A stretch of DNA of 64,000 nt. Source: Rhodoflexus caldus (lineage in GTDB: Bacteria; Bacteroidota; Bacteroidia; Cytophagales; Thermoflexibacteraceae). Every line of letters starts with the position of its first letter. Position 1 is the first letter of the stretch. Where the stretch lies: positions 1 to 64,000 of the forward strand of contig NZ_JAJPRF010000003.1 of the NCBI RefSeq assembly GCF_021206925.1. The letters are read 5' to 3'. Under the pieces are notes generated by a model. It was not told the origin of the DNA. It did no database searches and worked only from the letters and a program-made list of their open reading frames with translations. The position numbers were made by a program, and so were the translations under genes. Shown here one piece after another: positions 1 to 64,000 of this stretch.

Positions 1-2
1 CG

Positions 3-80
3 CGCCTTGCGGAGGCTAACAACCCTGTTTTACAAGCCATGCTTGCCCATAAAGCACAACCAAACTCTGTTATTGGCTAG
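3..80 (+). CDS. C-terminal end of an unknown gene (truncated by window edge)
   Basis: An open frame enters from the left edge and ends at TAG 78-80. Its last 25 residues read RLAEANNPVLQAMLAHKAQP followed by NSVIG. I do not recognise the family. The frame was chosen because its composition is protein-like and because a strong hairpin terminator begins about ten bases after the stop. Another frame is also open for about 85 bases, so the assignment is tentative. Confidence 0.45.
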   Translation, partial: RLAEANNPVLQAMLAHKAQPNSVIG

Positions 81-89
81 TACTTAATG

Positions 90-122
90 AAAAAGGCCGC
101 CCCTTTTCGGACGGCCTCTTTG
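90..122. terminator. Intrinsic terminator, probably bidirectional
   Basis: The arms AGGCCG (94-99) and CGGCCT (111-116) pair, with two further G-C pairs inside and a short T-rich loop. A-rich sequence lies on the left and T-rich on the right, so it can act on both strands. It sits between two convergent genes. Confidence 0.75.
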
Positions 123-149
123 TTAAATCGCTACACTGCTTGCGTTCAC

Positions 150-1127
150 CTATTTTTTCAAACCGATTTCGCGCAGACGCTCATTGAGGAATTCACCCGC
201 TGTAATATCGGGATACGCCTTTGGATGAGCCTCGTCAATGCAGTTTGGCAAACAAGCCAGATTCATTTCAGAGCGAGGGTGCATGAAGAACGGAATGGAG
301 AAGCGGGAAGTACCCATTTTCTCGCGCGGCGGGTTCACTACGCGGTGAATGGTTGATTTGAGTCGATTGTTCGTATGACGCTCCAACATGTCGCCCACGT
401 TTACTACTACCTGTTCAGGCAGCGCCGTAATCGGAATCCACTTGCCGTCGCGGCGGAGCACCTGTAAGCCTTCCGCACTTGCACCCATCAGCAGGGTAAT
501 CAGGTTGATGTCGCCGTGAGCAGCGGCACGCACCGCATCAGGAGCCAGCGCATCAGGGTTTTCAATCGGGAAATAGTGAATGGCACGCAGGATGCTATTG
601 CCGAATTTTACTTTATCGTCAAAGTAGTGTTCGTCCAGCCCCAGATAAAGAGCAGCGGCACGCAACAGTTGCACGCCCGCTTTTTCCAACGTGCGATAGG
701 CCTCTAAGGCTAAGGGTTTGAACTCAGGTACTTCTGCATCAGGGAATACGTTTTCGGGATATTCCGCCTTAACAGGGTCGTTAGGGTCGGTTACTTCCTG
801 ACCTACATGGTAAAACTCCTTCAAATCCGGCACGGCATGGCCTTTTGCCTGCTCTTTGCCCTTGCCTATATAGCCGCGTTGGCCGGCTATTTCGGGGATT
901 TCGTATTTTTTCTTTACTTCATCGGGCAAAAAGAAAAACTTCTTTACTGCATCATACAGCTTTTCAGTCAGCTCATCGCTAAGGCCGTGATTTTTTACTG
1001 CCACAAAGCCGATGTTTGTCCATGCATCTCCCAGATTTTTTACGAAGCGGGCTTTGCGCTCAGGGTCTCCGCTGGTGAAGTCCGCCAAGTCTAATGAAGG
1101 AACCTCATCATACAAAATTTCGCTCAT
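150..1127 (-). CDS. 2-oxoglutarate/Fe(II)-dependent oxygenase, isopenicillin N synthase-like
   Basis: This 325-residue protein has the two-part layout of the IPNS/DIOX family: an N-terminal DIOX_N region (about 10-130) and a C-terminal double-stranded beta-helix. The iron triad is visible as H204-x-D206 (AAHGDINLI) and H261 (STIHRVV). The 2-oxoglutarate anchor is R275-x-S277 (SRFSIPFF). Members oxidise small molecules in the cytoplasm using O2. The substrate cannot be read from the sequence, and no biosynthetic cluster surrounds it. It is monocistronic, divergent from the YceI gene, with a TACTTTTG -7 box about 38 bases upstream. The length is normal for the family. Confidence 0.93.
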   Translation of the reverse strand: MSEILYDEVPSLDLADFTSGDPERKARFVKNLGDAWTNIGFVAVKNHGLSDELTEKLYDAVKKFFFLPDEVKKKYEIPEIAGQRGYIGKGKEQAKGHAVPDLKEFYHVGQEVTDPNDPVKAEYPENVFPDAEVPEFKPLALEAYRTLEKAGVQLLRAAALYLGLDEHYFDDKVKFGNSILRAIHYFPIENPDALAPDAVRAAAHGDINLITLLMGASAEGLQVLRRDGKWIPITALPEQVVVNVGDMLERHTNNRLKSTIHRVVNPPREKMGTSRFSIPFFMHPRSEMNLACLPNCIDEAHPKAYPDITAGEFLNERLREIGLKK

Positions 1128-1164
1128 TGTTTATCAGGTAATTAAGGTTTGTAAAAACAACCTG

Positions 1165-1172
1165 CAAAAGTA
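1165..1172 (-). promoter_or_regulatory. Candidate -7 box (TACTTTTG) of the oxygenase gene
   Basis: This matches the Bacteroidota TAnnTTTG element 38 bases upstream of the ATG at 1127. No TTG lies at the usual 19-base spacing, so support is partial. Confidence 0.4.
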
Positions 1173-1192
1173 GTAATAATCAGCCAATTGTA

Positions 1193-1204
1193 AATTAGCT
1201 AATT
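1193..1204. promoter_or_regulatory. Perfect 12-base palindrome AATTAGCTAATT (possible operator)
   Basis: It lies in the divergent spacer between the oxygenase and YceI genes, 17 bases upstream of the YceI -33 element. Its symmetry and position would suit a dimeric regulator. AT-rich palindromes this short also occur by chance, and no regulator gene is nearby. Confidence 0.3.
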
Positions 1205-1220
1205 AAAGTCATGAAAACTA

Positions 1221-1250
1221 TTGTATATACAAATATTGTTCGTATGTTTG
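1221..1250 (+). promoter_or_regulatory. Bacteroidota-type promoter of the YceI gene
   Basis: TTG at 1221-1223 is followed after 19 bases by TATGTTTG at 1243-1250. This matches the primary sigma consensus of Bacteroidota (TTG, about 19 bases, TAnnTTTG). The predicted start near 1255 gives a leader of about 38 bases before the ATG at 1293. Confidence 0.75.
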
Positions 1251-1292
1251 CACAAGAATTACATGTTATAACATCTAAATTGCATTACAATT

Positions 1293-1820
1293 ATGGCACA
1301 ATGGGTAATTGACGCTGCACACAGCGAAATACAATTCAAGGTAAAACACCTGATGATTTCAACCGTAACAGGTTCTTTCGGTACTTTTTCGGGCAGCGCC
1401 GTTACTGCAACCGACGATGACTTCACCGATGCACAAATCTCTTTCACGGCTGCTACGGCTTCCATCAACACCGGACAAGCCGACCGCGATAACCACCTGC
1501 GCTCTGCCGACTTCTTTGATGCCGAAAAATATCCCGAAGTAACTTTTACTTCTTCTTCCATGAAGAATACAGGCGGCAGCAATTTTGAACTGACCGGCAC
1601 CCTTTCTATGCACGGCGTGAGCAAAGAAATTACGCTGAACGCAGAGTTTTTGGGCATCAACAAAGACCCTTGGGGCAACACCAAAGCAGGTTTTGAACTG
1701 AGCGGCAAAATCAACCGCAAAGATTTCGGCTTGAACTGGAACGCAGCATTGGAAACAGGCGGCGTACTGGTAGGCGAAGAAGTAAAATTGATTGCCAACG
1801 TACAATTGGCGCGTCAATAA
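1293..1820 (+). CDS. YceI family protein
   Basis: This 175-residue protein covers the whole YceI domain. Landmarks are WVIDAAHSEIQFKVKHL at the N-terminus, the RDNHLRSADFFDAEKYPEVTF stretch in the middle, and LTMHGVSKEITL-like and GFELSGKINRKDFGLNW segments near the end. YceI proteins form a lipocalin-like barrel that binds long isoprenoid or amide lipids. Most are periplasmic, but this one begins directly with the domain and has no signal peptide, so it should be cytoplasmic. It has its own promoter, and a terminator follows 20 bases after the stop, so it is monocistronic. Confidence 0.95.
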   Translation: MAQWVIDAAHSEIQFKVKHLMISTVTGSFGTFSGSAVTATDDDFTDAQISFTAATASINTGQADRDNHLRSADFFDAEKYPEVTFTSSSMKNTGGSNFELTGTLSMHGVSKEITLNAEFLGINKDPWGNTKAGFELSGKINRKDFGLNWNAALETGGVLVGEEVKLIANVQLARQ

Positions 1821-1840
1821 TTAGTTGAATAGATGTATGG

Positions 1841-1874
1841 AAAGCCGTTTCGGATTTTTCGGAACGGCTTTTTC
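1841..1874. terminator. Bidirectional intrinsic terminator between the YceI gene and trpF
   Basis: The arms AAAGCCGTT (1841-1849) and AACGGCTTT (1863-1871) enclose CGGATTTTTCGG, which can extend the stem. T-rich tails exist on both strands. It lies between convergent genes. Confidence 0.85.
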
Positions 1875-2512
1875 TATAGCCCGAGTTTGGTTTTGAAATC
1901 GCGCAGCAAGTCCGTGTTTTTCATGCCCGGGGCAGCTTCAAAGCGGCTGTTTACGTCTATGGCGTGCAAAGCGGGCAGCAGCAGGGTTTTGAGTGCTTCG
2001 GCATGTTCCGTGCCGATGCCTCCGCTAAGGAAAAAGGGCTTGCCGAAAGGATAGTTTTTGAGCAAGTCCCAATTGAAGGTTACGCCGTTGCCGCCGTGAT
2101 TTTTCCCTTGTGTATCAAAAAGGAAAAAATCTACGGTTGGTTCATAGTCGGTCAGTTTTGCAAAATCAAAGGTTTCACCGACGGAAAATGCCTTGATTAC
2201 AGGCAAGCCCGTTGTTTGGCGTATGCTGCGACAAAATTCCGCCGATTCGCTGCCGTGCAGTTGCAAGAGTTGCAAGCCGTAGTCTGCCGTTGCCTGCACG
2301 ATTTCCTCTGCCGACTGATTGACAAAAACGCCCACTTTTTTGGTTTCCGCAGGGAAAACAGGCAATTGCTCGGGCGGCAGATTGCCCGCATACCGCGATG
2401 AGTCGCGATAGAATATCAAGCCCGCATAGTCTGGGCGTATGTCCGAAAGAATTGCCGCTATGTTGGCAGGGTCTTTCAACCCGCATATTTTCCATTGCAT
2501 TGCTTCACTCAT
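1874..2512 (-). CDS. trpF: Phosphoribosylanthranilate isomerase
   Basis: This enzyme isomerises N-(5-phosphoribosyl)anthranilate to CdRP, the third step of tryptophan synthesis. The 212-residue chain is a complete (beta/alpha)8 barrel. The catalytic cysteine is in KICGLKD (C10), the phosphate-binding loop is FFLSGGIG, and the catalytic aspartate is in AIDVNSRFE near the C-terminus. It is divergent from trpE with only 65 bases between start codons, so the two may share control. The other trp genes are not in the window, so the pathway genes are split in this genome. Confidence 0.97.
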   Translation of the reverse strand: MSEAMQWKICGLKDPANIAAILSDIRPDYAGLIFYRDSSRYAGNLPPEQLPVFPAETKKVGVFVNQSAEEIVQATADYGLQLLQLHGSESAEFCRSIRQTTGLPVIKAFSVGETFDFAKLTDYEPTVDFFLFDTQGKNHGGNGVTFNWDLLKNYPFGKPFFLSGGIGTEHAEALKTLLLPALHAIDVNSRFEAAPGMKNTDLLRDFKTKLGL

Positions 2513-2577
2513 TTTTATTGCTCCGCGTCAGAGGCTAAATTAGCGGACGCATTGCCAAAGATACGGCGCGATTTGTT

Positions 2578-4008
2578 ATGAAAAATTTTACCGTTCAAAC
2601 CCGCTATAAAAAACTGCTTGCCGATACGGTTACTCCCGTGAGCATCTACTTCCGTCTGCGCGATAAGTTCGTGAACACTCTGCTGCTGGAAAGTTCCGAT
2701 TATCACGGCAACGAAAATGCTTTTACCTACATCTGCTGCGAACCCGTAGCGGCGTTTAAGGTTGCCGAGGGGCAAATGCACATCAGTATGCCCGACGGAC
2801 AAACGGAAACGTATCAGGTAAATGCCGAAAATCGGGTGGTGGACTATTTGAACCGTTTTGCCAAGTCGTTTCAGCCCGTTTCGCCGCTGCCCGACAAGTT
2901 CATCAGCAACGGCATTTTTGGCTATATGGCATACGATGCAGTGCAATACTTTGAAGATATTTCGCTGCCAGTCAAATCCAAAGAAGGCTTTGACCAACGC
3001 ATCCCCGACATTTACTATCAGGTATTCCGCTATATCATCGCCATCAACCACTTCAACGAAGAGTTGTACATTTTTGAGCACCAATACGGCGATGAACAAC
3101 TGACCGAAGACGGCATTGCACAAATTGAAGGCATCATCCGCAATAAGAACTTTGTTGCCTATCAGTTTGAACCCGTCGGCAGCGAGCGTTCTAACTTTAC
3201 CGACGAGGAATTTCTGCAAATTATTGCCAAAGGCAAGCAGCATTGCCAAGCGGGCGATGTGTTCCAAATTGTACTTTCGCGACGCTTTGCGCAAGGTTTC
3301 AGAGGCGATGAGTTTAATGTATATCGCGCGCTCCGGGCTATCAATCCTTCGCCTTACCTGTTCTATTTTGACTACGGCAATTTTAAAATTTTCGGTTCTT
3401 CGCCCGAAGCGCAATTGGTCATCAAAGGCGGGAAAGCCGTTATCCACCCCATTGCGGGCACATTCCGCCGCACGGGCAACGACTTGCAGGATGCCGCCGC
3501 CGCGCAACGGCTCATGGAAGACCCCAAAGAAAACGCCGAGCATATCATGCTGGTGGACTTGGCGCGCAACGATTTGAGCAAGCACTGCGAAGAGGTAACG
3601 GTTGCCACTTTCAAAGAGGTGCAATATTTCTCACACGTGATTCACTTGGTTTCTACGGTAGAAGGCAAACTCACCGACCCGGAAAAAGCCATCCAGATTG
3701 TGGCGGATACCTTCCCTGCCGGAACCCTTTCGGGCGCGCCCAAATACCGCGCCATGCAGCTCATCAACCAATACGAAACCATCAGCCGCGGCTACTATGG
3801 CGGTTGCATAGGCTTTATGGGCTTCAACGGCGACTTCAATCAGGCAATTATGATTCGTTCGTTTTTGAGCATCGGCAATACGCTGCACTATCAGGCAGGG
3901 GCTGGCGTGGTGTTCAAGTCCGACGACCGCAGCGAGCTGGAAGAAGTAAACAACAAACTGCGCGCACTGCGCACCGCTTTGCAATTGGCAACGGGTTTTG
4001 AGAATTAA
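2578..4008 (+). CDS. trpE: Anthranilate synthase component I
   Basis: TrpE converts chorismate to anthranilate using ammonia from the TrpG glutaminase. The 476-residue protein has the Anth_synt_I_N region followed by a complete chorismate-binding domain, including FRRTG, DLARNDL, FPAGTLSGAPK and YQAGAGVV. The LLES motif at residues 36-39 is the tryptophan feedback site found in TrpE, which favours TrpE over PabB. Divergent trpF supports this. The 3' end overlaps the convergent DUF5995-like gene by 4 bases. No trpG gene is adjacent. Confidence 0.95.
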   Translation: MKNFTVQTRYKKLLADTVTPVSIYFRLRDKFVNTLLLESSDYHGNENAFTYICCEPVAAFKVAEGQMHISMPDGQTETYQVNAENRVVDYLNRFAKSFQPVSPLPDKFISNGIFGYMAYDAVQYFEDISLPVKSKEGFDQRIPDIYYQVFRYIIAINHFNEELYIFEHQYGDEQLTEDGIAQIEGIIRNKNFVAYQFEPVGSERSNFTDEEFLQIIAKGKQHCQAGDVFQIVLSRRFAQGFRGDEFNVYRALRAINPSPYLFYFDYGNFKIFGSSPEAQLVIKGGKAVIHPIAGTFRRTGNDLQDAAAAQRLMEDPKENAEHIMLVDLARNDLSKHCEEVTVATFKEVQYFSHVIHLVSTVEGKLTDPEKAIQIVADTFPAGTLSGAPKYRAMQLINQYETISRGYYGGCIGFMGFNGDFNQAIMIRSFLSIGNTLHYQAGAGVVFKSDDRSELEEVNNKLRALRTALQLATGFEN

Positions 4009-4757
4009 TCGCCTTTGCGCAAAACGGTAATCACTTTGCGCACATCTTTGGGCTCAAAGGTTTTGATGCCTTTCAGGCAGGCACGCAGGAAACGGGAAGG
4101 CGGTTTGCGGATGTATTCGCTCCATACAGCCATTTCTTCATCTATTTCACGGATGCGCTGTTGGCGTTCCTCATGGTCTTTCAACAGCCATAACTCTCTG
4201 GCAATCAGCCATGAACGATTGCGCGCATAAACAATGCCCATATTGGCCAGCCGCTCATCCATCTTGCCGCCTATTACGTCTATCACCGACATTACGGGAG
4301 AAATGCGGTTAATGCTTGCCTGCATACTATCGGTAAGTGCTGCCAGAATATTGTTGATTTTGGCATAGTCATTTGACAATTTGTTGATATGCTCCGATTG
4401 CATGGTTTCCGCCGCTGCAATTCCTAAGTCTAAACTGATATGTGCGTGCATCCCCATAATCAGATGCTGAATGACGGCCAACTCTTCCTGACTGCTTTCA
4501 AATGATACCGCCCATGAGCAGCTGATTTCCTGATTTTGCTTAAACCCCTGATAGGCAGACAGATACAAATCAGCGAAATTAACATCAAAGACGGTCATAC
4601 GATGGTTGTCATCAAACGTCTTTCGCTCAATTGCAGCTTTGATGGCAGCCGTTGTACGGCGATAGATACAGGCAAAAATGCCTGCACGGCTGGCGTTATC
4701 GAGGCTTTCCTCAATAATTTCATCCATTTGCGCCAAAACCCGGTCTATGCTTTCCAT
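4005..4757 (-). CDS. DUF5995-like protein of unknown function
   Basis: This soluble protein of about 250 residues resembles the DUF5995 family. The landmarks are an N-terminal IDRVLAQMDEIIEES helix, DVNFADLYLSAYQGF, a central LIMGMHAHISLDLGIAAA segment with two histidines, and a C-terminal basic region. The function is unknown. The start chosen is ATG 4757 (MESIDRV), which matches where the family begins. An in-frame ATG at 4826 would add 23 residues and overlap the upstream stop as TGATG, so coupled translation from there is possible. It is the second gene of a two-gene unit. Confidence 0.7.
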   Translation of the reverse strand: MESIDRVLAQMDEIIEESLDNASRAGIFACIYRRTTAAIKAAIERKTFDDNHRMTVFDVNFADLYLSAYQGFKQNQEISCSWAVSFESSQEELAVIQHLIMGMHAHISLDLGIAAAETMQSEHINKLSNDYAKINNILAALTDSMQASINRISPVMSVIDVIGGKMDERLANMGIVYARNRSWLIARELWLLKDHEERQQRIREIDEEMAVWSEYIRKPPSRFLRACLKGIKTFEPKDVRKVITVLRKGD

Positions 4758-4825
4758 GGCTAAAAAAGTGCATACATCATGCCGCCAAATGAAGGTACGC
4801 AAAAAAGGGCAGCCGTGCAAAAACA

Positions 4826-5329
4826 TCAGAAGGCGACTTCTATTTTTGAAAGAATTTTAGTAGTAATATCGGTTTGCAGCCACCACATTACCCAATCAAA
4901 AACCATCAGCCATGCGCCTTGCAGGATGATGGCTTTGCCGAAACCTTCCCACCGAAGGCTGTTGCTGTCGTTGCGGCGAGCGCGTTCTATCAGATAAAAG
5001 CCGCCCATGATGTACGCCACGTCCAAGGCGGCATTGAACAGATAGATTTTCTCAATGCCATACTGTGCAGCAACCGATTCCCGAAGGTTCATCAGGCTAA
5101 CACCTGTTTGCAGGGCATTCCAATAGCCACCTGCGGCAAGTACGATATTGACAATGTTCCAATAGGCATTCATTTGCCAGAAATAGCGGCTTGCTCCTTC
5201 GCTTTTTCGGGCTTTCCAAAAGCCGATAATAATGTTGAAAAATGCCCATGTGCCCAACAGCATCATTCCCTGCTGGTTGAGGTTGAGCCGCGCTAAGTTG
5301 AGCGTTACAAGTGAGTCGAGCAACAGCAT
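4826..5329 (-). CDS. Small integral membrane protein of unknown function
   Basis: The 167-residue chain has four probable membrane helices: about 20-38 (MMLLGTWAFFNIIIGFW), 55-70, 95-113 (LFNAALDVAYIMGGFYLIE) and 132-150. Conserved-looking tryptophans and asparagines sit within the helices. It resembles short four-helix proteins found in many Bacteroidota (possibly DUF6992), but I cannot confirm the family. The stop overlaps a possible ATG of the next gene (TGATG), so the two are likely co-translated. Confidence 0.75.
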   Translation of the reverse strand: MLLLDSLVTLNLARLNLNQQGMMLLGTWAFFNIIIGFWKARKSEGASRYFWQMNAYWNIVNIVLAAGGYWNALQTGVSLMNLRESVAAQYGIEKIYLFNAALDVAYIMGGFYLIERARRNDSNSLRWEGFGKAIILQGAWLMVFDWVMWWLQTDITTKILSKIEVAF

Positions 5330-5358
5330 AGCTTAATGATTGGATAGTTTGATGTACG

Positions 5359-5390
5359 AAACCGACAGGTCTTCGAAACCTATCAGGTTT
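5359..5390. repeat. Palindromic intergenic repeat, family A (copy 1)
   Basis: Two imperfect arms (AAACCGACAGGT and AACCTATCAGGTTT) flank a 6-base centre. Nearly the same 32-33 base element occurs at 18958-18990. It lies after the Uma2 gene and upstream of the membrane protein. Short imperfect palindromes of this kind are typical interspersed elements in Bacteroidota intergenic DNA. Confidence 0.7.
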
Positions 5391-5504
5391 AAGTCGTTCA
5401 TTTTTAATGATTTATGCAAATTTTCCTTTACAAATCAACTATTACTTTGTACAGCCGCGTTATCTGCCCAAAATCAGCATTCGAATACAGGAAAAACGTG
5501 GCTG

Positions 5505-6104
5505 TTATCCAAAAACCTCCTGCAAAGGAATCTGTAAATCGCTGAAAATGAATGAGGTAATCAGGTCTTCTGCGGTATAGATGTCGTGCAGTCGGTAGCG
5601 GTTGTTTTCATCTAAAATAAACTGTTGCAAAAACTGTTCGTAGGGAACCACAATCCAGTATTCGCGCACGCCGTTTTCTTCATAGAGGCTGAATTTGTGC
5701 TTCATTTCCTTCTTGGAATTGCCTTTGGAAAGAATTTCCACAATCAAATCCGGTGCGCCGAGGCAGCCTGCTTCGTCAATTTTTGCTGCATCGCAAATAA
5801 TGGAAATATCGGGCTGCACGACCGTGAAAATATCGCGATTGGCTGCGGCAGACTTCTTACCGTCTAACAGCCGCACATCAAAAGGCGCAGAAAAAACTTC
5901 ACAGGATTTTTCCCAAAAACAGTTGGAGATAAAGTGCATCAACTTGCGCGAAATCCGCTGATGGGTAGCCCCGGGCGCGGGCGACATCGGGAAAATTTTG
6001 CCTTTAATCAACTCAACGGTTTCCTCCAACTGCCATTGCAGATAGTCGGCGTAGGTATATACGCCGTTGGGGTCTAATTGGGAAAGGCTGGTAACGGGTT
6101 GCAT
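5505..6104 (-). CDS. Uma2 family (DUF820) PD-(D/E)xK nuclease-fold protein
   Basis: This protein of 199 residues has the Uma2 layout: an N-terminal ELIKGKIFPMSPAPGATHQ segment, QPDISIICD, then APDLIVEILSKGNSKKEMKHKF with the D, E and K positions of a PD-(D/E)xK core, and GVREYWIVVP. Uma2 proteins have a restriction-endonuclease fold, and their biological role is poorly known. The start ATG 6104 (MQPVTSLSQL) was chosen because the 48 codons upstream are antisense to the neighbouring gene and do not look coding. It begins 19 bases after the HyuA-HyuB gene and is probably co-transcribed with it. Confidence 0.85.
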   Translation of the reverse strand: MQPVTSLSQLDPNGVYTYADYLQWQLEETVELIKGKIFPMSPAPGATHQRISRKLMHFISNCFWEKSCEVFSAPFDVRLLDGKKSAAANRDIFTVVQPDISIICDAAKIDEAGCLGAPDLIVEILSKGNSKKEMKHKFSLYEENGVREYWIVVPYEQFLQQFILDENNRYRLHDIYTAEDLITSFIFSDLQIPLQEVFG

Positions 6105-6123
6105 AGTCAAATATACACAATTT

Positions 6124-9100
6124 TCATCCATCCGACGGCTTGCCGAAGCCGCCGCCGCCGGGTGTATGCAGGCAGAGCAAATCACCTGCTTGCAGGTCGG
6201 CGCGGTCGATGCCTTGCAGTGCCACAAGTTCGCCCGTAGCGCGCACAAGCCACTGTTGCCCTGTTTTGCCCGGCTCGCCGCCTGCCATGCCGTAGGGGGC
6301 TTCCTTGCGGTGCTGGGTAATGAGGCTCAACGCAACGGGGGCAAGAAAGCGGATGTGCCGCTCAATACCGTTGCCACCGCGCCACTTGCCCTTGCCGCCC
6401 GAATCGGGGCGAACGGCAAACCGCTCTACGCGCACGGGATAGCGTTTTTCCATGATTTCCGCATCGGTAATGCGCGTGTTGGTCATGTGGCAATGGACGG
6501 CATCCGCACCTTGGAAACCTTCCGTTGCGCCGCTGCCTCCGCCAATGGTTTCGTAGTAGCCGAACGATTCATTTCCGAAAATTAGGTTGTTCATTGTGCC
6601 TTGGCTGCACGCGGCAAGTTCTAAGGCTTTGAGCAGCGTATCGGTCAGCCGCTGGCTGACTTCGGTATTGCCGCCCACCACGGCAGGGCAAAGGGCAGGA
6701 TTATCGGAAAATCGGGGATTGAGCAGCGAACCTTCGGGCAAATGCAGTTCTACGGATTGCATCAGCCCCTCATTGAGCGGTACGTATTCGTGCGACAACT
6801 TGGCGGCAATCAACAAGCGCAAGACGTAAATCACAACGCTGTTCACAATGGCAGGCGTGGCGTTGAGGTTGCCCGCATATGTGGCTGCCGTGCCGCTGAA
6901 ATCAATCGTTACTTTGTCGTTGCTGATTTGGATGCGGGCGCACAGCGGGCTGCCGTCGTCCAAACGCTCCGTGGCGGCAAACGATTGCGCGGGCAATTGC
7001 CGCAGGCTGCGCATCAGGCAATCATGCGCATAGCGTTTCAATGCCTGCATGTAGCGGCGCACCTGACCGATGCCGTAGGTACGGCAAAGATTTTGCAGCC
7101 CGCCAATGCCTGCCTGAACCGATGCCAGTGCCGCCTGCAAATCGGCGATGTTTTCGTTCAGCGCACGGGTAGGATACGGCGCATCGGTAAAGAGTTGTGC
7201 GACCGCCTCCCATTGCGGCACGCCGCCGCGCATCAGGTAGGCAGGTACAATTACGACTCCTTCTTCTGCAAGCGAGCGGGCATCGGGCGGCATCGAACCC
7301 GGACGCGAGCCGCCGATTTCAGCATGGTGCGCACGGTTGGCAACATAGCCAACCAATTCATCATCAAAAAAAACGGGCGCAATGAGCGTAACATCGGGCA
7401 GGTGCGAGCCGCCGAACGCGGGATGATTGGTAACAACCACATCGCCTTTTTGCATAGGCAAAACCTTGCGCACTTCGCGCACGCATACGCCCAAACTGCC
7501 CAAATGCACGGGAACGTGCGGCGCATTGACTACCAATTCGCCGTCGGCATCCAGCAGGGCGCAGGAAAAATCCAGACGTTCTTTTACGTTCACCGAAAAG
7601 GCTGTCCGTTGCAGCAATGCGCCCATTTGGTTGGCAACTGCCGTAAATCGGTTGGAAAACAGTTCCAACTCGGCCGCTTCGGGGGCTTGCCCTTGTTGAA
7701 GCGGCTGATTATCGGTGCAATACAATGCCACATCGCCGTTGGCAAGTATTTCCGCCTGCCAATGCGGCGGCATAAAAACCGTGTGATAATCACTCAAAAG
7801 GATAGCCTTGCCTTTCAGAGCAGCGCCTGCGGGCAGGTCTTCAAGGCGAAAAACGGCGGCATCGCCGTAGCGCTCCGATGTCGTTACCTCATGTTTTTGC
7901 TCATTGGGCAAAGGCGGGGGCAAAGTGCGGCTTTGCGGAACGGCAGCCGTCAACCACAAGGCTACCACTTCGGTTTGTTCGTCGCTTGTTTGCTCGGGAA
8001 AATAGCCATAGAGTTTGGCATATGCCTGTCGGAACTTTTGCGCTGCCGAAAGTTGCGTTTCATCTTCCTCAAAATCAACAGAAACGGTACTTTCCTGTCC
8101 TTTGAGCCGCAACTCGGCACTGATTTGTCGGATGATAATTTGTTCAGAAGCAAAGTTTTGGGCAAGCAAGGGCTGCATTGCCGCATTTTTAAGCTCGGCA
8201 AGGATTTGTTGCCAACTATCAAAAAAACGAGGCAAAGGCTGCATGATTTGCCGTGCCTGCGTATGGGCAATATCCGTTTGCCCGATGCCGTAAGCACAAA
8301 ATAAGCCTGCATAGCGAGGCACTAAAATTCGCTGAATACCGAGCAAGTCCGCCACTTCGCAAATGTGCTGCCCGCCTGCACCTCCGAAGGCAAGCAGCGC
8401 ATAGTCGGCAGGATTTTCGCCTTTGCGCGTGGTAATCAGGCGAATCGCTTCCGCCATTTTTTCGTTGGCAAGTTGCAAGAGCGTAGCCAGCAGTTTTTCC
8501 CGACCGATTGTCTCACCTGTTGCTTCGGCTATCTTTCTTTGAAGATGAGCTAAGGCCTGTTCGGCAGCGGCTTCGCTGATAGGGATGGAAAAATTTTGCG
8601 GCATCAGTCTGCCCGCAAGTAAATTGACATCCGTTACGGTGAGCGGACCTCCGTTGCCGTAGCAAGCCGGACCGGGAAATGCCCCCGCACTGTGCGGACC
8701 GACAGCGAGCCTGTGTCCGTCGAAAAAGCAAATTGAGCCTCCGCCTGCCGCCACGGTCTCCATGGCAACGGCGCGGCTCATGAGCGACAGCCCGCTGACC
8801 TGTACCTCGTTTGCCCAATCGGGTGCACCGTCCACGCGGGCAACGTCGGTGCTGGTGCCGCCCATGTCAAAGGTGATATGTTTGGCAAAGGGGCTGCCCT
8901 GCGTATGCTTCCATGCACCAATAACTCCTCCCGCGGGGCCGCTCAGCAAACTGTCTTTGGGGTGAAATTCCCAATAATCGGCCAGATTTCCGTTGCTGCT
9001 CATCAGCCGCAAATCGGCTGCCTTTTCGCTGATTGGTTGAAGGTACGACATCAACACGGGTGCAAGTGCCGCATTGGCAAGGGCGGTTTGGGTGCGCCAT

Positions 9101-9900
9101 TCGTATTTAATCAACGGTAAAAGCGCCGTACCTGAGGAAACATAAGCAAAGCCCGCCTCTGTCAGTGCCTTGACCAACTGCAGTTCGTGTTGCGGGTTCA
9201 GGTAGGCGTGCATGAGCGAAACGGCAACGGATTGAACTTCTGCACTTTTCACTTCTTCAATTATTCTCCTGATTTCGCTTTCGTTGAGCGGCTGCACGAT
9301 TTGCCCTTCGGCATCTGTTCGCTCATGTACCTCTACGACCACATGCGGCGGCAAGGCAGGCTTTCGGATTTGCAAAGCAAAAATATCGGGGCGCTGCTGG
9401 CTGCCGATACGCAGCACATCGGCAAAACCTTTGGTTACTACCAAGGCGGCTTTGGGAGTTTTGGCTTCCAGCAGTGCGTTTGTTCCTTTGGTAGTACCCA
9501 GCCGCATGGCAATAGGCGGCAAAGGCTGATGCAGCGGCGTATGCGTCAGCAAGCGTGCTGCGAGCAGGGGCGCCTCTTCGCCTGCCGTGAGTTCAAAAAG
9601 GGTGTCGGCAGCAACAGCCGAGGCGGCATTTTGCAGAAATAGCAGCCCTTCGGCAAGACGACTGCCCATAACCTGATATGTGCCGCCATCGGGCAGCAGG
9701 CGCAGGGTGTAGCCCTCAAAAATATCTTGCCGAAAAGGAAACTGCACGTGCCAAATGTTGCCTTGCGTTTTCCGAACGGTTCCGCGCAGCACGCCGCTGC
9801 TCAATACTTTGCAGGTGAGCCATTCGCCTGTGGGAGAAAGTGCTACGCAGTCGGTAAAAGTACCGCCTGTGTCAGCCCATAAATGCCAGCCGTTGTTCAT
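6124..9900 (-). CDS. Fused HyuA-HyuB enzyme (5-oxoprolinase/N-methylhydantoinase family)
   Basis: This 1258-residue protein joins both halves of the family. The HyuA half (about 1-710) starts with the nucleotide-binding DTGGTFTD loop and has FDMGGTSTDVARVDG and LLAFGGAGGQHICEVADLLG. The HyuB half (about 740-1258) has SVNVKERLDFSCALLD, HVPVHLGSLG, NHPAFGGSHLPDVT and NRAHHAEIGG. These enzymes use ATP to open cyclic amides; the fused form is usually 5-oxoprolinase, which makes glutamate from 5-oxoproline. The length is close to eukaryotic OPLAH. No glutathione genes are nearby, so the substrate is inferred. A TAATTTG box ends 5 bases before the ATG. Confidence 0.92.
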   Translation of the reverse strand: MNNGWHLWADTGGTFTDCVALSPTGEWLTCKVLSSGVLRGTVRKTQGNIWHVQFPFRQDIFEGYTLRLLPDGGTYQVMGSRLAEGLLFLQNAASAVAADTLFELTAGEEAPLLAARLLTHTPLHQPLPPIAMRLGTTKGTNALLEAKTPKAALVVTKGFADVLRIGSQQRPDIFALQIRKPALPPHVVVEVHERTDAEGQIVQPLNESEIRRIIEEVKSAEVQSVAVSLMHAYLNPQHELQLVKALTEAGFAYVSSGTALLPLIKYEWRTQTALANAALAPVLMSYLQPISEKAADLRLMSSNGNLADYWEFHPKDSLLSGPAGGVIGAWKHTQGSPFAKHITFDMGGTSTDVARVDGAPDWANEVQVSGLSLMSRAVAMETVAAGGGSICFFDGHRLAVGPHSAGAFPGPACYGNGGPLTVTDVNLLAGRLMPQNFSIPISEAAAEQALAHLQRKIAEATGETIGREKLLATLLQLANEKMAEAIRLITTRKGENPADYALLAFGGAGGQHICEVADLLGIQRILVPRYAGLFCAYGIGQTDIAHTQARQIMQPLPRFFDSWQQILAELKNAAMQPLLAQNFASEQIIIRQISAELRLKGQESTVSVDFEEDETQLSAAQKFRQAYAKLYGYFPEQTSDEQTEVVALWLTAAVPQSRTLPPPLPNEQKHEVTTSERYGDAAVFRLEDLPAGAALKGKAILLSDYHTVFMPPHWQAEILANGDVALYCTDNQPLQQGQAPEAAELELFSNRFTAVANQMGALLQRTAFSVNVKERLDFSCALLDADGELVVNAPHVPVHLGSLGVCVREVRKVLPMQKGDVVVTNHPAFGGSHLPDVTLIAPVFFDDELVGYVANRAHHAEIGGSRPGSMPPDARSLAEEGVVIVPAYLMRGGVPQWEAVAQLFTDAPYPTRALNENIADLQAALASVQAGIGGLQNLCRTYGIGQVRRYMQALKRYAHDCLMRSLRQLPAQSFAATERLDDGSPLCARIQISNDKVTIDFSGTAATYAGNLNATPAIVNSVVIYVLRLLIAAKLSHEYVPLNEGLMQSVELHLPEGSLLNPRFSDNPALCPAVVGGNTEVSQRLTDTLLKALELAACSQGTMNNLIFGNESFGYYETIGGGSGATEGFQGADAVHCHMTNTRITDAEIMEKRYPVRVERFAVRPDSGGKGKWRGGNGIERHIRFLAPVALSLITQHRKEAPYGMAGGEPGKTGQQWLVRATGELVALQGIDRADLQAGDLLCLHTPGGGGFGKPSDG

Positions 9901-9905
9901 GCTAC

Positions 9906-9912
9906 CAAATTA
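9906..9912 (-). promoter_or_regulatory. -7 box abutting the HyuA-HyuB start codon
   Basis: TAATTTG lies with its first T 12 bases before the A of ATG 9900, so transcription would start at or next to the start codon. No TTG occurs at the standard spacing (the nearest is about 25 bases away). Confidence 0.4.
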
Positions 9913-10159
9913 CGAATGTATGCGGTTTATTGTGCCTCAAAACAATCCGCAACGGATTACATAAACATGCAACTTTTTGCAGATGACATGGTTTTCGCTG
10001 ATTTTGTTATACCAAACGGCAAGTGTTTTTGGGAAATTTTTTATGTAACTTCTTGAAAAACAGAATATTACATGCCTAAAAGACCCATAAGGTTGATGTG
10101 TAGCATCCTCAGTACCAAATCTACACCCCTGTTTTAATTTTGGGCGAGGATATACCGCC

Positions 10160-12511
10160 TTATGCTGTCGGTAACAGCAAGCTGAACGTTGCTCCTTTAC
10201 CGTATTCACTTTCACAAATCAAATCGCCGGACATAGCAAGCGCATAGCGTCGGGCGATGTATAGCCCCAAACCCGATGAAGGTTCGCCGGCAGTTGGTCG
10301 GGCGCTGAGTTGCTGAAACTGCCCGAACAGACGAGGCATTTCCTCAGGTTTAATACCCGGCCCCTCATCCCTGACTTGTATGGCAAGCATCTGGCCCCTT
10401 AGTTCGGTAGTGAGATAAATATTTTTCTCCTTTGGCGAAAACTTGAGCGCATTTGAAATGAGGTTTTCCAAAATATTGCGGGTGAAATTCTTGTCACCAA
10501 AAGCAGTAGCTGACGGCTCTGTTGCCGATGCAATGTGTATGGTGATTTGTTTGCGCGCCGCCTCGGTGGCAAACCTGTCGGCAAGTATCTGAAACAAATA
10601 GGCGATGTCAAGGGCTTCTTTGTTCAATGAAAGCTCGCCGCGACTCATGCTTTGCCAGCTCAACAACTGCCCGACTGTGTCTAAGGCATCAGTGGCTACC
10701 TGTCCTATCATCTCAATAGCCTCCCTATTCGGCTGAGTATCATAAAGGGCTATTTCCGACAGCGAACTGATGTTACCCAGCGGTGTGCGCAGGTCGTGTG
10801 TAATAATGCGAATCAGATTGGTTTTTTCGTTGTTCAATGCTGCCAATTCCGCATTGCGGGCTGCCAATTGTTCGTTTTGCTTGGTTATCTCGCTGTTTTT
10901 TTGCAGCAGCATCAGATTGGTTGCCCGCCTTTGGTTGGCCTGATGCACAAGCACGCCTAACAATATGACTGTTAAGGCAATTACAACACCTGCCGCCCAC
11001 AGATAGGTATTGCGTTGGGCAAGTTCAATAGCTTGCAGGCGATTCTCATTACGCGCTTGTATCAGTGAGAAACTGGCTTTTGCTGCTTTTATCGCATTGG
11101 CTTTTTCGCTGTTCATGATGCTGTCTTTCAGCACGTAGTACTTTTTCAGCCAAGCTATTTCACTACGGGCATCTCCTTTAACCGAATCCAGCATGTACAA
11201 CAGTTTATATGCCCCCAGAGAGGTGGACTTTCTGTTAGACTGCTGCCCTTCTTTCAATAAATCCATCGCCACAGCCCTTGCCTTTTCGTATTGTGCGGTG
11301 TAAAAATAGCTTTGGCTCAGGGTTTCGCGTATGCGAGGCAACAAATAGCGAAGGTCGGGGTGATTGTTTTTAATTGCCAGTGCAGTTAGCCCTACATTAA
11401 TTGCCTGTTCGTAATTCTTCTGCATAAAGAAAAGGCGTGCCATTTCGTCTAAGGGGGTGATAGCCCGCTTGGCATTGCCTGCTTTTTCATAGAGTATTAC
11501 AGCCTTTTGCAGGGCTGCAATGGCTGAATCTAATTGTTGCTGCCTACCTAATAATAGCCCCTGCTGTGTGGTCAGGTTGGCCTCTTCTATGTACATATGT
11601 GCCAGCCTGCTCAGTTTGAGAGATTCTTCCAAATGCAAAGAGGCTTCTTGGTATCTTCCGGCTGAAATCAAAAAATCCGTTTTGCTGTACGACATTCCTA
11701 CCATTTGCAAGGTATCGCGCAGATACGCCGCCATTCGGTAGGCTTTTGCATAAAGGCTATCCACTGCCTGTGCGGTTGTATCACCCAATTGCCTGTTCAA
11801 ATTCGCAATATTGATAAACAGTGCGGTCATAGACCGGGTAGGCTCTTTTAGCTTTTCAAAAGTCCCAAGAGCGTTCAAATAAAACTTCAAGGCGATTTCC
11901 AGTTCGCCCATGTTGCGGTGGCAAAGCCCGATGTTGTTCAACGTGCGGGCAAGACCATAATCATCTTGCAGTTTTTCATATATCAGACGGGCAGAATCTA
12001 AGTGCGACAGGCTTTTTCCAAACTGTTGCCATCGCAGATAGTTCAATCCTGACTCTCTGTGTGCCTCTGCCATCTGCGTGCTTGCGGGCGCATGCTCGCG
12101 TAATACGGCAATGGCCGATTGCAATATTTCATGTGCTTCGGAGTAGTAGGAATATTGACTGCGTGCACTTCCGGCTTCCGTAAGTGCCCATGCAGCCTCT
12201 TTTGGTAGCTGATTATCACGAAACAGCTTTGCCGAGGTTTGTGATACGATAAATGCGGAATCAAAACTCCCTTTTTGCCTGTAAGAAGTTCCCAAAGCAA
12301 GCAGCGCCCATGCTTCGCTAATGTTGTCGCGCTGCCGACGCGCCTCATGCAGGCTCGTAATGGCAAGGCGATAAGCGCGCCCCGGGTCTTTGTCGTATAA
12401 CGCAAGGGACTCTTGCGCCATTTTTTTAGAATGAGGCATATCTGCCGCAGCAAGCATTGGAAGCCACCATAGCAACCCCAAAAAACAGTAGCGTATCGGC
12501 ACAACCTTCAT
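10160..12511 (-). CDS. Sensor histidine kinase with periplasmic TPR repeats
   Basis: The protein has about 783 residues. A signal peptide (MKVVPIRYCFLGLLWWLPMLAAA) is followed by a long series of TPR helices (about 25-470), a membrane helix (TYLWAAGVVIALTVILLGVLV), a coiled coil, a HisKA domain (IRIITHDLRTPLGNISSL, phospho-acceptor H) and a HATPase_c domain (NLISNALKFS, VRDEGPGI, SSGLGLYIARR). It should sense an extracytoplasmic signal. No response regulator is adjacent. A GTG at 12544 gives a longer frame, but it overlaps a TACTTTTG promoter-like box and delays the signal peptide, so ATG 12511 is preferred. It lies downstream of the ABC ATPase gene. Confidence 0.9.
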   Translation of the reverse strand: MKVVPIRYCFLGLLWWLPMLAAADMPHSKKMAQESLALYDKDPGRAYRLAITSLHEARRQRDNISEAWALLALGTSYRQKGSFDSAFIVSQTSAKLFRDNQLPKEAAWALTEAGSARSQYSYYSEAHEILQSAIAVLREHAPASTQMAEAHRESGLNYLRWQQFGKSLSHLDSARLIYEKLQDDYGLARTLNNIGLCHRNMGELEIALKFYLNALGTFEKLKEPTRSMTALFINIANLNRQLGDTTAQAVDSLYAKAYRMAAYLRDTLQMVGMSYSKTDFLISAGRYQEASLHLEESLKLSRLAHMYIEEANLTTQQGLLLGRQQQLDSAIAALQKAVILYEKAGNAKRAITPLDEMARLFFMQKNYEQAINVGLTALAIKNNHPDLRYLLPRIRETLSQSYFYTAQYEKARAVAMDLLKEGQQSNRKSTSLGAYKLLYMLDSVKGDARSEIAWLKKYYVLKDSIMNSEKANAIKAAKASFSLIQARNENRLQAIELAQRNTYLWAAGVVIALTVILLGVLVHQANQRRATNLMLLQKNSEITKQNEQLAARNAELAALNNEKTNLIRIITHDLRTPLGNISSLSEIALYDTQPNREAIEMIGQVATDALDTVGQLLSWQSMSRGELSLNKEALDIAYLFQILADRFATEAARKQITIHIASATEPSATAFGDKNFTRNILENLISNALKFSPKEKNIYLTTELRGQMLAIQVRDEGPGIKPEEMPRLFGQFQQLSARPTAGEPSSGLGLYIARRYALAMSGDLICESEYGKGATFSLLLPTA

Positions 12512-12543
12512 TCTGTCTTGATGTCGTTTTTTTTGATAGTTCA

Positions 12544-12551
12544 CAAAAGTA
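12544..12551 (-). promoter_or_regulatory. Candidate internal -7 box (TACTTTTG) before the kinase gene
   Basis: It matches TAnnTTTG and lies 33 bases upstream of ATG 12511, in the gap after the ABC gene. It could give the kinase its own promoter. No good -33 TTG is visible. Confidence 0.35.
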
Positions 12552-12571
12552 CGAAACTGCCTGATTCTCTT

Positions 12572-13255
12572 TTATGTATGACTAAGCAACTGCCCGTCTT
12601 TAAGTGTCAGTTTGTTATCAATGATACTGTGCTGTTGCACCAAAGGGTCGTGGGAGGTAACAATAATGGTTTTGCCTCCTTTTTTCAGTGAGGTAAATAC
12701 GTCCAGAATTGCCGCTGCCGTGTGGCTGTCCAGATGCGCGGTAGGCTCGTCGGCAAAAACAATGGTAGGATTGGCTGCCAAGGCTCTTGCAATAGCGACG
12801 CGTTGCTGTTCTCCTCCCGACAATTTTTCTATGGGCGATTCTATTTTATGTATAATACCCGCACTTTCGGCAGCTTTTTCCACGGCTTTTTTCAAGCTGT
12901 TATGCGAAAGCCCGTAAGGAATGAGCGGAACGGCAATATTGGCACGTACCGTAAGCCCTCTGATGAGATGAAACTGTTGAAACACCATGCCAATATGTTG
13001 GCGGCGGAAGCGTGTCAAAAATTTTTCCGGCCAGCGCGATACCTGCTCGCCGAGGCAGTAGTAAGCTCCTTCGGTTGGCTTAGCAAGACAAGCAAGGATG
13101 GAAAGCAATGTGCTCTTACCCGAACCCGAAGGGCCTGATAAGAGCACACATTCACCCGCTTCAATCGTCAAACTGATGTCTGTCAGGGCTTTTACTTCGT
13201 TGCTTTCTCCGCCGTTAAAAACCTTACTGATGCCTATGGTTTCTATAACAGGCAT
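12572..13255 (-). CDS. ABC transporter ATP-binding protein, LolD/MacB type
   Basis: A single nucleotide-binding domain of 227 residues, with Walker A GPSGSGKST, Q-loop VFQQFHLI, signature LSGGEQQRVAIARAL, Walker B IVFADEPT and H-loop VTSHD. The sequence type matches LolD/MacB/FtsE-like ATPases that work with FtsX-fold permeases to move lipoproteins or drive periplasmic machines. No permease gene lies in the window, so its partner must be encoded elsewhere. It starts 8 bases after the SPOR-like gene and is followed by the TPR kinase, suggesting a three-gene unit. Confidence 0.93.
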   Translation of the reverse strand: MPVIETIGISKVFNGGESNEVKALTDISLTIEAGECVLLSGPSGSGKSTLLSILACLAKPTEGAYYCLGEQVSRWPEKFLTRFRRQHIGMVFQQFHLIRGLTVRANIAVPLIPYGLSHNSLKKAVEKAAESAGIIHKIESPIEKLSGGEQQRVAIARALAANPTIVFADEPTAHLDSHTAAAILDVFTSLKKGGKTIIVTSHDPLVQQHSIIDNKLTLKDGQLLSHT

Positions 13256-13263
13256 GGATGCAG

Positions 13264-13920
13264 CTATTGTTTGTTGGCGTTTTGTACTTTTTCAATGTCT
13301 TTGGCTTCCAGTACATCTTTGATGTTCATGCGCTGGTTGTCTTTGTAGGCAACAATCCAAGCATCTTTCACACCCATTTTGCGCAGGTACTTTTTAAAGT
13401 TATCGGCTTCCCAATAGTCGCGGAAGTGTCCTAAGGTGTATTTGTAAGCACCATCGGAATCCTGTTCAACGGAAAAATTTTTGTTGTTATCCTTGAACAT
13501 GCTTGCGTCTATTTTACTGTAAACGCCTACCTGCACGCGGAACCATACGCCTTTGGTGTATTCGGAATAAGAACCTTCCACCTCGTTTTCGTCGCGGCTT
13601 ACCCTTGCGGAGTTACCGCTGCCTCCGCCTCTTGCGGCTGCCAGTTCGTTGCGCAAGGCTTCTATTTCAGCGTCTTTATCGGCAATAATCTTACCCATAT
13701 TGACCAATTGGCGTTTCATACCTTCGGCTTCGCCTACCAATTCGGCTTTACTGTTCACCAAGTCGCGATATGCCAACGGGTCTAACTCGTTCTTTTTCTT
13801 TTTCCACTTTTTGATTTCTTCCTTGTTTTTTTTGTCATCATTTTTTTTCTGCGCCACAACAGGAAGCACCGCTGCCGAACTTAAAAACGCGAACAGAAAA
13901 AAGGCGTAAACCGGTTTCAT
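13264..13920 (-). CDS. Secreted coiled-coil protein with SPOR-like C-terminal domain
   Basis: The protein has about 218 residues. A signal peptide (MKPVYAFFLFAFLSSAAVLPVVAQ) is followed by a very lysine-rich segment (KKNDDKKNKEEIKKWKKKK), a coiled coil (about 55-95) and a C-terminal region with WFRVQVGVYSK and a later YTLGHFRDYWEADNFKKYL, the pattern of peptidoglycan-binding SPOR domains. It is probably periplasmic or envelope-associated. ATG 13920 was chosen because the signal peptide starts there and the 41 codons upstream do not look coding. It appears to be first in an operon with the ABC ATPase and the kinase. Confidence 0.8.
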   Translation of the reverse strand: MKPVYAFFLFAFLSSAAVLPVVAQKKNDDKKNKEEIKKWKKKKNELDPLAYRDLVNSKAELVGEAEGMKRQLVNMGKIIADKDAEIEALRNELAAARGGGSGNSARVSRDENEVEGSYSEYTKGVWFRVQVGVYSKIDASMFKDNNKNFSVEQDSDGAYKYTLGHFRDYWEADNFKKYLRKMGVKDAWIVAYKDNQRMNIKDVLEAKDIEKVQNANKQ

Positions 13921-13996
13921 AACTTTATTAGCTTTGGTTGTGTGAATCAATACTTTAACACCAATTTGATAGCATATATTAAGCCAAAAACAAAAT

Positions 13997-15394
13997 TTAT
14001 TTGAGGCTGCCAACCATATCGGCGGGAACCACCCACTGGTCATATTGCTCGTTGGTCAGCAAGCCCAGCGCAAGAGCAGCTTCACGCAACGATGTGCCCT
14101 CTTTGTGTGCTTTTTTGGCAATTTTAGCGGCATTGTCATAGCCAATGTGCGGATTCAGCGCAGTTACCAGCATCAAAGAGTTTTCCAGATGGCGGGCAAT
14201 GACTTCATGGTTAGGTTCAATACCGTCAGCGCATTTTTCGGCAAACGATACGCAGGCATCGCCCAGCAGGCGGGCAGACTGCAATACGTTGGCTGCAATC
14301 AGCGGTTTAAATACGTTGAGCTCGAAATGCCCCATAGAACCGCCTACGCTTACGGCTACGTCGTTGCCCATTACTTGCGCACAAACCATTGTTAAGGCTT
14401 CGGGCTGTGTCGGGTTCACTTTGCCGGGCATGATAGAGGAGCCGGGTTCATTGTCGGGGATGATGATTTCGCCAATGCCGCAGCGTGGGCCGGATGAAAG
14501 CATACGGATATCGTTGGCAACTTTCATGAGGGCTACTGCCGTGCGTTTCAGTGCACCGCTCAGTTCTACCATTGCATCGTGGGCAGCCAGCGCTTCAAAC
14601 TTATTGGGAGCTGTTACAAACGGATAGCCCGTCAGTTCAGCAATTTTTTTGGCCACCAGCACATCGTAGCCTTTGGGCGTGTTGAGTCCCGTACCTACGG
14701 CAGTTCCGCCGAGCGCTAGTTCGCGCACTGCTTCCAGCGCGTTTTTAATGGCGCGGATGCTCATATCTATTTGCTGAACATAGCCGCTGAATTCCTGCCC
14801 CAACGTGAGCGGTGTGGCATCCATAAAGTGTGTACGGCCTGTTTTCACAATCGGCATGAAGGCCTGAGCCTTGGCAGCCAGACTGTCGCGTAGGCGTTGC
14901 AAACCGGGCAGTGTAATTTCTACTACCTGCTTGTAGGCGGCAATGTGCATCGCCGTAGGGTAGGTGTCATTGGAAGACTGTGATTTATTGACGTCGTCGT
15001 TAGGGTGCAGTACCTTTTTCTCGTCGGTGAGCTGACCGCCGCTGATAACGTGTGCACGATAGGCAATCACTTCATTAACGTTCATGTTGCTTTGCGTACC
15101 CGAGCCGGTTTGCCAGATAACCAGCGGGAACTCGCCGTCTAATTTTCCGGCCAATATTTCATCGCATACCTTGCCAATCAAATCGCTCTTTTCTTTGGAG
15201 AGAACACCCAATTCGTAATTGGCGAGTGCAGCAGCTTTTTTCAGGTAAGCAAAGGCATAAATCACCTCTTTGGGCATACTGCCTTCCGGCCCGATTTTGA
15301 AGTTATTGCGTGAGCGCTCGGTTTGCGCACCCCAGTACTTATCGGCAGGTACTTGTACCTCGCCCATTGTGTCACGTTCTATGCGGTAATTCAT
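13997..15394 (-). CDS. fumC: Class II fumarate hydratase
   Basis: Fumarase reversibly hydrates fumarate to malate in the citric acid cycle. The 465-residue length matches FumC. Signature regions include [47 protein letters not shown], the GTAVGTGLN loop and the family signature [16 protein letters not shown], whose serine is the catalytic base. The start is supported by [25 protein letters not shown], which is where FumC proteins begin. It is probably monocistronic, with a TAAATTTG box 28 bases upstream. Confidence 0.98.
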
Positions 15395-15421
15395 CGGTGA
15401 AACGGGTTTAATTCATTCCGA

Positions 15422-15429
15422 CAAATTTA
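15422..15429 (-). promoter_or_regulatory. Candidate -7 box (TAAATTTG) of fumC
   Basis: It matches TAnnTTTG and lies 28 bases upstream of the fumC ATG at 15394. No TTG is seen at the expected -33 distance. Confidence 0.45.
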
Positions 15430-15490
15430 ATGGAAGAAATCGGGATACGTGCAGGTGAGGTGAGATATAGATACATAGGTGAATTTTAAC

Positions 15491-16390
15491 TCACACCCCC
15501 GAAAGCCGACTTCTTGCATCATCCCATCGTTTGAGCAAGGGATACGTAAGAACGGCCACCAGAATAATTGCTGCACCCATGTAGAAGCCGCCGGTCAGTT
15601 GTTCGTGCTCGTTAAAAAATACTGCGGCCAGCAAAATACCGTATACAGGTTCCAGATTAACGGTCAGATTGACCGCAAATGCCGTCAGTCGTTTCATGAG
15701 TTCTACCGACGCCGCATAGGCATATACCGTACAAGCCCATGCCAAAACCATAATCCAAACCCAGTCCGTTGCCTGCGGAATCAGTTGCAGGGGTTCGCCA
15801 TTGTTGAGAAAATGCTGATAAATCGGTAAACTGATGAGTGAAACCAACCACGCGCCTATCATTTCGTAGAAAGTGATGGTTTGGTGGTGGTATTTTTTGG
15901 TAAATCGGCTATTGATGACCGTAAAAACAGAGGCTAAAAAGGCGGAAGCCAGTGCTAAGGTAAGCCCCAGCATCTGATTGAACTCAAATCGGAAAATGAC
16001 ATATAAGCCGGCCATGATGACCAGCCCGCTGACTACTTCGTACCACTTCACGGCTTTTTTGTTCACAAAAGGCTCCAATACAGATGTCCAAAGGGAGCAG
16101 GTTGCCATGCCTGCCAAACAAATGGAAGCATTGGCCACCCTTGCAGAGGCAAAAAACAACACCCAGTGCATCCCAACAATGGTGCCGGTAAATATCAGGC
16201 GAATGATGGCTGCACCGTCCAATTTCACCGATTGTTTACGGATGAGCAGGATGGCACCCAAACCCGCTATTGCCAGCAGTGTGCGGTAAAAAACCAGTTC
16301 CAACGCCGGAATGCTGATAAGCAGCCCCAGAATAGCGGTGAAGCCCCACAGCAATACGATGAAATGCAGTTGCAAATAGTCTTTGAACAT
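15491..16390 (-). CDS. EamA/DMT-superfamily transporter
   Basis: This 299-residue protein has ten predicted membrane helices in two EamA repeats (about 5-135 and 150-285). FYRTLLAIAGL in the first half and NLEPVYGILLAAVFFNEHE in the second are typical. DMT exporters move amino acids or other metabolites out of the cell. The substrate is not predictable. It starts 12 bases after the LptF/LptG-family gene and is the third gene of a probable operon. Confidence 0.92.
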   Translation of the reverse strand: MFKDYLQLHFIVLLWGFTAILGLLISIPALELVFYRTLLAIAGLGAILLIRKQSVKLDGAAIIRLIFTGTIVGMHWVLFFASARVANASICLAGMATCSLWTSVLEPFVNKKAVKWYEVVSGLVIMAGLYVIFRFEFNQMLGLTLALASAFLASVFTVINSRFTKKYHHQTITFYEMIGAWLVSLISLPIYQHFLNNGEPLQLIPQATDWVWIMVLAWACTVYAYAASVELMKRLTAFAVNLTVNLEPVYGILLAAVFFNEHEQLTGGFYMGAAIILVAVLTYPLLKRWDDARSRLSGV

Positions 16391-16402
16391 AACGGAAGAG
16401 TC

Positions 16403-17485
16403 TTATCGCGGAACAGTCTTGTACATAATAATTGCCAGCACACCAAACAGCAGCGGCGGTGCCCAAGCCGCCATAAAAGGTGAAACGGAACCCGCCTGCC
16501 CCAAACTCATAAACATCCGCGCCAAAATGATGAACAGAAAGGCTATCAGAAAACCAATGGCAATTTGCACGCCTGACCCTTGCCGCGACTTGCGGGCAGA
16601 TACAATCACCCCCATGAACGTCAGGATGATAATGGCAAAAGGATAGGCAAATGCCATATTTTTTTGTACCAGAAAAATACCAACCGCTGTATTGCCCCGC
16701 ATCAATTGTTCTTCCACATACGCGTTGAGTTCAGGTATGGTCAGTTCTTCGTGCAGCAGGTGCGTGCTTTCAAAGTCTTTGGGCGAAAGGCGCAACAGCG
16801 TATCCATTTTTTCACCGTATTTCAGCACTTCGCGTTCGCCGTTGAACTGATGGAGGCGATAGTTTTCAATAGACCATTTGCCGCTTGTGCTGTCCCAACG
16901 GATGCGCTCGGCACTGAGCTTCTCCATGAGCTGATTGCCTATGATGCGTTCCAGCGTAAACTGATAGCCGGTTTGAGTAAAGTTATTGTAGTTCTGCATG
17001 TAGGCGTAAGCATCGGGGGCTACGCGGAAATGCACGTTGGTGGCATCGTAGAAGTAGCGCTCTTTGATGAAGGCGCGCTCAAATGCCACCCGCGACTTGT
17101 TGGTAATAGGCACCAGATAGGTGGTGCCTGCAATGCTGATGGCTGCCAACAATGCCGCACCCAGCATATAGGGCACCAACAGGCGCATAAAACTCACCCC
17201 GGAGGCCAGCATCGCAATAATTTCCGTGCGATTGGCCAACCGCACGGTTACAAAAACCGTTGCCAAGAATACAATAATTGGGCTGAGCAAATTGGTCATG
17301 TAGGGAATGTAGTTGATGTAGTAGTGTTCAACAATAAACCCTAACGATAACTTATTGCGATAAAAATCCTGACTTTTTTCGCTGTAATCAATCACGCAGA
17401 TAATAGCATTGAGCATGATGACCACATACACAAACGTGCTGAGGAACTTTTTCAGGATATAGGCATCTATCAGTTTGAGGCGCAT
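16403..17485 (-). CDS. LptF/LptG family permease (YjgP/YjgQ)
   Basis: The 360-residue protein has three N-terminal membrane helices (starting KLIDAYILKKFLSTFVYVVIML), a periplasmic beta-jellyroll region (about 120-260) and three C-terminal helices. This is the layout of LptF/LptG, the inner-membrane subunits of the ATP-driven lipopolysaccharide exporter LptB2FG. The sequence does not distinguish F from G. It lies 6 bases after the beta-CASP nuclease gene. Confidence 0.93.
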   Translation of the reverse strand: MRLKLIDAYILKKFLSTFVYVVIMLNAIICVIDYSEKSQDFYRNKLSLGFIVEHYYINYIPYMTNLLSPIIVFLATVFVTVRLANRTEIIAMLASGVSFMRLLVPYMLGAALLAAISIAGTTYLVPITNKSRVAFERAFIKERYFYDATNVHFRVAPDAYAYMQNYNNFTQTGYQFTLERIIGNQLMEKLSAERIRWDSTSGKWSIENYRLHQFNGEREVLKYGEKMDTLLRLSPKDFESTHLLHEELTIPELNAYVEEQLMRGNTAVGIFLVQKNMAFAYPFAIIILTFMGVIVSARKSRQGSGVQIAIGFLIAFLFIILARMFMSLGQAGSVSPFMAAWAPPLLFGVLAIIMYKTVPR

Positions 17486-17491
17486 GGCAGT

Positions 17492-18922
17492 TTAGTCCAA
17501 CACAAAAGTTTGTCCTTTTTCGGGCATGGCCACTTGTTGGTAGCCTTCGGTTGAAAGCAGGGTACGGAATGCTTCCATTGAATCGGTTTCGCCATGCACC
17601 AAAAATAGCTGTTTCAAACGGTCGGGTGCCTGTTGTTTAACAAACTTTATCAGGTCGTCTTGGTCGCCGTGCCCGCTGAAAGCATCGGTGTACTTCACTT
17701 TGGCAAGTACAGGGATTTCTTGGTCGCCCACGCGGAGCGAGGGAATACCGTCCAGCAGTTGTCTGCCAAGTGTATTTTCGGCGCTGTAACCAATCATCAG
17801 AATGGTACAGTAGGGGTTAGACAGGTTGTGGCGAATGTGGTGCTGAATGCGCCCGCCTTCCAGCATACCCGAAGAAGAAATGATGATACAGGGCTCGCGG
17901 TAGTTGCTGATGGCCTTGCTGTTTTTCAGGTCTTCCACAATCACCAGATTGTCAAAATCAAAAAGGGTATCGTGGGTTGCCAGAAAATCGCGGGCATCTT
18001 TGTTGAGCATTTTGCTGTAGCGCGCGTAGATTTTCGTGCTTTGCAGTGCCATCGGGCTGTCGGAAAACACCTTGATAGGTGGCAACCGCCTTTGCGTAGC
18101 CAACTTGTTGAACGTATAGAGCAATGACTGCGTGCGGCCTACACTAAACGACGGGATAATCAGCCTGCCGGGCTTCTCCACACAGGTTTCTATGATGGCT
18201 TTTTCCAGCTCTGCCTCCACTTCTACGTTGGGCGTATGATTGCGTCCGCCATAGGTACTTTCGCAAATCAGGTAATCTACTTGCGGAACAGGCGAAGGGT
18301 CGGGCAGCAGCGGGTAGTTATAGCGCCCTATATCTCCCGAAAACAGAATGCTGCGCTGTTTGCCGCCCTCATTTACTTCTATGAGAATATTGGCAGCGCC
18401 AAGCAAATGGCCGGCAGGTATAAATGTGATGTGCAATCCTTTTTTAACCTGAAAGCGCTGATTGAAAGCGATACCGACAAAACTATCCATCGCTGCATCC
18501 ACTTGTTTTTCAATGTACCACTCGTTCACTACGTTGGGCGGCGGCAACTGCTTCTTCTTTTTCTTTTTGGAAAGATTTTGCAGCCGGCGGCGGTGCAATG
18601 CAGCCGAATCGGTCAATAACAGGTGGGTGAGGTCTATGGTAGGAGAAGTACACAGCACTTGCCCTTCGTAACCTTCGCGATACAGATTGGGAATATTTCC
18701 CGAATGGTCTATGTGGGCGTGGGTTAATAATACCAGATTGAGCGTACTTGCATCAAACGGAAAAACTGACCCCGGAAATGCCTGCGGCAACTCTTCTTCT
18801 TTGCCGCGTTCTCTGTCCATATCAAAACCGCAATCTATCAGGATGCGATAATCGTCTTCCAATTCCAATAAATACATGCTGCCCGTAACCTGCCGGGCAG
18901 CCCCCCAAAATGTCAGCTTCAT
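17492..18922 (-). CDS. Metallo-beta-lactamase/beta-CASP RNA-processing nuclease
   Basis: This 476-residue protein has the MBL motif H68-A-H70-I-D72-H73, the downstream histidine in AGHLLGAANI, the aspartate in FSGDIGR, a beta-CASP insert (about 210-380), and a C-terminal Zn-metallo hydrolase RNA-binding segment with SGHGDQDDL and VHGETDSM. It is the family of CPSF73-like and archaeal FEN/CPSF nucleases that cut or trim RNA. Bacterial members are poorly studied. A lysine-rich insert (KKKKKK) lies near 120. A TATTTTG box sits 5 bases before the ATG. It leads an operon with the LptF/LptG and EamA genes. Confidence 0.93.
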   Translation of the reverse strand: MKLTFWGAARQVTGSMYLLELEDDYRILIDCGFDMDRERGKEEELPQAFPGSVFPFDASTLNLVLLTHAHIDHSGNIPNLYREGYEGQVLCTSPTIDLTHLLLTDSAALHRRRLQNLSKKKKKKQLPPPNVVNEWYIEKQVDAAMDSFVGIAFNQRFQVKKGLHITFIPAGHLLGAANILIEVNEGGKQRSILFSGDIGRYNYPLLPDPSPVPQVDYLICESTYGGRNHTPNVEVEAELEKAIIETCVEKPGRLIIPSFSVGRTQSLLYTFNKLATQRRLPPIKVFSDSPMALQSTKIYARYSKMLNKDARDFLATHDTLFDFDNLVIVEDLKNSKAISNYREPCIIISSSGMLEGGRIQHHIRHNLSNPYCTILMIGYSAENTLGRQLLDGIPSLRVGDQEIPVLAKVKYTDAFSGHGDQDDLIKFVKQQAPDRLKQLFLVHGETDSMEAFRTLLSTEGYQQVAMPEKGQTFVLD

Positions 18923-18927
18923 TCTCT

Positions 18928-18959
18928 CAAAATATCTTTAACAGTATGTCTGCGCGCAA
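18928..18959 (-). promoter_or_regulatory. Promoter of the beta-CASP operon, close to the ATG
   Basis: TTG (18959-18957) is followed after 22 bases by TATTTTG (18934-18928). The first T is 12 bases before the A of ATG 18922, so the mRNA should be leaderless. The TTG end touches the family A palindromic repeat. Confidence 0.45.
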
Positions 18960-18990
18960 ACCCGACAGGTTTTGGAAACCCGTCAGGTTT
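18958..18990. repeat. Palindromic intergenic repeat, family A (copy 2)
   Basis: The arms AAACCCGACAGGTTT and AAACCCGTCAGGTTT flank a short centre; this is the same element as 5359-5390 with a few substitutions. It lies just after the PurF-like gene and just before the promoter of the beta-CASP gene. It may act as a terminator hairpin for the PurF-like gene. Confidence 0.75.
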
Positions 18991-18998
18991 GCCTCAAC

Positions 18999-20894
18999 TC
19001 AATAAGCCCGCTCATGCGAACCTTCCATAAACTTGATAAACGCCTTATTAACAATGTAATTACCGCCCGGCGTAGGATAATCACCCGTAAAGTACCAGTC
19101 GCCGATATGATTGGGGCAGGCACGATGCAGATTCTCTACGGTTTGGTACACCACCTTCACTTCTGCCTGAATGTGTGGCTGCTTTACTATCTGCGCCACT
19201 TTATCGGAAATTTGCTCGTAGGTGAACGGCGCATAAATTTCCTTCACATGATTCACTATTTTGTGGCTTTCCAGCTTAACGGCATCCAAACATTTCTGAT
19301 AAACCTCTTCCAGCAAATAAAGTTTTTTGTGTTCCTTCAACAGCTCGCGTGCGGCACGGAAAGCAACAAACTCTTGCATACGCGACATATCAATGCCGTA
19401 ACAATCGGGAAAGCGAATCTGTGGCGCGGAAGAAACTATCACAATACGCTTGGGCTCTAATTTTTCCAGCATATTGATGATGCTTTTCTCTAAGGTGGTG
19501 CCGCGCACAATGGAGTCATCTATTACAACAATGGTATCCTGCCGCTTTTTGATAACCTCGTAGGTGGTGTCGTACACGTGCCCTACCAAATCGTCGCGAT
19601 GCGCATCATCGGTAATGAAGGTGCGCAACTTGGCATCTTTAATCACCAATTTTTCCACTCGCGGACGGAACGAAAGCACCGATTCCAAGTCTTTGGCACT
19701 GAGTTTTCTCTCGGCAATGGCTTTCTTTCGCTGCTCAATCAGAAACTCCTCTATGCCCTGCATCAAGCCCAGAAAGGCTGTTTCGGCCGTGTTGGGGATG
19801 TAGGAAAAAACGGTATTATTCAGGTCGTAGTCAATGGCTTTCAGAATTTGGTCGCGGAGCAAATAGCCCAAGGCCTTCCGTTCCTGATAGATTTCGGGGT
19901 CGTTGCCGCGTGAAAAATAAATGCGCTCAAAACTGCACGAACGCTTGGGCAGCGACTCGGTAAACGGCAACATCCGATAGTCGCCTTCTTTGTCTATAAT
20001 CAGCGCGTGGCCGGGCGTAATTTCCTGAATCTGGTTGTATTGGCAACCAAAAGCCGTTTTGATGGCGGGTTTTTCGGAAGCAACAACTACTACCTCATCA
20101 TCGGCGTAATAGTAGGCCGGACGAATGCCGGCAGGGTCGCGTGCGACAAATGCTGCGCCGTAGCCTGTCAAACCGGCCATGGCATAGCCGCCGTCAAAGT
20201 CTTTGCAGGCACGCTGCAATACGCGCTGCAAGTCAATGTGTTTTTCCAGCAGCGTTGTAATCTCTTGATTGTCAAAGCCCTGCTGATTGTAGTGGTCGAA
20301 CAGGCGTTGGTTTTCGGTATCCAGAAAATGTCCTATTTTTTCCAGTACGGTAACTGTGTCGGCTTTGGCTTCGGGGTGCTGACCTAAACTGATGAGTTTT
20401 TCAAACTGTTCATCTACGTTGGTCATGTTGAAATTGCCTGCCACAATCAGATTGCGGCTTCGCCAGTTGCTGCGGCGGATGAACGGGTGCACACTCTCAA
20501 TGCCATTGCCGCCAAACGTTCCGTAGCGCAAATGCCCCAGCCATAACTCGCCGGTATAAGGCACGTTATTTTTTAACCAGTTGGCGTTCAGGTATTTGTC
20601 AGGATACTTTTTCTGTATTTTCCGAAGCACTTTACCCACTTTTTTGAAAATGTGTGCGATGGGCTGAGCTTTCACGGAACGCACCCGATGCATGTACGGA
20701 TTGCCGGGGCGCGGATTGATGACGATGTTTGCCACACCGGCACCGTCCTGCCCGCGGTTGTGTTGCTTTTCCATCAGAAGGTACAGGCGATTAATGGCGT
20801 AAGCAGGTGTGCCGTATCGCTCAATATAATAGGAAAGGGGCTTGCGAAGCCGAATCAGCGCAATGCCACATTCATGGCGGATAAAGTCGCTCAT
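18999..20894 (-). CDS. purF: Amidophosphoribosyltransferase, long Bacteroidota form
   Basis: This enzyme makes 5-phosphoribosylamine from PRPP and glutamine, the first step of purine synthesis. The N-terminal glutaminase domain starts MSDFIRHECGIALI, with Cys9 as the nucleophile, followed by QHNRGQDGAG and LGHLRYGTFG. The C-terminal phosphoribosyltransferase domain has the PRPP loop VVIDDSIVRGTT at about residue 458. At 631 residues it is longer than standard PurF (about 470-510). The extra length lies mainly between the domains (about 200-400) and at the C-terminus. ATG 20894 was chosen to keep the cysteine near the N-terminus; a start at 20939 would add 15 residues. A TACATTTG box lies 25 bases upstream. 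Confidence 0.88.
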   Translation of the reverse strand: MSDFIRHECGIALIRLRKPLSYYIERYGTPAYAINRLYLLMEKQHNRGQDGAGVANIVINPRPGNPYMHRVRSVKAQPIAHIFKKVGKVLRKIQKKYPDKYLNANWLKNNVPYTGELWLGHLRYGTFGGNGIESVHPFIRRSNWRSRNLIVAGNFNMTNVDEQFEKLISLGQHPEAKADTVTVLEKIGHFLDTENQRLFDHYNQQGFDNQEITTLLEKHIDLQRVLQRACKDFDGGYAMAGLTGYGAAFVARDPAGIRPAYYYADDEVVVVASEKPAIKTAFGCQYNQIQEITPGHALIIDKEGDYRMLPFTESLPKRSCSFERIYFSRGNDPEIYQERKALGYLLRDQILKAIDYDLNNTVFSYIPNTAETAFLGLMQGIEEFLIEQRKKAIAERKLSAKDLESVLSFRPRVEKLVIKDAKLRTFITDDAHRDDLVGHVYDTTYEVIKKRQDTIVVIDDSIVRGTTLEKSIINMLEKLEPKRIVIVSSAPQIRFPDCYGIDMSRMQEFVAFRAARELLKEHKKLYLLEEVYQKCLDAVKLESHKIVNHVKEIYAPFTYEQISDKVAQIVKQPHIQAEVKVVYQTVENLHRACPNHIGDWYFTGDYPTPGGNYIVNKAFIKFMEGSHERAY

Positions 20895-20918
20895 GCGAAG
20901 GCTAAAAATAAAGAAGTG

Positions 20919-20926
20919 CAAATGTA
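20919..20926 (-). promoter_or_regulatory. Candidate -7 box (TACATTTG) of the purF-like gene
   Basis: It matches TAnnTTTG, 25 bases before ATG 20894, and would leave a leader of about 20 bases. It also argues against the longer start at 20939, which lies upstream of it. Confidence 0.45.
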
Positions 20927-20985
20927 CACCTTTTCCCATAGTTTTCTATGGGCTGTTTGCAGGTGATTGGCAATTAGCAGAACCT

Positions 20986-21450
20986 TTATTTGATAACGGC
21001 TATCGCCTCAATTTCAATCAGCACTTCGGGGTCGTAGAGTGCTTCTACGCCTGCGAGCGTACTTGCAGGCGGCTGCTCCATATTTAGGTAGTTGCGGCGA
21101 ATTTCGCGGATGCGGTTGCGGCGCTCAATGGTCAGCCCCACTACGTAGGTATTCATTTTTACCACATCGGCAAAGGTTGCACCGGCGGCTTTCAGGGCTG
21201 TTTGCAGATTTTCAAACACCTGCCTCGCTTGTGCATCAAAGTCATTTTTGCCCACTATCTGCCCCTGTGCATCGGTGGGCACTTGCCCCGAAAGGTAAAT
21301 GGTTGTTCCGCCGCTTACTTTGACCACATGTGTATAGCCGGGCGGCTTAGGCCACTCCGAAGGATTGATAAATTCTACCACCTTGGGTTGTTGTGCATGA
21401 GCAGCTATACCCACAAACGTAAAGATGGTAATCAAAAAGAGAGTTTTCAT
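20986..21450 (-). CDS. Secreted Rid (YjgF/UK114) family protein
   Basis: A signal peptide (MKTLFLITIFTFVGIAAHAQ) precedes a complete Rid domain: TTIYLSGQVPTDAQGQIV, QARQVFENLQTALKAAGA, VVKMNTYVV and IEIEAIAVIK. RidA deaminates reactive enamines in the cytoplasm. This protein is 154 residues and should be exported. The arginine that RidA uses before its conserved end (ARS in E. coli) is replaced here: the segment reads PPASTLAGVEALYDPE. It is therefore likely another Rid subfamily without that deaminase activity. It appears monocistronic. Confidence 0.88.
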   Translation of the reverse strand: MKTLFLITIFTFVGIAAHAQQPKVVEFINPSEWPKPPGYTHVVKVSGGTTIYLSGQVPTDAQGQIVGKNDFDAQARQVFENLQTALKAAGATFADVVKMNTYVVGLTIERRNRIREIRRNYLNMEQPPASTLAGVEALYDPEVLIEIEAIAVIK

Positions 21451-21502
21451 GGTTATTAACAGTAACGTTAAATGAGTGTTCTGCTCCTCAAATCTGCACC
21501 GC

Positions 21503-22789
21503 TTACCCCGCCGAAATAACCGAAAAACCGCCTTTCAAGTGGTTTTCGGCAGCCTGCAACAGGTCATCGGTTGTAATTTTATTCAGCGATGAAACATAGT
21601 GATGGTAGAAGTCTTCGGGTAGCCCGTGGTGATAAATGCCTTTGTAGCGATTGGCTATGGCAAAAGCCGTATTCAGCGAACCAATAAACGACCCTTGCAT
21701 ATAGTTTCGCACCAAATTCAACTCATCGGTATCTATGGGCTGCTCAATCATCCCCGCTATTTCCTTGTGGATTTCACTGATGGCCAGCTCGCGCAAATCC
21801 TTCTTTACATCTGCGCCAATTACCAGATAAGATGCCTGTTGCAGCGTAACCAGATTGGCATAGATGCCATAGGTAAGTCCTTTTTCTTCGCGAATGTTTT
21901 GCATCAAGCGCGAGCCGAAATAGCCGCCTAAGGCTTCTACAAGCAAGGAAAGCGTAAGGTAGTCCCTGCTGTTTTTGCCCTGTTCCAACACAATGATTTT
22001 GCCAATGCGAATAGAACTTTGCACAGCGTTTTCCTTCGGCTGATAGAGGGTAACAGGTTCAATGGCCGGTGCATGGCCGCTTAGGGTTGGTGCCGTAACA
22101 TGACTCACGGGCAATGTACCCAGCGTTTCGGCAAACAGTTGCACATCGTCGGGCTCAAACTGCCCTGCCGCAATTATCTCAAAGGATTTTCCTGAATAGT
22201 ACTGTTCATAGAATTGCTGCACCTCTTCTTGCGAACTGTCGAGCAACTGCTGCTCGGTGATAACGCTGCCGTAGGGATGCGTTGCACCAAAAATGCTCTC
22301 CCTGAACAAGTTAGTGGCTACGGTAGCCGTTTTTTCTAAATTGATGCGGATGCCCTGAGCAGTAACGTTTTTCAGTTTTTCTAACTGACGTTCGGGGAAA
22401 ACAGATTCTGCAAGCATTTCCTGCACCAATCCAAGCATCGGGCGCAAGTGTTTGTGCAGGCAGTAAAACTCTACTTCGCTGTGGTCGAGCCCGGGGCTGA
22501 GTTCCAAAAACGCACCCATTTGGTCTATGGCAGCCATGAGCGATGCAGCAGAACGATGCTTTGTACCTTCTGCCAACATTTTATTGGTCAGATAGGCAAC
22601 GGCGCGCTGCTTGCCTGCCAACCTGCCCGTATTGAAATTGAGTTGTACATTAACGGTTGGCTGAACGCCTGCATTAATCAGTCGCAGTCGGATGCCATTG
22701 GGCAATATAAAAGTTTGCGGGCGTACCAAAGGAAAATCTTCTAAGGCAAACGCCTGAGGCGCAATTGTACGGTCTAAGGGTTGTTCCAT
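21503..22789 (-). CDS. M16 peptidase-fold protein lacking the zinc-binding motif
   Basis: This protein of 428 residues has two M16 (insulinase/MPP) domains (about 20-190 and 200-420), with PNGIRLRLIN, the REEKGLTYGIYANL signature, and the typical two-lobe spacing. Active M16 peptidases carry HxxEH; the matching place here reads AYLTNKMLAEGTKHRSA, with no HxxEH. It therefore resembles the non-catalytic partner (MPP-alpha-like) of a two-subunit protease. In many Bacteroidota an active M16 gene is adjacent, but none is present here. ATG 22789 was chosen because a TACTTTTG box ends 3 bases upstream and the extra 30 codons look non-coding. Confidence 0.88.
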   Translation of the reverse strand: MEQPLDRTIAPQAFALEDFPLVRPQTFILPNGIRLRLINAGVQPTVNVQLNFNTGRLAGKQRAVAYLTNKMLAEGTKHRSAASLMAAIDQMGAFLELSPGLDHSEVEFYCLHKHLRPMLGLVQEMLAESVFPERQLEKLKNVTAQGIRINLEKTATVATNLFRESIFGATHPYGSVITEQQLLDSSQEEVQQFYEQYYSGKSFEIIAAGQFEPDDVQLFAETLGTLPVSHVTAPTLSGHAPAIEPVTLYQPKENAVQSSIRIGKIIVLEQGKNSRDYLTLSLLVEALGGYFGSRLMQNIREEKGLTYGIYANLVTLQQASYLVIGADVKKDLRELAISEIHKEIAGMIEQPIDTDELNLVRNYMQGSFIGSLNTAFAIANRYKGIYHHGLPEDFYHHYVSSLNKITTDDLLQAAENHLKGGFSVISAG

Positions 22790-22792
22790 AAG

Positions 22793-22800
22793 CAAAAGTA
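22793..22800 (-). promoter_or_regulatory. -7 box (TACTTTTG) abutting the M16 gene start
   Basis: The first T is 11 bases before the A of ATG 22789. Transcription from it would begin at the start codon. No -33 TTG at the usual distance was found. Confidence 0.4.
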
Positions 22801-22890
22801 CGAGTTTCCGACGGGTTGAATGATACAGGTCATCTTTTCCATTGACCAATACAGCGAAATTTGCAGCCAAAACGCCCAAATGAGCCCATT

Positions 22891-23880
22891 ATGAAAACGC
22901 TCTGTTACTCTCTTAAACCGTTTGAACGCCCGGGCATGGTGCAGGCCAACCATCGCAAACACGAACTGATTTTCAACGAACAAAGCCTTTCTTTGGAATC
23001 GGCAGCACTTGCCGAAGGCTGCGAAGCCGTTTCTATTTTTACTAACGATGATGCTTCGGGAGATGTGCTGAAAGCACTTCACAGACTCGGCGTAGGGTAC
23101 ATAGCCTTGCGCTCGGCAGGGTATAACCACGTAGACTTAACAACGGCACGCCGATTGGGCATTCGCATTGCCAATGTGCCGGCCTATTCGCCCAATGCCG
23201 TGGCAGAGCAAGGCGTAGCACTGCTGATGGCACTCAACAGGCGAATCGTAGAAAGCCAGTGGCTCATGCAAATGCAGGATTTTCGCTTAGATACACTTAC
23301 AGGCTTCAATATTCACGGCAAGACCGTTGGTATTATCGGCACGGGGCAAATAGGGATGGCTTTTGCCAAAATTATGAACGGCTTCGGCGTTCGGCTGCTT
23401 GGCTTTGACCCGCAACAAAACCCCGAGGCAGCCGCTATCGGCCTAACCTATGTTTCGTTGGAGCAACTGCTGTGCGAAAGCGATATTATTTCCATTCACT
23501 GCCCGCTGAACGAGCACACCCAATACATGATTGATGAGCCGCAATTTGCACTGATGAAAGAAGGTGTGTATATTGTCAATACGGCACGCGGCGGCATTGT
23601 GCGCACATCTGCACTTATCCGCCACCTGTCGGCGGGCAAAGTAGGCGGAGCCTGTTTAGATGTGTATGAACGCGAAAAAGGCTTGTTCTTTTTTGACCAC
23701 AGGCATACCATTATGCAGGATGAAGAGTTTATCCGCCTGCGCAGTTTTAAAAATGTGCTGATAACAGGTCATCAGGGTTTTTTAACGGTAGAGGCCTTGC
23801 GCAATATTGCAGATACTACCATTGAAAACTTGGACGCATGGGAGCAGCACGGACGTTCGCCAAACGATTTGACAGACTAA
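22891..23880 (+). CDS. D-2-hydroxyacid dehydrogenase (D-lactate dehydrogenase-like)
   Basis: This NAD-dependent oxidoreductase has about 329 residues. It has the N-terminal catalytic half (RSAGYNHVDL), the Rossmann motif GIIGTGQIG, and the catalytic set: arginine in NTARGGIV, a glutamate near VYEREKGLFF, and histidine in ITGHQGFLTVEAL. The DHRHTIMQDEEFIRL insertion and the GHQGFLT form are typical of fermentative D-lactate dehydrogenases, which reduce pyruvate to D-lactate. ATG 22891 (MKTLCYSLKPFE) was chosen over an upstream TTG. It is followed 15 bases later by the S2P protease gene. Confidence 0.9.
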   Translation: MKTLCYSLKPFERPGMVQANHRKHELIFNEQSLSLESAALAEGCEAVSIFTNDDASGDVLKALHRLGVGYIALRSAGYNHVDLTTARRLGIRIANVPAYSPNAVAEQGVALLMALNRRIVESQWLMQMQDFRLDTLTGFNIHGKTVGIIGTGQIGMAFAKIMNGFGVRLLGFDPQQNPEAAAIGLTYVSLEQLLCESDIISIHCPLNEHTQYMIDEPQFALMKEGVYIVNTARGGIVRTSALIRHLSAGKVGGACLDVYEREKGLFFFDHRHTIMQDEEFIRLRSFKNVLITGHQGFLTVEALRNIADTTIENLDAWEQHGRSPNDLTD

Positions 23881-23895
23881 TAACTCATTAAACAC

Positions 23896-25011
23896 ATGAA
23901 GTATTCTCTCTCTTTGGGCAAAATTCTGGGCATCCATGTACAAATTCACTGGACATTCCTCATCCTCATCGGCTGGATTGTAATAAGCAACCTGAGCGCA
24001 GGCAACAGCACCGAACAAACGCTTTGGGCAGTCCTTTTTGTGCTTACCATTTTTGCCTGTGTAACGCTGCACGAATTTGGTCATGCACTGGCGGCACGTC
24101 GCTACGGCATTGAAACACAAGATATCACCCTTTTGCCTATCGGAGGCTTGGCACGGCTGGCTTCCATGCCCGAAAAACCGATGGAAGAACTGGTTGTTGC
24201 ACTGGCAGGCCCGGCAGTGAATATTGTCATCTCTGCGCTCATCTATCCATTTCTGCATATATCCGAAGGAACGGAAATTTCCCTCAACCTGCGCGCTGTT
24301 GATGGCGATACTTTTTTGCTGAGTCTGATGGCCGTCAATTTATGGCTGGCACTGTTCAACATGATTCCTGCTTTCCCGATGGACGGGGGGCGCGTACTGC
24401 GTGCATTGCTGTCGTTCCGCATGGAGCGAGCAGCGGCAACCCGTGTAGCTGCTGCTATCGGGCAATTTCTTGCCATTGGTTTTGTTATTTTGGGTTTCCT
24501 TGGCAATCCCTTCCTGATTTTTATCGGCTTTTTCATATTCCTTGGTGCACAGGGAGAAGCCGAACTTGCACAGACCAAGTCTGCTTTGCAGGGCTATCGG
24601 GTAGCTGATGCAGTGATGCACGACTTCATGACTTTGCAAACTTATCAGCCATTGCAGGCAGCGGTAGATTTACTGCTCAACGGGCAATCGCGCAATTTCC
24701 TCATTTTAGACCAAGACCGCCCCGTAGGTACGCTCAGCCGCGATGAAATTGTACGGGCACTTTCACAATACGGAGCCGAAGTGCCTGTAAGTCAGGTAAT
24801 GAACCCCGAGCTGGTATTTTTACAGGCTGAAATGCCTCTGGAAATTGCTTGGCAGAAAATGCAGCAACACCGCATAGAGTTTGCGCCGGTTATGCACCAG
24901 CAGCACCTGTTGGGCGTGTTAGATGTAGAAAACATCGCCGAGTTTATGATGGTACAAAGCGTGCTGAAATCATCGGAAGCACGCAGCAACTTTGCAGCAA
25001 AGCCTGTATAG
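23896..25011 (+). CDS. Site-2 protease family zinc metalloprotease with CBS pair
   Basis: This 371-residue intramembrane protease has H59-E60-F-G-H63 in the second membrane helix and the third zinc ligand in PAFPMDGGRVLRA (D163). About six membrane helices (to about 225) are followed by two cytoplasmic CBS domains (about 240-360). This is the S2P subgroup with CBS domains (SpoIVFB/S2P class 3), whose CBS pair may bind adenosine nucleotides to set activity. Such proteases release membrane-held regulators. It is 15 bases downstream of the dehydrogenase and probably co-transcribed. Confidence 0.93.
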   Translation: MKYSLSLGKILGIHVQIHWTFLILIGWIVISNLSAGNSTEQTLWAVLFVLTIFACVTLHEFGHALAARRYGIETQDITLLPIGGLARLASMPEKPMEELVVALAGPAVNIVISALIYPFLHISEGTEISLNLRAVDGDTFLLSLMAVNLWLALFNMIPAFPMDGGRVLRALLSFRMERAAATRVAAAIGQFLAIGFVILGFLGNPFLIFIGFFIFLGAQGEAELAQTKSALQGYRVADAVMHDFMTLQTYQPLQAAVDLLLNGQSRNFLILDQDRPVGTLSRDEIVRALSQYGAEVPVSQVMNPELVFLQAEMPLEIAWQKMQQHRIEFAPVMHQQHLLGVLDVENIAEFMMVQSVLKSSEARSNFAAKPV

Positions 25012-25103
25012 TCGCTCTGTGTGTAATTTTTTCAGCTTTCGGTGAATCTGCCGTACTTTTAGGTACAATTTTTATGGTATTCATGCTGTACCGTAAATTT
25101 AGA

Positions 25104-25111
25104 TATCTTTG
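25104..25111 (+). promoter_or_regulatory. Candidate -7 box (TATCTTTG) of the T9SS cassette
   Basis: It matches TAnnTTTG and lies 23 bases before the ATG at 25135, giving a leader of about 18 bases. No clear -33 TTG was found. Confidence 0.45.
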
Positions 25112-25134
25112 AAAGTCTGATTTGTACCATCCCA

Positions 25135-28100
25135 ATGACTCATCGCATCGTACGATATTTACTGCTGTTTTTTGCTTTGTTCGTAGCTGTTCCTGCCTTG
25201 CTTGTTGCGCAAACTCCAAACCCCATGCAACAAAGGCGACAGGAAGAACTCAACGTACTGAAAGCTATTTTTGAACAAATGGGGGGCGCAAGCTGGACAG
25301 GTGCCGGTATGCCTTGGCCTGTAAATGCTAACAATGCGGTTTCCACTTTTCATACATGGGCAGGCATTACCTGCGAACCCAACGACAGTACGGGGCGCAT
25401 CGTTAAAATCAACTTACCGGGCAGGAAGCTCACAGGCAGGCTACCTGCTGATATCAACAAACTAACCGAACTGACCGAATTAGACCTTTCCGATAATGCG
25501 ATTACAGGCACCATACCACGGGAACTTGCCACTCTCACTAAAATTACCTCTATCAATCTGAGTAAAAACCGCATTACCGGCATTCCGAGTTTTGCTACGG
25601 TTACTTCCCTGCGAACGCTTAATGTTGCGAATAACAACTTGGCATTTGACAGTTTTGAGCCCAACATAGGCAGAGGTTTTACGCTGACACCGCAAGACAG
25701 CATCGGGCGCGACACGGTGATTGTGCTCAACGAAAAAGATGCTTTTCGCTTCAATGGTGAAATCGGAGGCACAGCCAACGTTTACCAATGGCTGAAAGAC
25801 GGGCAGCCTTTCGGCTCAGCCAGCCCTAATGCAGGAATTCTGGATTTTCCCGATGTTGCACGCAACCTGCATCAAGGGCGCTTTGTGCTGCGCGTAACCA
25901 ATCGGTTGGTTTCGGGGGTTACATTATTCCGACGCACTGTCCGCATTATTGTTACACCCTGTTTTATTACCGGTTCACGCATCGGCCCCAACCAAACCGT
26001 TTATTGCGAAGGAGCACCCGTGCCCACCTTCACGGGCGAACAGGCATCGGGGGCTGTGGGCACGCTGCGCTATCAGTGGCAACGCTCTACCGACAGCCTC
26101 ACATGGACAGATGTAGGGCCTAACAGCAAAGATTACAGGCCAACTGTAATCGGTCAAAGTATCTATCTGCGCCGATTGGCACTCGACGACCGCTGCGTAA
26201 CCGATACGAGCAACGTCATACGCGTGCTGTTTGTGCCGCGTATCCGCAACAATGTGGTGGAATCTTCTTATATCTATTGCCCCGGCGACAGCATCCGCAC
26301 ATTCAGAGGAACACGCCCCGTAACAGGAGGAGACGGCAACTACCGCTACCAGTGGCAAAGTTCTAAGAATCGCATAGATTGGTCAGACGAGGACGCAACT
26401 GCCAACTTCCGACCACAGGCACTGCAAGATACGACCTATTTCCGCCGCATAGTTTCCGACCGCTCCTGTGCCGTAGATACAAGTAATGTTATCCGAGTGG
26501 TAGTAGCCCCTGAGTTTGGCCCCAACTTAGTCGGGTTTGACCAAATCCTTTGCCCGGGGCAGCGACCGCGAGCCCTGCGCGATACCGTCCGCTTAGACTC
26601 TACCACCGTTCGCGATACAGTAAACTTCCGATTCCTTTGGCAACGTTCCTTAGACCGTCGCGCATGGGTACGTGCCGATTCGCTCACCCGCGCCGATACT
26701 TTTTCCGTATTTCAGCCGCGCGTACTGGCAGCAACCACCTATTTCCGCCGCTTAGTAATCGGCCCTTGCGTTACCGATACAAGCAACATAGTTACCCTCT
26801 CCATTGCGCCGCCTATTGAAGGAAATTTTATTGAAGCAGACCGAGAAACCCTTTGCGACAATGATACATTGCCTATCAAGCTGCGCGGCATCATCCCCGA
26901 GCCCAAAGGCGGAGGCGGACAGTACAGCTACATCTGGCAAAGCTCGTTAAACGGGCGCGACTGGAACAATCGGGCTACCTCCGACACGCTCGATTTGTTC
27001 ATCCGCAACGTATCCGATACTACCCTCATCCGCCGCATTGTACGGAGTCGCTGTTTTACCGATACAAGTAACATTGTTCAAATCAACCGTGCGTTTGACT
27101 TTGGAGAAAACAAGGTTACAAGCGGCAATTTGACTATTTGCCTGACCGACAAACCGCCGACCATTCAGGCAACACGTCCGCAAGAGCGCGGCAGATTCAA
27201 TATTCAGTGGCAAATTTCGCCCGATTCGGTCAATTGGGCGAATGTAGATTCCACCCTCAGCCGCCGCGACTTAGGCAAGGGGGTAGATTATACGCCCGAT
27301 ACCTTGCGCCTTTCGCTGCAATATTTCCGAAGGCTGCTTAACAACGGCTGCCGCACCGATACAAGCAATGCTGTTTCGCTTCGGGTTGTTCCGCGACTGG
27401 CCGGCAACCGCATAGCACCTGTTACGCAGGAAGTTTGCGAGGGCAATCCTATTCAGGCACTGCGCGGGCAACAACTGACCGGCGGCGGCGGCAACTATCG
27501 CTATCGTTGGGAGGTTTCCACCGACAGTGTGCGTTGGGCATTGGCCGATACCTCTGCCGTATTCCAACCGCAGGGACTGGTACGCACCACGCTCATCCGT
27601 CGCATTGTGCAAGCCGCCCATTGCAGCCCCGACACGAGCAATATGGTGCAAATACGCATCATCAACCGCTTGGAAAACAACCGCATCCGCGACAATCAGG
27701 AAATATGCTTCGGGCAAAAACCCGATACGCTGCGCGGCAGCGTGCCCGTGGGCGGCGACGGACGCTATGACTACATTTGGCAGCGCGAAGTAAGCCCCAA
27801 CGTTTGGATATCCGTTGGAGCAGAGCGCGACCACTTCCCCGATGTGGTACAAACTACCCGATTCCGCCGCATTGTTTCTACCCAATGCTTTACCGATACA
27901 AGTCAGGTTGTCAATGTGTTTGTTACTCGTCCCATCCGCAACAATATCATTCTGACAACCAACCTGACCATTTGCAAAGGGGCACAGCCTGATACCATTA
28001 AGGCTTCTATTCCGCAAGACGGCACAGGCGTATTTGAGTATCAATGGCAAATTTCTACCAACCGCACCACATGGCGCGATATCCCGCGCGAAGTAGGGCC

Positions 28101-28710
28101 GTTTTTAGTACCCCCAACACCGGATAGTACAAGTTTTTATCGCCGCATTGTGAAAAACAAATGCTTCAGCGATACCAGCTTATCGGTACCCATACGCGTA
28201 CTGCCTTTGCCACGCGTCAATGCGGGGCCTGATACAACGGTTATATTTGGCAGAAGCGTTCGGCTGCGGGCAACAGGCGCAAGCAGATACGTATGGACAC
28301 CCAAAGAAGGGTTAGACAACGATTCTATTGCTACACCGCTTGCAAGCCCGCGCGTAACTACTCGGTACATTGTGCGCGGTATAGATGCGGCAGGTTGCGT
28401 CGGACAGGATACCATAGAAGTGCGAGTAGCCACCGACCCCGAACTACTGGTTGATATTGTGGATGTGATTACACCCAACGGCGATGGGCTGAACGACTTT
28501 TTGCACGTGAAGAATATAGAACTGTACCCTCAAAATACGCTGATAATCTTCAATCGCTGGGGGCAGGAAATTCTCCAAAAACGCAACTATACCAACGATT
28601 GGGACGGCACCATAGACGGCAAAGCACTACCCACGGGTGTGTATTTCTACATTTTCAGGATAGAAGGCACCTCGCGACCAAAGACGGGTTCATTCACGTT
28701 ACTCAACTAA
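25135..28710 (+). CDS. Type IX-secreted surface protein: LRR region, eight Ig-like repeats, CHU_C end
   Basis: The 1191-residue protein has a signal peptide (1-26), a plant-like leucine-rich region (about 35-175, with LTELTELDLSDNAITGTIP), and one Ig-like domain (about 185-275). Eight tandem Ig-like repeats of 88-100 residues follow (about 280-1023). Each repeat starts near xICxG, has a WQxS core, and ends with YFRRIV, then xCxTDTSN. Each carries exactly one cysteine at either end, suggesting one disulfide per repeat. A PKD-like domain (1024-1103) and a gliding-motility CHU_C domain (ITPNGDGLNDFL ... NRWGQEI ... PTGVYFYIF) finish it. The end domain directs type IX secretion to the cell surface. 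It is likely an adhesin or matrix protein. The porP-like gene starts 4 bases later. Confidence 0.93.
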   Translation: MTHRIVRYLLLFFALFVAVPALLVAQTPNPMQQRRQEELNVLKAIFEQMGGASWTGAGMPWPVNANNAVSTFHTWAGITCEPNDSTGRIVKINLPGRKLTGRLPADINKLTELTELDLSDNAITGTIPRELATLTKITSINLSKNRITGIPSFATVTSLRTLNVANNNLAFDSFEPNIGRGFTLTPQDSIGRDTVIVLNEKDAFRFNGEIGGTANVYQWLKDGQPFGSASPNAGILDFPDVARNLHQGRFVLRVTNRLVSGVTLFRRTVRIIVTPCFITGSRIGPNQTVYCEGAPVPTFTGEQASGAVGTLRYQWQRSTDSLTWTDVGPNSKDYRPTVIGQSIYLRRLALDDRCVTDTSNVIRVLFVPRIRNNVVESSYIYCPGDSIRTFRGTRPVTGGDGNYRYQWQSSKNRIDWSDEDATANFRPQALQDTTYFRRIVSDRSCAVDTSNVIRVVVAPEFGPNLVGFDQILCPGQRPRALRDTVRLDSTTVRDTVNFRFLWQRSLDRRAWVRADSLTRADTFSVFQPRVLAATTYFRRLVIGPCVTDTSNIVTLSIAPPIEGNFIEADRETLCDNDTLPIKLRGIIPEPKGGGGQYSYIWQSSLNGRDWNNRATSDTLDLFIRNVSDTTLIRRIVRSRCFTDTSNIVQINRAFDFGENKVTSGNLTICLTDKPPTIQATRPQERGRFNIQWQISPDSVNWANVDSTLSRRDLGKGVDYTPDTLRLSLQYFRRLLNNGCRTDTSNAVSLRVVPRLAGNRIAPVTQEVCEGNPIQALRGQQLTGGGGNYRYRWEVSTDSVRWALADTSAVFQPQGLVRTTLIRRIVQAAHCSPDTSNMVQIRIINRLENNRIRDNQEICFGQKPDTLRGSVPVGGDGRYDYIWQREVSPNVWISVGAERDHFPDVVQTTRFRRIVSTQCFTDTSQVVNVFVTRPIRNNIILTTNLTICKGAQPDTIKASIPQDGTGVFEYQWQISTNRTTWRDIPREVGPFLVPPTPDSTSFYRRIVKNKCFSDTSLSVPIRVLPLPRVNAGPDTTVIFGRSVRLRATGASRYVWTPKEGLDNDSIATPLASPRVTTRYIVRGIDAAGCVGQDTIEVRVATDPELLVDIVDVITPNGDGLNDFLHVKNIELYPQNTLIIFNRWGQEILQKRNYTNDWDGTIDGKALPTGVYFYIFRIEGTSRPKTGSFTLLN

Positions 28711-28714
28711 AACT

Positions 28715-29782
28715 ATGAAAAAATTTTTACTGATATGGGTATGCGTTATTGGATGCGTCTCTTTCGCATACGCCCAGCAAGTGCCACTGTACAGCCAGTA
28801 TTTTCATAACCCGTTTATCTACAACCCCGCATGGGCAGGGCTGGATAAGTTTGCTTCCATGAACCTGACCTACCGCCGCCAGTGGGAAGGCTTAGAAGGT
28901 GCACCACAAACCATACTTGCCACCTTAGACCTGCCTTTCTATGAAAACAAGGCAGGGTTTGGCATTAATGTGTACCAAGACAGAATCGGGTTATTTCAGC
29001 AAAACAAAGTACAGTTCAGCTATGCTTACCACCTTTTCGAGCTGTATGAAAACAGTTCCGTTTTCTCATTCGGACTTACCGGCGGGCTTGTTACCAATCG
29101 CATAGACTTCAACAATGCCTATATCCTGAATCCTAACGACCCGCAGTTGCTCAACAATACAGGCAACTACCAAGGCGTAGAATTTACCTTCGGCTTGAAC
29201 TATATCTTTCAAGACAAGTTTCAGATAGGCTTTACTATGCCTCAATTTCTTACAACAGGTATCCGCACCATTGACAACGGCACTAATGATATTGATTTAC
29301 AACCACACTTTTTGCTTGCAGCCAAGTGTACGCTGAAAACCTACGATGAAATCCATCGGATAGAGCCGATGCTGATGTTGCGCAAGGTGGGTAACGTGCC
29401 GCTGCAATTTGATGTAGGTGCACAGTACACATGGAACAATACCCTTTGGTTCAATGCGGCATTCCGCACCAGCTACAGTGCCGTGGCTGCTCTTGGCGTA
29501 AACGTGAAGAACTTCCGTTTCGGATTCTCCCGCGACTTTGGCGTTTCCGAGTTGCAGGGAGCAGTAGGCAGCACCAACGAAATTATGCTGGGCTACAAAT
29601 TTAATCACCTGAAAACCAAGACTTACGGTGCACCAAAAGGTCGCTCCAACACTAACATAAGACGCAAGGTAGAGCATCCTTCCAAACCCGGCCCTGTTTA
29701 TCGCCCCAACAACATACATTTGAAGAAAAATCCTAAAAAGAAGCCCAACGTGAATCTGCGCTCACGTCGCCGGACTAACTGA
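28715..29782 (+). CDS. PorP/SprF family outer-membrane protein
   Basis: This 355-residue protein has a signal peptide (to about 20, ending SFAYA) and the PorP/SprF pattern: VPLYSQYFHNPFIYNPAWAG, RRQWEGLEGAPQT and MLGYKFNHLKTKTYG, forming a beta-barrel of about 300 residues. PorP/SprF proteins help attach or translocate a specific type IX cargo, usually encoded just upstream, as here. The last 50 residues after the barrel are strongly basic and proline-rich (RKVEHPSKPG, KKNPKKKPN, RSRRRTN), which is longer than usual for the family. Confidence 0.93.
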   Translation: MKKFLLIWVCVIGCVSFAYAQQVPLYSQYFHNPFIYNPAWAGLDKFASMNLTYRRQWEGLEGAPQTILATLDLPFYENKAGFGINVYQDRIGLFQQNKVQFSYAYHLFELYENSSVFSFGLTGGLVTNRIDFNNAYILNPNDPQLLNNTGNYQGVEFTFGLNYIFQDKFQIGFTMPQFLTTGIRTIDNGTNDIDLQPHFLLAAKCTLKTYDEIHRIEPMLMLRKVGNVPLQFDVGAQYTWNNTLWFNAAFRTSYSAVAALGVNVKNFRFGFSRDFGVSELQGAVGSTNEIMLGYKFNHLKTKTYGAPKGRSNTNIRRKVEHPSKPGPVYRPNNIHLKKNPKKKPNVNLRSRRRTN

Positions 29783-29790
29783 TTTTGTGT

Positions 29791-31953
29791 ATGCGGGTAT
29801 TTTTGTTGATTGGTTTACTATGGACTGCCTGTATGACACATGTATACGGGCAGAATAATGATGAACGGTTTCGGATAAAATTATTGCGCCTCAATACGCA
29901 ACGCGATGAGGCTTTCCCCGTGTTCTACGGTAATCAGTTCTATTACTTGGCTGCGGGAAAACTGAAATCGCCCGTCAACCTCAGCAACAGCGGCGCAAAC
30001 TATTACCTGTTACCACATCCGGACAGCAGCTATTCGGCCAGAAGGCGCGTATTCATTGCGCAAAAAAGAGAAGAACAGGGTATTCTCTCCGGCGCATCCT
30101 ATGCGACAAGCAAAAATCGCATGTTTTACAGTCGCCATTTGTCAAAATCTGGTCGCAACCCGCAAACATCGCGCATATACGAAGCCCTTGTATCGAGTAA
30201 CGTATGGTACAGCGCATTGCCTGTGCTGCGGAATCTGCCCGACAGTGTTACGGTTTGCCATCCATCGGTATCGGAGGACGGCAACACGCTGTACTTTGCT
30301 GCCAATCTTCCCGACAGTCGGGGCGGAATGGATATTTATGTCGTAAGAAAAGACAGCACGGGCAAGTGGTCAGCACCTGTTAATGCAGGGGCAGGCATTA
30401 ACTCGCCGCAAGATGAGATAACCCCTTTCATTCATCCCGAAGGCAACCTGTACTTTGCTTCTAACCGCAACAACGGCTATGGCGGATTTGATATTTATGA
30501 AGTACCTTCCATAGCAGGCCAACTGCAAGAATGTCGTTTAATGCCTCCTCCTTTCAACTCAACCGATAATGACTTTGCGCTGATTATGAACGAAGCGCAG
30601 CGAATCGGTTACTTCAGTTCCGACCGACGGGGAAATTATGACATTTACGCCGTCAGCGTTATAAAATTGCATCATACGCGCAACCTAACCGAAAGCGGAG
30701 AAAACCTGTATGAACAGTTTGAAATGGAGGTTTCCGGCAGTGTTATAGATACAGCCAACCGTCAGCCGGTCAGAGGCGCACTGGTCAAACTGCGGGACAT
30801 TTACACCGACGATATCCGAATTACCTTTACCGACAACGAAGGAAGGTATCTGTTCACCGTTCAGAATGACCATAAGTACCAAATAGGCGTTTCCAAAGTA
30901 GGTTATCAAAGCACAGAGGATACAGAGTTTTCAACCATCGGCATTACCGAACCTATTCCGCTGAATATCAACTTACTGATGAGCTTGCCGTTGTACAGGC
31001 AGTCATTGAAAGTACAAGTGCGGGAGGCCGTCAGCAACACCAAACAATCATCGGGAAACATTCCGGTGGTTGATGCGCATCTTGTACTGGAAGATGTGGC
31101 AAGTGGCGAAAAGTACGAGAAGCGCAGCGACCCCGACGGCTCATGCTTGTTTATCATAGAACAAGGGCGCACCTACAAACTGTTTGCGGAAGCAACAGGC
31201 TACCAAAAAAGTCTGCCCTATCGGATTACTACCAATCCTAAGTACATGGGGCAGTTTATTGAGATGACCGTAGATTTGCCTCGCGAGGAAGTAGTTAATA
31301 ATGCTACTAACCGCTACATAAAGGCCATTGTGGTCAATCAGGAAACCAACCGACCGCTGGAAAACGCAACCGTATATTTAACCAATCCGAAAACAGGCGA
31401 AACTCGCTTTCTGTACACCGCCAAAGACGGCACTGCTACCTTCAAGGCAGACTCGGGACTTGTTTATAAATTAGAAGCGCAGATACTCGGCTATCAGATG
31501 GAAGATTACATGATTGCCGAAGGCAGCGATGTGGAATTGGGAAAAACTCAGGAGGTTCTGCTGCCGTTAAAGCCCGTTAATTACAACCCCATTCCGTTGG
31601 ATGTTTCCGTGCCGACGATTTATTATTCTTCCGACCGCGAAATTCTTAACGATGAGGTAAAAGCCGAGCTAAACCGCATCCTGCAACTGCTAACAGAATA
31701 CCCCGGGGTAAAAATTGCCATAGAAGCCCATGCAGGTTTGCACGAATCTTCGCGAAATGTATATGAAATAGCACTGAAACGCGCCAATGCAGCCGCAGCC
31801 TATCTGTTCAAAAACGGGTTGTGGCGCGAGCGAGTGGTGGCCATCAGAAGTTTTGGTGCTGAACGCCAACGCAACGACTGTGTGCGCAAAAACTGCACCC
31901 CCGAACAGCGTCGTGCCAACCGCCGTACTGAATTTATCATTGTATATCGGTAG
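29791..31953 (+). CDS. OmpA family lipoprotein-like protein with PD40 and carboxypeptidase-regulatory domains
   Basis: The protein has about 720 residues. A signal peptide (MRVFLLIGLLWTACMTHVYG) is followed by a PD40/WD40-like propeller (about 140-285, with HPSVSEDGNTLYFAANLPDS and GYGGFDIYEV), three carboxypeptidase-regulatory-like beta-sandwiches (about 300-395, 405-490, 500-590) and a C-terminal OmpA domain (about 605-720) that binds peptidoglycan. This resembles PorE-type proteins of the type IX machinery. It ends the cassette, 8 bases after the porP-like gene. ATG 29791 replaces an upstream TTG. Its 3' end overlaps the convergent isochorismate synthase gene by 17 bases. Confidence 0.92.
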   Translation: MRVFLLIGLLWTACMTHVYGQNNDERFRIKLLRLNTQRDEAFPVFYGNQFYYLAAGKLKSPVNLSNSGANYYLLPHPDSSYSARRRVFIAQKREEQGILSGASYATSKNRMFYSRHLSKSGRNPQTSRIYEALVSSNVWYSALPVLRNLPDSVTVCHPSVSEDGNTLYFAANLPDSRGGMDIYVVRKDSTGKWSAPVNAGAGINSPQDEITPFIHPEGNLYFASNRNNGYGGFDIYEVPSIAGQLQECRLMPPPFNSTDNDFALIMNEAQRIGYFSSDRRGNYDIYAVSVIKLHHTRNLTESGENLYEQFEMEVSGSVIDTANRQPVRGALVKLRDIYTDDIRITFTDNEGRYLFTVQNDHKYQIGVSKVGYQSTEDTEFSTIGITEPIPLNINLLMSLPLYRQSLKVQVREAVSNTKQSSGNIPVVDAHLVLEDVASGEKYEKRSDPDGSCLFIIEQGRTYKLFAEATGYQKSLPYRITTNPKYMGQFIEMTVDLPREEVVNNATNRYIKAIVVNQETNRPLENATVYLTNPKTGETRFLYTAKDGTATFKADSGLVYKLEAQILGYQMEDYMIAEGSDVELGKTQEVLLPLKPVNYNPIPLDVSVPTIYYSSDREILNDEVKAELNRILQLLTEYPGVKIAIEAHAGLHESSRNVYEIALKRANAAAAYLFKNGLWRERVVAIRSFGAERQRNDCVRKNCTPEQRRANRRTEFIIVYR

Positions 31954-33145
31954 GTTGAATCAATTGCAGCATGGTTTCACACTTCATCTCGGTTTCGTTC
32001 CATTCTTTTTCGGGGATGGAATCTTCCGTAATGCCGGCTCCTGCGTATAAAATCAGGCTGTTTGCTTGTAGCTGCATGCAACGCAGGTTTACAAACAAAT
32101 GACTTTCGCCTGAAATATTTACGCTGCCGATGTAGCCGCTGTACAACGCCCTGTCGTAGTGTTCATGGGCAGCTATGAACTCCATTGCAGCAGGTTTGGG
32201 CATTCCGCAAACTGCCGATGTAGGGTGCAGCAATTCAAGCATAACCGTCCCTAACTGAGGGAAATTGGTTGCGCGCATATCCACTTCAAAATCGGTTCGC
32301 AGGTGAATGAGCTTGCCTGCTGCCACTGTTCGAGGGCCGTTTTCTTCAAACTCGCGCAGACGGATTTTTTTGAAGCAATTGATGATATAGCGGCTTACCA
32401 TTGCCTGCTCGGCTATTTCTTTTTGTGTCCATGTTGCCTGCTGCAAATTGGTCAGCGTACCTTTGGCTTGTGTACCTGCCAGCGCCATGGTGCGGAAAAT
32501 CTGATACCTGTCCACGCTCACTAATATTTCAGGCGTAGCACCCATCCAAACTCCGACTTGCGGAATTGCAAAAAAGGATACAAAAGCATTGGGATAACTC
32601 TTGACAAGTTCAACAAATACTTCTGCAGGATTAAATCCCTCAGGCATGGCGGCCTCCTTTTGCTTAGAAAGCACCACTTTTTGAAATTCGTGCCTCTTGA
32701 TTGCTGCTACGGCCTGCGCTACCGCTGCCCGAAAACTTTCCGATGAATTACCGCTTACGGCAGTTGTTTTTACATAATTTTTCAAATGCTGCACCGAAAA
32801 CTTCTCCGCAGGCATTTGTGCCGATAGCTCCGCTCCCTTGATGCGTTTTACAATTCCCTCGGGTGCAGTTTCCCATATCCAATGTTCATCGGCTGGTATA
32901 AAATACACCCCCTTTTCGGCGTGAAACGGTGCTGCAACAAAACCGGCAGGCAGCGCCTCCAAGTCTGTTTGCAGGTGATGCTGTGCCTGCGGCGCAAAGC
33001 CTGCAATCAAATGAATGAGGTTGCTTTCGGGCAGTTTCCAAACAGCAAACGGGCGGTTTTCGGCACTGATATAAGCAATCAGGTGACTGATTTCCGTTGC
33101 TAAACTGACAGGGGCGGCAATGCCAACGTGCGGCGCAGACAACAT
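31937..33145 (-). CDS. Isochorismate synthase
   Basis: The 402-residue protein has a complete chorismate-binding domain: KVVLSKQKEA, GATPEILVSV, LAGTQAKGTL, ELLHPTSAVCGMPKPAAMEFI and LYAGAGITEDSIPEKEWNET. The CGMPK motif and the GYIGSVNI segment are typical of isochorismate synthases (MenF/EntC/DhbC) rather than anthranilate synthase. The product feeds menaquinone, the usual quinone in Bacteroidota, or a siderophore. No other men or ent genes are nearby, so the MenF role is inferred. Confidence 0.9.
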   Translation of the reverse strand: MLSAPHVGIAAPVSLATEISHLIAYISAENRPFAVWKLPESNLIHLIAGFAPQAQHHLQTDLEALPAGFVAAPFHAEKGVYFIPADEHWIWETAPEGIVKRIKGAELSAQMPAEKFSVQHLKNYVKTTAVSGNSSESFRAAVAQAVAAIKRHEFQKVVLSKQKEAAMPEGFNPAEVFVELVKSYPNAFVSFFAIPQVGVWMGATPEILVSVDRYQIFRTMALAGTQAKGTLTNLQQATWTQKEIAEQAMVSRYIINCFKKIRLREFEENGPRTVAAGKLIHLRTDFEVDMRATNFPQLGTVMLELLHPTSAVCGMPKPAAMEFIAAHEHYDRALYSGYIGSVNISGESHLFVNLRCMQLQANSLILYAGAGITEDSIPEKEWNETEMKCETMLQLIQPTDIQ

Positions 33146-33212
33146 AAGGCTACAAACATCTTCAGCTTTTAAACGCTAAAATGACAATGATTGTTGTAAC
33201 AACCAATGGGAC

Positions 33213-34289
33213 TCAAAGCCATTCAATGGCAAATTTCTGTGCCAATTGCTGTAAATCTTCTACTACCGGAGCTACCAAGGGAATACCTGAACGGCGGCGT
33301 TCGGCTTCGGCCTCACGCTCAGGGTCGCCGGGAATCAGCACGCGCTCGTAACCTTCAGCAGGTTTTGCATTGCGAAATCGGCCAATCCAGTTATCCATGT
33401 GGTGTTTAAACTCTTCGGCAGGGCGGAATGCATCTACGCGCATAGCACCCAAAAAGTGGCCTAAACCTTCGCCCACAGGGTCGGCAGGCAGTGGCAAAAA
33501 GCTAACAAAGGGCGGTGCCCAAGGGCCATAGCCTGCACCGGAAAGTACTGCTGAAAAAATATCTACGATAGAACCGAGGCAGTAACCCTTGTGGCTGCCA
33601 TGTTCGCGGTCGGAGCCAAGCGGCAGCAATGCGCCGCCTTTTTTCAACGCATTGGCATCGGTGGTTGGTTGGCCTGCCTTGTCTTGCACCCATCCCAGCG
33701 GAGCATCGGCATTTTTGCGCTGTAAAATTTCCAACTTGCCGTTGGCGGCTGTAGTAGTGGCAAAATCTGCCACAAAAGGCGGCTGCTCCTGTGCGGGAAT
33801 AGCCACAGCAATCGGGTTTGTGCCCAACATGCGCTCTAAGGAAAAAGTGGGCGCAACCAGTGGGCTGGCGTTTGTCATCGCCATGCCAATCATATCGTAG
33901 GCAAGTGCCTGCATGGCATGATGGCCTGCAATACCAAAGTGGTTAGAGTTTCGCACACTTACCCATCCCGTCCCTGCCTGTTGGGCTTTCTTGATAGCAA
34001 CTTTCATTGCCCAAGGCGCTACCACCAACCCCAGTCCTGCATCACCGTCAATGGTAGCGGTAGAGGGGGTTTGGTGTACAATGCGGATGTTGGGTTTTGG
34101 GTTAATCCGCCCCGCTTCCCACAGACGCACATATCCTGAAAGTCGGGCGACTCCGTGCGAATCTATACCGCGCAAATCGGCTATCAATAAACCCTCGGCG
34201 GCAGTAATCGCATCGGCCTCAGAGCAGCCAATGGCAGTAAATACTTGGTAAACAAACCGGTAGAGCGATTCGTAAGGAAAAGTTTGCAT
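33213..34289 (-). CDS. Ldh family oxidoreductase (malate/L-sulfolactate/ureidoglycolate dehydrogenase type)
   Basis: This NAD(P)-dependent enzyme has about 358 residues and a non-Rossmann fold. Typical segments are DLRGIDSHGVARLSGYVR, the substrate-binding VRNSNHFGIAGHHAM, GTNPIAVAIPA and HKGYCLGSIVDIFSAVLSGA. The family reduces 2-oxoacids such as oxaloacetate or sulfopyruvate; the exact substrate cannot be read from the sequence. ATG 34289 is preferred to a TTG two codons upstream. It lies downstream of the rplI terminator and seems monocistronic. Confidence 0.92.
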   Translation of the reverse strand: MQTFPYESLYRFVYQVFTAIGCSEADAITAAEGLLIADLRGIDSHGVARLSGYVRLWEAGRINPKPNIRIVHQTPSTATIDGDAGLGLVVAPWAMKVAIKKAQQAGTGWVSVRNSNHFGIAGHHAMQALAYDMIGMAMTNASPLVAPTFSLERMLGTNPIAVAIPAQEQPPFVADFATTTAANGKLEILQRKNADAPLGWVQDKAGQPTTDANALKKGGALLPLGSDREHGSHKGYCLGSIVDIFSAVLSGAGYGPWAPPFVSFLPLPADPVGEGLGHFLGAMRVDAFRPAEEFKHHMDNWIGRFRNAKPAEGYERVLIPGDPEREAEAERRRSGIPLVAPVVEDLQQLAQKFAIEWL

Positions 34290-34317
34290 AAGCAACTGAC
34301 AGGGATGATGGTATCAC

Positions 34318-34364
34318 AAAAAAAGAGTTGCAGGTTATCAGCTTTTGGCTTTAACCCGCAACTC
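34318..34364 (-). terminator. Terminator of the rpsF-rpsR-rplI operon
   Basis: The arms GAGTTGC and GCAACTC (34325-34331 and 34358-34364), extended by GGTTA/TAACC, form a strong hairpin. On the minus strand it is followed by seven U residues (34324-34318). It lies 30 bases after the rplI stop codon. Confidence 0.88.
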
Positions 34365-34393
34365 ATGCAGTTCTACTTTTGGTCAATAAGTGA

Positions 34394-34837
34394 TTAGCCG
34401 GCAACTACTTCTACTGCCACTTCTTTCTTCACTTCTTTGTGAAGGTCGAGCACGGCAGTGTATTGGCCAAGCATTTTAATTTCACTCTTGAAAACAATTT
34501 TTTTGCGGTCAATGTCAAAGCCCTTTTCTTTCAGAGCTTCAGACAATTGAGTAGTAGTAACCGCACCAAAGATTTTGCCGCTTTCACCGGCTTTGGTTAC
34601 GATTTGAATCACCAAATCGCCAATACGGTCGGCCAGTTCTTGTGCTTCGCGCTTAATTTTTTCGGCTTTGTGAGCAGCCTGACGCACGTTTTCGGCAATA
34701 ATTTTTTTATTGGACTCGGTGGCAGCAATAGCCAGCCCGCGAGGGATGAGGTAGTTGCGGCCGTAGCCGGGCTTTACATCAACGATGTCGTTCTTATAGC
34801 CCAAACCTGCGATATCTTCTTTGAGAATAATTTCCAT
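34394..34837 (-). CDS. rplI: 50S ribosomal protein L9
   Basis: The 147-residue protein matches L9 in full: MEIILKEDIAGLGYKNDIVDVKPGYGRNYLIP at the N-terminus, the long connecting helix, and the C-terminal RNA-binding domain with GKIFGAVTTTQLSEAL. L9 binds 23S rRNA near the L1 stalk. It is the last gene of the classical rpsF-rpsR-rplI operon and is followed by a terminator. Confidence 0.98.
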   Translation of the reverse strand: MEIILKEDIAGLGYKNDIVDVKPGYGRNYLIPRGLAIAATESNKKIIAENVRQAAHKAEKIKREAQELADRIGDLVIQIVTKAGESGKIFGAVTTTQLSEALKEKGFDIDRKKIVFKSEIKMLGQYTAVLDLHKEVKKEVAVEVVAG

Positions 34838-34873
34838 GACAGCAATTCGATAATTGTTGGTGGTTAACTAAGA

Positions 34874-35128
34874 CTATTTGAGCGAATCGGTTACGTATGG
34901 TAACAGCGCCAGATGACGGGCACGCTTCACGGCTTGTGCTACGCGGCGTTGAAATTTCAGGCTGGTTCCTGTCAGGCGACGAGGTAAAATTTTACCTTGT
35001 TCGTTTACGAATTTCAACAGAAAGTTCGCGTCTTTGTAGTCGATGTACTTAATTCCGCTCTTCTTGAAACGGCAGTACTTTTTCTTGTTTTCGTTGTTTC
35101 TAACAACTGATTCGTTTACGAGTGTCAT
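34874..35128 (-). CDS. rpsR: 30S ribosomal protein S18
   Basis: The 84-residue protein shows the S18 core: [56 protein letters not shown]18 binds S6 and the central domain of 16S rRNA. It is the middle gene of the operon, 5 bases after rpsF. Confidence 0.98.
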
Positions 35129-35133
35129 GGCTA

Positions 35134-35508
35134 TTAGGCTTCGGTTTCGGTTTTAGCAGTTTCTGACTTTTTGTTGAATGCGCCTTTGCGGCGTTTTTCG
35201 TTGTACTCCAAGGCGTGTTTGTCTAACTTGGTAGTCAAAAAGCGCATTACGCGCTCATCGCGCTTAAACTCGGTTTCCAGTGTTTTGATAACATCCGGCT
35301 GGCCAGAGAACTCGAACAATGTGTAAAAACCTGTGCTCTTGTGCTGAATGGGATAGGCGAGCTTTCTAAGCCCCCAGTCTTCGTGGTGATACACATCCGC
35401 ACCGAGCGAAGTCAGCACTTGTTTGAATTTCTCGACTGCATCCTTCATCTGAGCATCAGACAAAACGGGAGTTAAAATGAATACAGTCTCATAGTGGTTT
35501 GGCTTCAT
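35134..35508 (-). CDS. rpsF: 30S ribosomal protein S6
   Basis: The 124-residue protein has the S6 fold markers [33 protein letters not shown] and [13 protein letters not shown], followed by a charged C-terminal tail that is variable in the family. S6 forms a dimer with S18 on the small subunit. It is the first gene of the operon and has a very good promoter 41-70 bases upstream. Confidence 0.98.
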
Positions 35509-35548
35509 AAAATTTAGCTACAAACGTTTAAGATTAATTTTGAGGGGG

Positions 35549-35578
35549 CAAAGTTAGACCAAAACATCTGAAAAACAA
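35549..35578 (-). promoter_or_regulatory. Promoter of rpsF-rpsR-rplI
   Basis: On the minus strand, TTG (35578-35576) is followed after exactly 19 bases by TAACTTTG (35556-35549), a full match to the Bacteroidota consensus. The predicted start near 35544 gives a leader of about 36 bases. Confidence 0.85.
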
Positions 35579-35592
35579 GTATTTCCCGATAC

Positions 35593-36540
35593 TTATTGCG
35601 CATAAACACCCATAGCGGCAAATTTCTCGATGCGTTGATTGATGCGCTCGCGCGGAGAGAGGGCGTTCAGTTCGCGGAAGTTATTCAGGATGGCCTCTTT
35701 TACGGTCTGAATGATGGCGGCTTTGTCTTTGTGTGCGCCTCCCAGCGGCTCGTCAATAATGCCGTCAATCAGTTTAAATGCCAGCATATCGGTTGCGGTG
35801 AGTTTGAGCGCTTCGGCTGCCTGCTCTTTGTAGTTCCAGCTTCGCCACAGAATAGAAGAACATGACTCGGGCGAAATCACGGAATACCAAGTGTTTTCCA
35901 GCATCAAAACGCGGTCGCCAATGGCAATGCCCAAAGCTCCGCCTGATGCACCTTCGCCGATAATGATACAAATGACAGGTACTTTCAGCATGAACATTTC
36001 GCGCAGGTTGTGAGCAATTGCTTCTGCCTGCCCGCGTTCTTCGGCCTCTATACCCGGGAAAGCGCCGGGCGTATCAATAAAAGTAACAATGGGTTTATTG
36101 AACTTCTCGGCCAGTTTCATCAGGCGCAGCGCTTTGCGGTAGCCTTCGGGGTTGGCCATACCGAAGTTGCGGAATTGGCGCTCTTTGGTATTGCGGCCTT
36201 TCTGCTGACCTATGAGCATAAAAGTTTGCCCATCGATGGTGCCAAAACCGCCTACCATTGCTTTGTCGTCGGCTATGTTGCGGTCGCCGAAAAGTTCGAT
36301 AAAGTCGGTAGTGAGGTTGTAGATATAGTCCAGCGTATAGGGTCTGTCCACATGTCTGGAAAGTTGTACGCGCTGCCAACGGGTTAAATTGCGATAGGTT
36401 TCTATCTTCAAATCGTTGATGCGGCGTTCCAGCGTTTTTACGGGTTCGGAAACATCTACGCCGTTTTCGGTTGCCAACCGCTTCATTTCAGCAAGTTTTT
36501 CTTCCAACTCGGCGATAGGTTTTTCAAAATCGAGCAACAT
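35593..36540 (-). CDS. accA: Acetyl-CoA carboxylase carboxyltransferase, alpha subunit
   Basis: AccA and AccD transfer CO2 from biotin to acetyl-CoA, the first step of fatty-acid synthesis. The 315-residue protein has the AccA N-terminal helix ([18 protein letters not shown]), [37 protein letters not shown] and [11 protein letters not shown] oxyanion regions and [14 protein letters not shown]. It follows rho by 39 bases, so they may be co-transcribed. accD is not in the window. Confidence 0.98.
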
Positions 36541-36579
36541 CTTGTTTGTTATGAGTAGGACAAATGATGAATCAGTAGA

Positions 36580-38349
36580 TTAATTGTTCATGCTGAGCAG
36601 GAACTCCTCGTTGTCTTTGGTTCCTTTCATGTTGTTCAGCAGGAATTCCATAGCCTCGCTGGAATTCATATCGGACATGTACTTGCGCAGAATCCACACG
36701 CGTTGCATGGTATCTTTGTCGAGCAAAAGGTCTTCGCGTCGTGTACCCGATGCCGGAATGTCTATGGCAGGGAATACTCGTTTGTTGGCCAGTTTGCGGT
36801 CTAACTGCAATTCCATATTGCCGGTACCTTTAAACTCTTCAAAAATCACTTCGTCCATTTTGGAGCCTGTGTCAATCAGTGCAGTAGCGATAATGGTTAG
36901 CGAGCCGCCGTTCTCTACATTGCGGGCTGCACCAAAGAATCGCTTAGGCTTGTGGAGTGCGTTGGCATCTACACCACCCGACAAAATTTTACCGGAGGAA
37001 GGTACAACCGTGTTGTAAGCTCGTGCCAAGCGGGTAATGGAATCTAACAGAATTACCACATCGTGGCCGCACTCTACCATTCGTTTGGCTTTTTCCAATA
37101 CAATGCTGGATACTTTGACGTGGCGTTCAGCCTGTTCGTCAAAAGTAGATGCTATTACCTCTGCATTGACGCTGCGTGCCATATCGGTTACTTCTTCCGG
37201 ACGCTCGTCAATCAGCAATACAATGAGATATACTTCGGGATGGTTTTTGGCAATTGCGTTGGCAATTTCTTTGAGCAATACGGTTTTACCTGTTTTGGGC
37301 TGTGCCACAATCATTCCGCGTTGGCCTTTGCCGATAGGCGCAAAAAGGTCTAACAAACGGGTGGAATATTCGCTTGATTTATGGCTCAGTTTCAGGCGCT
37401 CGTTGGGGAACAGCGGCGTGAGATATTCAAACGGAACGCGGTCGCGCACTTGCTCGGTTGTTTTGCCGTTTACGGTAATTACCCGCAACAGGGCAAAGTA
37501 TTTTTCGCCTTCTTTGGGCGGACGAATGGTTCCACGCACGGTATCGCCTGTTTTCAGGCCGAACAGTTTGATTTGTGAAGGAGAAACATAGATATCATCG
37601 GGGCTGGCCAAGTAGTTGTAGTCGGAAGAACGCAAAAAGCCGTAACCGTCCTGCATAATTTCCAGCACGCCTTCGTTTTCAATAACGCCGTCAAAGTCTC
37701 GCACGGTGTATTTAGGTTGCGGTTGCTGCTGCGGGCGCTGCGCTCCTTTTTGAAACGACTGACCGCTGTTGCCCCCCTGACGTTCGTTTTCGGGGCGGCG
37801 CTGCGGGCGCTGTTCGGCAATAACGGATTGTTCGGAAGTTGGCGGTGTATCTGTTTCCGGTGCAACTATCGGTGCAACTATCGGTTCTGCCATTTCCATA
37901 TCGGCCACGGGTGGCAAAGCAGTGGCATCTATCATAAAATCTGCCGTAAAATCTTCTTCCAAAGGCATTATCGGCAGGTTCTCTTGTTCAAATACGTCAT
38001 TATGAACCGGCTCCAACGGCTGCTGTTCACGTTTATTTACCCTTGTTCTTTTCTTTTCCCGAACAGGCTCCTGTGTGGCGGGAGGCTGTTCAAGTACCGA
38101 TATTTCTACACGTGGCGCTACGTTCTGACGCTCTCTGCGGAGTTTCAGCGTAGGGGTATTTGTTTCGGGTTTCTTTTCAGTTTCAGTAACTGTATCTGCG
38201 GCAGGAGAGGGCGCGGAGGCCTGATGCTCTAAAATTTTGGCAATCAAATCTTTTTTGGTGGGTTTGCCCACAACTTTCACACCCAATTCCTCAGCCAGTT
38301 GCCTGACCTCTGACAAGAGTTTAATGTTCAACTCTTCAATACTGTACAT
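36580..38349 (-). CDS. rho: Transcription termination factor Rho
   Basis: Rho is the hexameric RNA helicase that ends transcription. The 589-residue chain has a Rho_N (SAP-like) domain (about 1-48), a disordered linker (about 50-225) rich in proline, glutamate and glutamine (RPQQQPQPK near its end), the cold-shock RNA-binding domain ([22 protein letters not shown]), and the ATPase with Walker A AQPKTGKT (about 350) and Walker [11 protein letters not shown] (about 435). E. coli Rho has 419 residues, so the extra length is the linker, as in other Bacteroidota. A terminator-like hairpin lies in the leader. Confidence 0.98.
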
Positions 38350-38438
38350 ACAAATGCGGAAAATAAGTTATTGCTGCGACGCGGTCAGCAGCAGGAAGGA
38401 CAAGAAATTTTTAAATTGAATCAGAAATGGAACGCACT

Positions 38439-38461
38439 AAAAAGCTTCTGTGGAGAGAAGC
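38439..38461 (-). terminator. Terminator-like hairpin in the region upstream of rho
   Basis: On the minus strand the arms GCTTCT and AGAAGC enclose 6 bases and are followed by five U residues (38443-38439), about 90 bases before the rho start. The stem is short. It might attenuate rho expression if rho transcription starts upstream of it; the promoter was not found. Confidence 0.35.
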
Positions 38462-38560
38462 AAAAAAAGGAATAACTGCGCAATAATACGGGTTATACAC
38501 CTAATAAGCAAATACTACACCTGTTTTTTGCCGTTATTTTCTTTTTCCATGCTTTCCGTC

Positions 38561-38568
38561 TAACATTG
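38561..38568 (+). promoter_or_regulatory. -7-like box (TAACATTG) abutting the exporter start codon
   Basis: The first T is 12 bases before the A of ATG 38573. One base differs from TAnnTTTG, and no -33 TTG is at the right distance. Confidence 0.3.
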
Positions 38569-38572
38569 CACA

Positions 38573-40396
38573 ATGAAAGTTTTTTGGCGTATCCTGTCGT
38601 TTACTGATGCATGGGGGCGTTTTTTGCCCTTCTACATGTTGGTGCTGCTGCTGTCGGTTGTATTTGGTGCACTCAATTTTTCGCTGCTTATTCCGCTGTT
38701 CGATGTTCTGTTTGAAAAAGTGCCTGCCACCGCCACATCGCTGAAAGAACCGATGTTCGACGGCAACATTATTGCGTATGCTACTGCCTACTTCAATTAC
38801 CGTCTTCGCCTATCTGTGGCAGAATACGGGCCTATGCAATCGTTGCAAATGGTGTGTGCGGTGTTGGTTGTGTCGGTGGTGCTTTCCAATTTGTTTGTTT
38901 ATTTGGCTCAGTACAGCATGAATCAGTTGTGTTATACGCTGATTCGCGACATTCGGGTGGCTCTTTTCGAGCGTTTTACCGACCTGCATTTGGGCTATTT
39001 CAAAGGAGAAAAAAAAGGCGATTTGCTTTCGCGCTTGACCAATGACGTGCAGGAAGTAGAGGTTACGGTTATCACCGTGCTCAAATCCATCATCAAAGAG
39101 CCTGTTACCATCATCATATTTTTTGGTGCATTGCTGTATCTGTCCGTAGAACTCACGGTTTTCACTTTGCTTTTTCTGCCTGTAAGCGGTGCCATTATTG
39201 CAGAAATCAGCAAGCGACTGCGCAGGGAAGGCCGCGACCGACAAGATATGCTCGGCAAAATTGTCAATATTGCCGACGAAGTGCTCGGCGGCATTAAAGT
39301 AGTGAAGGCCTTTAATGCAGTGGGGTATGTAAACAGAAAATTTGCCGAACGCAACGAAATTTATCGCCGCCTGACCATCAGCATTGAAAACAAGCGCGAT
39401 TTAGCCTCGCCCCTTTCACAGGTATTGGGTACAGTGGTAGTGGGGGGAATTTTACTCTACGGCGGCAAAATGGTATTCGGCGGCGAGCTGGCAGCCTCTT
39501 CTTTTCTGACTTATATTGCTTTTTTTACACAGATACTCACCCCTGCAAAGTCGGTTTCAACGGCTGTCAGCACCCTGCAACGGGGTGTGGCTTCCATGGA
39601 GCGCGTTTTACAGGTGCTGGATACTCAGCCTGCCATCCAGTCCGCACCCGATGCACAAACCATTAAAGGTTTGGAAAAAGTAATTGAATGGCACAATGTA
39701 TCGTTTGCATACGGCGAGCGAATGGTGCTGCAAAACATCAACCTGCGATTGGAAAAAGGAAAATCGCTGGCGTTGGTTGGCCCTTCGGGAGGCGGAAAAT
39801 CTACGCTGGCCGACTTGCTACCCCGTTTCTATGACCCCGTGCAAGGCTACATCAGCATTGACGGCGTAGATATTCGTCGGATTGAGTTGCAGTCACTCCG
39901 CAATCTTTTCGGCATTGTTACGCAAGAGCCTATCCTGTTTAACGATACGGTTTTCAACAACATTGCCTTTGGTATGCCTCATGCAACCATGGAGGAAGTG
40001 GAAAAGGCTGCCCGCATTGCCAATGCGCATGAGTTTATTATGCAGTTGGAAAATGGTTACGATACGTTGTTGGGCGACCGTGGCGGCAGACTTTCCGGCG
40101 GTCAGCGGCAGCGCATCAGCATTGCCCGTGCCGTTATGAAAAACCCACCTATCCTGATTTTGGATGAGGCAACCTCTGCGCTCGATTCCGAATCGGAAAA
40201 GGCTGTGCAGGAAGCATTAGAAAATGTGATGCAAGGCCGTGCTACATTGATTATTGCACACCGCCTGAGTACGGTGCAAAATGCCGATGAAATTGCCGTC
40301 ATTCAGGAAGGGCGCATTGTTGAACAAGGCACGCACCGCGAGCTGATTGCACTTGAAGGCATGTACAGCAAACTGACCCAATTACAGACGTTTTAA
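38573..40396 (+). CDS. ABC exporter, MsbA-like (fused permease and ATPase)
   Basis: The 607-residue protein has six membrane helices (about 15-320, ABC_membrane type I) and a C-terminal nucleotide-binding domain with Walker A GPSGGGKST (about 402), Q-loop TQEPILFND, signature LSGGQRQR (about 506), Walker B ILILDEATSALD and H-loop IAHRLST. It forms a homodimer or heterodimer that flips lipids or drugs. MsbA (lipid A flippase) is the best-known relative, but the sequence alone does not fix the substrate. It is monocistronic, with a strong terminator after it. Confidence 0.93.
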   Translation: MKVFWRILSFTDAWGRFLPFYMLVLLLSVVFGALNFSLLIPLFDVLFEKVPATATSLKEPMFDGNIIAYATAYFNYRLRLSVAEYGPMQSLQMVCAVLVVSVVLSNLFVYLAQYSMNQLCYTLIRDIRVALFERFTDLHLGYFKGEKKGDLLSRLTNDVQEVEVTVITVLKSIIKEPVTIIIFFGALLYLSVELTVFTLLFLPVSGAIIAEISKRLRREGRDRQDMLGKIVNIADEVLGGIKVVKAFNAVGYVNRKFAERNEIYRRLTISIENKRDLASPLSQVLGTVVVGGILLYGGKMVFGGELAASSFLTYIAFFTQILTPAKSVSTAVSTLQRGVASMERVLQVLDTQPAIQSAPDAQTIKGLEKVIEWHNVSFAYGERMVLQNINLRLEKGKSLALVGPSGGGKSTLADLLPRFYDPVQGYISIDGVDIRRIELQSLRNLFGIVTQEPILFNDTVFNNIAFGMPHATMEEVEKAARIANAHEFIMQLENGYDTLLGDRGGRLSGGQRQRISIARAVMKNPPILILDEATSALDSESEKAVQEALENVMQGRATLIIAHRLSTVQNADEIAVIQEGRIVEQGTHRELIALEGMYSKLTQLQTF

Positions 40397-40416
40397 AACG
40401 GCTTATTGAAACCCTC

Positions 40417-40455
40417 CCGACACTATACACAAACAACTTGTGTCGGTTTTTTTTT
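40417..40455 (+). terminator. Intrinsic terminator of the MsbA-like gene
   Basis: The arms CCGACAC (40417-40423) and GTGTCGG (40440-40446) are followed by nine T residues, 20 bases after the stop codon. An inner CACAA/TTGTG pairing is also possible. Confidence 0.9.
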
Positions 40456-40468
40456 GCTTCCTATTGCT

Positions 40469-40585
40469 TCACTCTGCCAATTCATAAGCCGTACTTCTGC
40501 CGCCTGCGGCTGTTTTGCGGAGGATTTGCTTTTCTGTCAGGTACTGAATATCTATTCTCCGTAAAATATGCGGTGAATATACGCC
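40469..40585 (-). pseudogene. Relict gene fragment with winged-helix-like end
   Basis: On the minus strand, 38 codons run open to a TGA at 40469 and read ...ILRRIDIQYLTEKQILRK, then TAAGGRSTAYELAE. The 'GIL-K---GGRST-YEL' style is like the C-terminal winged helix of Fic-family and related DNA-binding proteins. It is preceded by in-frame stops and has no start, so it looks like the remnant of a decayed gene. The identification is tentative. Confidence 0.3.
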
Positions 40586-40626
40586 TTATTCTCCGCAAAA
40601 ACCTCAATAAATCCCAAAAACTGTCT

Positions 40627-42582
40627 TTAATTCACTTCAACTCCCTTGTCAAATCGCTTTTTGTCAATTTCGCGGCCGTCGGTGTCGTAGTAGCGCCAAG
40701 TGCCGTCGGCTTTGTCGTTGCGGTAGCGTCCACGCACCTTGATTCTGCCGTTAGGGTGATATTCGCGGTAGTCTCCGTGTTTAAAACCGTCGCGGGTTTC
40801 TACTTCGCGTTTCTTTGTGCCGTCAGCGTAGTATTCGGTCTGCACTTTGGCGTTGATGTCGCCGATGATTATTTCGTCTGTTGATTCGGTAACGGCTGCC
40901 GAGTCTTGCTCCGGGTTTGCCGGAACGACAACGGGAGTACTCTCTCTTGCCTCAGCATCAAACCGCACCAGCAACTGCGTATCAAATACTTCATCGTCGC
41001 CAATCAGTTGCAAACTCACATGTTCAAAGCAGTTAATATACGCCTTGTTTGCGTTCATGCTTGCCCAAGTAGCAGGAGAAACCATGGAGCGCATCGTGGG
41101 GAACATGACAGGCATTTGCATGTACATAAAAATGCTGCCTGCACGCGATGTCTGCTCTATCAGTTCGCTGAAGCCCTGTTGTGCTGCCAGTGTACGGCCT
41201 GCCTCGTAGTCGTCTATGATGTTTTTCAGGGTTTGCGGATGGTTGCTGAAAACCACATAATCGCCGATATAGGTGAAGTAGGGGCGCTCCAATTTTTTAA
41301 ACAACTTTTCCAGAAACAAACGAAAAAAAAACTTGATGGTCAGGTACTTGATGGGATAGCCCTTGTGTTCGGTTTCAATGAATTTCATGGGGGTTCGCTT
41401 GCGGATTTGCTCGCCTACAAAGTCCAATTTCTCGCGCCCGATGGTTTTGTCTTTGGCTTTGATGAATACGGCATAGTCTTTTTCGCCGCGGCTGCTTTCG
41501 GGCTGTAACTGCACAATGGCTACCTCCTCGCCAATCCAGTTGATGAAACTTTCGCGGAAATCCAATTTCAAAAAGCGCTCTATCTGCTGCACGTTGCGCT
41601 GATAATCACTCCATGCGGCAGCGTCTTCTTTGTATTTTTCTTCAAACGAATTGTAGAAAACGGAAAAATCTTTACAGGTGAGCGTGAGATAGTTGGCGGT
41701 GCGTTGTGGCAGTACTTCGTGTACAGACATGCGCCCTTGCCCGGCCTGCAACAGGGCGCGGTAGTAGGAATGTACCGAATCGGGCAAATTGGTCAGCCCG
41801 CTGATGCGCAGCCATCGGTCATCCTCTGTGTAAAAATTGCCGCCCGTAAATGCCAATTCTTTGCTGATGCCGTCAATAAAATCATTGGGAGGCATATAGC
41901 AGCGAAAGTAATCGTCTAAGTACGCATAATTGAAAAACAACTTGAACAATCCGCTATTTGACGTTTTTTTGCTTACCTGTACAAATTTGGGGTTTTGTAC
42001 CAACTGCGGATTGGTTCGCTGCAAAAGTGCATTTTCTACCAATTTGCCCTGAAAAGAACAAACCATCAGGTTTTCTACAAAGGCCGCCGAAATGAGTGCT
42101 CCCGATTTTCTGTTCCGAAATTCGTAGATGACCGTGCCATCAAAGTCGCGTTTGGCAAGGTTGAACCCCGAAAAAGGCAATGCTACCAGATATTCCTGCA
42201 AAAAGGTGAGCCTTGCGGCGCTTTCGAGGTCTACAACAAACAGAAAGTCGTAGTCCGAAGGTTTATAAACATGTGCCGAAACCAGTACATTTCTTGAACC
42301 CAGCAGTTTGAACAACTCGCTGTTTTGCTCAATCACAGAGTCCAGCGCATTGGTGCCTTCGGTCAGCGCACCGAAGTAGGGCTGCTTGCGCAAGTGCTGC
42401 CAAATAGCACTGCGGCTGATTTCGCGCCAGCTTTCTATCGGTTCGTCGGTTTCTATGACAAATACTGCATCGGCAGGCACCAAACTCATTGGCGGCAGGT
42501 TGCCTATTTTTTGCCCGATATAGTACCAACCCAAGTACAGCAGGCAGGCAACAAATATTAGAAATAAAACTACTTTACGCAT
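40627..42582 (-). CDS. Membrane-anchored DUF3352-like protein with C-terminal MORN-type repeats
   Basis: The 651-residue protein starts with a membrane anchor (KVVLFLIFVACLLYLGWYYIG) and then PADAVFVIETDEP, typical of DUF3352-like proteins that have unknown function. The long extracytoplasmic region (about 30-570) contains a charged DUF3352-type body. The last 70 residues hold MORN/YwqK-type repeats (EYYADGTKKREVE, HGDYREYHPNGRIKVRGRY, DGTWRYYDTDGRE). It starts inside the 3' end of the upstream membrane-protein gene (8-base overlap), so the two are likely translated together. Confidence 0.8.
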   Translation of the reverse strand: MRKVVLFLIFVACLLYLGWYYIGQKIGNLPPMSLVPADAVFVIETDEPIESWREISRSAIWQHLRKQPYFGALTEGTNALDSVIEQNSELFKLLGSRNVLVSAHVYKPSDYDFLFVVDLESAARLTFLQEYLVALPFSGFNLAKRDFDGTVIYEFRNRKSGALISAAFVENLMVCSFQGKLVENALLQRTNPQLVQNPKFVQVSKKTSNSGLFKLFFNYAYLDDYFRCYMPPNDFIDGISKELAFTGGNFYTEDDRWLRISGLTNLPDSVHSYYRALLQAGQGRMSVHEVLPQRTANYLTLTCKDFSVFYNSFEEKYKEDAAAWSDYQRNVQQIERFLKLDFRESFINWIGEEVAIVQLQPESSRGEKDYAVFIKAKDKTIGREKLDFVGEQIRKRTPMKFIETEHKGYPIKYLTIKFFFRLFLEKLFKKLERPYFTYIGDYVVFSNHPQTLKNIIDDYEAGRTLAAQQGFSELIEQTSRAGSIFMYMQMPVMFPTMRSMVSPATWASMNANKAYINCFEHVSLQLIGDDEVFDTQLLVRFDAEARESTPVVVPANPEQDSAAVTESTDEIIIGDINAKVQTEYYADGTKKREVETRDGFKHGDYREYHPNGRIKVRGRYRNDKADGTWRYYDTDGREIDKKRFDKGVEVN

Positions 42583-43519
42583 GGTTGAACAAGTCAGATA
42601 AGTTTTGGCGGGCTTTGCGGTAGTTGCTCCACCAGAAGAAAGCCGCCACGGGTACGAATACAGGCACTACACAACTGCCGACAAAGATAAGATGATGCAA
42701 CATAAACGGCTCCAAAGACCTTCCTTCGGCATATAGCGCATATTTCAAAAAAATGGCATAGCTGATATAGGCATAGGCAACAAGTAAGAGTAGCAATGTC
42801 AGCCATGCCTGCTGCCAGTGGAAAATGGCAATCAGCAAATAAAAAGGCAGTGCCCCGATAGCAGCAGCCAAACAAGCCTTTTGAACTTTGTGCCATAAAA
42901 AAACCTGCGATTGCGCCGCGCCCTGCATATCTAACCACACTCGCGGTTCACAAAAAATATAGAATGAACCTATTATCAGCAAGTACAACAGCAGCAAAGC
43001 GACCTGTGCCACCATTGCCCAATAGAAAAAAATCGCCAGTACCCATACAGCCAGTAAAATCCACCCATTTTTGCGCAGGCCTGCTTTCCACTCGTACATA
43101 TCGGCAGGCAAACGGTTGAACAGATGCAAACTTCCTGTGTTGCGCATGGCAGGCATTCGTGCATCGGGCAACAGCCACCACACCACCAGCCAGACAAGCA
43201 TCCCTTGCCAGTATGCCCAAGTAATCATTCCGATAAAAAACGGCAAAGCAAGCAAAGCATATTCGGTACGCATCAGCCATGCCCACTGTGGGGTAAGTGT
43301 TTGGAGGAAAAAACGGTCGCTTCGGCTGAAATGCAGCCCGACAATAATGACTACCGCCGTCAGTAATAAAGCCAGTGGACTTTGCAAGGCTACCAACCGA
43401 AATGCTGCCCACAGCACAAAGGATAGCAACAGCAGCAAACGCCACAGGCCTAAATCGCGCAGACTGCGCACCAAAGCTACTGCCCGCAGATAGAGTATTG
43501 TTCGGATAACAGGCAACAT
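42575..43519 (-). CDS. Polytopic membrane protein of unknown function
   Basis: The 314-residue protein has about nine membrane helices, many rich in tryptophan and leucine (WAYWQGMLVWLVVWWLL, LAVWVLAIFFYWAMVAQVALL). A short basic C-terminal tail ends KARQNLSDLFNHA. No family was recognised; the helix layout loosely recalls ABC-2 permeases, but no ATPase is adjacent. It overlaps the following DUF3352-like gene by 8 bases. A hairpin terminator of the MFS gene ends only 7 bases before this ATG, leaving no obvious room for a promoter. Confidence 0.75.
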   Translation of the reverse strand: MLPVIRTILYLRAVALVRSLRDLGLWRLLLLLSFVLWAAFRLVALQSPLALLLTAVVIIVGLHFSRSDRFFLQTLTPQWAWLMRTEYALLALPFFIGMITWAYWQGMLVWLVVWWLLPDARMPAMRNTGSLHLFNRLPADMYEWKAGLRKNGWILLAVWVLAIFFYWAMVAQVALLLLYLLIIGSFYIFCEPRVWLDMQGAAQSQVFLWHKVQKACLAAAIGALPFYLLIAIFHWQQAWLTLLLLLVAYAYISYAIFLKYALYAEGRSLEPFMLHHLIFVGSCVVPVFVPVAAFFWWSNYRKARQNLSDLFNHA

Positions 43520-43556
43520 AGAAAAAGCCCCTTTGCAAATTAATGCAAAGGGGGCT
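43520..43556 (-). terminator. Hairpin terminator of the MFS gene, abutting the next start codon
   Basis: On the minus strand the arms AGCCCCCTTTGCA and TGCAAAGGGGCT are followed by TTTTTC and then, almost at once, the ATG at 43519. This is a normal terminator in structure, at an unusual place. Confidence 0.8.
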
Positions 43557-43603
43557 GAAACTATTGTTCAAAAATAGTTGGTGATATTATAAAAAGAATG
43601 CGT

Positions 43604-44734
43604 TTAAAATAGTCCCAAACGAATCATACCGGCCATCAACTCAGTACCTGCCAAAAATAAGCCAATGCCCAGCGCTTTGTGTTCCGGTCGCAATCTTGCA
43701 AAACTTGATGGTAATGCTGTTACACTTGCAAAAGCCATTGATATAACAAATGCACCCAATACTAAGGCAAACAGCCACGAAGGCAGCGGAAGCCAAAAGG
43801 CAGCTATCAATAATAAAGTCAAACAAGCAATGGGTATAAAAACGTTCTGCCAACCTAATTGTACAACTATACGGCCTGCAAAAAATGCTAATATTGCCGC
43901 CATTGCCAGTATGGCGGCGGCTAACTGCTCGCCACCAATCACAGCTTGACGTACTATCTCCATATTTGGCAGAATTTCTTGAATAAATGCCATACAAATA
44001 CCTAACAAAAGCCCGTTTATGAATACCATGACAAAACCTGAGCGGCTTATCTCTTTTATTTGTCGGCTGCTCTGCATACTGCCTGTACGAACGTTCCTCA
44101 TTTCGTTGCGGTATAGAATACCACTCAAGAGAATCAAAATGCCACCTGCGGCAAATGTAACAGGTGCACCGATAGCCTGTGCAATCGGTACGATAACGGG
44201 TTCAAGTGAGTAAGCCAAATCGGTAACAAGGGTGAGTAAACCAACGGCCACAGGCATTTTCTCTGCCGAAACCATGTCTTCCAGACCTGCCAGTGCAGGC
44301 GCATGGAAAATATTCATTGCAATCAGCCAGAGTGTTACCAATACAGGAAACAGCCAGCGGAAAATACCATCGGGCGAAATCGCAATAGTTGTTGCCACAC
44401 TCATAAAAATCATGGCTACAATACCGATACCGGCCATCACAACGGGCAGACTGTTACCGCCTTTGGCACGATAGCGGTCGCCCAGCCGTCCGGCCAATGG
44501 CGGAACAACCAATAAAATAACTGTCTGTGCTACCAACACAAACCTGCCAAGGTACTCAAAGCCAAATTGCGCAAGTAGGGGTTCCTGAAAGTTATGATAA
44601 GCTACCCAGCTAATAGCAATAGAAGCACTCAATAAAGTAAGAGCTATCAGTTGAGACCAGCGGATTGCCGGTGAAACAGGAGCATGAACAGTAGGCGTAG
44701 CAGTAAATGTTGCTTGATTAGCAAGATTTGCCAT
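43604..44734 (-). CDS. Major facilitator superfamily transporter
   Basis: The 376-residue protein has 10-12 predicted membrane helices. PPLAGRLGDRYRAKGG between helices 2 and 3 is the MFS motif A. The chain is shorter than most 12-helix MFS proteins (about 400), and its last segment (SFARLRPEHKALGIGLFLAGTELMAGMIRLGLF) ends inside a helix, so the final helix may be short. The substrate is unknown. It is monocistronic, ending in a strong terminator. Confidence 0.85.
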   Translation of the reverse strand: MANLANQATFTATPTVHAPVSPAIRWSQLIALTLLSASIAISWVAYHNFQEPLLAQFGFEYLGRFVLVAQTVILLVVPPLAGRLGDRYRAKGGNSLPVVMAGIGIVAMIFMSVATTIAISPDGIFRWLFPVLVTLWLIAMNIFHAPALAGLEDMVSAEKMPVAVGLLTLVTDLAYSLEPVIVPIAQAIGAPVTFAAGGILILLSGILYRNEMRNVRTGSMQSSRQIKEISRSGFVMVFINGLLLGICMAFIQEILPNMEIVRQAVIGGEQLAAAILAMAAILAFFAGRIVVQLGWQNVFIPIACLTLLLIAAFWLPLPSWLFALVLGAFVISMAFASVTALPSSFARLRPEHKALGIGLFLAGTELMAGMIRLGLF

Positions 44735-44844
44735 ATGGGTTACATAAAAGGTAATTAAGGTATTTGTTGAGTGAAAAAAGGGGTATATGTGAGTGTACGC
44801 ATAACACCATTCAATGTTACAACATCTAACCGATTATTTTGGAC

Positions 44845-47286
44845 TTATTGCCTCACTTCCAGCAAATGTCCCTTACCAATACCAAAATTACCCATGCCGT
44901 TTGTGCCTTGCACAACGTAGCGGTAACGGGCAGCGTTATCGGCTGTATAAAATGTTACTCTGGCTTTGCCTGTTGTGCTGTCGGTTTGGATAACAGGCTG
45001 CCAGTACAGCGTGCTTCGCAAATCAGGCTTAGGCGAATTAGGCTCTTTGGCATAGTCCGGTACATAAAACTCACGGGCTTTGTAGTAGGCGGCCTCTTTG
45101 AAATGGAAAATACCCGGCAAAGGCGTTGTGTCTGTAATGTTGTTCCCCCGCTTGGTAATAATGTTAATCACTCCGTTGGCACCATTTGCACCATAGGCAG
45201 CAGCGCCTGCTCCTTTCAGTACTTCCACAGCGGCCACATCACTTGGCGGAATGCTGCGGGCTGCCGAAATATCGCTCATAGGCATCCCGTCTATCAACAG
45301 TAAGGGGGCTGTACCACTATTGAATGAATTGACTCCGCGAATCTGTACTGTTGCATTGCCGTATTGGTCTACACCTACGATAACCCCTGCAATACGCCCT
45401 TGCAATGCCTGTAATACGTTGCCGGAAGGAGCAGCCGTAGTAAAATTAATGTCTTTATACGTCAGGATGGCATCGGGAGCAACCAGCATACGCCCCTGTG
45501 TGATTTCATCTTCCGGCTTAATTTTCGTGTCTTTTATGACCACTTCCTGTAAATAGCGGTCGGCAAGCCCGTCGTAGGTACGGTTAGCCTGTGCCTGTTT
45601 CTGCCAGTTTTCAATGTAAGACATCAGCGAAGAGGCAGGTTGCGTAATATAATTCATCGGACTGACGGCAGGGTAACTGCGCTTATCCAATACCACTTGT
45701 ACATTTTCGCGGTTGCCCTTGGCTGTGCTTGCCTGAATGGAGAATTGCAGCGAATCGGTAAAGTCCAAATCGGTAATAAGAAAATTCCCATACTCATTGG
45801 CGGTAAGTTGAATGGTTCTGCCAATCGGTTTTTGGAGGAGTACCATCATTTTGGCATCGGGTATGCCTGCGCCTTTGCGGTCGCGCACCTGCCCGCTGAT
45901 AGCAAAAGTTTGCTCAATCTTATGCACGTAGCGCAAAGAATCGGGATTCAGAATTTTTTTCCATACAAACCTGCGCCAGCCGTGCGTCATCATCAGCAAG
46001 TCCAGTGCCTCATAGGCTTTTTCATTGTTTTGTAAATAAAATGACGGATTACGAATCAAACCCGGCAGCTCGGAAGTAAGCATCATGTAGCTCATCAAAT
46101 CTTCCGGAAAAGGCTGCGTTTCGGGCAAACGGTCGGCATCCAGCACTGCCAGCGACAGGGAAGCAGCAGTAGGCTTGCCATTCAGCGTAGTCTCTACATC
46201 TAACGAAACCAAAGAGCGCTTGCCAACGGTATTGGCAGAAGGTGTAATTTTCACCTGCAAATCGCTCTGCGGCGTGCGATTGAACACTAATCGCTCTGCC
46301 AGTGGCTCCAATTCGTTAGTGAAAAGTGTGATTTGTAGAATCCCTTCGGGCAACCCGCGCCTGGGGATGCGGATATTGGTCAATGCATTGTCTATTTTTC
46401 CCTGAACGGCAAAAACCATTTCGCCGCGCCCCTGAACGACCAGTAATATACCTGTTTTAGCAGCTACATACGGCTCGCTTGCATACACCTGCACGCGATA
46501 GGCTGTGTCGGCGGGCGTGTGCAATACGTTCATCATAATACCGCTCTGCTGAGCAGCAGGCAAGGGGAACTCCTGATAAGTGCTGTCGGGAAAATATACG
46601 CGGGCAAGGTAGTTGTCGCCGGCCTGCGGCACTAAGCGGAAACTTCCCAAGCCGTCATGCACGGCATTCATTCGCGCTGCCAATTTATTGTCCTGATTGA
46701 CAATAATACCGCCCAAATTCAAAGGCTCGCCGTATAAATCCGTGATTTTAAAGGCTACGCGATTGCGAAATCCATTGACCATTTGACCACTTTCAGGAAA
46801 AAAATTCACCTTTAAGGCGGGTTTCTGATTCGTTCCGGCCTCTACCTCGCTTCCGCTCAGGATGGTCAGCGGACGGTCGTAAAAAGTTTCTTCGCCAAAG
46901 TTGCGTTGCCAGTTGGTATAGGCTCGCAGGCGATACGTTCCCGCTTTGAGTGTATCGGGAAGTGTTAAATCTCCCTTGCTGCGTCCGTTGATTACCTGTA
47001 AAGTGAGTCGCTTCAGCACTGCTGCCTCCGGACTGATAAGTTCTACATATAAAATGCGACTCAAAGGAGAAAAAGCCCAAGAATTGGCCTCATTGACATA
47101 CGCAGAAAGCCATACAACTTCACCGGAGGCATAATAAGGCTTATCAGTATGTAGCCATACTTTTTCCTCTACGCGGGTGTCAGTATAGTTTTTCAGGGCT
47201 TTGGCAAGCGATTCCAAAGGCGGGTCATTGCGCCAGCTTATTAAAAAAGCGGCGCAAACAAGCAGAAGCAACAAGATAATGCGCAT
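44845..47286 (-). CDS. MG2-domain protein with TonB receptor plug domain but no barrel
   Basis: The 813-residue exported protein begins with a signal peptide (IILLLLLVCAAFLISW). It has an MG2 macroglobulin-like domain (about 38-130, EKVWLHTDKPYYASGEVVWLSAYV), further beta domains, a carboxypeptidase-regulatory-like domain (about 455-520) and a TonB plug (about 590-710, with LLIDGMPMSDI and VEVLKGAGAAAYGANGANGVINI). It ends after a short beta region instead of a 22-strand barrel. This layout recurs in Bacteroidota surface proteins, but its job is unknown. It is probably periplasmic or outer-membrane associated. Confidence 0.88.
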   Translation of the reverse strand: MRIILLLLLVCAAFLISWRNDPPLESLAKALKNYTDTRVEEKVWLHTDKPYYASGEVVWLSAYVNEANSWAFSPLSRILYVELISPEAAVLKRLTLQVINGRSKGDLTLPDTLKAGTYRLRAYTNWQRNFGEETFYDRPLTILSGSEVEAGTNQKPALKVNFFPESGQMVNGFRNRVAFKITDLYGEPLNLGGIIVNQDNKLAARMNAVHDGLGSFRLVPQAGDNYLARVYFPDSTYQEFPLPAAQQSGIMMNVLHTPADTAYRVQVYASEPYVAAKTGILLVVQGRGEMVFAVQGKIDNALTNIRIPRRGLPEGILQITLFTNELEPLAERLVFNRTPQSDLQVKITPSANTVGKRSLVSLDVETTLNGKPTAASLSLAVLDADRLPETQPFPEDLMSYMMLTSELPGLIRNPSFYLQNNEKAYEALDLLMMTHGWRRFVWKKILNPDSLRYVHKIEQTFAISGQVRDRKGAGIPDAKMMVLLQKPIGRTIQLTANEYGNFLITDLDFTDSLQFSIQASTAKGNRENVQVVLDKRSYPAVSPMNYITQPASSLMSYIENWQKQAQANRTYDGLADRYLQEVVIKDTKIKPEDEITQGRMLVAPDAILTYKDINFTTAAPSGNVLQALQGRIAGVIVGVDQYGNATVQIRGVNSFNSGTAPLLLIDGMPMSDISAARSIPPSDVAAVEVLKGAGAAAYGANGANGVINIITKRGNNITDTTPLPGIFHFKEAAYYKAREFYVPDYAKEPNSPKPDLRSTLYWQPVIQTDSTTGKARVTFYTADNAARYRYVVQGTNGMGNFGIGKGHLLEVRQ

Positions 47287-47333
47287 ATTATTGACGATAA
47301 GGAAAACTTTTACGTTAAAGGTAGTTATTTTTT

Positions 47334-47372
47334 ATTGACAACCCGCTTAAAAAGCAGCCGTTTTTTGTCAAT
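47334..47372. repeat. Inverted repeat at the cdaA stop codon
   Basis: ATTGACAA (47334-47341) and TTGTCAAT (47365-47372) are exact inverted copies 23 bases apart and include the cdaA stop codon. There is no U-run after the hairpin, so a terminator role is uncertain. Confidence 0.4.
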
Positions 47373-48222
47373 CTTCTTCCTCGTTCGGATAAAGGTAGCG
47401 TTGTATTTGCTGCCGCAGTTCTACTAAATTCAGCGCAGGCAGTATTTTGCCGTTGCGCACGGCAGAAGCATGTCCTGTTTCTTCGGAGACAACCAACACA
47501 AGTGTATCGGTTGCCTCACTCATGCCAATAGCTGCCCTATGGCGCAACCCCATATTAGGCGGAACGTTCCTATTGTCGGTTACAGGCAGGATGCAGCGGG
47601 CAGACTTGATGCGACCGCTTACGATAATCATTGCACCATCGTGCAGCGGGCTGTTTTTAGAAAAAATGGAGATAATCAGGCGCTTGGAAATCATAGCGTC
47701 AATCATATCGCCCGTTTCGCAGTAAGCATCCAGTTCATCGTTGCGGGAAAGCACAATTAATGCACCTGTATGTGTGCTGCCCATGACTTTCATTGCTTCC
47801 AGCAAGTCGTGAATGTCAAAATCGTTTTCGCTGCGCCCCCTCCGTTTGAAAATGGCGGGCAGTTGCAGCCCCTGTATATCGGCCGATTTGCCAAGGATGA
47901 GCAAAAACTTGCGGATTTCCTGCTGGAATATAATCAGTGCGGCAATGATACCTACGCTCATAAACTTGTCTAAAATGAGCGTCAAAATCTCCATTTGGGT
48001 GGCTTGAACCACCAAAAACAGCAGGTACAATATCAACAGGCCGAGCAAAACCCGCAATGCCACCGTTCCTTTTACCAGCTTGTAAACGCTGAAAAGCAAA
48101 ACGCTGACAAGGGCTATATCAAAAATGTCTGCCCATTTGATTTCTAAGAAGCCAATATGAAAAGCCGGTACGAGTATCAAGTAATTGTAGGCAAAAGAAA
48201 TGAAGCCTTTTGGCGCAACCAA
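47368..48222 (-). CDS. cdaA: Diadenylate cyclase CdaA
   Basis: CdaA makes c-di-AMP from two ATP. The 284-residue protein has three N-terminal membrane helices (about 34-50, 55-75, 80-98), then a DAC domain with the active-site DGA (195-197, LHDGAMII) and RHR (227-229, GLRHRAAIGMSE) motifs. c-di-AMP controls potassium and osmotic balance. No CdaR or GlmM gene is adjacent, unlike Firmicutes. A TAACTTTG box lies 25 bases upstream. The 20 or so residues before the first helix are longer than in many homologues, but no later ATG fits. Confidence 0.95.
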   Translation of the reverse strand: MVAPKGFISFAYNYLILVPAFHIGFLEIKWADIFDIALVSVLLFSVYKLVKGTVALRVLLGLLILYLLFLVVQATQMEILTLILDKFMSVGIIAALIIFQQEIRKFLLILGKSADIQGLQLPAIFKRRGRSENDFDIHDLLEAMKVMGSTHTGALIVLSRNDELDAYCETGDMIDAMISKRLIISIFSKNSPLHDGAMIIVSGRIKSARCILPVTDNRNVPPNMGLRHRAAIGMSEATDTLVLVVSEETGHASAVRNGKILPALNLVELRQQIQRYLYPNEEED

Positions 48223-48246
48223 TTTTCCTTACGCCCTAAATCGCGT

Positions 48247-48254
48247 CAAAGTTA
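48247..48254 (-). promoter_or_regulatory. Candidate -7 box (TAACTTTG) of cdaA
   Basis: It fully matches TAnnTTTG, 25 bases before ATG 48222. A TTG at standard spacing is missing. Confidence 0.5.
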
Positions 48255-48352
48255 CACAAGTCCAAGCGCTTTTTTGGTTGATGTGTATAAGTAAGCAGGC
48301 AAATTTTTGCGTTCGCCTGTAAAGCACATCGGGCGGGTTTACACCGATTTGT

Positions 48353-48389
48353 TCGGATGAACACCCCCGCGATGAGGATGTTCATCCGA
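48353..48389. repeat. Long inverted repeat between the GH65 gene and cdaA
   Basis: TCGGATGAACA (48353-48363) and TGTTCATCCGA (48379-48389) form an 11-base perfect stem with a 15-base loop. There is no T-run on either strand. It lies 52 bases after the GH65 stop. It may be a Rho-independent hairpin of weak type, an interspersed repeat or a binding site. Confidence 0.55.
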
Positions 48390-48440
48390 GTTATTAGCCC
48401 CAATCCACGAACTTGCGTAAGGCGTTTTAAACATTGCCTG

Positions 48441-50501
48441 CTATTGTTTCACCGAAAACGTCCGACGGTCTTTACCTACGCCTTTGATGGTCAGCGATTT
48501 GATTTGCGAAGGCAACCGAGTTTTCAGTTGGATGATGCCTTGGTCGGTGATGTCTAAGCCGCCGAAGCCGTTCAGCACGGCTTGCAACATACCGCCCGCA
48601 CCCGTGGCAAAGTAGGGATTCGTTCCGCCTGCGGTTTCCGCAAGTACGCCAAAGGGCGGCGCTTCGTTGGGTTGGAAACTGTCCAAAAACTGCTCATAGC
48701 CTTTTTGCGGGTCGCCCGTGCGGGTATTGAGGATGCTGAAAATGGCATGTGCCATGGCGGGGCTGTCGCCTTTTCTGCCGGGGATGTTGTCGCCCAGCAC
48801 TTTCCAGTAGTAATCCAAATCTTTGCGAATGGTTGCCGGGTCGGTGATTTGTTTGAGCGGATAAGCCAGCAAATTCACGTCGGCTTGCTTGATGGGTTCT
48901 CCGTTGTAGGTGGCGTGTTCGCGGGTAGTACCATCGGGGAATTTGAGGATGACCAAACCCTCTGCCACTTCTTTCCACTTCGGATTTTCGGGTAGCCCCA
49001 GCGTGCGCGCCGCTGCATTGGCATAGCCCAGAACTTCTTTTGCCATGCCGTTGGTAAAGGCGTTGTCATCTACGTTTTCTGCCCATTCGTCGGCACATAC
49101 CACGTTGATAATGTGGTACTTGCCGTCGTTGCCTTTTTCGGCGCGGCTTATCCAAAAGTCGGCTACTTCTTTCAGCACGGGGTAGCCGCGCTGGCTCAGC
49201 CAAGCCTTATCTTGCGTTACCTGATAGTATTTCCAGAAAGCAAAACCCACGCAGCCCGTAATGTGGTGCTGAAAAGGACCTGTTAAAGCCCAGACGGGCG
49301 TGGATTCCTGCCCCGTATCGTCCGATTCCCAAGGGAACATCGCCCCTTGATAGCCGTGATTGCGGGCGTTTTGTTTGGCAGCTTCCAATCGTTGGAAACG
49401 ATATTCCAGCAATGACTTGGCAATTTCGGGCTGCAAAATCAGCAGCGGCGGGAACATCCACAGCTCGGTATCCCAAAACACATGTCCGTTGTAGCCCAAG
49501 CCCGAAAGCCCCATCGGTGAGAGGCTGTACGCCGTGCCTTCGCGGGCAAAACTGTACAAATGGTAGAGCGCCGAACGCACCGCCCGTTGCACGGCAAGGT
49601 CGCCTTCTATTTCAATATCGCTTTGCCAGAGTTTTTCCCATGATTCGGTATGGCGTTTGATAAGGCGTTCGCGCTTTTCCAAAGCGGCAAAAATGGTCAG
49701 GCGTTCGGCTTCGTTATGCGGGTCGGCTACGTGTTCGGTGGCAATCACCGAACCGACTACGGCAAACCGATAACTTTCGCCTGCCTTCAACTGCTTGGTG
49801 AATTTGAGGCGATGCATCCCGTAGTCCCATTCTTCGTGGATGAGTTGCGGTTCTTCGCCGCGGTGTTCTTCAAACAAAAAACTGTTGCTTGCCGCTACGG
49901 TGTGCTTGCCCGTCGGGCTTTTGGCTACGGAAGTCATCAGCGGAATTAAGGCATGAGGGCGGTCGATGAGATGATAGCTGTTTTTAACATCGCGCAGCAC
50001 GTCGGGGGCTTGCATGACGCTGTGCGCGGTAAACGAAAGGTCTTTTTTTGCCTGCACGGTAACTTCTATGAGTGCCGTATGAGGCAAATGGCGCAGCGCC
50101 ATAACTGTGTGGGTAACGCTTGCCTTATCGGCATGGTCAAACGTGGTGGTGAAGGCTGCCCGCTTCATATCGAGCGTTTGGGCGTAGTTGCTGATGTTGT
50201 TGCGCCCTAAGCGTTTGCCGTCTATGTCCAAATCCATATTGGCAAACTCAAAAACCTTCATAATGTTGCTCACGCGCCCGCGTCCGTAGGTATCGAATGC
50301 GCCGTTTAGTACTACTTCGCTCACCTTCATCGGGTTGGGCGAGGAAACAATGCCAATCATACCGTTGGCTACGGTAATGCCGAAATAGCGGTTAGGGTCA
50401 ATTTGCCGCGCCTGAATGTGCCAAGGCGAATTGCTCAGGTTTTGCGCCTGTGCATATCCTATCAGCAGCAGGCAACAGAAGAGTGCAGTCAGTTTTTTCA
50501 T
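48441..50501 (-). CDS. Secreted glycoside hydrolase family 65 protein
   Basis: The 686-residue protein has a signal peptide (MKKLTALFCCLLLIGYAQAQ), an N-terminal beta-sandwich and a GH65 (alpha/alpha)6 barrel. GHVFWDTELWMFPPLL and the general-acid motif ADEWAENVDDNAFTN (glutamate near residue 470) are clear. GH65 phosphorylases carry an HxSSLS-type phosphate site near the C-terminus; here the end reads GTNPYFATGAGGMLQAVLNGFGG, as in the hydrolase branch (acid trehalase, PGGHG). It is therefore probably an exported alpha-glucosidase. It stands alone, with no sus genes. Confidence 0.88.
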   Translation of the reverse strand: MKKLTALFCCLLLIGYAQAQNLSNSPWHIQARQIDPNRYFGITVANGMIGIVSSPNPMKVSEVVLNGAFDTYGRGRVSNIMKVFEFANMDLDIDGKRLGRNNISNYAQTLDMKRAAFTTTFDHADKASVTHTVMALRHLPHTALIEVTVQAKKDLSFTAHSVMQAPDVLRDVKNSYHLIDRPHALIPLMTSVAKSPTGKHTVAASNSFLFEEHRGEEPQLIHEEWDYGMHRLKFTKQLKAGESYRFAVVGSVIATEHVADPHNEAERLTIFAALEKRERLIKRHTESWEKLWQSDIEIEGDLAVQRAVRSALYHLYSFAREGTAYSLSPMGLSGLGYNGHVFWDTELWMFPPLLILQPEIAKSLLEYRFQRLEAAKQNARNHGYQGAMFPWESDDTGQESTPVWALTGPFQHHITGCVGFAFWKYYQVTQDKAWLSQRGYPVLKEVADFWISRAEKGNDGKYHIINVVCADEWAENVDDNAFTNGMAKEVLGYANAAARTLGLPENPKWKEVAEGLVILKFPDGTTREHATYNGEPIKQADVNLLAYPLKQITDPATIRKDLDYYWKVLGDNIPGRKGDSPAMAHAIFSILNTRTGDPQKGYEQFLDSFQPNEAPPFGVLAETAGGTNPYFATGAGGMLQAVLNGFGGLDITDQGIIQLKTRLPSQIKSLTIKGVGKDRRTFSVKQ

Positions 50502-50508
50502 TGTTCAA

Positions 50509-50516
50509 CAAAGCTA
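50509..50516 (-). promoter_or_regulatory. Candidate -7 box (TAGCTTTG) of the GH65 gene
   Basis: It matches TAnnTTTG and ends 7 bases before ATG 50501, predicting a leader of only about 3 bases. No -33 TTG is seen. Confidence 0.4.
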
Positions 50517-50520
50517 TGGA

Positions 50521-50640
50521 CTTGCGGATTTCGGATTTGGGATTACGGATTTTCAAATTTGGCTTACAAAATCGGAACAGTGCTGATTTGGAAATTTGAG
50601 ATTGCGGAATCCGAAATTCGCCTTCCGCAATTCGAAATAC
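50521..50640. repeat. Repetitive intergenic DNA with a 9-base inverted repeat
   Basis: Variants of GGATTTCGGATTTGGGATT recur here in both orientations. ATTGCGGAA (50601-50609) and TTCCGCAAT (50623-50631) make a hairpin with a 13-base loop. It lies between corA and the GH65 gene and contains no plausible gene. Confidence 0.45.
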
Positions 50641-50648
50641 TCTATCGG

Positions 50649-51566
50649 TCAGTCGCGCAGCCAGCCTTTGCGCCTGAACCAGAAGTAAATCAATATTACT
50701 ACGCCAATCATAAAAAGCCAAGTCAGCCCGTAGCCCCATTCCATTTCTAATTCGGGCATGTATTTAAAGTTCATGCCGTAAACCCCTACGATGAAGGTAA
50801 GCGGCATGAAAAACACCGAAAAAATGGTCAGGATGCGCATTACCTCATTGGTGCGGTGCGATGCCAGCGAGAGGTGAATGCTCAACAGGTTGTTGGCATC
50901 TTCGTAGAGTTGGCTTGCCTGATAGTGCAGCCGCGAGGCATTGTCTATTACGTCCTGCAAATAGGGTGATTTGTCTGCATATGTCAGGCCTGTTTTGTTC
51001 AAAATCTCATTAACCGACATGAGCATATTCTTCATCACCGATGCACGGCGGCGGAGCAAATACAGTTTTTCAATAATGGACGTAGGAGCATTGTCGCTGA
51101 AAATGAGCTCTTCGTATCGGTCTAATTCTTCGGCTGCTGCATTAAGCGGCGGCTCATAGGTATGCACTACCGAGGCGTACACATCCAGCATAATCAAAAA
51201 ACTCAGGTCGGTTTCATTTTTATGATAAACGCGCCATTTGTTGCGAATGACTTTCAGGTTTTCGTGGTCGTGGCGATGGATAGAGACCAGAAAGTTATCG
51301 CCGATGAAAAAGGCAAGTTTATTGGTCATCTTGCGTACGGTATCGCACTCGGGCGTGGAGTTTTCGTCAAACATCCGCACGATGATGAATGACACATCGC
51401 CAATTTTCTCATACTTGGGCAAGTGTTCAGGTTCTAAGCAATCCTGCACCGAAGTAGGGTGCAAATCGTACTGTACGGCCACCTGTGAAAGCTCGCGCAG
51501 CGAAGGGTCTATCAGGCTCGTCCACTCAAAACCGGTGGCCTTGCTTTTGAAAACCGACTCTATCAT
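50649..51566 (-). CDS. corA: CorA-type magnesium/cobalt channel
   Basis: The 305-residue protein has the large cytoplasmic N-terminal funnel (about 1-245) and two C-terminal membrane helices; the first ends in the selectivity motif GMN (VGVYGMNFKYMPE). The final residues (FRRKGWLRD) form the usual basic cytoplasmic tail. CorA pentamers move Mg2+ into the cell. It starts one base after the prfB stop codon, so it is probably co-translated with prfB, an unusual functional pairing. Confidence 0.95.
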   Translation of the reverse strand: MIESVFKSKATGFEWTSLIDPSLRELSQVAVQYDLHPTSVQDCLEPEHLPKYEKIGDVSFIIVRMFDENSTPECDTVRKMTNKLAFFIGDNFLVSIHRHDHENLKVIRNKWRVYHKNETDLSFLIMLDVYASVVHTYEPPLNAAAEELDRYEELIFSDNAPTSIIEKLYLLRRRASVMKNMLMSVNEILNKTGLTYADKSPYLQDVIDNASRLHYQASQLYEDANNLLSIHLSLASHRTNEVMRILTIFSVFFMPLTFIVGVYGMNFKYMPELEMEWGYGLTWLFMIGVVILIYFWFRRKGWLRD

Positions 51567-51567
51567 A

Positions 51568-52645
51568 TCAGTTCTGCATTAGAAAGGCTTTGATAAATTC
51601 GTCAATTTCGCCATCCATAACACTTTGTACATCAGAGGTTTCCGTACCGGTGCGCAAATCTTTGACCAACTTGTAAGGATGAAACACATAGTTGCGGATT
51701 TGCGAACCAAAATCTATGCGTTTCTTCGTGTTTTCTATCTGGGCGCGGGCTTCGTTGCGCTTTTCAAGCTCCAACTGATAGAGGCGCGATTTGAGCATTT
51801 TCAGTGCTTTCTCTTTGTTCTGAATTTGCGAGCGCTCCTGCTGACACTCAATAATCAGGCCTGAGGGGGCATGGCGCAACCGAACCGCTGTTTCTACCTT
51901 GTTTACGTTCTGCCCGCCTTTGCCGCCTGAGCGAAAAGTCTCCCAAGTAATGTCCGCCGGGTTGATTTCAATCTGAATAGAATCATCAACAATCGGGTAG
52001 GCATATACCGATGCGAAAGAGGTGTGGCGGCGGGCATTGGAATCAAAAGGCGAAATGCGCACTAAACGGTGTACGCCTATTTCGGCCTGCAAATAACCAT
52101 AAGCAAAGGGGCCGTCTATTTCCAGCGTGGCAGACTTAATACCTGCCCCTTCTCCGGGCTGATAGTTGAGTTCCGAAACTCTGTAGCCGTGTTTTTCGCC
52201 CCACATAATGTACATGCGCATCAGCATTTCAGCCCAATCTTGGCTTTCGGTGCCGCCCGCGCCGGGATTGATTTCTACAATTGCACCGAGCTGGTCTTCT
52301 TCTTTGTCCAGCATTTTTTTCAGTTCCAGCTCAGCTACTATTTTTTCGGTTTTATCTCTTTCTGCCAGAATCTCTTTTTCGCCTACTTCTCCGGCAGTGT
52401 AAAACTCATAAAGTACCTCTAAGTCATCCACTGCTTTTTGTGCCTGCTCAAAGTCGTTTGTCCAGTTTTTGCGCTGCTGGATTTCCTTCATGGTTTGCTG
52501 AGCGGCCTGCGCGTCGTCCCAAAAGTCGGCGGCAGTGGTTTTAGCCTCCAATTCGGCTATTTCTTTGCGTTTGCCGTCGTAGTCAAAGATACCTCCTCAA
52601 GGCCGATATACGCGCCTTCAAATCTTCTAACTGTGTGATTGTCAT
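51568..52645 (-). CDS. prfB: Peptide chain release factor 2, with programmed +1 frameshift
   Basis: RF2 releases proteins at UGA and UAA. Translation starts at ATG 52645 ([20 protein letters not shown]) and meets an in-frame UGA at 52585-52583. The slippery codon CTT (52588-52586) comes just before it, and AGGAGG (52597-52592) three bases further upstream is a Shine-Dalgarno-like stimulator. A +1 shift continues as [15 protein letters not shown] and reaches the stop at 51568, giving about 358 residues. GGQ ([16 protein letters not shown]) and a tripeptide-type recognition loop region are present. The shift senses RF2 level (autoregulation). A naive reading would start wrongly at 52551. Confidence 0.96.
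52583..52597 (-). promoter_or_regulatory. prfB recoding site
   Basis: On the minus strand the order is AGGAGG, TAT, CTT, TGA, then C. The spacing (three bases from the SD-like stretch to CTT), the slippery CTT and the weak UGA-C context equal those of E. coli prfB (AGGGGG TAT CTT TGA C). Confidence 0.95.
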
Positions 52646-52670
52646 TCGTATAATCCAATTTTCAGAAAGG

Positions 52671-52678
52671 CAAAGTTA
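52671..52678 (-). promoter_or_regulatory. Candidate -7 box (TAACTTTG) of prfB-corA
   Basis: It fully matches TAnnTTTG, 26 bases before ATG 52645. It supports that ATG as the true start. No -33 TTG is at the expected place. Confidence 0.5.
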
Positions 52679-52750
52679 GGGTTTGCAGCGGAAAGTATTG
52701 CGGCTGCCTGCGTTTTATACCGATGCGGCGTTTTGATGGGAATAAATCTA

Positions 52751-52758
52751 TATTTTTG
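52751..52758 (+). promoter_or_regulatory. Candidate -7 box (TATTTTTG) of gcvH
   Basis: It matches TAnnTTTG, 30 bases before ATG 52788. A TTG (52733-52735) lies 15 bases upstream, shorter than the preferred 19. Confidence 0.45.
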
Positions 52759-52787
52759 CTGCCATCAAAAAACTATTTTAGCCTCCC

Positions 52788-53165
52788 ATGAATATCCCAC
52801 AAGACCTCCACTACACCAAAGACCACGAATGGATTCGCTATGAGGGCGATATTGCCGTTGTCGGCATCACCGACTTTGCACAAGGCGAATTAGGCGACAT
52901 TGTTTATGTAGATGTCAATACAGTTGGTTCAGAAGTAAAAGCAGGCGATGTATTCGGTACTGTAGAAGCCGTAAAAACCACTTCCGATTTGTTTATGCCC
53001 GTAGATGGCGAAGTGCTGGAAGTAAACGAAAGCCTGAACAGCCACCCCGAGCAGGTAAACAACGACCCCTACGGCAACGGCTGGATTGTAAAAATTCGTC
53101 CGACGGGCGGCGGCAAAGAGCACCTGATTGATGCAGCAGCCTATGGCGCACTGGTTGGGGCGTAA
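52788..53165 (+). CDS. gcvH: Glycine cleavage system H protein
   Basis: The 125-residue protein is a complete lipoyl carrier: [13 protein letters not shown] at the start, [10 protein letters not shown] and the lipoyl hairpin [20 protein letters not shown] with Lys63 as the lipoylation site, then [12 protein letters not shown]. It shuttles the aminomethyl group between the P, T and L proteins of glycine cleavage. The other gcv genes are not in the window. It is monocistronic and convergent with the HhH gene. Confidence 0.98.
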
Positions 53166-53178
53166 TGTGGTAAAACGT

Positions 53179-53206
53179 GTAGAGGCACGGCGCACCGTGT
53201 CTCTAC
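53179..53206. repeat. GTAGAG-type palindromic repeat, likely bidirectional terminator
   Basis: GTAGAG/CTCTAC arms continue as CACGG/CCGTG around a 4-base loop, one mismatch in the stem. It lies between convergent gcvH and the HhH gene. Hairpins that begin GTAGAGxC and end GxCTCTAC are common interspersed repeats in Bacteroidota and cyanobacteria. Confidence 0.8.
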
Positions 53207-53216
53207 ATTAAACGCG

Positions 53217-55337
53217 CTAAAACACCCGCCTCAACTGCACTTTAAACTCACTTCGGCGATTGCCTTCTATACGGTCTAAACCTGAGCCAAAAACATTCTG
53301 ATTCCGCAATTCGGTGAAGGCATAGCGCAGCCACAAGTCTGTTTTCCGACCGATATTGAACTGTGCCATGTAATAGTTGCGAAAGCCGCGCCCGTTATAT
53401 GCCGGAATGCTGAACGAATACAGCACATCTTTTTCAAAAATATATTGGCGGTTTTCAAAATCATCGGTATCAAACAAGGCAAAGCGGCTGCTGATTTTCA
53501 CTAATTTGAAGTCCAGTACAATATCCTGTGCGATAGCCAGCCCTTGTGTCATTTTGCCTCCTTCCTGTTGGAAACTGCTCCACTGAATACGGCTGCGCGT
53601 AGTTACAAGTTGTTCTGCTTTAAAGTCGGCGTTGAGTTGGAAATTGCGGCGCACCGATGGCACTGCCACGTCCATCATGGTGGTATTGTCGCGCAGGTTG
53701 CGACCCTTGGTTTCCTGACGGAACTGCGCGTAAATCGCTACTTTACGGTTCGGCTGATGTGTTACGCGTACCAACCACTCGTTGCCTGTAGAGGGAGCAT
53801 CTACCAGAAAACGAAGCCACGGGAAACGGAAGATATCGTAGTAGGCGGCAATTGTCCAACGCAGTGTCGGCTTAATTTTAATGCCCCAGTAAGTGCCGTA
53901 CTCGTTAATCGGGCGCGTGCCTTCGCTGAACGACTGGCCGTAGAATGAATGAAAGTTGCGGTCATAGCGGCGGTAAAGCATGGACATATCTACCTTTGCC
54001 GAAAGGCTGCTCACAAAACCTGCCAGTGCTCCCATACCTCCGCTTGCCGAGCGTGCGGCTTCGCCAAAGAAGTTGAAATTGCGGTAGTTGTAGCTGAAAA
54101 AGCCGCCGATGTTGTGATTCTGAGTACCGTTGAACTCAAATCGGTTGTAAATTCTGTCCACCGGACGAATGGGAACGCTGAAATTGGTCATCATAGCCGT
54201 TCCGCCTGCCTCTACGTTGCCGTCGGGCGAGCGATAAGTGGCTGTAATGCCACCGGTAACTTCACGAATGGCATTTTTACCGTTGAGTTCGCGCTCGGTG
54301 CGGTGGAAGCCCGTCGGAATAATGCTGTTGATAAACGCCTCGCCAATAATATCCACATCGCTCACAGTATCGGCAGCAGCAAAGTTTACATTGGCCGAAC
54401 GGCGGGCAAAAGAAATAAAAGGCGTTACATCTACCTTCCCGAAATTGACAGTAGCGGCAGCCCCGCGGAAAAACCCGTTTTCAATCACACTGGTATAAGG
54501 CCGAATGCCTGTGTTGCTGCGGCGAATAGTGGCAACCGTTTCAGCACCTTTGCCAATGGTAAAGCCCGCGGCGAGCAGCATTCCCTGCCCGGCCTGAATG
54601 AGGTAATCGCCCAGCATGATGGCTTTCAGCCGCCCGCGGTTATATACCGCCGCATGAGCCGACCAGAAATCCATTCCAAACTGACGGCGTGAAGGATTCC
54701 ATGCAATGGGTTCGCCGGCATCTTTCTCGGCCGTAAAGCCAATGCTGAAATCGCGCAGGTGGCTGACGCGAAATCGCATATAAATTTTATCGGGAGAGCC
54801 GGCATAGCGTATTTGCGGCAGTCCGGAGCGCAGCGTATCACCCGCCCCTAACGGGCGAAATCCGCGCTGCTCTTCCAACACCCGCGAGTGGCGGATGAGC
54901 AGGTAGTTGTTTTCTTCACTCAAAATGCGCTGCAAAAGCGTGCGTGTGTCTGCTGCAAATGTGCTTTCGCCTACCACTACAAAAGGCAGAATTTTCTGAA
55001 TGGTTTCCAAATCAAAACCTTCAATGGCTTGCAGTTCGTAGATGCTGAGCAACTCGCCGTTGCGTTGGCGATAGTCCAGAAATTGCCTGATTTGGTATTG
55101 CGATAGTACATACAGGTCGGCTAACTGTTCGTAGTTAGCCCTGTTCAGGTCTAATGGGTTGGTGTATAGCAGGTAGAGCGACTCATAAGCATCTTCGTAG
55201 TTGATGTCCTCATCCTGCACGGCAAAAAGGGACTGAATAAACTGATCTAAATCTACTTCCGACTGAAAGCGTTTTTGTTGTGCCGATGCAGCCCAACCAA
55301 GCAGAAGCAGCAGCGCTGTAAGTAAGGTTTTTTTCAT
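53217..55337 (-). CDS. Outer-membrane-type protein with N-terminal helix-hairpin-helix repeats
   Basis: The protein has about 706 residues. A signal peptide (MKKTLLTALLLLLGWAASAQ) is followed by a ComEA-like helix-hairpin-helix pair (about 45-120: NPLDLNRANYEQLADLYVLS, GELLSIYELQAIEGFDLETI). The remaining 570 residues look like beta-strands of an outer-membrane barrel (alternating aromatics, e.g. NRFEFNGTQNHNIGGFFSYN), ending RRSEFKVQLRRVF. HhH usually binds DNA, so an exported version is notable. Its ATG overlaps the stop of the upstream gene (ATGA). ATG 55337 was chosen for that reason and for the signal peptide. Confidence 0.82.
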   Translation of the reverse strand: MKKTLLTALLLLLGWAASAQQKRFQSEVDLDQFIQSLFAVQDEDINYEDAYESLYLLYTNPLDLNRANYEQLADLYVLSQYQIRQFLDYRQRNGELLSIYELQAIEGFDLETIQKILPFVVVGESTFAADTRTLLQRILSEENNYLLIRHSRVLEEQRGFRPLGAGDTLRSGLPQIRYAGSPDKIYMRFRVSHLRDFSIGFTAEKDAGEPIAWNPSRRQFGMDFWSAHAAVYNRGRLKAIMLGDYLIQAGQGMLLAAGFTIGKGAETVATIRRSNTGIRPYTSVIENGFFRGAAATVNFGKVDVTPFISFARRSANVNFAAADTVSDVDIIGEAFINSIIPTGFHRTERELNGKNAIREVTGGITATYRSPDGNVEAGGTAMMTNFSVPIRPVDRIYNRFEFNGTQNHNIGGFFSYNYRNFNFFGEAARSASGGMGALAGFVSSLSAKVDMSMLYRRYDRNFHSFYGQSFSEGTRPINEYGTYWGIKIKPTLRWTIAAYYDIFRFPWLRFLVDAPSTGNEWLVRVTHQPNRKVAIYAQFRQETKGRNLRDNTTMMDVAVPSVRRNFQLNADFKAEQLVTTRSRIQWSSFQQEGGKMTQGLAIAQDIVLDFKLVKISSRFALFDTDDFENRQYIFEKDVLYSFSIPAYNGRGFRNYYMAQFNIGRKTDLWLRYAFTELRNQNVFGSGLDRIEGNRRSEFKVQLRRVF

Positions 55338-56197
55338 TCGTCCCATGCTTTTTTGGCAGTTTTCTGCTTTGAAAGATGATAACGCAGCGCCACATGATGC
55401 GAAGGCAACAGTTGCGGATGTGTAGAAACCGCATAGCCTGCTTCCAATTGCCTGAAATACAAACTTAACCCAAACGAGCCTGTATTAGGCTGTGTGGCAA
55501 TACCTGTGCGTATTGCCAGTTTCTCTATGAGGCGATACTCTACGCCAACCTTTGCCCGTGCAGGCATTTCTGCATCTTTTTCTCCTTCTGCATTAATCAT
55601 CAGCCGTTCGTTGGGGCGATACGAAAGCCCGGCCTTCATCACAGTCGGCAGCCGTTCATCCTGAAAATCGGCTAAACGCGCCTGCGTAAAATTGAAAATA
55701 TGTGCACCTATCCACAGTTGCCGCGTCAGTTGCCCTACGCCACCCAACTCGAAGGCAAACAGGTTGCGCATCCCCAATCCTTCCATGTTGATTTGTACAT
55801 AGTTCGCACGCAGCCCAAGGCTGTAGTTGGCAATTTTATGGCTGATACCCAGCGCACCAATCGTTTCGTTGAATAAATTATCGCCGAAGCGCGAGAAAGT
55901 AGCCGAAGCCCATGCACCGCCGTACACAGGAGCGGCAATACCCGTGGCTACCGTGTGAAAGCCTGCCGCCTGAAAGCGATTGTCATAAGCTGAAAGAAGC
56001 GATGCCTGTGTGTTCCATGCCAGCCCGCCAATGTTGTTAAATGTTGCCCACTCGTCTTGTAACGTAACGGCTGCATTAGCCATACCTGCTGCCCTTGCAC
56101 CTATGCCATTGGTGCGCCATTGTGCCTGTAAATCACTGATAAAAACGCAATAAAAAAATAGAGTAGCTATCAGCCCCGAGGGTAGGAGTTGTTTCAT
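55334..56197 (-). CDS. PorV/PorQ-like outer-membrane protein
   Basis: The protein has about 287 residues. A signal peptide (MKQLLPSGLIATLFFYCVFISDLQAQ) is followed by GIGARAAGMANAAVTLQDEWATFNNIGGLAW, the N-terminal pattern of PorV/PorQ/FadL-like barrels, and beta-strands to the end (SHHVALRYHLS). PorV-type proteins act in type IX secretion, but this one may simply be a related barrel. The start at ATG 56197 was set by the signal peptide; the 87 codons upstream do not look coding. The stop overlaps the next start as ATGA. Confidence 0.78.
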   Translation of the reverse strand: MKQLLPSGLIATLFFYCVFISDLQAQWRTNGIGARAAGMANAAVTLQDEWATFNNIGGLAWNTQASLLSAYDNRFQAAGFHTVATGIAAPVYGGAWASATFSRFGDNLFNETIGALGISHKIANYSLGLRANYVQINMEGLGMRNLFAFELGGVGQLTRQLWIGAHIFNFTQARLADFQDERLPTVMKAGLSYRPNERLMINAEGEKDAEMPARAKVGVEYRLIEKLAIRTGIATQPNTGSFGLSLYFRQLEAGYAVSTHPQLLPSHHVALRYHLSKQKTAKKAWDE

Positions 56198-56314
56198 GCC
56201 TGCTTTTTTGTACCGAAAAATTAAATCAATTTGATAGGATTTTGTTTGGTGTGGCTTAAAATTGTAACTTGTTTTGCCTGATTTTATTTTTTTAACCCTC
56301 CTTTCCGTATTCGG

Positions 56315-57022
56315 ATGAACAAAATCATAATAGCCATAGACGGGTATTCTGCCTGCGGAAAAAGTTCTACCGCAAAAGCTGTTGCGGCAGCTTTGGGATA
56401 TAGCTACATAGACAGCGGCGCCATGTACCGCGCCGTTACCCTGTATTTCATACAGCACTACGTCAGCCTTGACAATGAACGTGAAATCAGCCGTGCACTG
56501 AATAATATTGAAATAGAATTCCGCATACCGCCCGGCAGAACCGACGGTATCAGCGAAACATACCTCAACGGCCTGAATGTGGAAGAAGAAATCCGCAGTA
56601 TGTTCGTTTCCGATATGGTGAGCGACGTGAGTAAAATTCCGCAGGTAAGGCGCTTTTTGGTTGCCCAGCAGCAGAAAATGGGTAAAAAGAAAGGCATCGT
56701 GATGGACGGTCGCGACATTGGCACGGTCGTATTTCCGCAGGCAGAACTCAAACTGTTCCTCACGGCCGACATTAACGAGCGGGCGCGCCGCCGTCAGGCC
56801 GAGCTACTGGCAAAAGAACAGTTGGTCAGCCTCAAAGAAGTGATAGAAAACCTTCAAAAGCGCGACCTGATAGACACTACCCGTGCAGAAAGTCCGCTGC
56901 GCAAAGCCGAAGACGCTATTGAGATAGATACCACCTTCGTAACTTTCGACGAGCAGGTAGAAATTGTATTGCGCAAGGCGTACCGCAAAATCATGTATGC
57001 AGCTGATGAAGTGAGCCAATAG
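56315..57022 (+). CDS. cmk: Cytidylate kinase
   Basis: Cmk phosphorylates CMP and dCMP. The 235-residue protein has the P-loop GYSACGKSS (10-18), YIDSGAMYRAVTLYF, MDGRDIGTVVFPQAELKLFLTA and the lid region RARRRQAEL, with DLIDTTRAESPLRKAEDAIEIDTT near the C-terminus. It is complete. It is the first plus-strand gene after the divergent PorV-like gene. Confidence 0.97.
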   Translation: MNKIIIAIDGYSACGKSSTAKAVAAALGYSYIDSGAMYRAVTLYFIQHYVSLDNEREISRALNNIEIEFRIPPGRTDGISETYLNGLNVEEEIRSMFVSDMVSDVSKIPQVRRFLVAQQQKMGKKKGIVMDGRDIGTVVFPQAELKLFLTADINERARRRQAELLAKEQLVSLKEVIENLQKRDLIDTTRAESPLRKAEDAIEIDTTFVTFDEQVEIVLRKAYRKIMYAADEVSQ

Positions 57023-57052
57023 CGCAATTATTCTTCCAAATCCTACGGCAAT

Positions 57053-57429
57053 ATGGAACAAGACATCCGATGGAAGCAAAGGTTTGAAGCATTTGGAAGA
57101 TGCTATTCATATCAGCAAGCCGAGCGATTTAGAAAAAGAGGAGACTATCCGGCGATTTGAGTTTACGCACGAGCTTGCATGGAAAGTAATGAAAGAATTC
57201 TTGGAATACGAAGGCATCTCCGGCATTATAGGTTCACGCAGTGCAACAAGAGAGGCCTTAACAAAGGTTTAACACGAAGGGGCAAATATGGATGGATATA
57301 ATTGAAAGCCGTAACAGGAGTGTTCATACTTATTTGCCCAACATTTTAGTGCGTGAATACGAATTAATTGTAGAAGTTTACTATCCATTACTGGCGGCCT
57401 TTCACGAAAAAATGAAAACATACCTATGA
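57053..57429 (+). pseudogene. Decayed HI0074-type (HEPN-like) nucleotidyltransferase substrate-binding protein
   Basis: The sequence MEQDIRWKQRF, then KHLEDAIHISKPSDLEKEET, ... RFEFTHELAWKVMKEFLEYE, GISGIIGSRSATREAL, and WMDIIESRNRSVHTY is that of the HI0074/NTase_sub_bind family, but it lies in three frames. A small deletion near 57083-57088 shifts the frame after MEQDIRWKQRF. A second shift, apparently one base lost near 57268, separates TREALTK from WMDIIESRN and creates a stop. The stop TGA (57427-57429) overlaps the ATG of the partner gene. The family is the HEPN-type partner of an MNT nucleotidyltransferase (a toxin-antitoxin module). Confidence 0.85.
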
Positions 57430-57738
57430 ACTTCGGATTAGACCAAGAAACCATTGACAAAATCAATTCGTTTTTTGCCAAATATCCCGAAATAGAAGAG
57501 GTTGTCATCTACGATTCGCGTGCCAAAGGGAACTATCGCGAAGGCAGCGAGCGATATAGATATCACCCTGAAAGGAAAAGATGTGAACGACCGAACCCAC
57601 ACCAATATATGGCTGGATATTGACAATTTGAATACTCCCTACCTGTTTGATATTTCCGTTTTTCATACCTTAGAATCCAACAGTTTGCCGGAACACATCA
57701 ACCACGTCGGAAAAATATTTTACAAAAAAGGCCAATAG
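57426..57738 (+). pseudogene. Frameshifted MNT-type nucleotidyltransferase (antitoxin-like)
   Basis: The N-terminal half (MNFGLDQETIDKINSFFAKY ... DSRAKGNYREGS) and the C-terminal half (SDIDITLKGKDVNDRTHTN ... HVGKIFYKKGQ) of a nucleotidyltransferase are in different frames. The break is a direct duplication of AGCG at 57546-57553; removing one copy restores GS-DID, the metal-binding motif, and a protein of 102 residues, normal for the family. The usual FGSRAKG is here YDSRAKG. Such proteins adenylylate or neutralise the HEPN partner. Confidence 0.88.
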
Positions 57739-57746
57739 TCGCGCCT

Positions 57747-58913
57747 ATGATAAACCTCCAAGAGAACCGCACAACTTCCAATATTATCATTTTGATGATG
57801 GCCGTAGTGATTGGTGTCGGTTCTATCATCTACACTAACTCGCTGGTGAGCCGTATTTTGGCACAGGAAGAGCAGCAGACCTCCATTTTTGCCAAAGTAC
57901 AGGAATACATCGCCACTGTTGAAGCAGGGGAAAATATCAATACGCTGATAGAAGTAATTGACGCCAACTATACCTATCCGGTAATTCTGACCGATGAAAA
58001 CGACAAGGTATTGGGACATCGCAACATCAGAATTCCCAAAGGAAAAGACTCGCTGGCCTACTTGGCCGCCGAACTTGCCGAAATGAAAGCAGCGCACCCG
58101 CCCATTGTGGTAGAGCCTGCCCCCGGCCTAAAAAACCTGATTTACTACAAAAACTCCGATTTGGTAGTGCAGTTGAAGTACTACCCTTACGTAGAACTGC
58201 TGATTATCAGCCTGTTTTTCGGGATTGTATATGTGCTGTTCAATGCTTCGCGCAAAGCCGAACAGAACAAAGTATGGGTAGGTCTTGCCAAAGAAACAGC
58301 GCATCAGTTAGGAACCCCCATTTCCTCACTCATGGCTTGGATGGAGTATTTCAAAGCCGACGAATCGCTGGATGAGAGTATCATCGGTGAGTTGGAAAAA
58401 GACGTGTTAAGGCTGGAAATGATTACGGCGCGTTTTTCAAGCATCGGCTCGCCGCCGGTTCTAAAATTTGAAAACGTAGAACAGTTGGTCAAAGACAACA
58501 TAGACTACCTGCAAAAGCGCATTTCTACCAAAGTGCAGATTTCTGTTAAAAATCTGGAAGGAATGGCTTTGGGTGCGCCGCTCAACCGAGGTTTATTTGA
58601 ATGGGTTATTGAAAATATCTGCAAAAATGCGGTGGATGCAATGGGCGGCATAGGCAAAATCAACATTTCGCTCAGCTACACCCGCGACGGTAAACAGGTG
58701 CAGATTGACATCTCCGACACAGGGAAAGGTATCCCCAAATCGCTCTGGAAGCAAATTTTCAAACCCGGCTATACCACCAAAAAACGCGGTTGGGGGTTGG
58801 GGCTTACCTTAGCCAAACGCATTGTGAAAGACTACCACAAGGGCAACATTTTTGTACTCTCATCAGCGCCCAATGAAGGCACAACGTTCCGCATTTTACT
58901 GCCCCGCTTCTGA
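57747..58913 (+). CDS. Sensor histidine kinase
   Basis: The 388-residue protein has two membrane helices (about 13-31 and 149-166) around a 115-residue extracytoplasmic sensor region. The kinase core has the phospho-acceptor H186 in KETAHQLGTPISSLMAW, an HxxGTP form common in Bacteroidota, then HATPase_c with ENICKNAVDAMGG, DISDTGKGI and GWGLGLTLAKRIV. It probably signals to a response regulator encoded elsewhere. It starts 8 bases after the pseudogene stop. The BatA gene begins 38 bases later with its own promoter. Confidence 0.93.
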   Translation: MINLQENRTTSNIIILMMAVVIGVGSIIYTNSLVSRILAQEEQQTSIFAKVQEYIATVEAGENINTLIEVIDANYTYPVILTDENDKVLGHRNIRIPKGKDSLAYLAAELAEMKAAHPPIVVEPAPGLKNLIYYKNSDLVVQLKYYPYVELLIISLFFGIVYVLFNASRKAEQNKVWVGLAKETAHQLGTPISSLMAWMEYFKADESLDESIIGELEKDVLRLEMITARFSSIGSPPVLKFENVEQLVKDNIDYLQKRISTKVQISVKNLEGMALGAPLNRGLFEWVIENICKNAVDAMGGIGKINISLSYTRDGKQVQIDISDTGKGIPKSLWKQIFKPGYTTKKRGWGLGLTLAKRIVKDYHKGNIFVLSSAPNEGTTFRILLPRF

Positions 58914-58917
58914 TACC

Positions 58918-58946
58918 TTGAAGTGTAGGTTTTTTATCGTACTTTG
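58918..58946 (+). promoter_or_regulatory. Promoter of the BatA gene, predicting a leaderless mRNA
   Basis: TTG (58918-58920) is followed after 19 bases by TACTTTG (58940-58946). The first T of the -7 box is 12 bases before the A of ATG 58952, so transcription should start at or near the start codon. The TTG lies just after the kinase stop codon. Confidence 0.65.
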
Positions 58947-58951
58947 CAGCT

Positions 58952-61042
58952 ATGAGTTTCTTGTATCCGTCGTTTCTCTGGGCGCTGGCGCTCGTGTCCG
59001 TGCCGATTATCATACACCTGTTCAATTTTCAGCGCCCCAAGGTGATTTATTTTACCAATGTGGCGTTTTTGCGTGAAGTCAAATCGGTTGCCAATGCGCG
59101 CAATCGGCTGAAACACCTGCTGGTGTTGCTGATGCGTTGTTTATTCGTAGCCGCATTGGTAGCGGCTTTTGCGCAACCTTTCATCCCCTATCATCGGGCA
59201 GACAACCTGCCTGTGGCAGGCAATCAGGCAGCTATTTACATTGACAACTCATTCAGTATGCAAAATGAGCGCGACGGTAAAAAACTGCTTGACCGTTCGG
59301 TAGATTTGGCCTTGCAAATTGTCAAAGGCTTTCCGCAAAACGCGCGGTTTTCGGTACTGAACAACAGCTTTGAAAGCGACCTGAATTTTCTTTTTGAGCC
59401 TGCCAAAGCCAATGATTTGATTTCAAAAACCGATTACAGCAATACAGGCAGAACTTTGGAGAGCGTGTATGAACGGCAAAAAAACATCCTTGCCAATGTG
59501 GCAGGCAGCGGCAGCCACCATATTTTCTGGCTGACCGACTTTCAGCAAATGCCCGGCAGCGATTTGGAAAAATTAGCCGCCGCGTTAGACAGTGTCAATC
59601 GCTTTTACCTGCTGCCACAAGAGGCCAACGACGTTTCCAACGTGTACATTGATTCGGTATGGCTGGAAAATCCCTTTGTGCGCGTAAACGAAAGCAACAC
59701 GCTCAGCATACGAATGCGCCATTTTGGTACAGAGGCAGCCACCGAACGGTTGGTGCGCCTGTTTATTGAAGGCAAACAGGTATCGGGGGGAACTGTCAGC
59801 CTTCAGGCCGGCGAAACGAGCGAACTCAAACTCAACTTTGCCGTAACTTCTGCCGGTCAAAAGCCTTGTCGGGTGGCGGTAGATGACATGCCCGTTGTTT
59901 TTGACAACAATTACTACTTTACGCTGAACGTAGCCCCCGAAATCAACATTTTACACATCGTGGAAGGGAAAAGCCCGGCCTATATACCCGATGTTTATGC
60001 TAATGAGGCGTTTTTCAAAGTGGAATCGGTAAGCGCCGGCAGTTTGGACTACGCCCGCATCAATGCCGCCAACGTGGTGATTTTGCAAGGTTTGAAAACC
60101 ATAGATACAGGTTTGCAAACAGCTTTGCGCAACTTTTTGGTGCGGGGCGGGGCGCTGGCGGTATTCCCCGGGCAGGTGTTTGACCCGCAAGCCTATTCGG
60201 ACTTATTAGGTATCCGAACCGTTTTTATTCCCGATGCGCTCTCTGCGGCGACCTTGAAGCTGCCGATGAATGCCCCCGATTTGCAAGAGCCTTTTTTCAA
60301 GGGCATTTTTGAAAAAATGACCGAACAAGGCGAAGCTGCCCGCATGGCAATGCCCGAAGCCAAAGTAAATCTGTCGTGGAGTGGGGCAGGCAGAGACCTT
60401 TTGAGTTTGCGTAACGGGCAACCCTATCTCTCATCGTTTGAACTGCTGAACAGCAGGGTTTTCCTTTTTGCCGCACCGCTGGATGCAGCTTTTACCGGAT
60501 TGCCGCAAAATGCGCTTTTCGTACCGATTATGTACAAAATTGCATTGGCGGGCAAGCGTGGCACCGAACGGCTGGCCTATTCTTTTGCCGAGCCGCTGAT
60601 TGCCCTGCCTTTGGCAGAAGGGCAGAATTTTTCGCGCAACGATGTGCTGAAGCTCGTACCCGCCGACAATACCGCCACCGACCGCGAGCTGATTCCCGTG
60701 CAGCGCTTTGCCGATAACCAACTGATTATTGAATTGCCTAAAACAGAACTGCCCGCGGGCAACTACAACTTAGTGCAACGCAAAAACGGCAATGTGGTAA
60801 CAGCCCTTGCCCTAAATTATGACAAAGCGGAGTCGCAGTTCAAAACCTACAAAGCCGACGACCTGAAGCGGATATTTGCAGGCCGAAAAAATGTGCAAGT
60901 ACTGGACGAAGTCAGCGCCCGCGAATTTGCAGGCACATTCAATGCCATGAACCTGAACAAGCCGCTTTGGCGCTACTTCATTATGGCAGCCCTTGCCTTT
61001 TTGTTGGTAGAAGTGCTGCTGCTGCGGTTTTGGAAGGGGTGA
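58952..61042 (+). CDS. BatA-domain membrane protein with vWA-like region
   Basis: The 696-residue protein starts with the BatA N-terminal module (FLYPSFLWALALVSVPIIIHLFNFQRP, then a second helix LLVLLMRCLFVAALVAAFAQPFI). A von Willebrand-like region follows, with IYIDNSFSMQ (MIDAS-like DxSxS, about 96). The middle is beta-rich and extracytoplasmic. The C-terminus has one membrane helix (YFIMAALAFLLVEVLLLRFW). Bat proteins are linked to aerotolerance and stress in Bacteroidota. The usual partners (BatB, MoxR, DUF58) are not here. Confidence 0.9.
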   Translation: MSFLYPSFLWALALVSVPIIIHLFNFQRPKVIYFTNVAFLREVKSVANARNRLKHLLVLLMRCLFVAALVAAFAQPFIPYHRADNLPVAGNQAAIYIDNSFSMQNERDGKKLLDRSVDLALQIVKGFPQNARFSVLNNSFESDLNFLFEPAKANDLISKTDYSNTGRTLESVYERQKNILANVAGSGSHHIFWLTDFQQMPGSDLEKLAAALDSVNRFYLLPQEANDVSNVYIDSVWLENPFVRVNESNTLSIRMRHFGTEAATERLVRLFIEGKQVSGGTVSLQAGETSELKLNFAVTSAGQKPCRVAVDDMPVVFDNNYYFTLNVAPEINILHIVEGKSPAYIPDVYANEAFFKVESVSAGSLDYARINAANVVILQGLKTIDTGLQTALRNFLVRGGALAVFPGQVFDPQAYSDLLGIRTVFIPDALSAATLKLPMNAPDLQEPFFKGIFEKMTEQGEAARMAMPEAKVNLSWSGAGRDLLSLRNGQPYLSSFELLNSRVFLFAAPLDAAFTGLPQNALFVPIMYKIALAGKRGTERLAYSFAEPLIALPLAEGQNFSRNDVLKLVPADNTATDRELIPVQRFADNQLIIELPKTELPAGNYNLVQRKNGNVVTALALNYDKAESQFKTYKADDLKRIFAGRKNVQVLDEVSAREFAGTFNAMNLNKPLWRYFIMAALAFLLVEVLLLRFWKG

Positions 61043-61103
61043 GCTACGCAACCGACATGCTTATAGTACAGCGGTTGAGTGATTTAGCATATCGCGGTTT
61101 GCG

Positions 61104-62144
61104 CTATTGCCCTTTCAATAACTCCTGTTGCCATTTCCACGCCGAGGCCATCATTTCATTGATGCCAAAACGCGGCTGCCACCCTAAAACAGCGGCTGTT
61201 TTGCGGGTGTCGGAATAAATGGCTGCCACATCGCCCGCACGAGGGGGGCCTATGCGGTAATTGAGTTTCATTTGCGCTGCTTGTTCAAAGGCGTGAACAG
61301 CTTCCAATACGGTTACGCCTTGCCCCGTTCCCAGATTGAAAACATCGTAATAATGCGGCGAATCCTCTTGGCGGAAAAGATATTCCAACGCCGCAATGTG
61401 TGCCTCGGCAATATCGGTAACGTGGATATAGTCGCGGATGCAAGTGCCGTCGCGGGTGGGGTAGGTGTCGCCCGCCACAACGAGTTCCGAACGAAGCCCC
61501 GCAGCAGTTTGTGTAATAATCGGTACGAGGTTGAGCATTGTTTGCAGCGCATCCTCGCCAATCAGCCCCGATTCGTGCGCACCTACGGGATTGAAATAAC
61601 GCAAGGAAATAGCTTTGACGGAGCTTATTTTAGCCGTGTTTTGTACAATTTCTTCGCCCATTTGCTTGGTATTGGCATACGGCGATTCCGCTTTTTTGAA
61701 TGGTGTAGCCTCGTGAACGGGCAGTTCATCGGCATTGCCGTAAACCGAGCAGGAAGAAGAAAAGATAAAATGATTGACATTTCTTTCCTGACATATTTCC
61801 AACAGGTTAATCAGCGAAACAAGGTTGTTGCGGTAATAGCGCAGCGGTTGTTCCACCGACTCGGGAACGGATTTCAGTGCAGCAAAATGAATAACCCCTT
61901 GAATATGAGGATTTTCATCAAAAATAGTCGCTGTTGCGGCTTTATCGCAAAGGTCAATGGGATAGTTGCGCACCTGTGTGCCGGTAATTTTTGCAATGCG
62001 ATTGAGTGTTTCCGGACGTGAGTTTACGAAGTTATCGCATGAGATAACCTCATATTTGCCTTGTTGCAACAGTGCAATAACTGTGTGCGAGCCTATGTAG
62101 CCACATCCTCCGGTTACGAGGATGGCAGGTTTTGATGCTGTCAT
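61104..62144 (-). CDS. galE: UDP-glucose 4-epimerase
   Basis: This SDR enzyme interconverts UDP-glucose and UDP-galactose. The 346-residue protein has the NAD loop TGGCGYIGSH, the catalytic serine in SSSCSVYG and the YxxxK pair in SPYANTKQMGEE, then VGAHESGLIGEDALQTMLNLVPII, a GalE hallmark. ATG 62144 (MTASKPAILVTGG) was chosen; the 20 codons upstream overlap a terminator hairpin. It is monocistronic. Confidence 0.95.
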   Translation of the reverse strand: MTASKPAILVTGGCGYIGSHTVIALLQQGKYEVISCDNFVNSRPETLNRIAKITGTQVRNYPIDLCDKAATATIFDENPHIQGVIHFAALKSVPESVEQPLRYYRNNLVSLINLLEICQERNVNHFIFSSSCSVYGNADELPVHEATPFKKAESPYANTKQMGEEIVQNTAKISSVKAISLRYFNPVGAHESGLIGEDALQTMLNLVPIITQTAAGLRSELVVAGDTYPTRDGTCIRDYIHVTDIAEAHIAALEYLFRQEDSPHYYDVFNLGTGQGVTVLEAVHAFEQAAQMKLNYRIGPPRAGDVAAIYSDTRKTAAVLGWQPRFGINEMMASAWKWQQELLKGQ

Positions 62145-62151
62145 GGAATCA

Positions 62152-62191
62152 TTCAAAAAAAATGAAGTGCCGCCACACAGGGGGCACTTCA
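62152..62191 (-). terminator. Terminator of the TlpA-like gene
   Basis: On the minus strand the arms GAAGTGCC and GGCACTTC (62190-62183 and 62171-62164) are followed by a run of T residues (62162-62154). It lies 22 bases after the TlpA-like stop codon and just upstream of galE. Confidence 0.88.
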
Positions 62192-62212
62192 CAAATATAA
62201 TCATCAGCGATT

Positions 62213-63316
62213 TTATTTCAGTAATTCGGTAAGGCGGTCTTCCAATGCCTGCCCGCGGAGGTTTTTATCTATGATGATGCCGTTTTTGTCTAACAGCACC
62301 GTCATGGGGATACCCTGAATGCGATAAAGCGGTACAACGGATGATTGCCAGAATTTCAGGTCGGAAACATGAGTCCAAGTCAGCCCGTCGTCTTTGATGG
62401 CTTTGAGCCACTGGTCTCTTTCCTTGTCCAACGAAACGCCGAATATTTCAAAATCTTTTCCTTTGAACCTGTTGTACATGCGCACTACGTTCGGGTTTTC
62501 GCGGCGGCAGGGGCCACACCACGAAGCCCAGAAGTCAATGAGCACGTATTTGCCGCGCAGCGAGGAGAGCCTGATTTCTTTTCCTTCGGGGTCGTTCAGT
62601 GCAATTTCGGGGGCGGGTTGTCCAATGGCGGTTTTGCTGATTTGTTCTAATCGCTTGCCAAAATCAACCACATACTCCGAAGTAGGATGCGCCTGTGCAA
62701 GTTTTTGGTGGATTTGCTGCAAAAAAGCTATTTCTTTATCGGCATCGAGCGCACCTGCCACCACAATAGACACAATGGAAGAAGGATTTTGTTCTATCAT
62801 TTGCTTGGCTTTGCCGATAGCATCGGCAGAAAGTGACTGATAGGCTTCCATCAGTTGCTCTTGCGTCAATTGCCCGTTTACTGCCAAAGCCTGTACGCTG
62901 TCGGCCTTTCTGCGGAAAGATTGCTCCAACCCGTAAAAACGCAGCAAATAGTCGGTGTCGGGCGAGCCGCTTACTTTAAATGTGCCATTGGTTTGCCCGG
63001 CCGCTTCCACCTTTATTATTGCGGGTTGCGTAATTACCAAATCTCCGAATTGTGTATTGTACACATTCAGCGAATAGAAACCGGGAGATTCTACTTTTAC
63101 TTCCATGCGAAACTTACCGTTGTCATCGGGCTTGACCGAATCTACGGGGACAGCTTTTTCCAACCCTTGCCTGCTCAGATAAACCATTTTACCGGGTTGC
63201 GGATTGGCAATTGTTCCTTCAATAACTGTTACTTCCGCATGTGTATTTTCAGCAGCATTTTGGCAGGCTGCAAGTGCTGCTCCGAACAGTAAAAGGAAAA
63301 CAGTTTTGCGATTCAT
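62213..63316 (-). CDS. TlpA-like thioredoxin-fold lipoprotein with DUF4369 domain
   Basis: The protein has about 367 residues. The lipobox LAAC puts the lipid-anchored cysteine at 18. An N-terminal DUF4369 beta-domain (about 28-120), a helical linker and a C-terminal AhpC/TlpA thioredoxin domain (about 230-365) follow; the redox site is WASWCGPC (C267, C270). Such proteins reduce disulfides in the periplasm. ATG 63316 (MNRKTVFLLLFGAALAACQN) was chosen because the lipoprotein signal starts there. It ends in a good terminator. Confidence 0.93.
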   Translation of the reverse strand: MNRKTVFLLLFGAALAACQNAAENTHAEVTVIEGTIANPQPGKMVYLSRQGLEKAVPVDSVKPDDNGKFRMEVKVESPGFYSLNVYNTQFGDLVITQPAIIKVEAAGQTNGTFKVSGSPDTDYLLRFYGLEQSFRRKADSVQALAVNGQLTQEQLMEAYQSLSADAIGKAKQMIEQNPSSIVSIVVAGALDADKEIAFLQQIHQKLAQAHPTSEYVVDFGKRLEQISKTAIGQPAPEIALNDPEGKEIRLSSLRGKYVLIDFWASWCGPCRRENPNVVRMYNRFKGKDFEIFGVSLDKERDQWLKAIKDDGLTWTHVSDLKFWQSSVVPLYRIQGIPMTVLLDKNGIIIDKNLRGQALEDRLTELLK

Positions 63317-63455
63317 CGCTAAAATTAAATTTAAGACAGCATCAAAAATAGGCAAAAAGCACCCGCTTACAGGTGGTTGCCGACCGATTTTGGATTATTT
63401 AACATTGATTGCCGGCATCTGTAAGATTGGGAGTTCCTCTCTGCCCAATCTTTCC

Positions 63456-63463
63456 TAACTTTG
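63456..63463 (+). promoter_or_regulatory. -7 box (TAACTTTG) abutting the mfd start codon
   Basis: It fully matches TAnnTTTG. The first T is 12 bases before the A of ATG 63468, predicting a leaderless mRNA. The nearest upstream TTG is 26 bases away, too far for the consensus. Confidence 0.45.
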
Positions 63464-63467
63464 CCCT

Positions 63468-64000
63468 ATGACTGCACAAGAGTTGTTGGGGCTGTATGCC
63501 AACGATGCGTTTATTCAAAATATCGCCCATCAGATTAACCGAACGGGTACGGGAACTATACCACTGCGCGGCCTTACGGGCAGTCAGGACGCGGTTATTG
63601 CTGCAACACTCTATAAAATCAATCCGCAGCCGCAATTGTTTTTGCTGCACGATAAGGAAGAAGCCTACTACTTTTTTAATGACCTTCAAAACCTGCTGAA
63701 AGACCAGTTGCGCCCCGGGCAGGAAATATTGTTTTTTCCTACGTCCTACAAGCGGCCTTATCAGTTTCAGGAAGTTGATAACGCAAATATTTTACAGCGG
63801 GCAGAGGTACTGAACCGCATCAACCAGACCAAAAACTACCTGCAAGGGGAAATCATTGTGAGTTACCCCGAAGCAATGACCGAAAAAGTAATCAACAAGC
63901 GCTCGCTTGTAGAAAATACCTTTCTGGTGAAAATAGGGGAGAAAATCAACGGCGAATTTGTTGCCGAACTGCTGCACAGCTACGATTTTGAGCGCACGGA
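63468..64000 (+). CDS. mfd: Transcription-repair coupling factor, N-terminal part (cut by window edge)
   Basis: The first 177 residues are visible and run off the right edge. They match the UvrB-homology start of Mfd in Bacteroidota: PLRGLTGSQDAVIAATLY, FLLHDKEEAYYFFNDLQNLL, EILFFPTSYKRPYQF, AEVLNRINQTKNYLQGEIIV and SYPEAMTEKVINK. Mfd removes stalled RNA polymerase and recruits UvrA. The helicase domains lie outside the window. Confidence 0.92.
   Translation, partial: MTAQELLGLYANDAFIQNIAHQINRTGTGTIPLRGLTGSQDAVIAATLYKINPQPQLFLLHDKEEAYYFFNDLQNLLKDQLRPGQEILFFPTSYKRPYQFQEVDNANILQRAEVLNRINQTKNYLQGEIIVSYPEAMTEKVINKRSLVENTFLVKIGEKINGEFVAELLHSYDFERT

Follow-up and report, generated by a model that had tools for sequence, protein, structure and literature searches.

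In Rhodoflexus caldus, prfB, the gene of release factor 2 (RF2), carries an early in-frame UGA behind a slippery CTT codon and a Shine-Dalgarno (SD)-like element, with the rest of RF2 in the +1 frame. This is a genuine programmed +1 frameshift, already known in kind and in phylum, and therefore a correct rediscovery rather than a new system; the E. coli-type frameshift put forward in the preliminary description proved exact to the base in motif, frames and coordinates. We put at about 95% the probability that the site works as the standard autoregulatory switch of RF2 synthesis.

By analogy with published work on E. coli and Flavobacterium johnsoniae (the consulted parts of PMC8710568, of the review PMC5009743 and of PMC12421855), plentiful RF2 would terminate translation at the leader UGA and leave only a short peptide, while under RF2 scarcity the ribosome would wait at UGA-C, the tRNA-Leu would slip by one base from CUU to UUU, and the +1 frame would then be translated into the 358-residue RF2. 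The AGGAGG element, placed three bases before the CUU as in E. coli, would promote this slip by pairing with the tail of the 16S rRNA, and given that this tail is normally sequestered in Bacteroidia, the slip may be less efficient here than in E. coli.

Anatomy of the prfB locus and its product

The gene occupies positions 51568..52645 on the minus strand of the window, that is, of the whole 64,000-nucleotide stretch of DNA that was analysed, and its joined product of 358 aa was established by direct reading, translation, TIGR00020 and Pfam. As had been described beforehand, the zero frame opened by the ATG at 52645-52643 closes after 20 sense codons with the UGA at 52585-52583, forming a leader ORF at 52583..52645 (minus strand). 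Towards its end lie, all on the minus strand, the SD-like AGGAGG (52592..52597; direct reading, motif search and script recheck), a TAT spacer (52591-52589), the slippery codon CTT (52586..52588), on which the peptidyl-tRNA-Leu would move to TTT, and the zero-frame stop TGA (52583..52585), which the C at 52582 places in a weak termination context. The whole site, AGGAGG-TAT-CTT-TGA-C, thus spans 52597-52582, with coordinates rechecked by script. The +1 frame (51568..52584, minus strand; translation and NCBIfam prfB) starts with GAC at 52584-52582 (DYDGKRKEI...), runs without a stop to the TGA at 51570-51568 and is predicted to encode RF2 residues 21-358, with the SPF and GGQ motifs. The early TGA leader, the CTT-TGA-C, the SD-like element three bases upstream, the predicted RF2 in the +1 frame and the conservation in close relatives are all found together at this locus. 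The gene's own stop is also TGA, so that RF2 would terminate its own gene.

The joined product scores 506.7 bits against NCBIfam TIGR00020 prfB (cut-off 370), aligning from profile position 2, and contains the Pfam domains PCRF and RF-1. The preliminary description had warned that an automatic caller would split or truncate the gene, and a plain ORF caller does list a 327-aa ORF starting at TTG 52551; the E. coli RefSeq record, for its part, annotates prfB as a two-piece join. An RF2 initiated internally in the +1 frame, at this TTG or at a later ATG, with the leader as a separate short ORF, would agree with that call and with the 483.1 bits that the 327-aa ORF still reaches against the prfB profile. 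We consider it very improbable, because this ORF begins only at profile position 28 and lacks positions 2-27, which the joined product covers with a gain of 23.6 bits from the leader; because the leader residues align with the N-terminal region of E. coli RF2; because conservation takes in the leader and the slip site together; and because the +1 codons from the preceding stop to DYD read GGA GGT ATC TTT, with no ATG, GTG or TTG among them. Alignment with E. coli RF2, which had been proposed as a check, continues through the junction, with LRRYLDYDGK in R. caldus and LRGYLDYDAK in E. coli.

Around the gene, a corA-like gene (Pfam CorA) starts with the ATG at 51566, one base past the prfB TGA, the stop and the start together spanning 51564-51570; this suggests that the two genes are co-transcribed. 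On the other side, TAACTTTG at 52671..52678 (minus strand), 25 bases before the prfB ATG, is a candidate Bacteroidota -7 promoter box, and a second TAACTTTG box lies at 35549-35556, also on the minus strand, upstream of the gene preceding rpsR, probably rpsF; both boxes fit TAnnTTTG, the -7 consensus of Bacteroidota. Searches of the window gave no Rfam match at gathering scores and no predicted tRNA.

Conservation of the site among relatives

All 13 genomes examined in the family, R. caldus included, have the frameshift site together with the 20-codon leader, and 14 of the 16 site positions are invariant among them, including the whole of CTT, TGA and the C that follows. The two variable positions are the fourth base of the SD-like element (A, once G) and its sixth (G, once T), giving AGGAGG in 11 of the 13 genomes, AGGGGG in one (G006) and AGGAGT in one (G005). 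Compared with three congeners, the leader is identical at 49, 53 and 59 of 60 nt, against 15, 27 and 29 of 60 for the 60 nt upstream of it, aligned without gaps.

Beyond the family, a sample of relatives comprised 59 genomes including R. caldus, from which one was dropped for want of a match over the prfB cut-off (G043) and in which one gene is partial (G011). CTT-TGA-C was found in 52 of the 58 prfB genes examined, and the other six have CTT-TAA-C (one, G022), CTT-TAG-C (one, G016) or no shift (four: G026, G027, G044 and G054). Among named loci, taken as the best 80 of at least 576 confirmed relatives and possibly overlapping with the set of 58, CTT-TGA-C occurs in 78, the exceptions being L064, without a shift, and L055, with only a 219-residue frame. 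The closest named record among the matches listed is a Bernardetiaceae metagenome assembly (Cytophagales) with 94% protein identity. In a sample of the phylum, AGGNGGYAYCTTTGAC is present in at least 119 of 395 genomes, a lower bound that misses other variants and comes from a sample in which a few families are heavily represented.

We see next to no chance that faulty sequencing or assembly produced the break in the frame, or that prfB is decaying. The window does come from a draft assembly of 40 contigs; against this, the identical break and motif recur in every family genome and in the 78 named loci, the remaining prfB frame is intact, and no other hit in the genome exceeds the prfB cut-off. 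Sequencing error is rejected outright, since independent genomes share the break. A second match to the prfB profile, on contig C5, reaches 316.5 bits against the cut-off of 370 and is probably RF1.

Some variants deserve mention in their own right. One site missed by a stricter finder (L130, in G028) reads AGGGGG-TAC-CTT-TGA-C behind a 20-codon leader. Two small genomes of the same order (1.1-1.2 Mb; L133 in G033 and L136 in G048) carry CTT-TGA-C without an upstream SD-like element (AAACACTGT and AAGCACTGT), and their complementarity to the assumed anti-SD amounts to +1.1 and -0.5 kcal/mol, respectively. Such sites, CTT-TGA-C without an SD-like element, are known from some Flavobacteriales. 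The CTT-TAA-C of G022 lies at about position 436 of L123 (G022:C104:7389-8832), and this variant is given as rare, at 1.4%, in the consulted part of PMC12421855.

The internal Shine-Dalgarno element

The preliminary description held that SD-led initiation is rare in Bacteroidota and that the internal AGGAGG therefore stands out, and the counts from this genome bear this out. A 4-base SD core at -16..-4 precedes 3 of 163 starts, a level not above that of control stretches farther upstream (7 and 1), whereas the same script finds it at 15 of 30 E. coli genes (45 kb), where the controls give 5 and 0. With 5-base cores the count falls to 1 in R. caldus (1 and 0 in the controls) and to 3 in E. coli (2 and 0). 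The R. caldus count covers 304 kb, made up of the window and twelve 20-kb stretches of the genome, and takes as starts the first ATG of ORFs of at least 200 aa, some of which will be wrong, with the contrast still clear. The genes rpsU and rpsR were inspected because one or both often carry an SD according to PMC8710568, and no SD precedes either rpsU (G000:C1:37744) or rpsR (window position 35128). Surprise at an internal SD in Bacteroidota is not new, the same observation having been made in PMC8710568, where the frameshift is called unexpected given the occluded anti-SD of these bacteria.

The site is far from a chance product of the genome's composition. A single copy of the 16-base motif AGGRGGTATCTTTGAC is present in the 3.96-Mb assembly, the one at prfB, and there is none of its reversed control. 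Of the 4157 Arg codons in the 163 sampled genes, 214 (5.1%) are AGG, and 1 of the 238 Arg-Arg pairs is AGGAGG, so that a need for two arginines is not enough to account for the element. As a plain hexamer AGGAGG is not depleted, with 72 occurrences on both strands of the 304 kb against 65.1 expected from a first-order model. Its duplex with the canonical anti-SD, assumed to hold for this genome, is predicted at -12.9 kcal/mol. A search for 16S rRNA in the 13 family genomes, with a covariance model that recovered 9 of 14 controls and with a 3'-end pattern, found none; the anti-SD of R. caldus is accordingly assumed here and its pairing with AGGAGG putative. This absence is odd, given that some of the family genomes are rated up to 100% complete, and the gene may be missing from the assemblies.

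Could the shift proceed here without any SD contribution, the AGGAGG being a relic or mere Arg-Arg coding? We think this somewhat unlikely. In its favour are the rarity of SD sequences at the sampled R. caldus genes and the retention of CTT-TGA-C in G033 and G048, where the predicted pairing with the assumed anti-SD is close to nil. To these may be added F. johnsoniae, in which Naeem et al. 2023 are said to have described SD-independent shifting. The consulted part of PMC13245932 cites Naeem et al. 2023 on that species. On the opposite side, AGGAGG or AGGGGG is kept in 12 of the 13 family genomes in spite of the scarcity of AGG codons, and in a larger sample 117 of 131 sites have a predicted duplex with the assumed anti-SD of -8 kcal/mol or better. 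Rare codons retained together with strong predicted duplexes point to selection on the nucleotides, and the simplest reading of these sequences is that the nucleotides of AGGAGG are under selection. A further and bolder reading, prompted by so few starts having an SD while AGGAGG or AGGGGG is preserved at prfB through rare codons in 12 of 13 genomes, is that this family makes hardly any use of the anti-SD at initiation but has its elongating ribosomes employ it on purpose at a single conserved site, the one in prfB. We regard this as rather unlikely. On this reading, the RF2 demand, which the UGA at about 25% of sampled gene ends would make higher than in F. johnsoniae, should also raise the efficiency of the shift above the low level reported for that species.

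Known systems and a UAG variant in one relative

The site is one more example of a thoroughly described mechanism. A premature prfB stop is reported for 8,164 of 12,753 bacterial genomes (PMC12421855, as consulted), and the general bacterial motif, CTTTGAC with an SD-like element three bases upstream (PMC12421855 and PMC5009743, in the parts used), is the one found here; the consensus SD-like element nears AGGGGG (PMC12421855) where R. caldus has AGGAGG, and nothing substantial separates the two. With E. coli the site shares the spacing and the slippery codon, as had been claimed, and also the stop and the following C: the K-12 prfB control reads AGGGGG-TAT-CTT-TGA-C, one SD base away from the R. 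caldus site. The two RF2 proteins align over their length, with the junction at the same residue, while the zero frame stops at codon 26 in E. coli and at codon 21 here, and E. coli, unlike R. caldus, commonly has an SD core at its sampled starts.

The closest published counterpart is F. johnsoniae, of the same phylum and likewise seldom using SD for initiation, whose prfB site AGGAGGUAUCUUUGAC is identical over all 16 bases; by the same source, 523 of 726 prfB genes in Bacteroidia have the frameshift (PMC8710568, as consulted). The two species differ in order, Flavobacteriales against Cytophagales here, and in stop codon usage: for F. johnsoniae a UGA share of 7% among stop codons is quoted in the consulted part of PMC12421855, and in R. 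caldus UGA ends 41 of 163 sampled genes (about 25%). On account of this higher use of UGA, the demand for RF2 is probably higher in R. caldus, which would make it a slightly better lineage for testing SD-assisted shifting. Frameshift efficiency is low in F. johnsoniae (PMC12421855). The regulatory benefit is uncertain, as removal of the frameshift in that species came without obvious fitness cost in the part of PMC8710568 consulted, 4 of the 58 prfB genes have no shift and a few sites have little SD complementarity. The value of the R. caldus site is modest: it offers another lineage of Bacteroidota, alongside F. johnsoniae but apparently relying more on UGA, in which to ask how an internal SD acts on ribosomes that ignore the SD at gene starts.

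A side observation concerns G016, a genome of the same order (2.6 Mb, 97% complete), whose prfB has CTT-TAG-C at 10926-10864 on the minus strand of L168 (G016:C7:40001-51589; also L139 and L173), with the RF2 frame open after the TAG over the length read. TAG is read by RF1, not by RF2. Were it confirmed, this UAG would matter more than the R. caldus site, because RF2 synthesis would fall under the control of RF1 and not of RF2. TGA ends 8 of 59 sampled G016 genes, and RF2 is thus still needed. About 700 bases separate the slip site from the end of a contig, the genome is a single draft, the only one of its family sampled, and the SD-like element offers weak complementarity (-2.9 kcal/mol with the assumed anti-SD); the TAG could reflect an error, mark a switch in decay or be a genuine exception. 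The consulted part of PMC12421855 gives TAG in 0 of 8,164 frameshift genomes. Across 389 genomes of the order, a restrictive pattern for the TAG variant had four matches, and only that of G016 is prfB.
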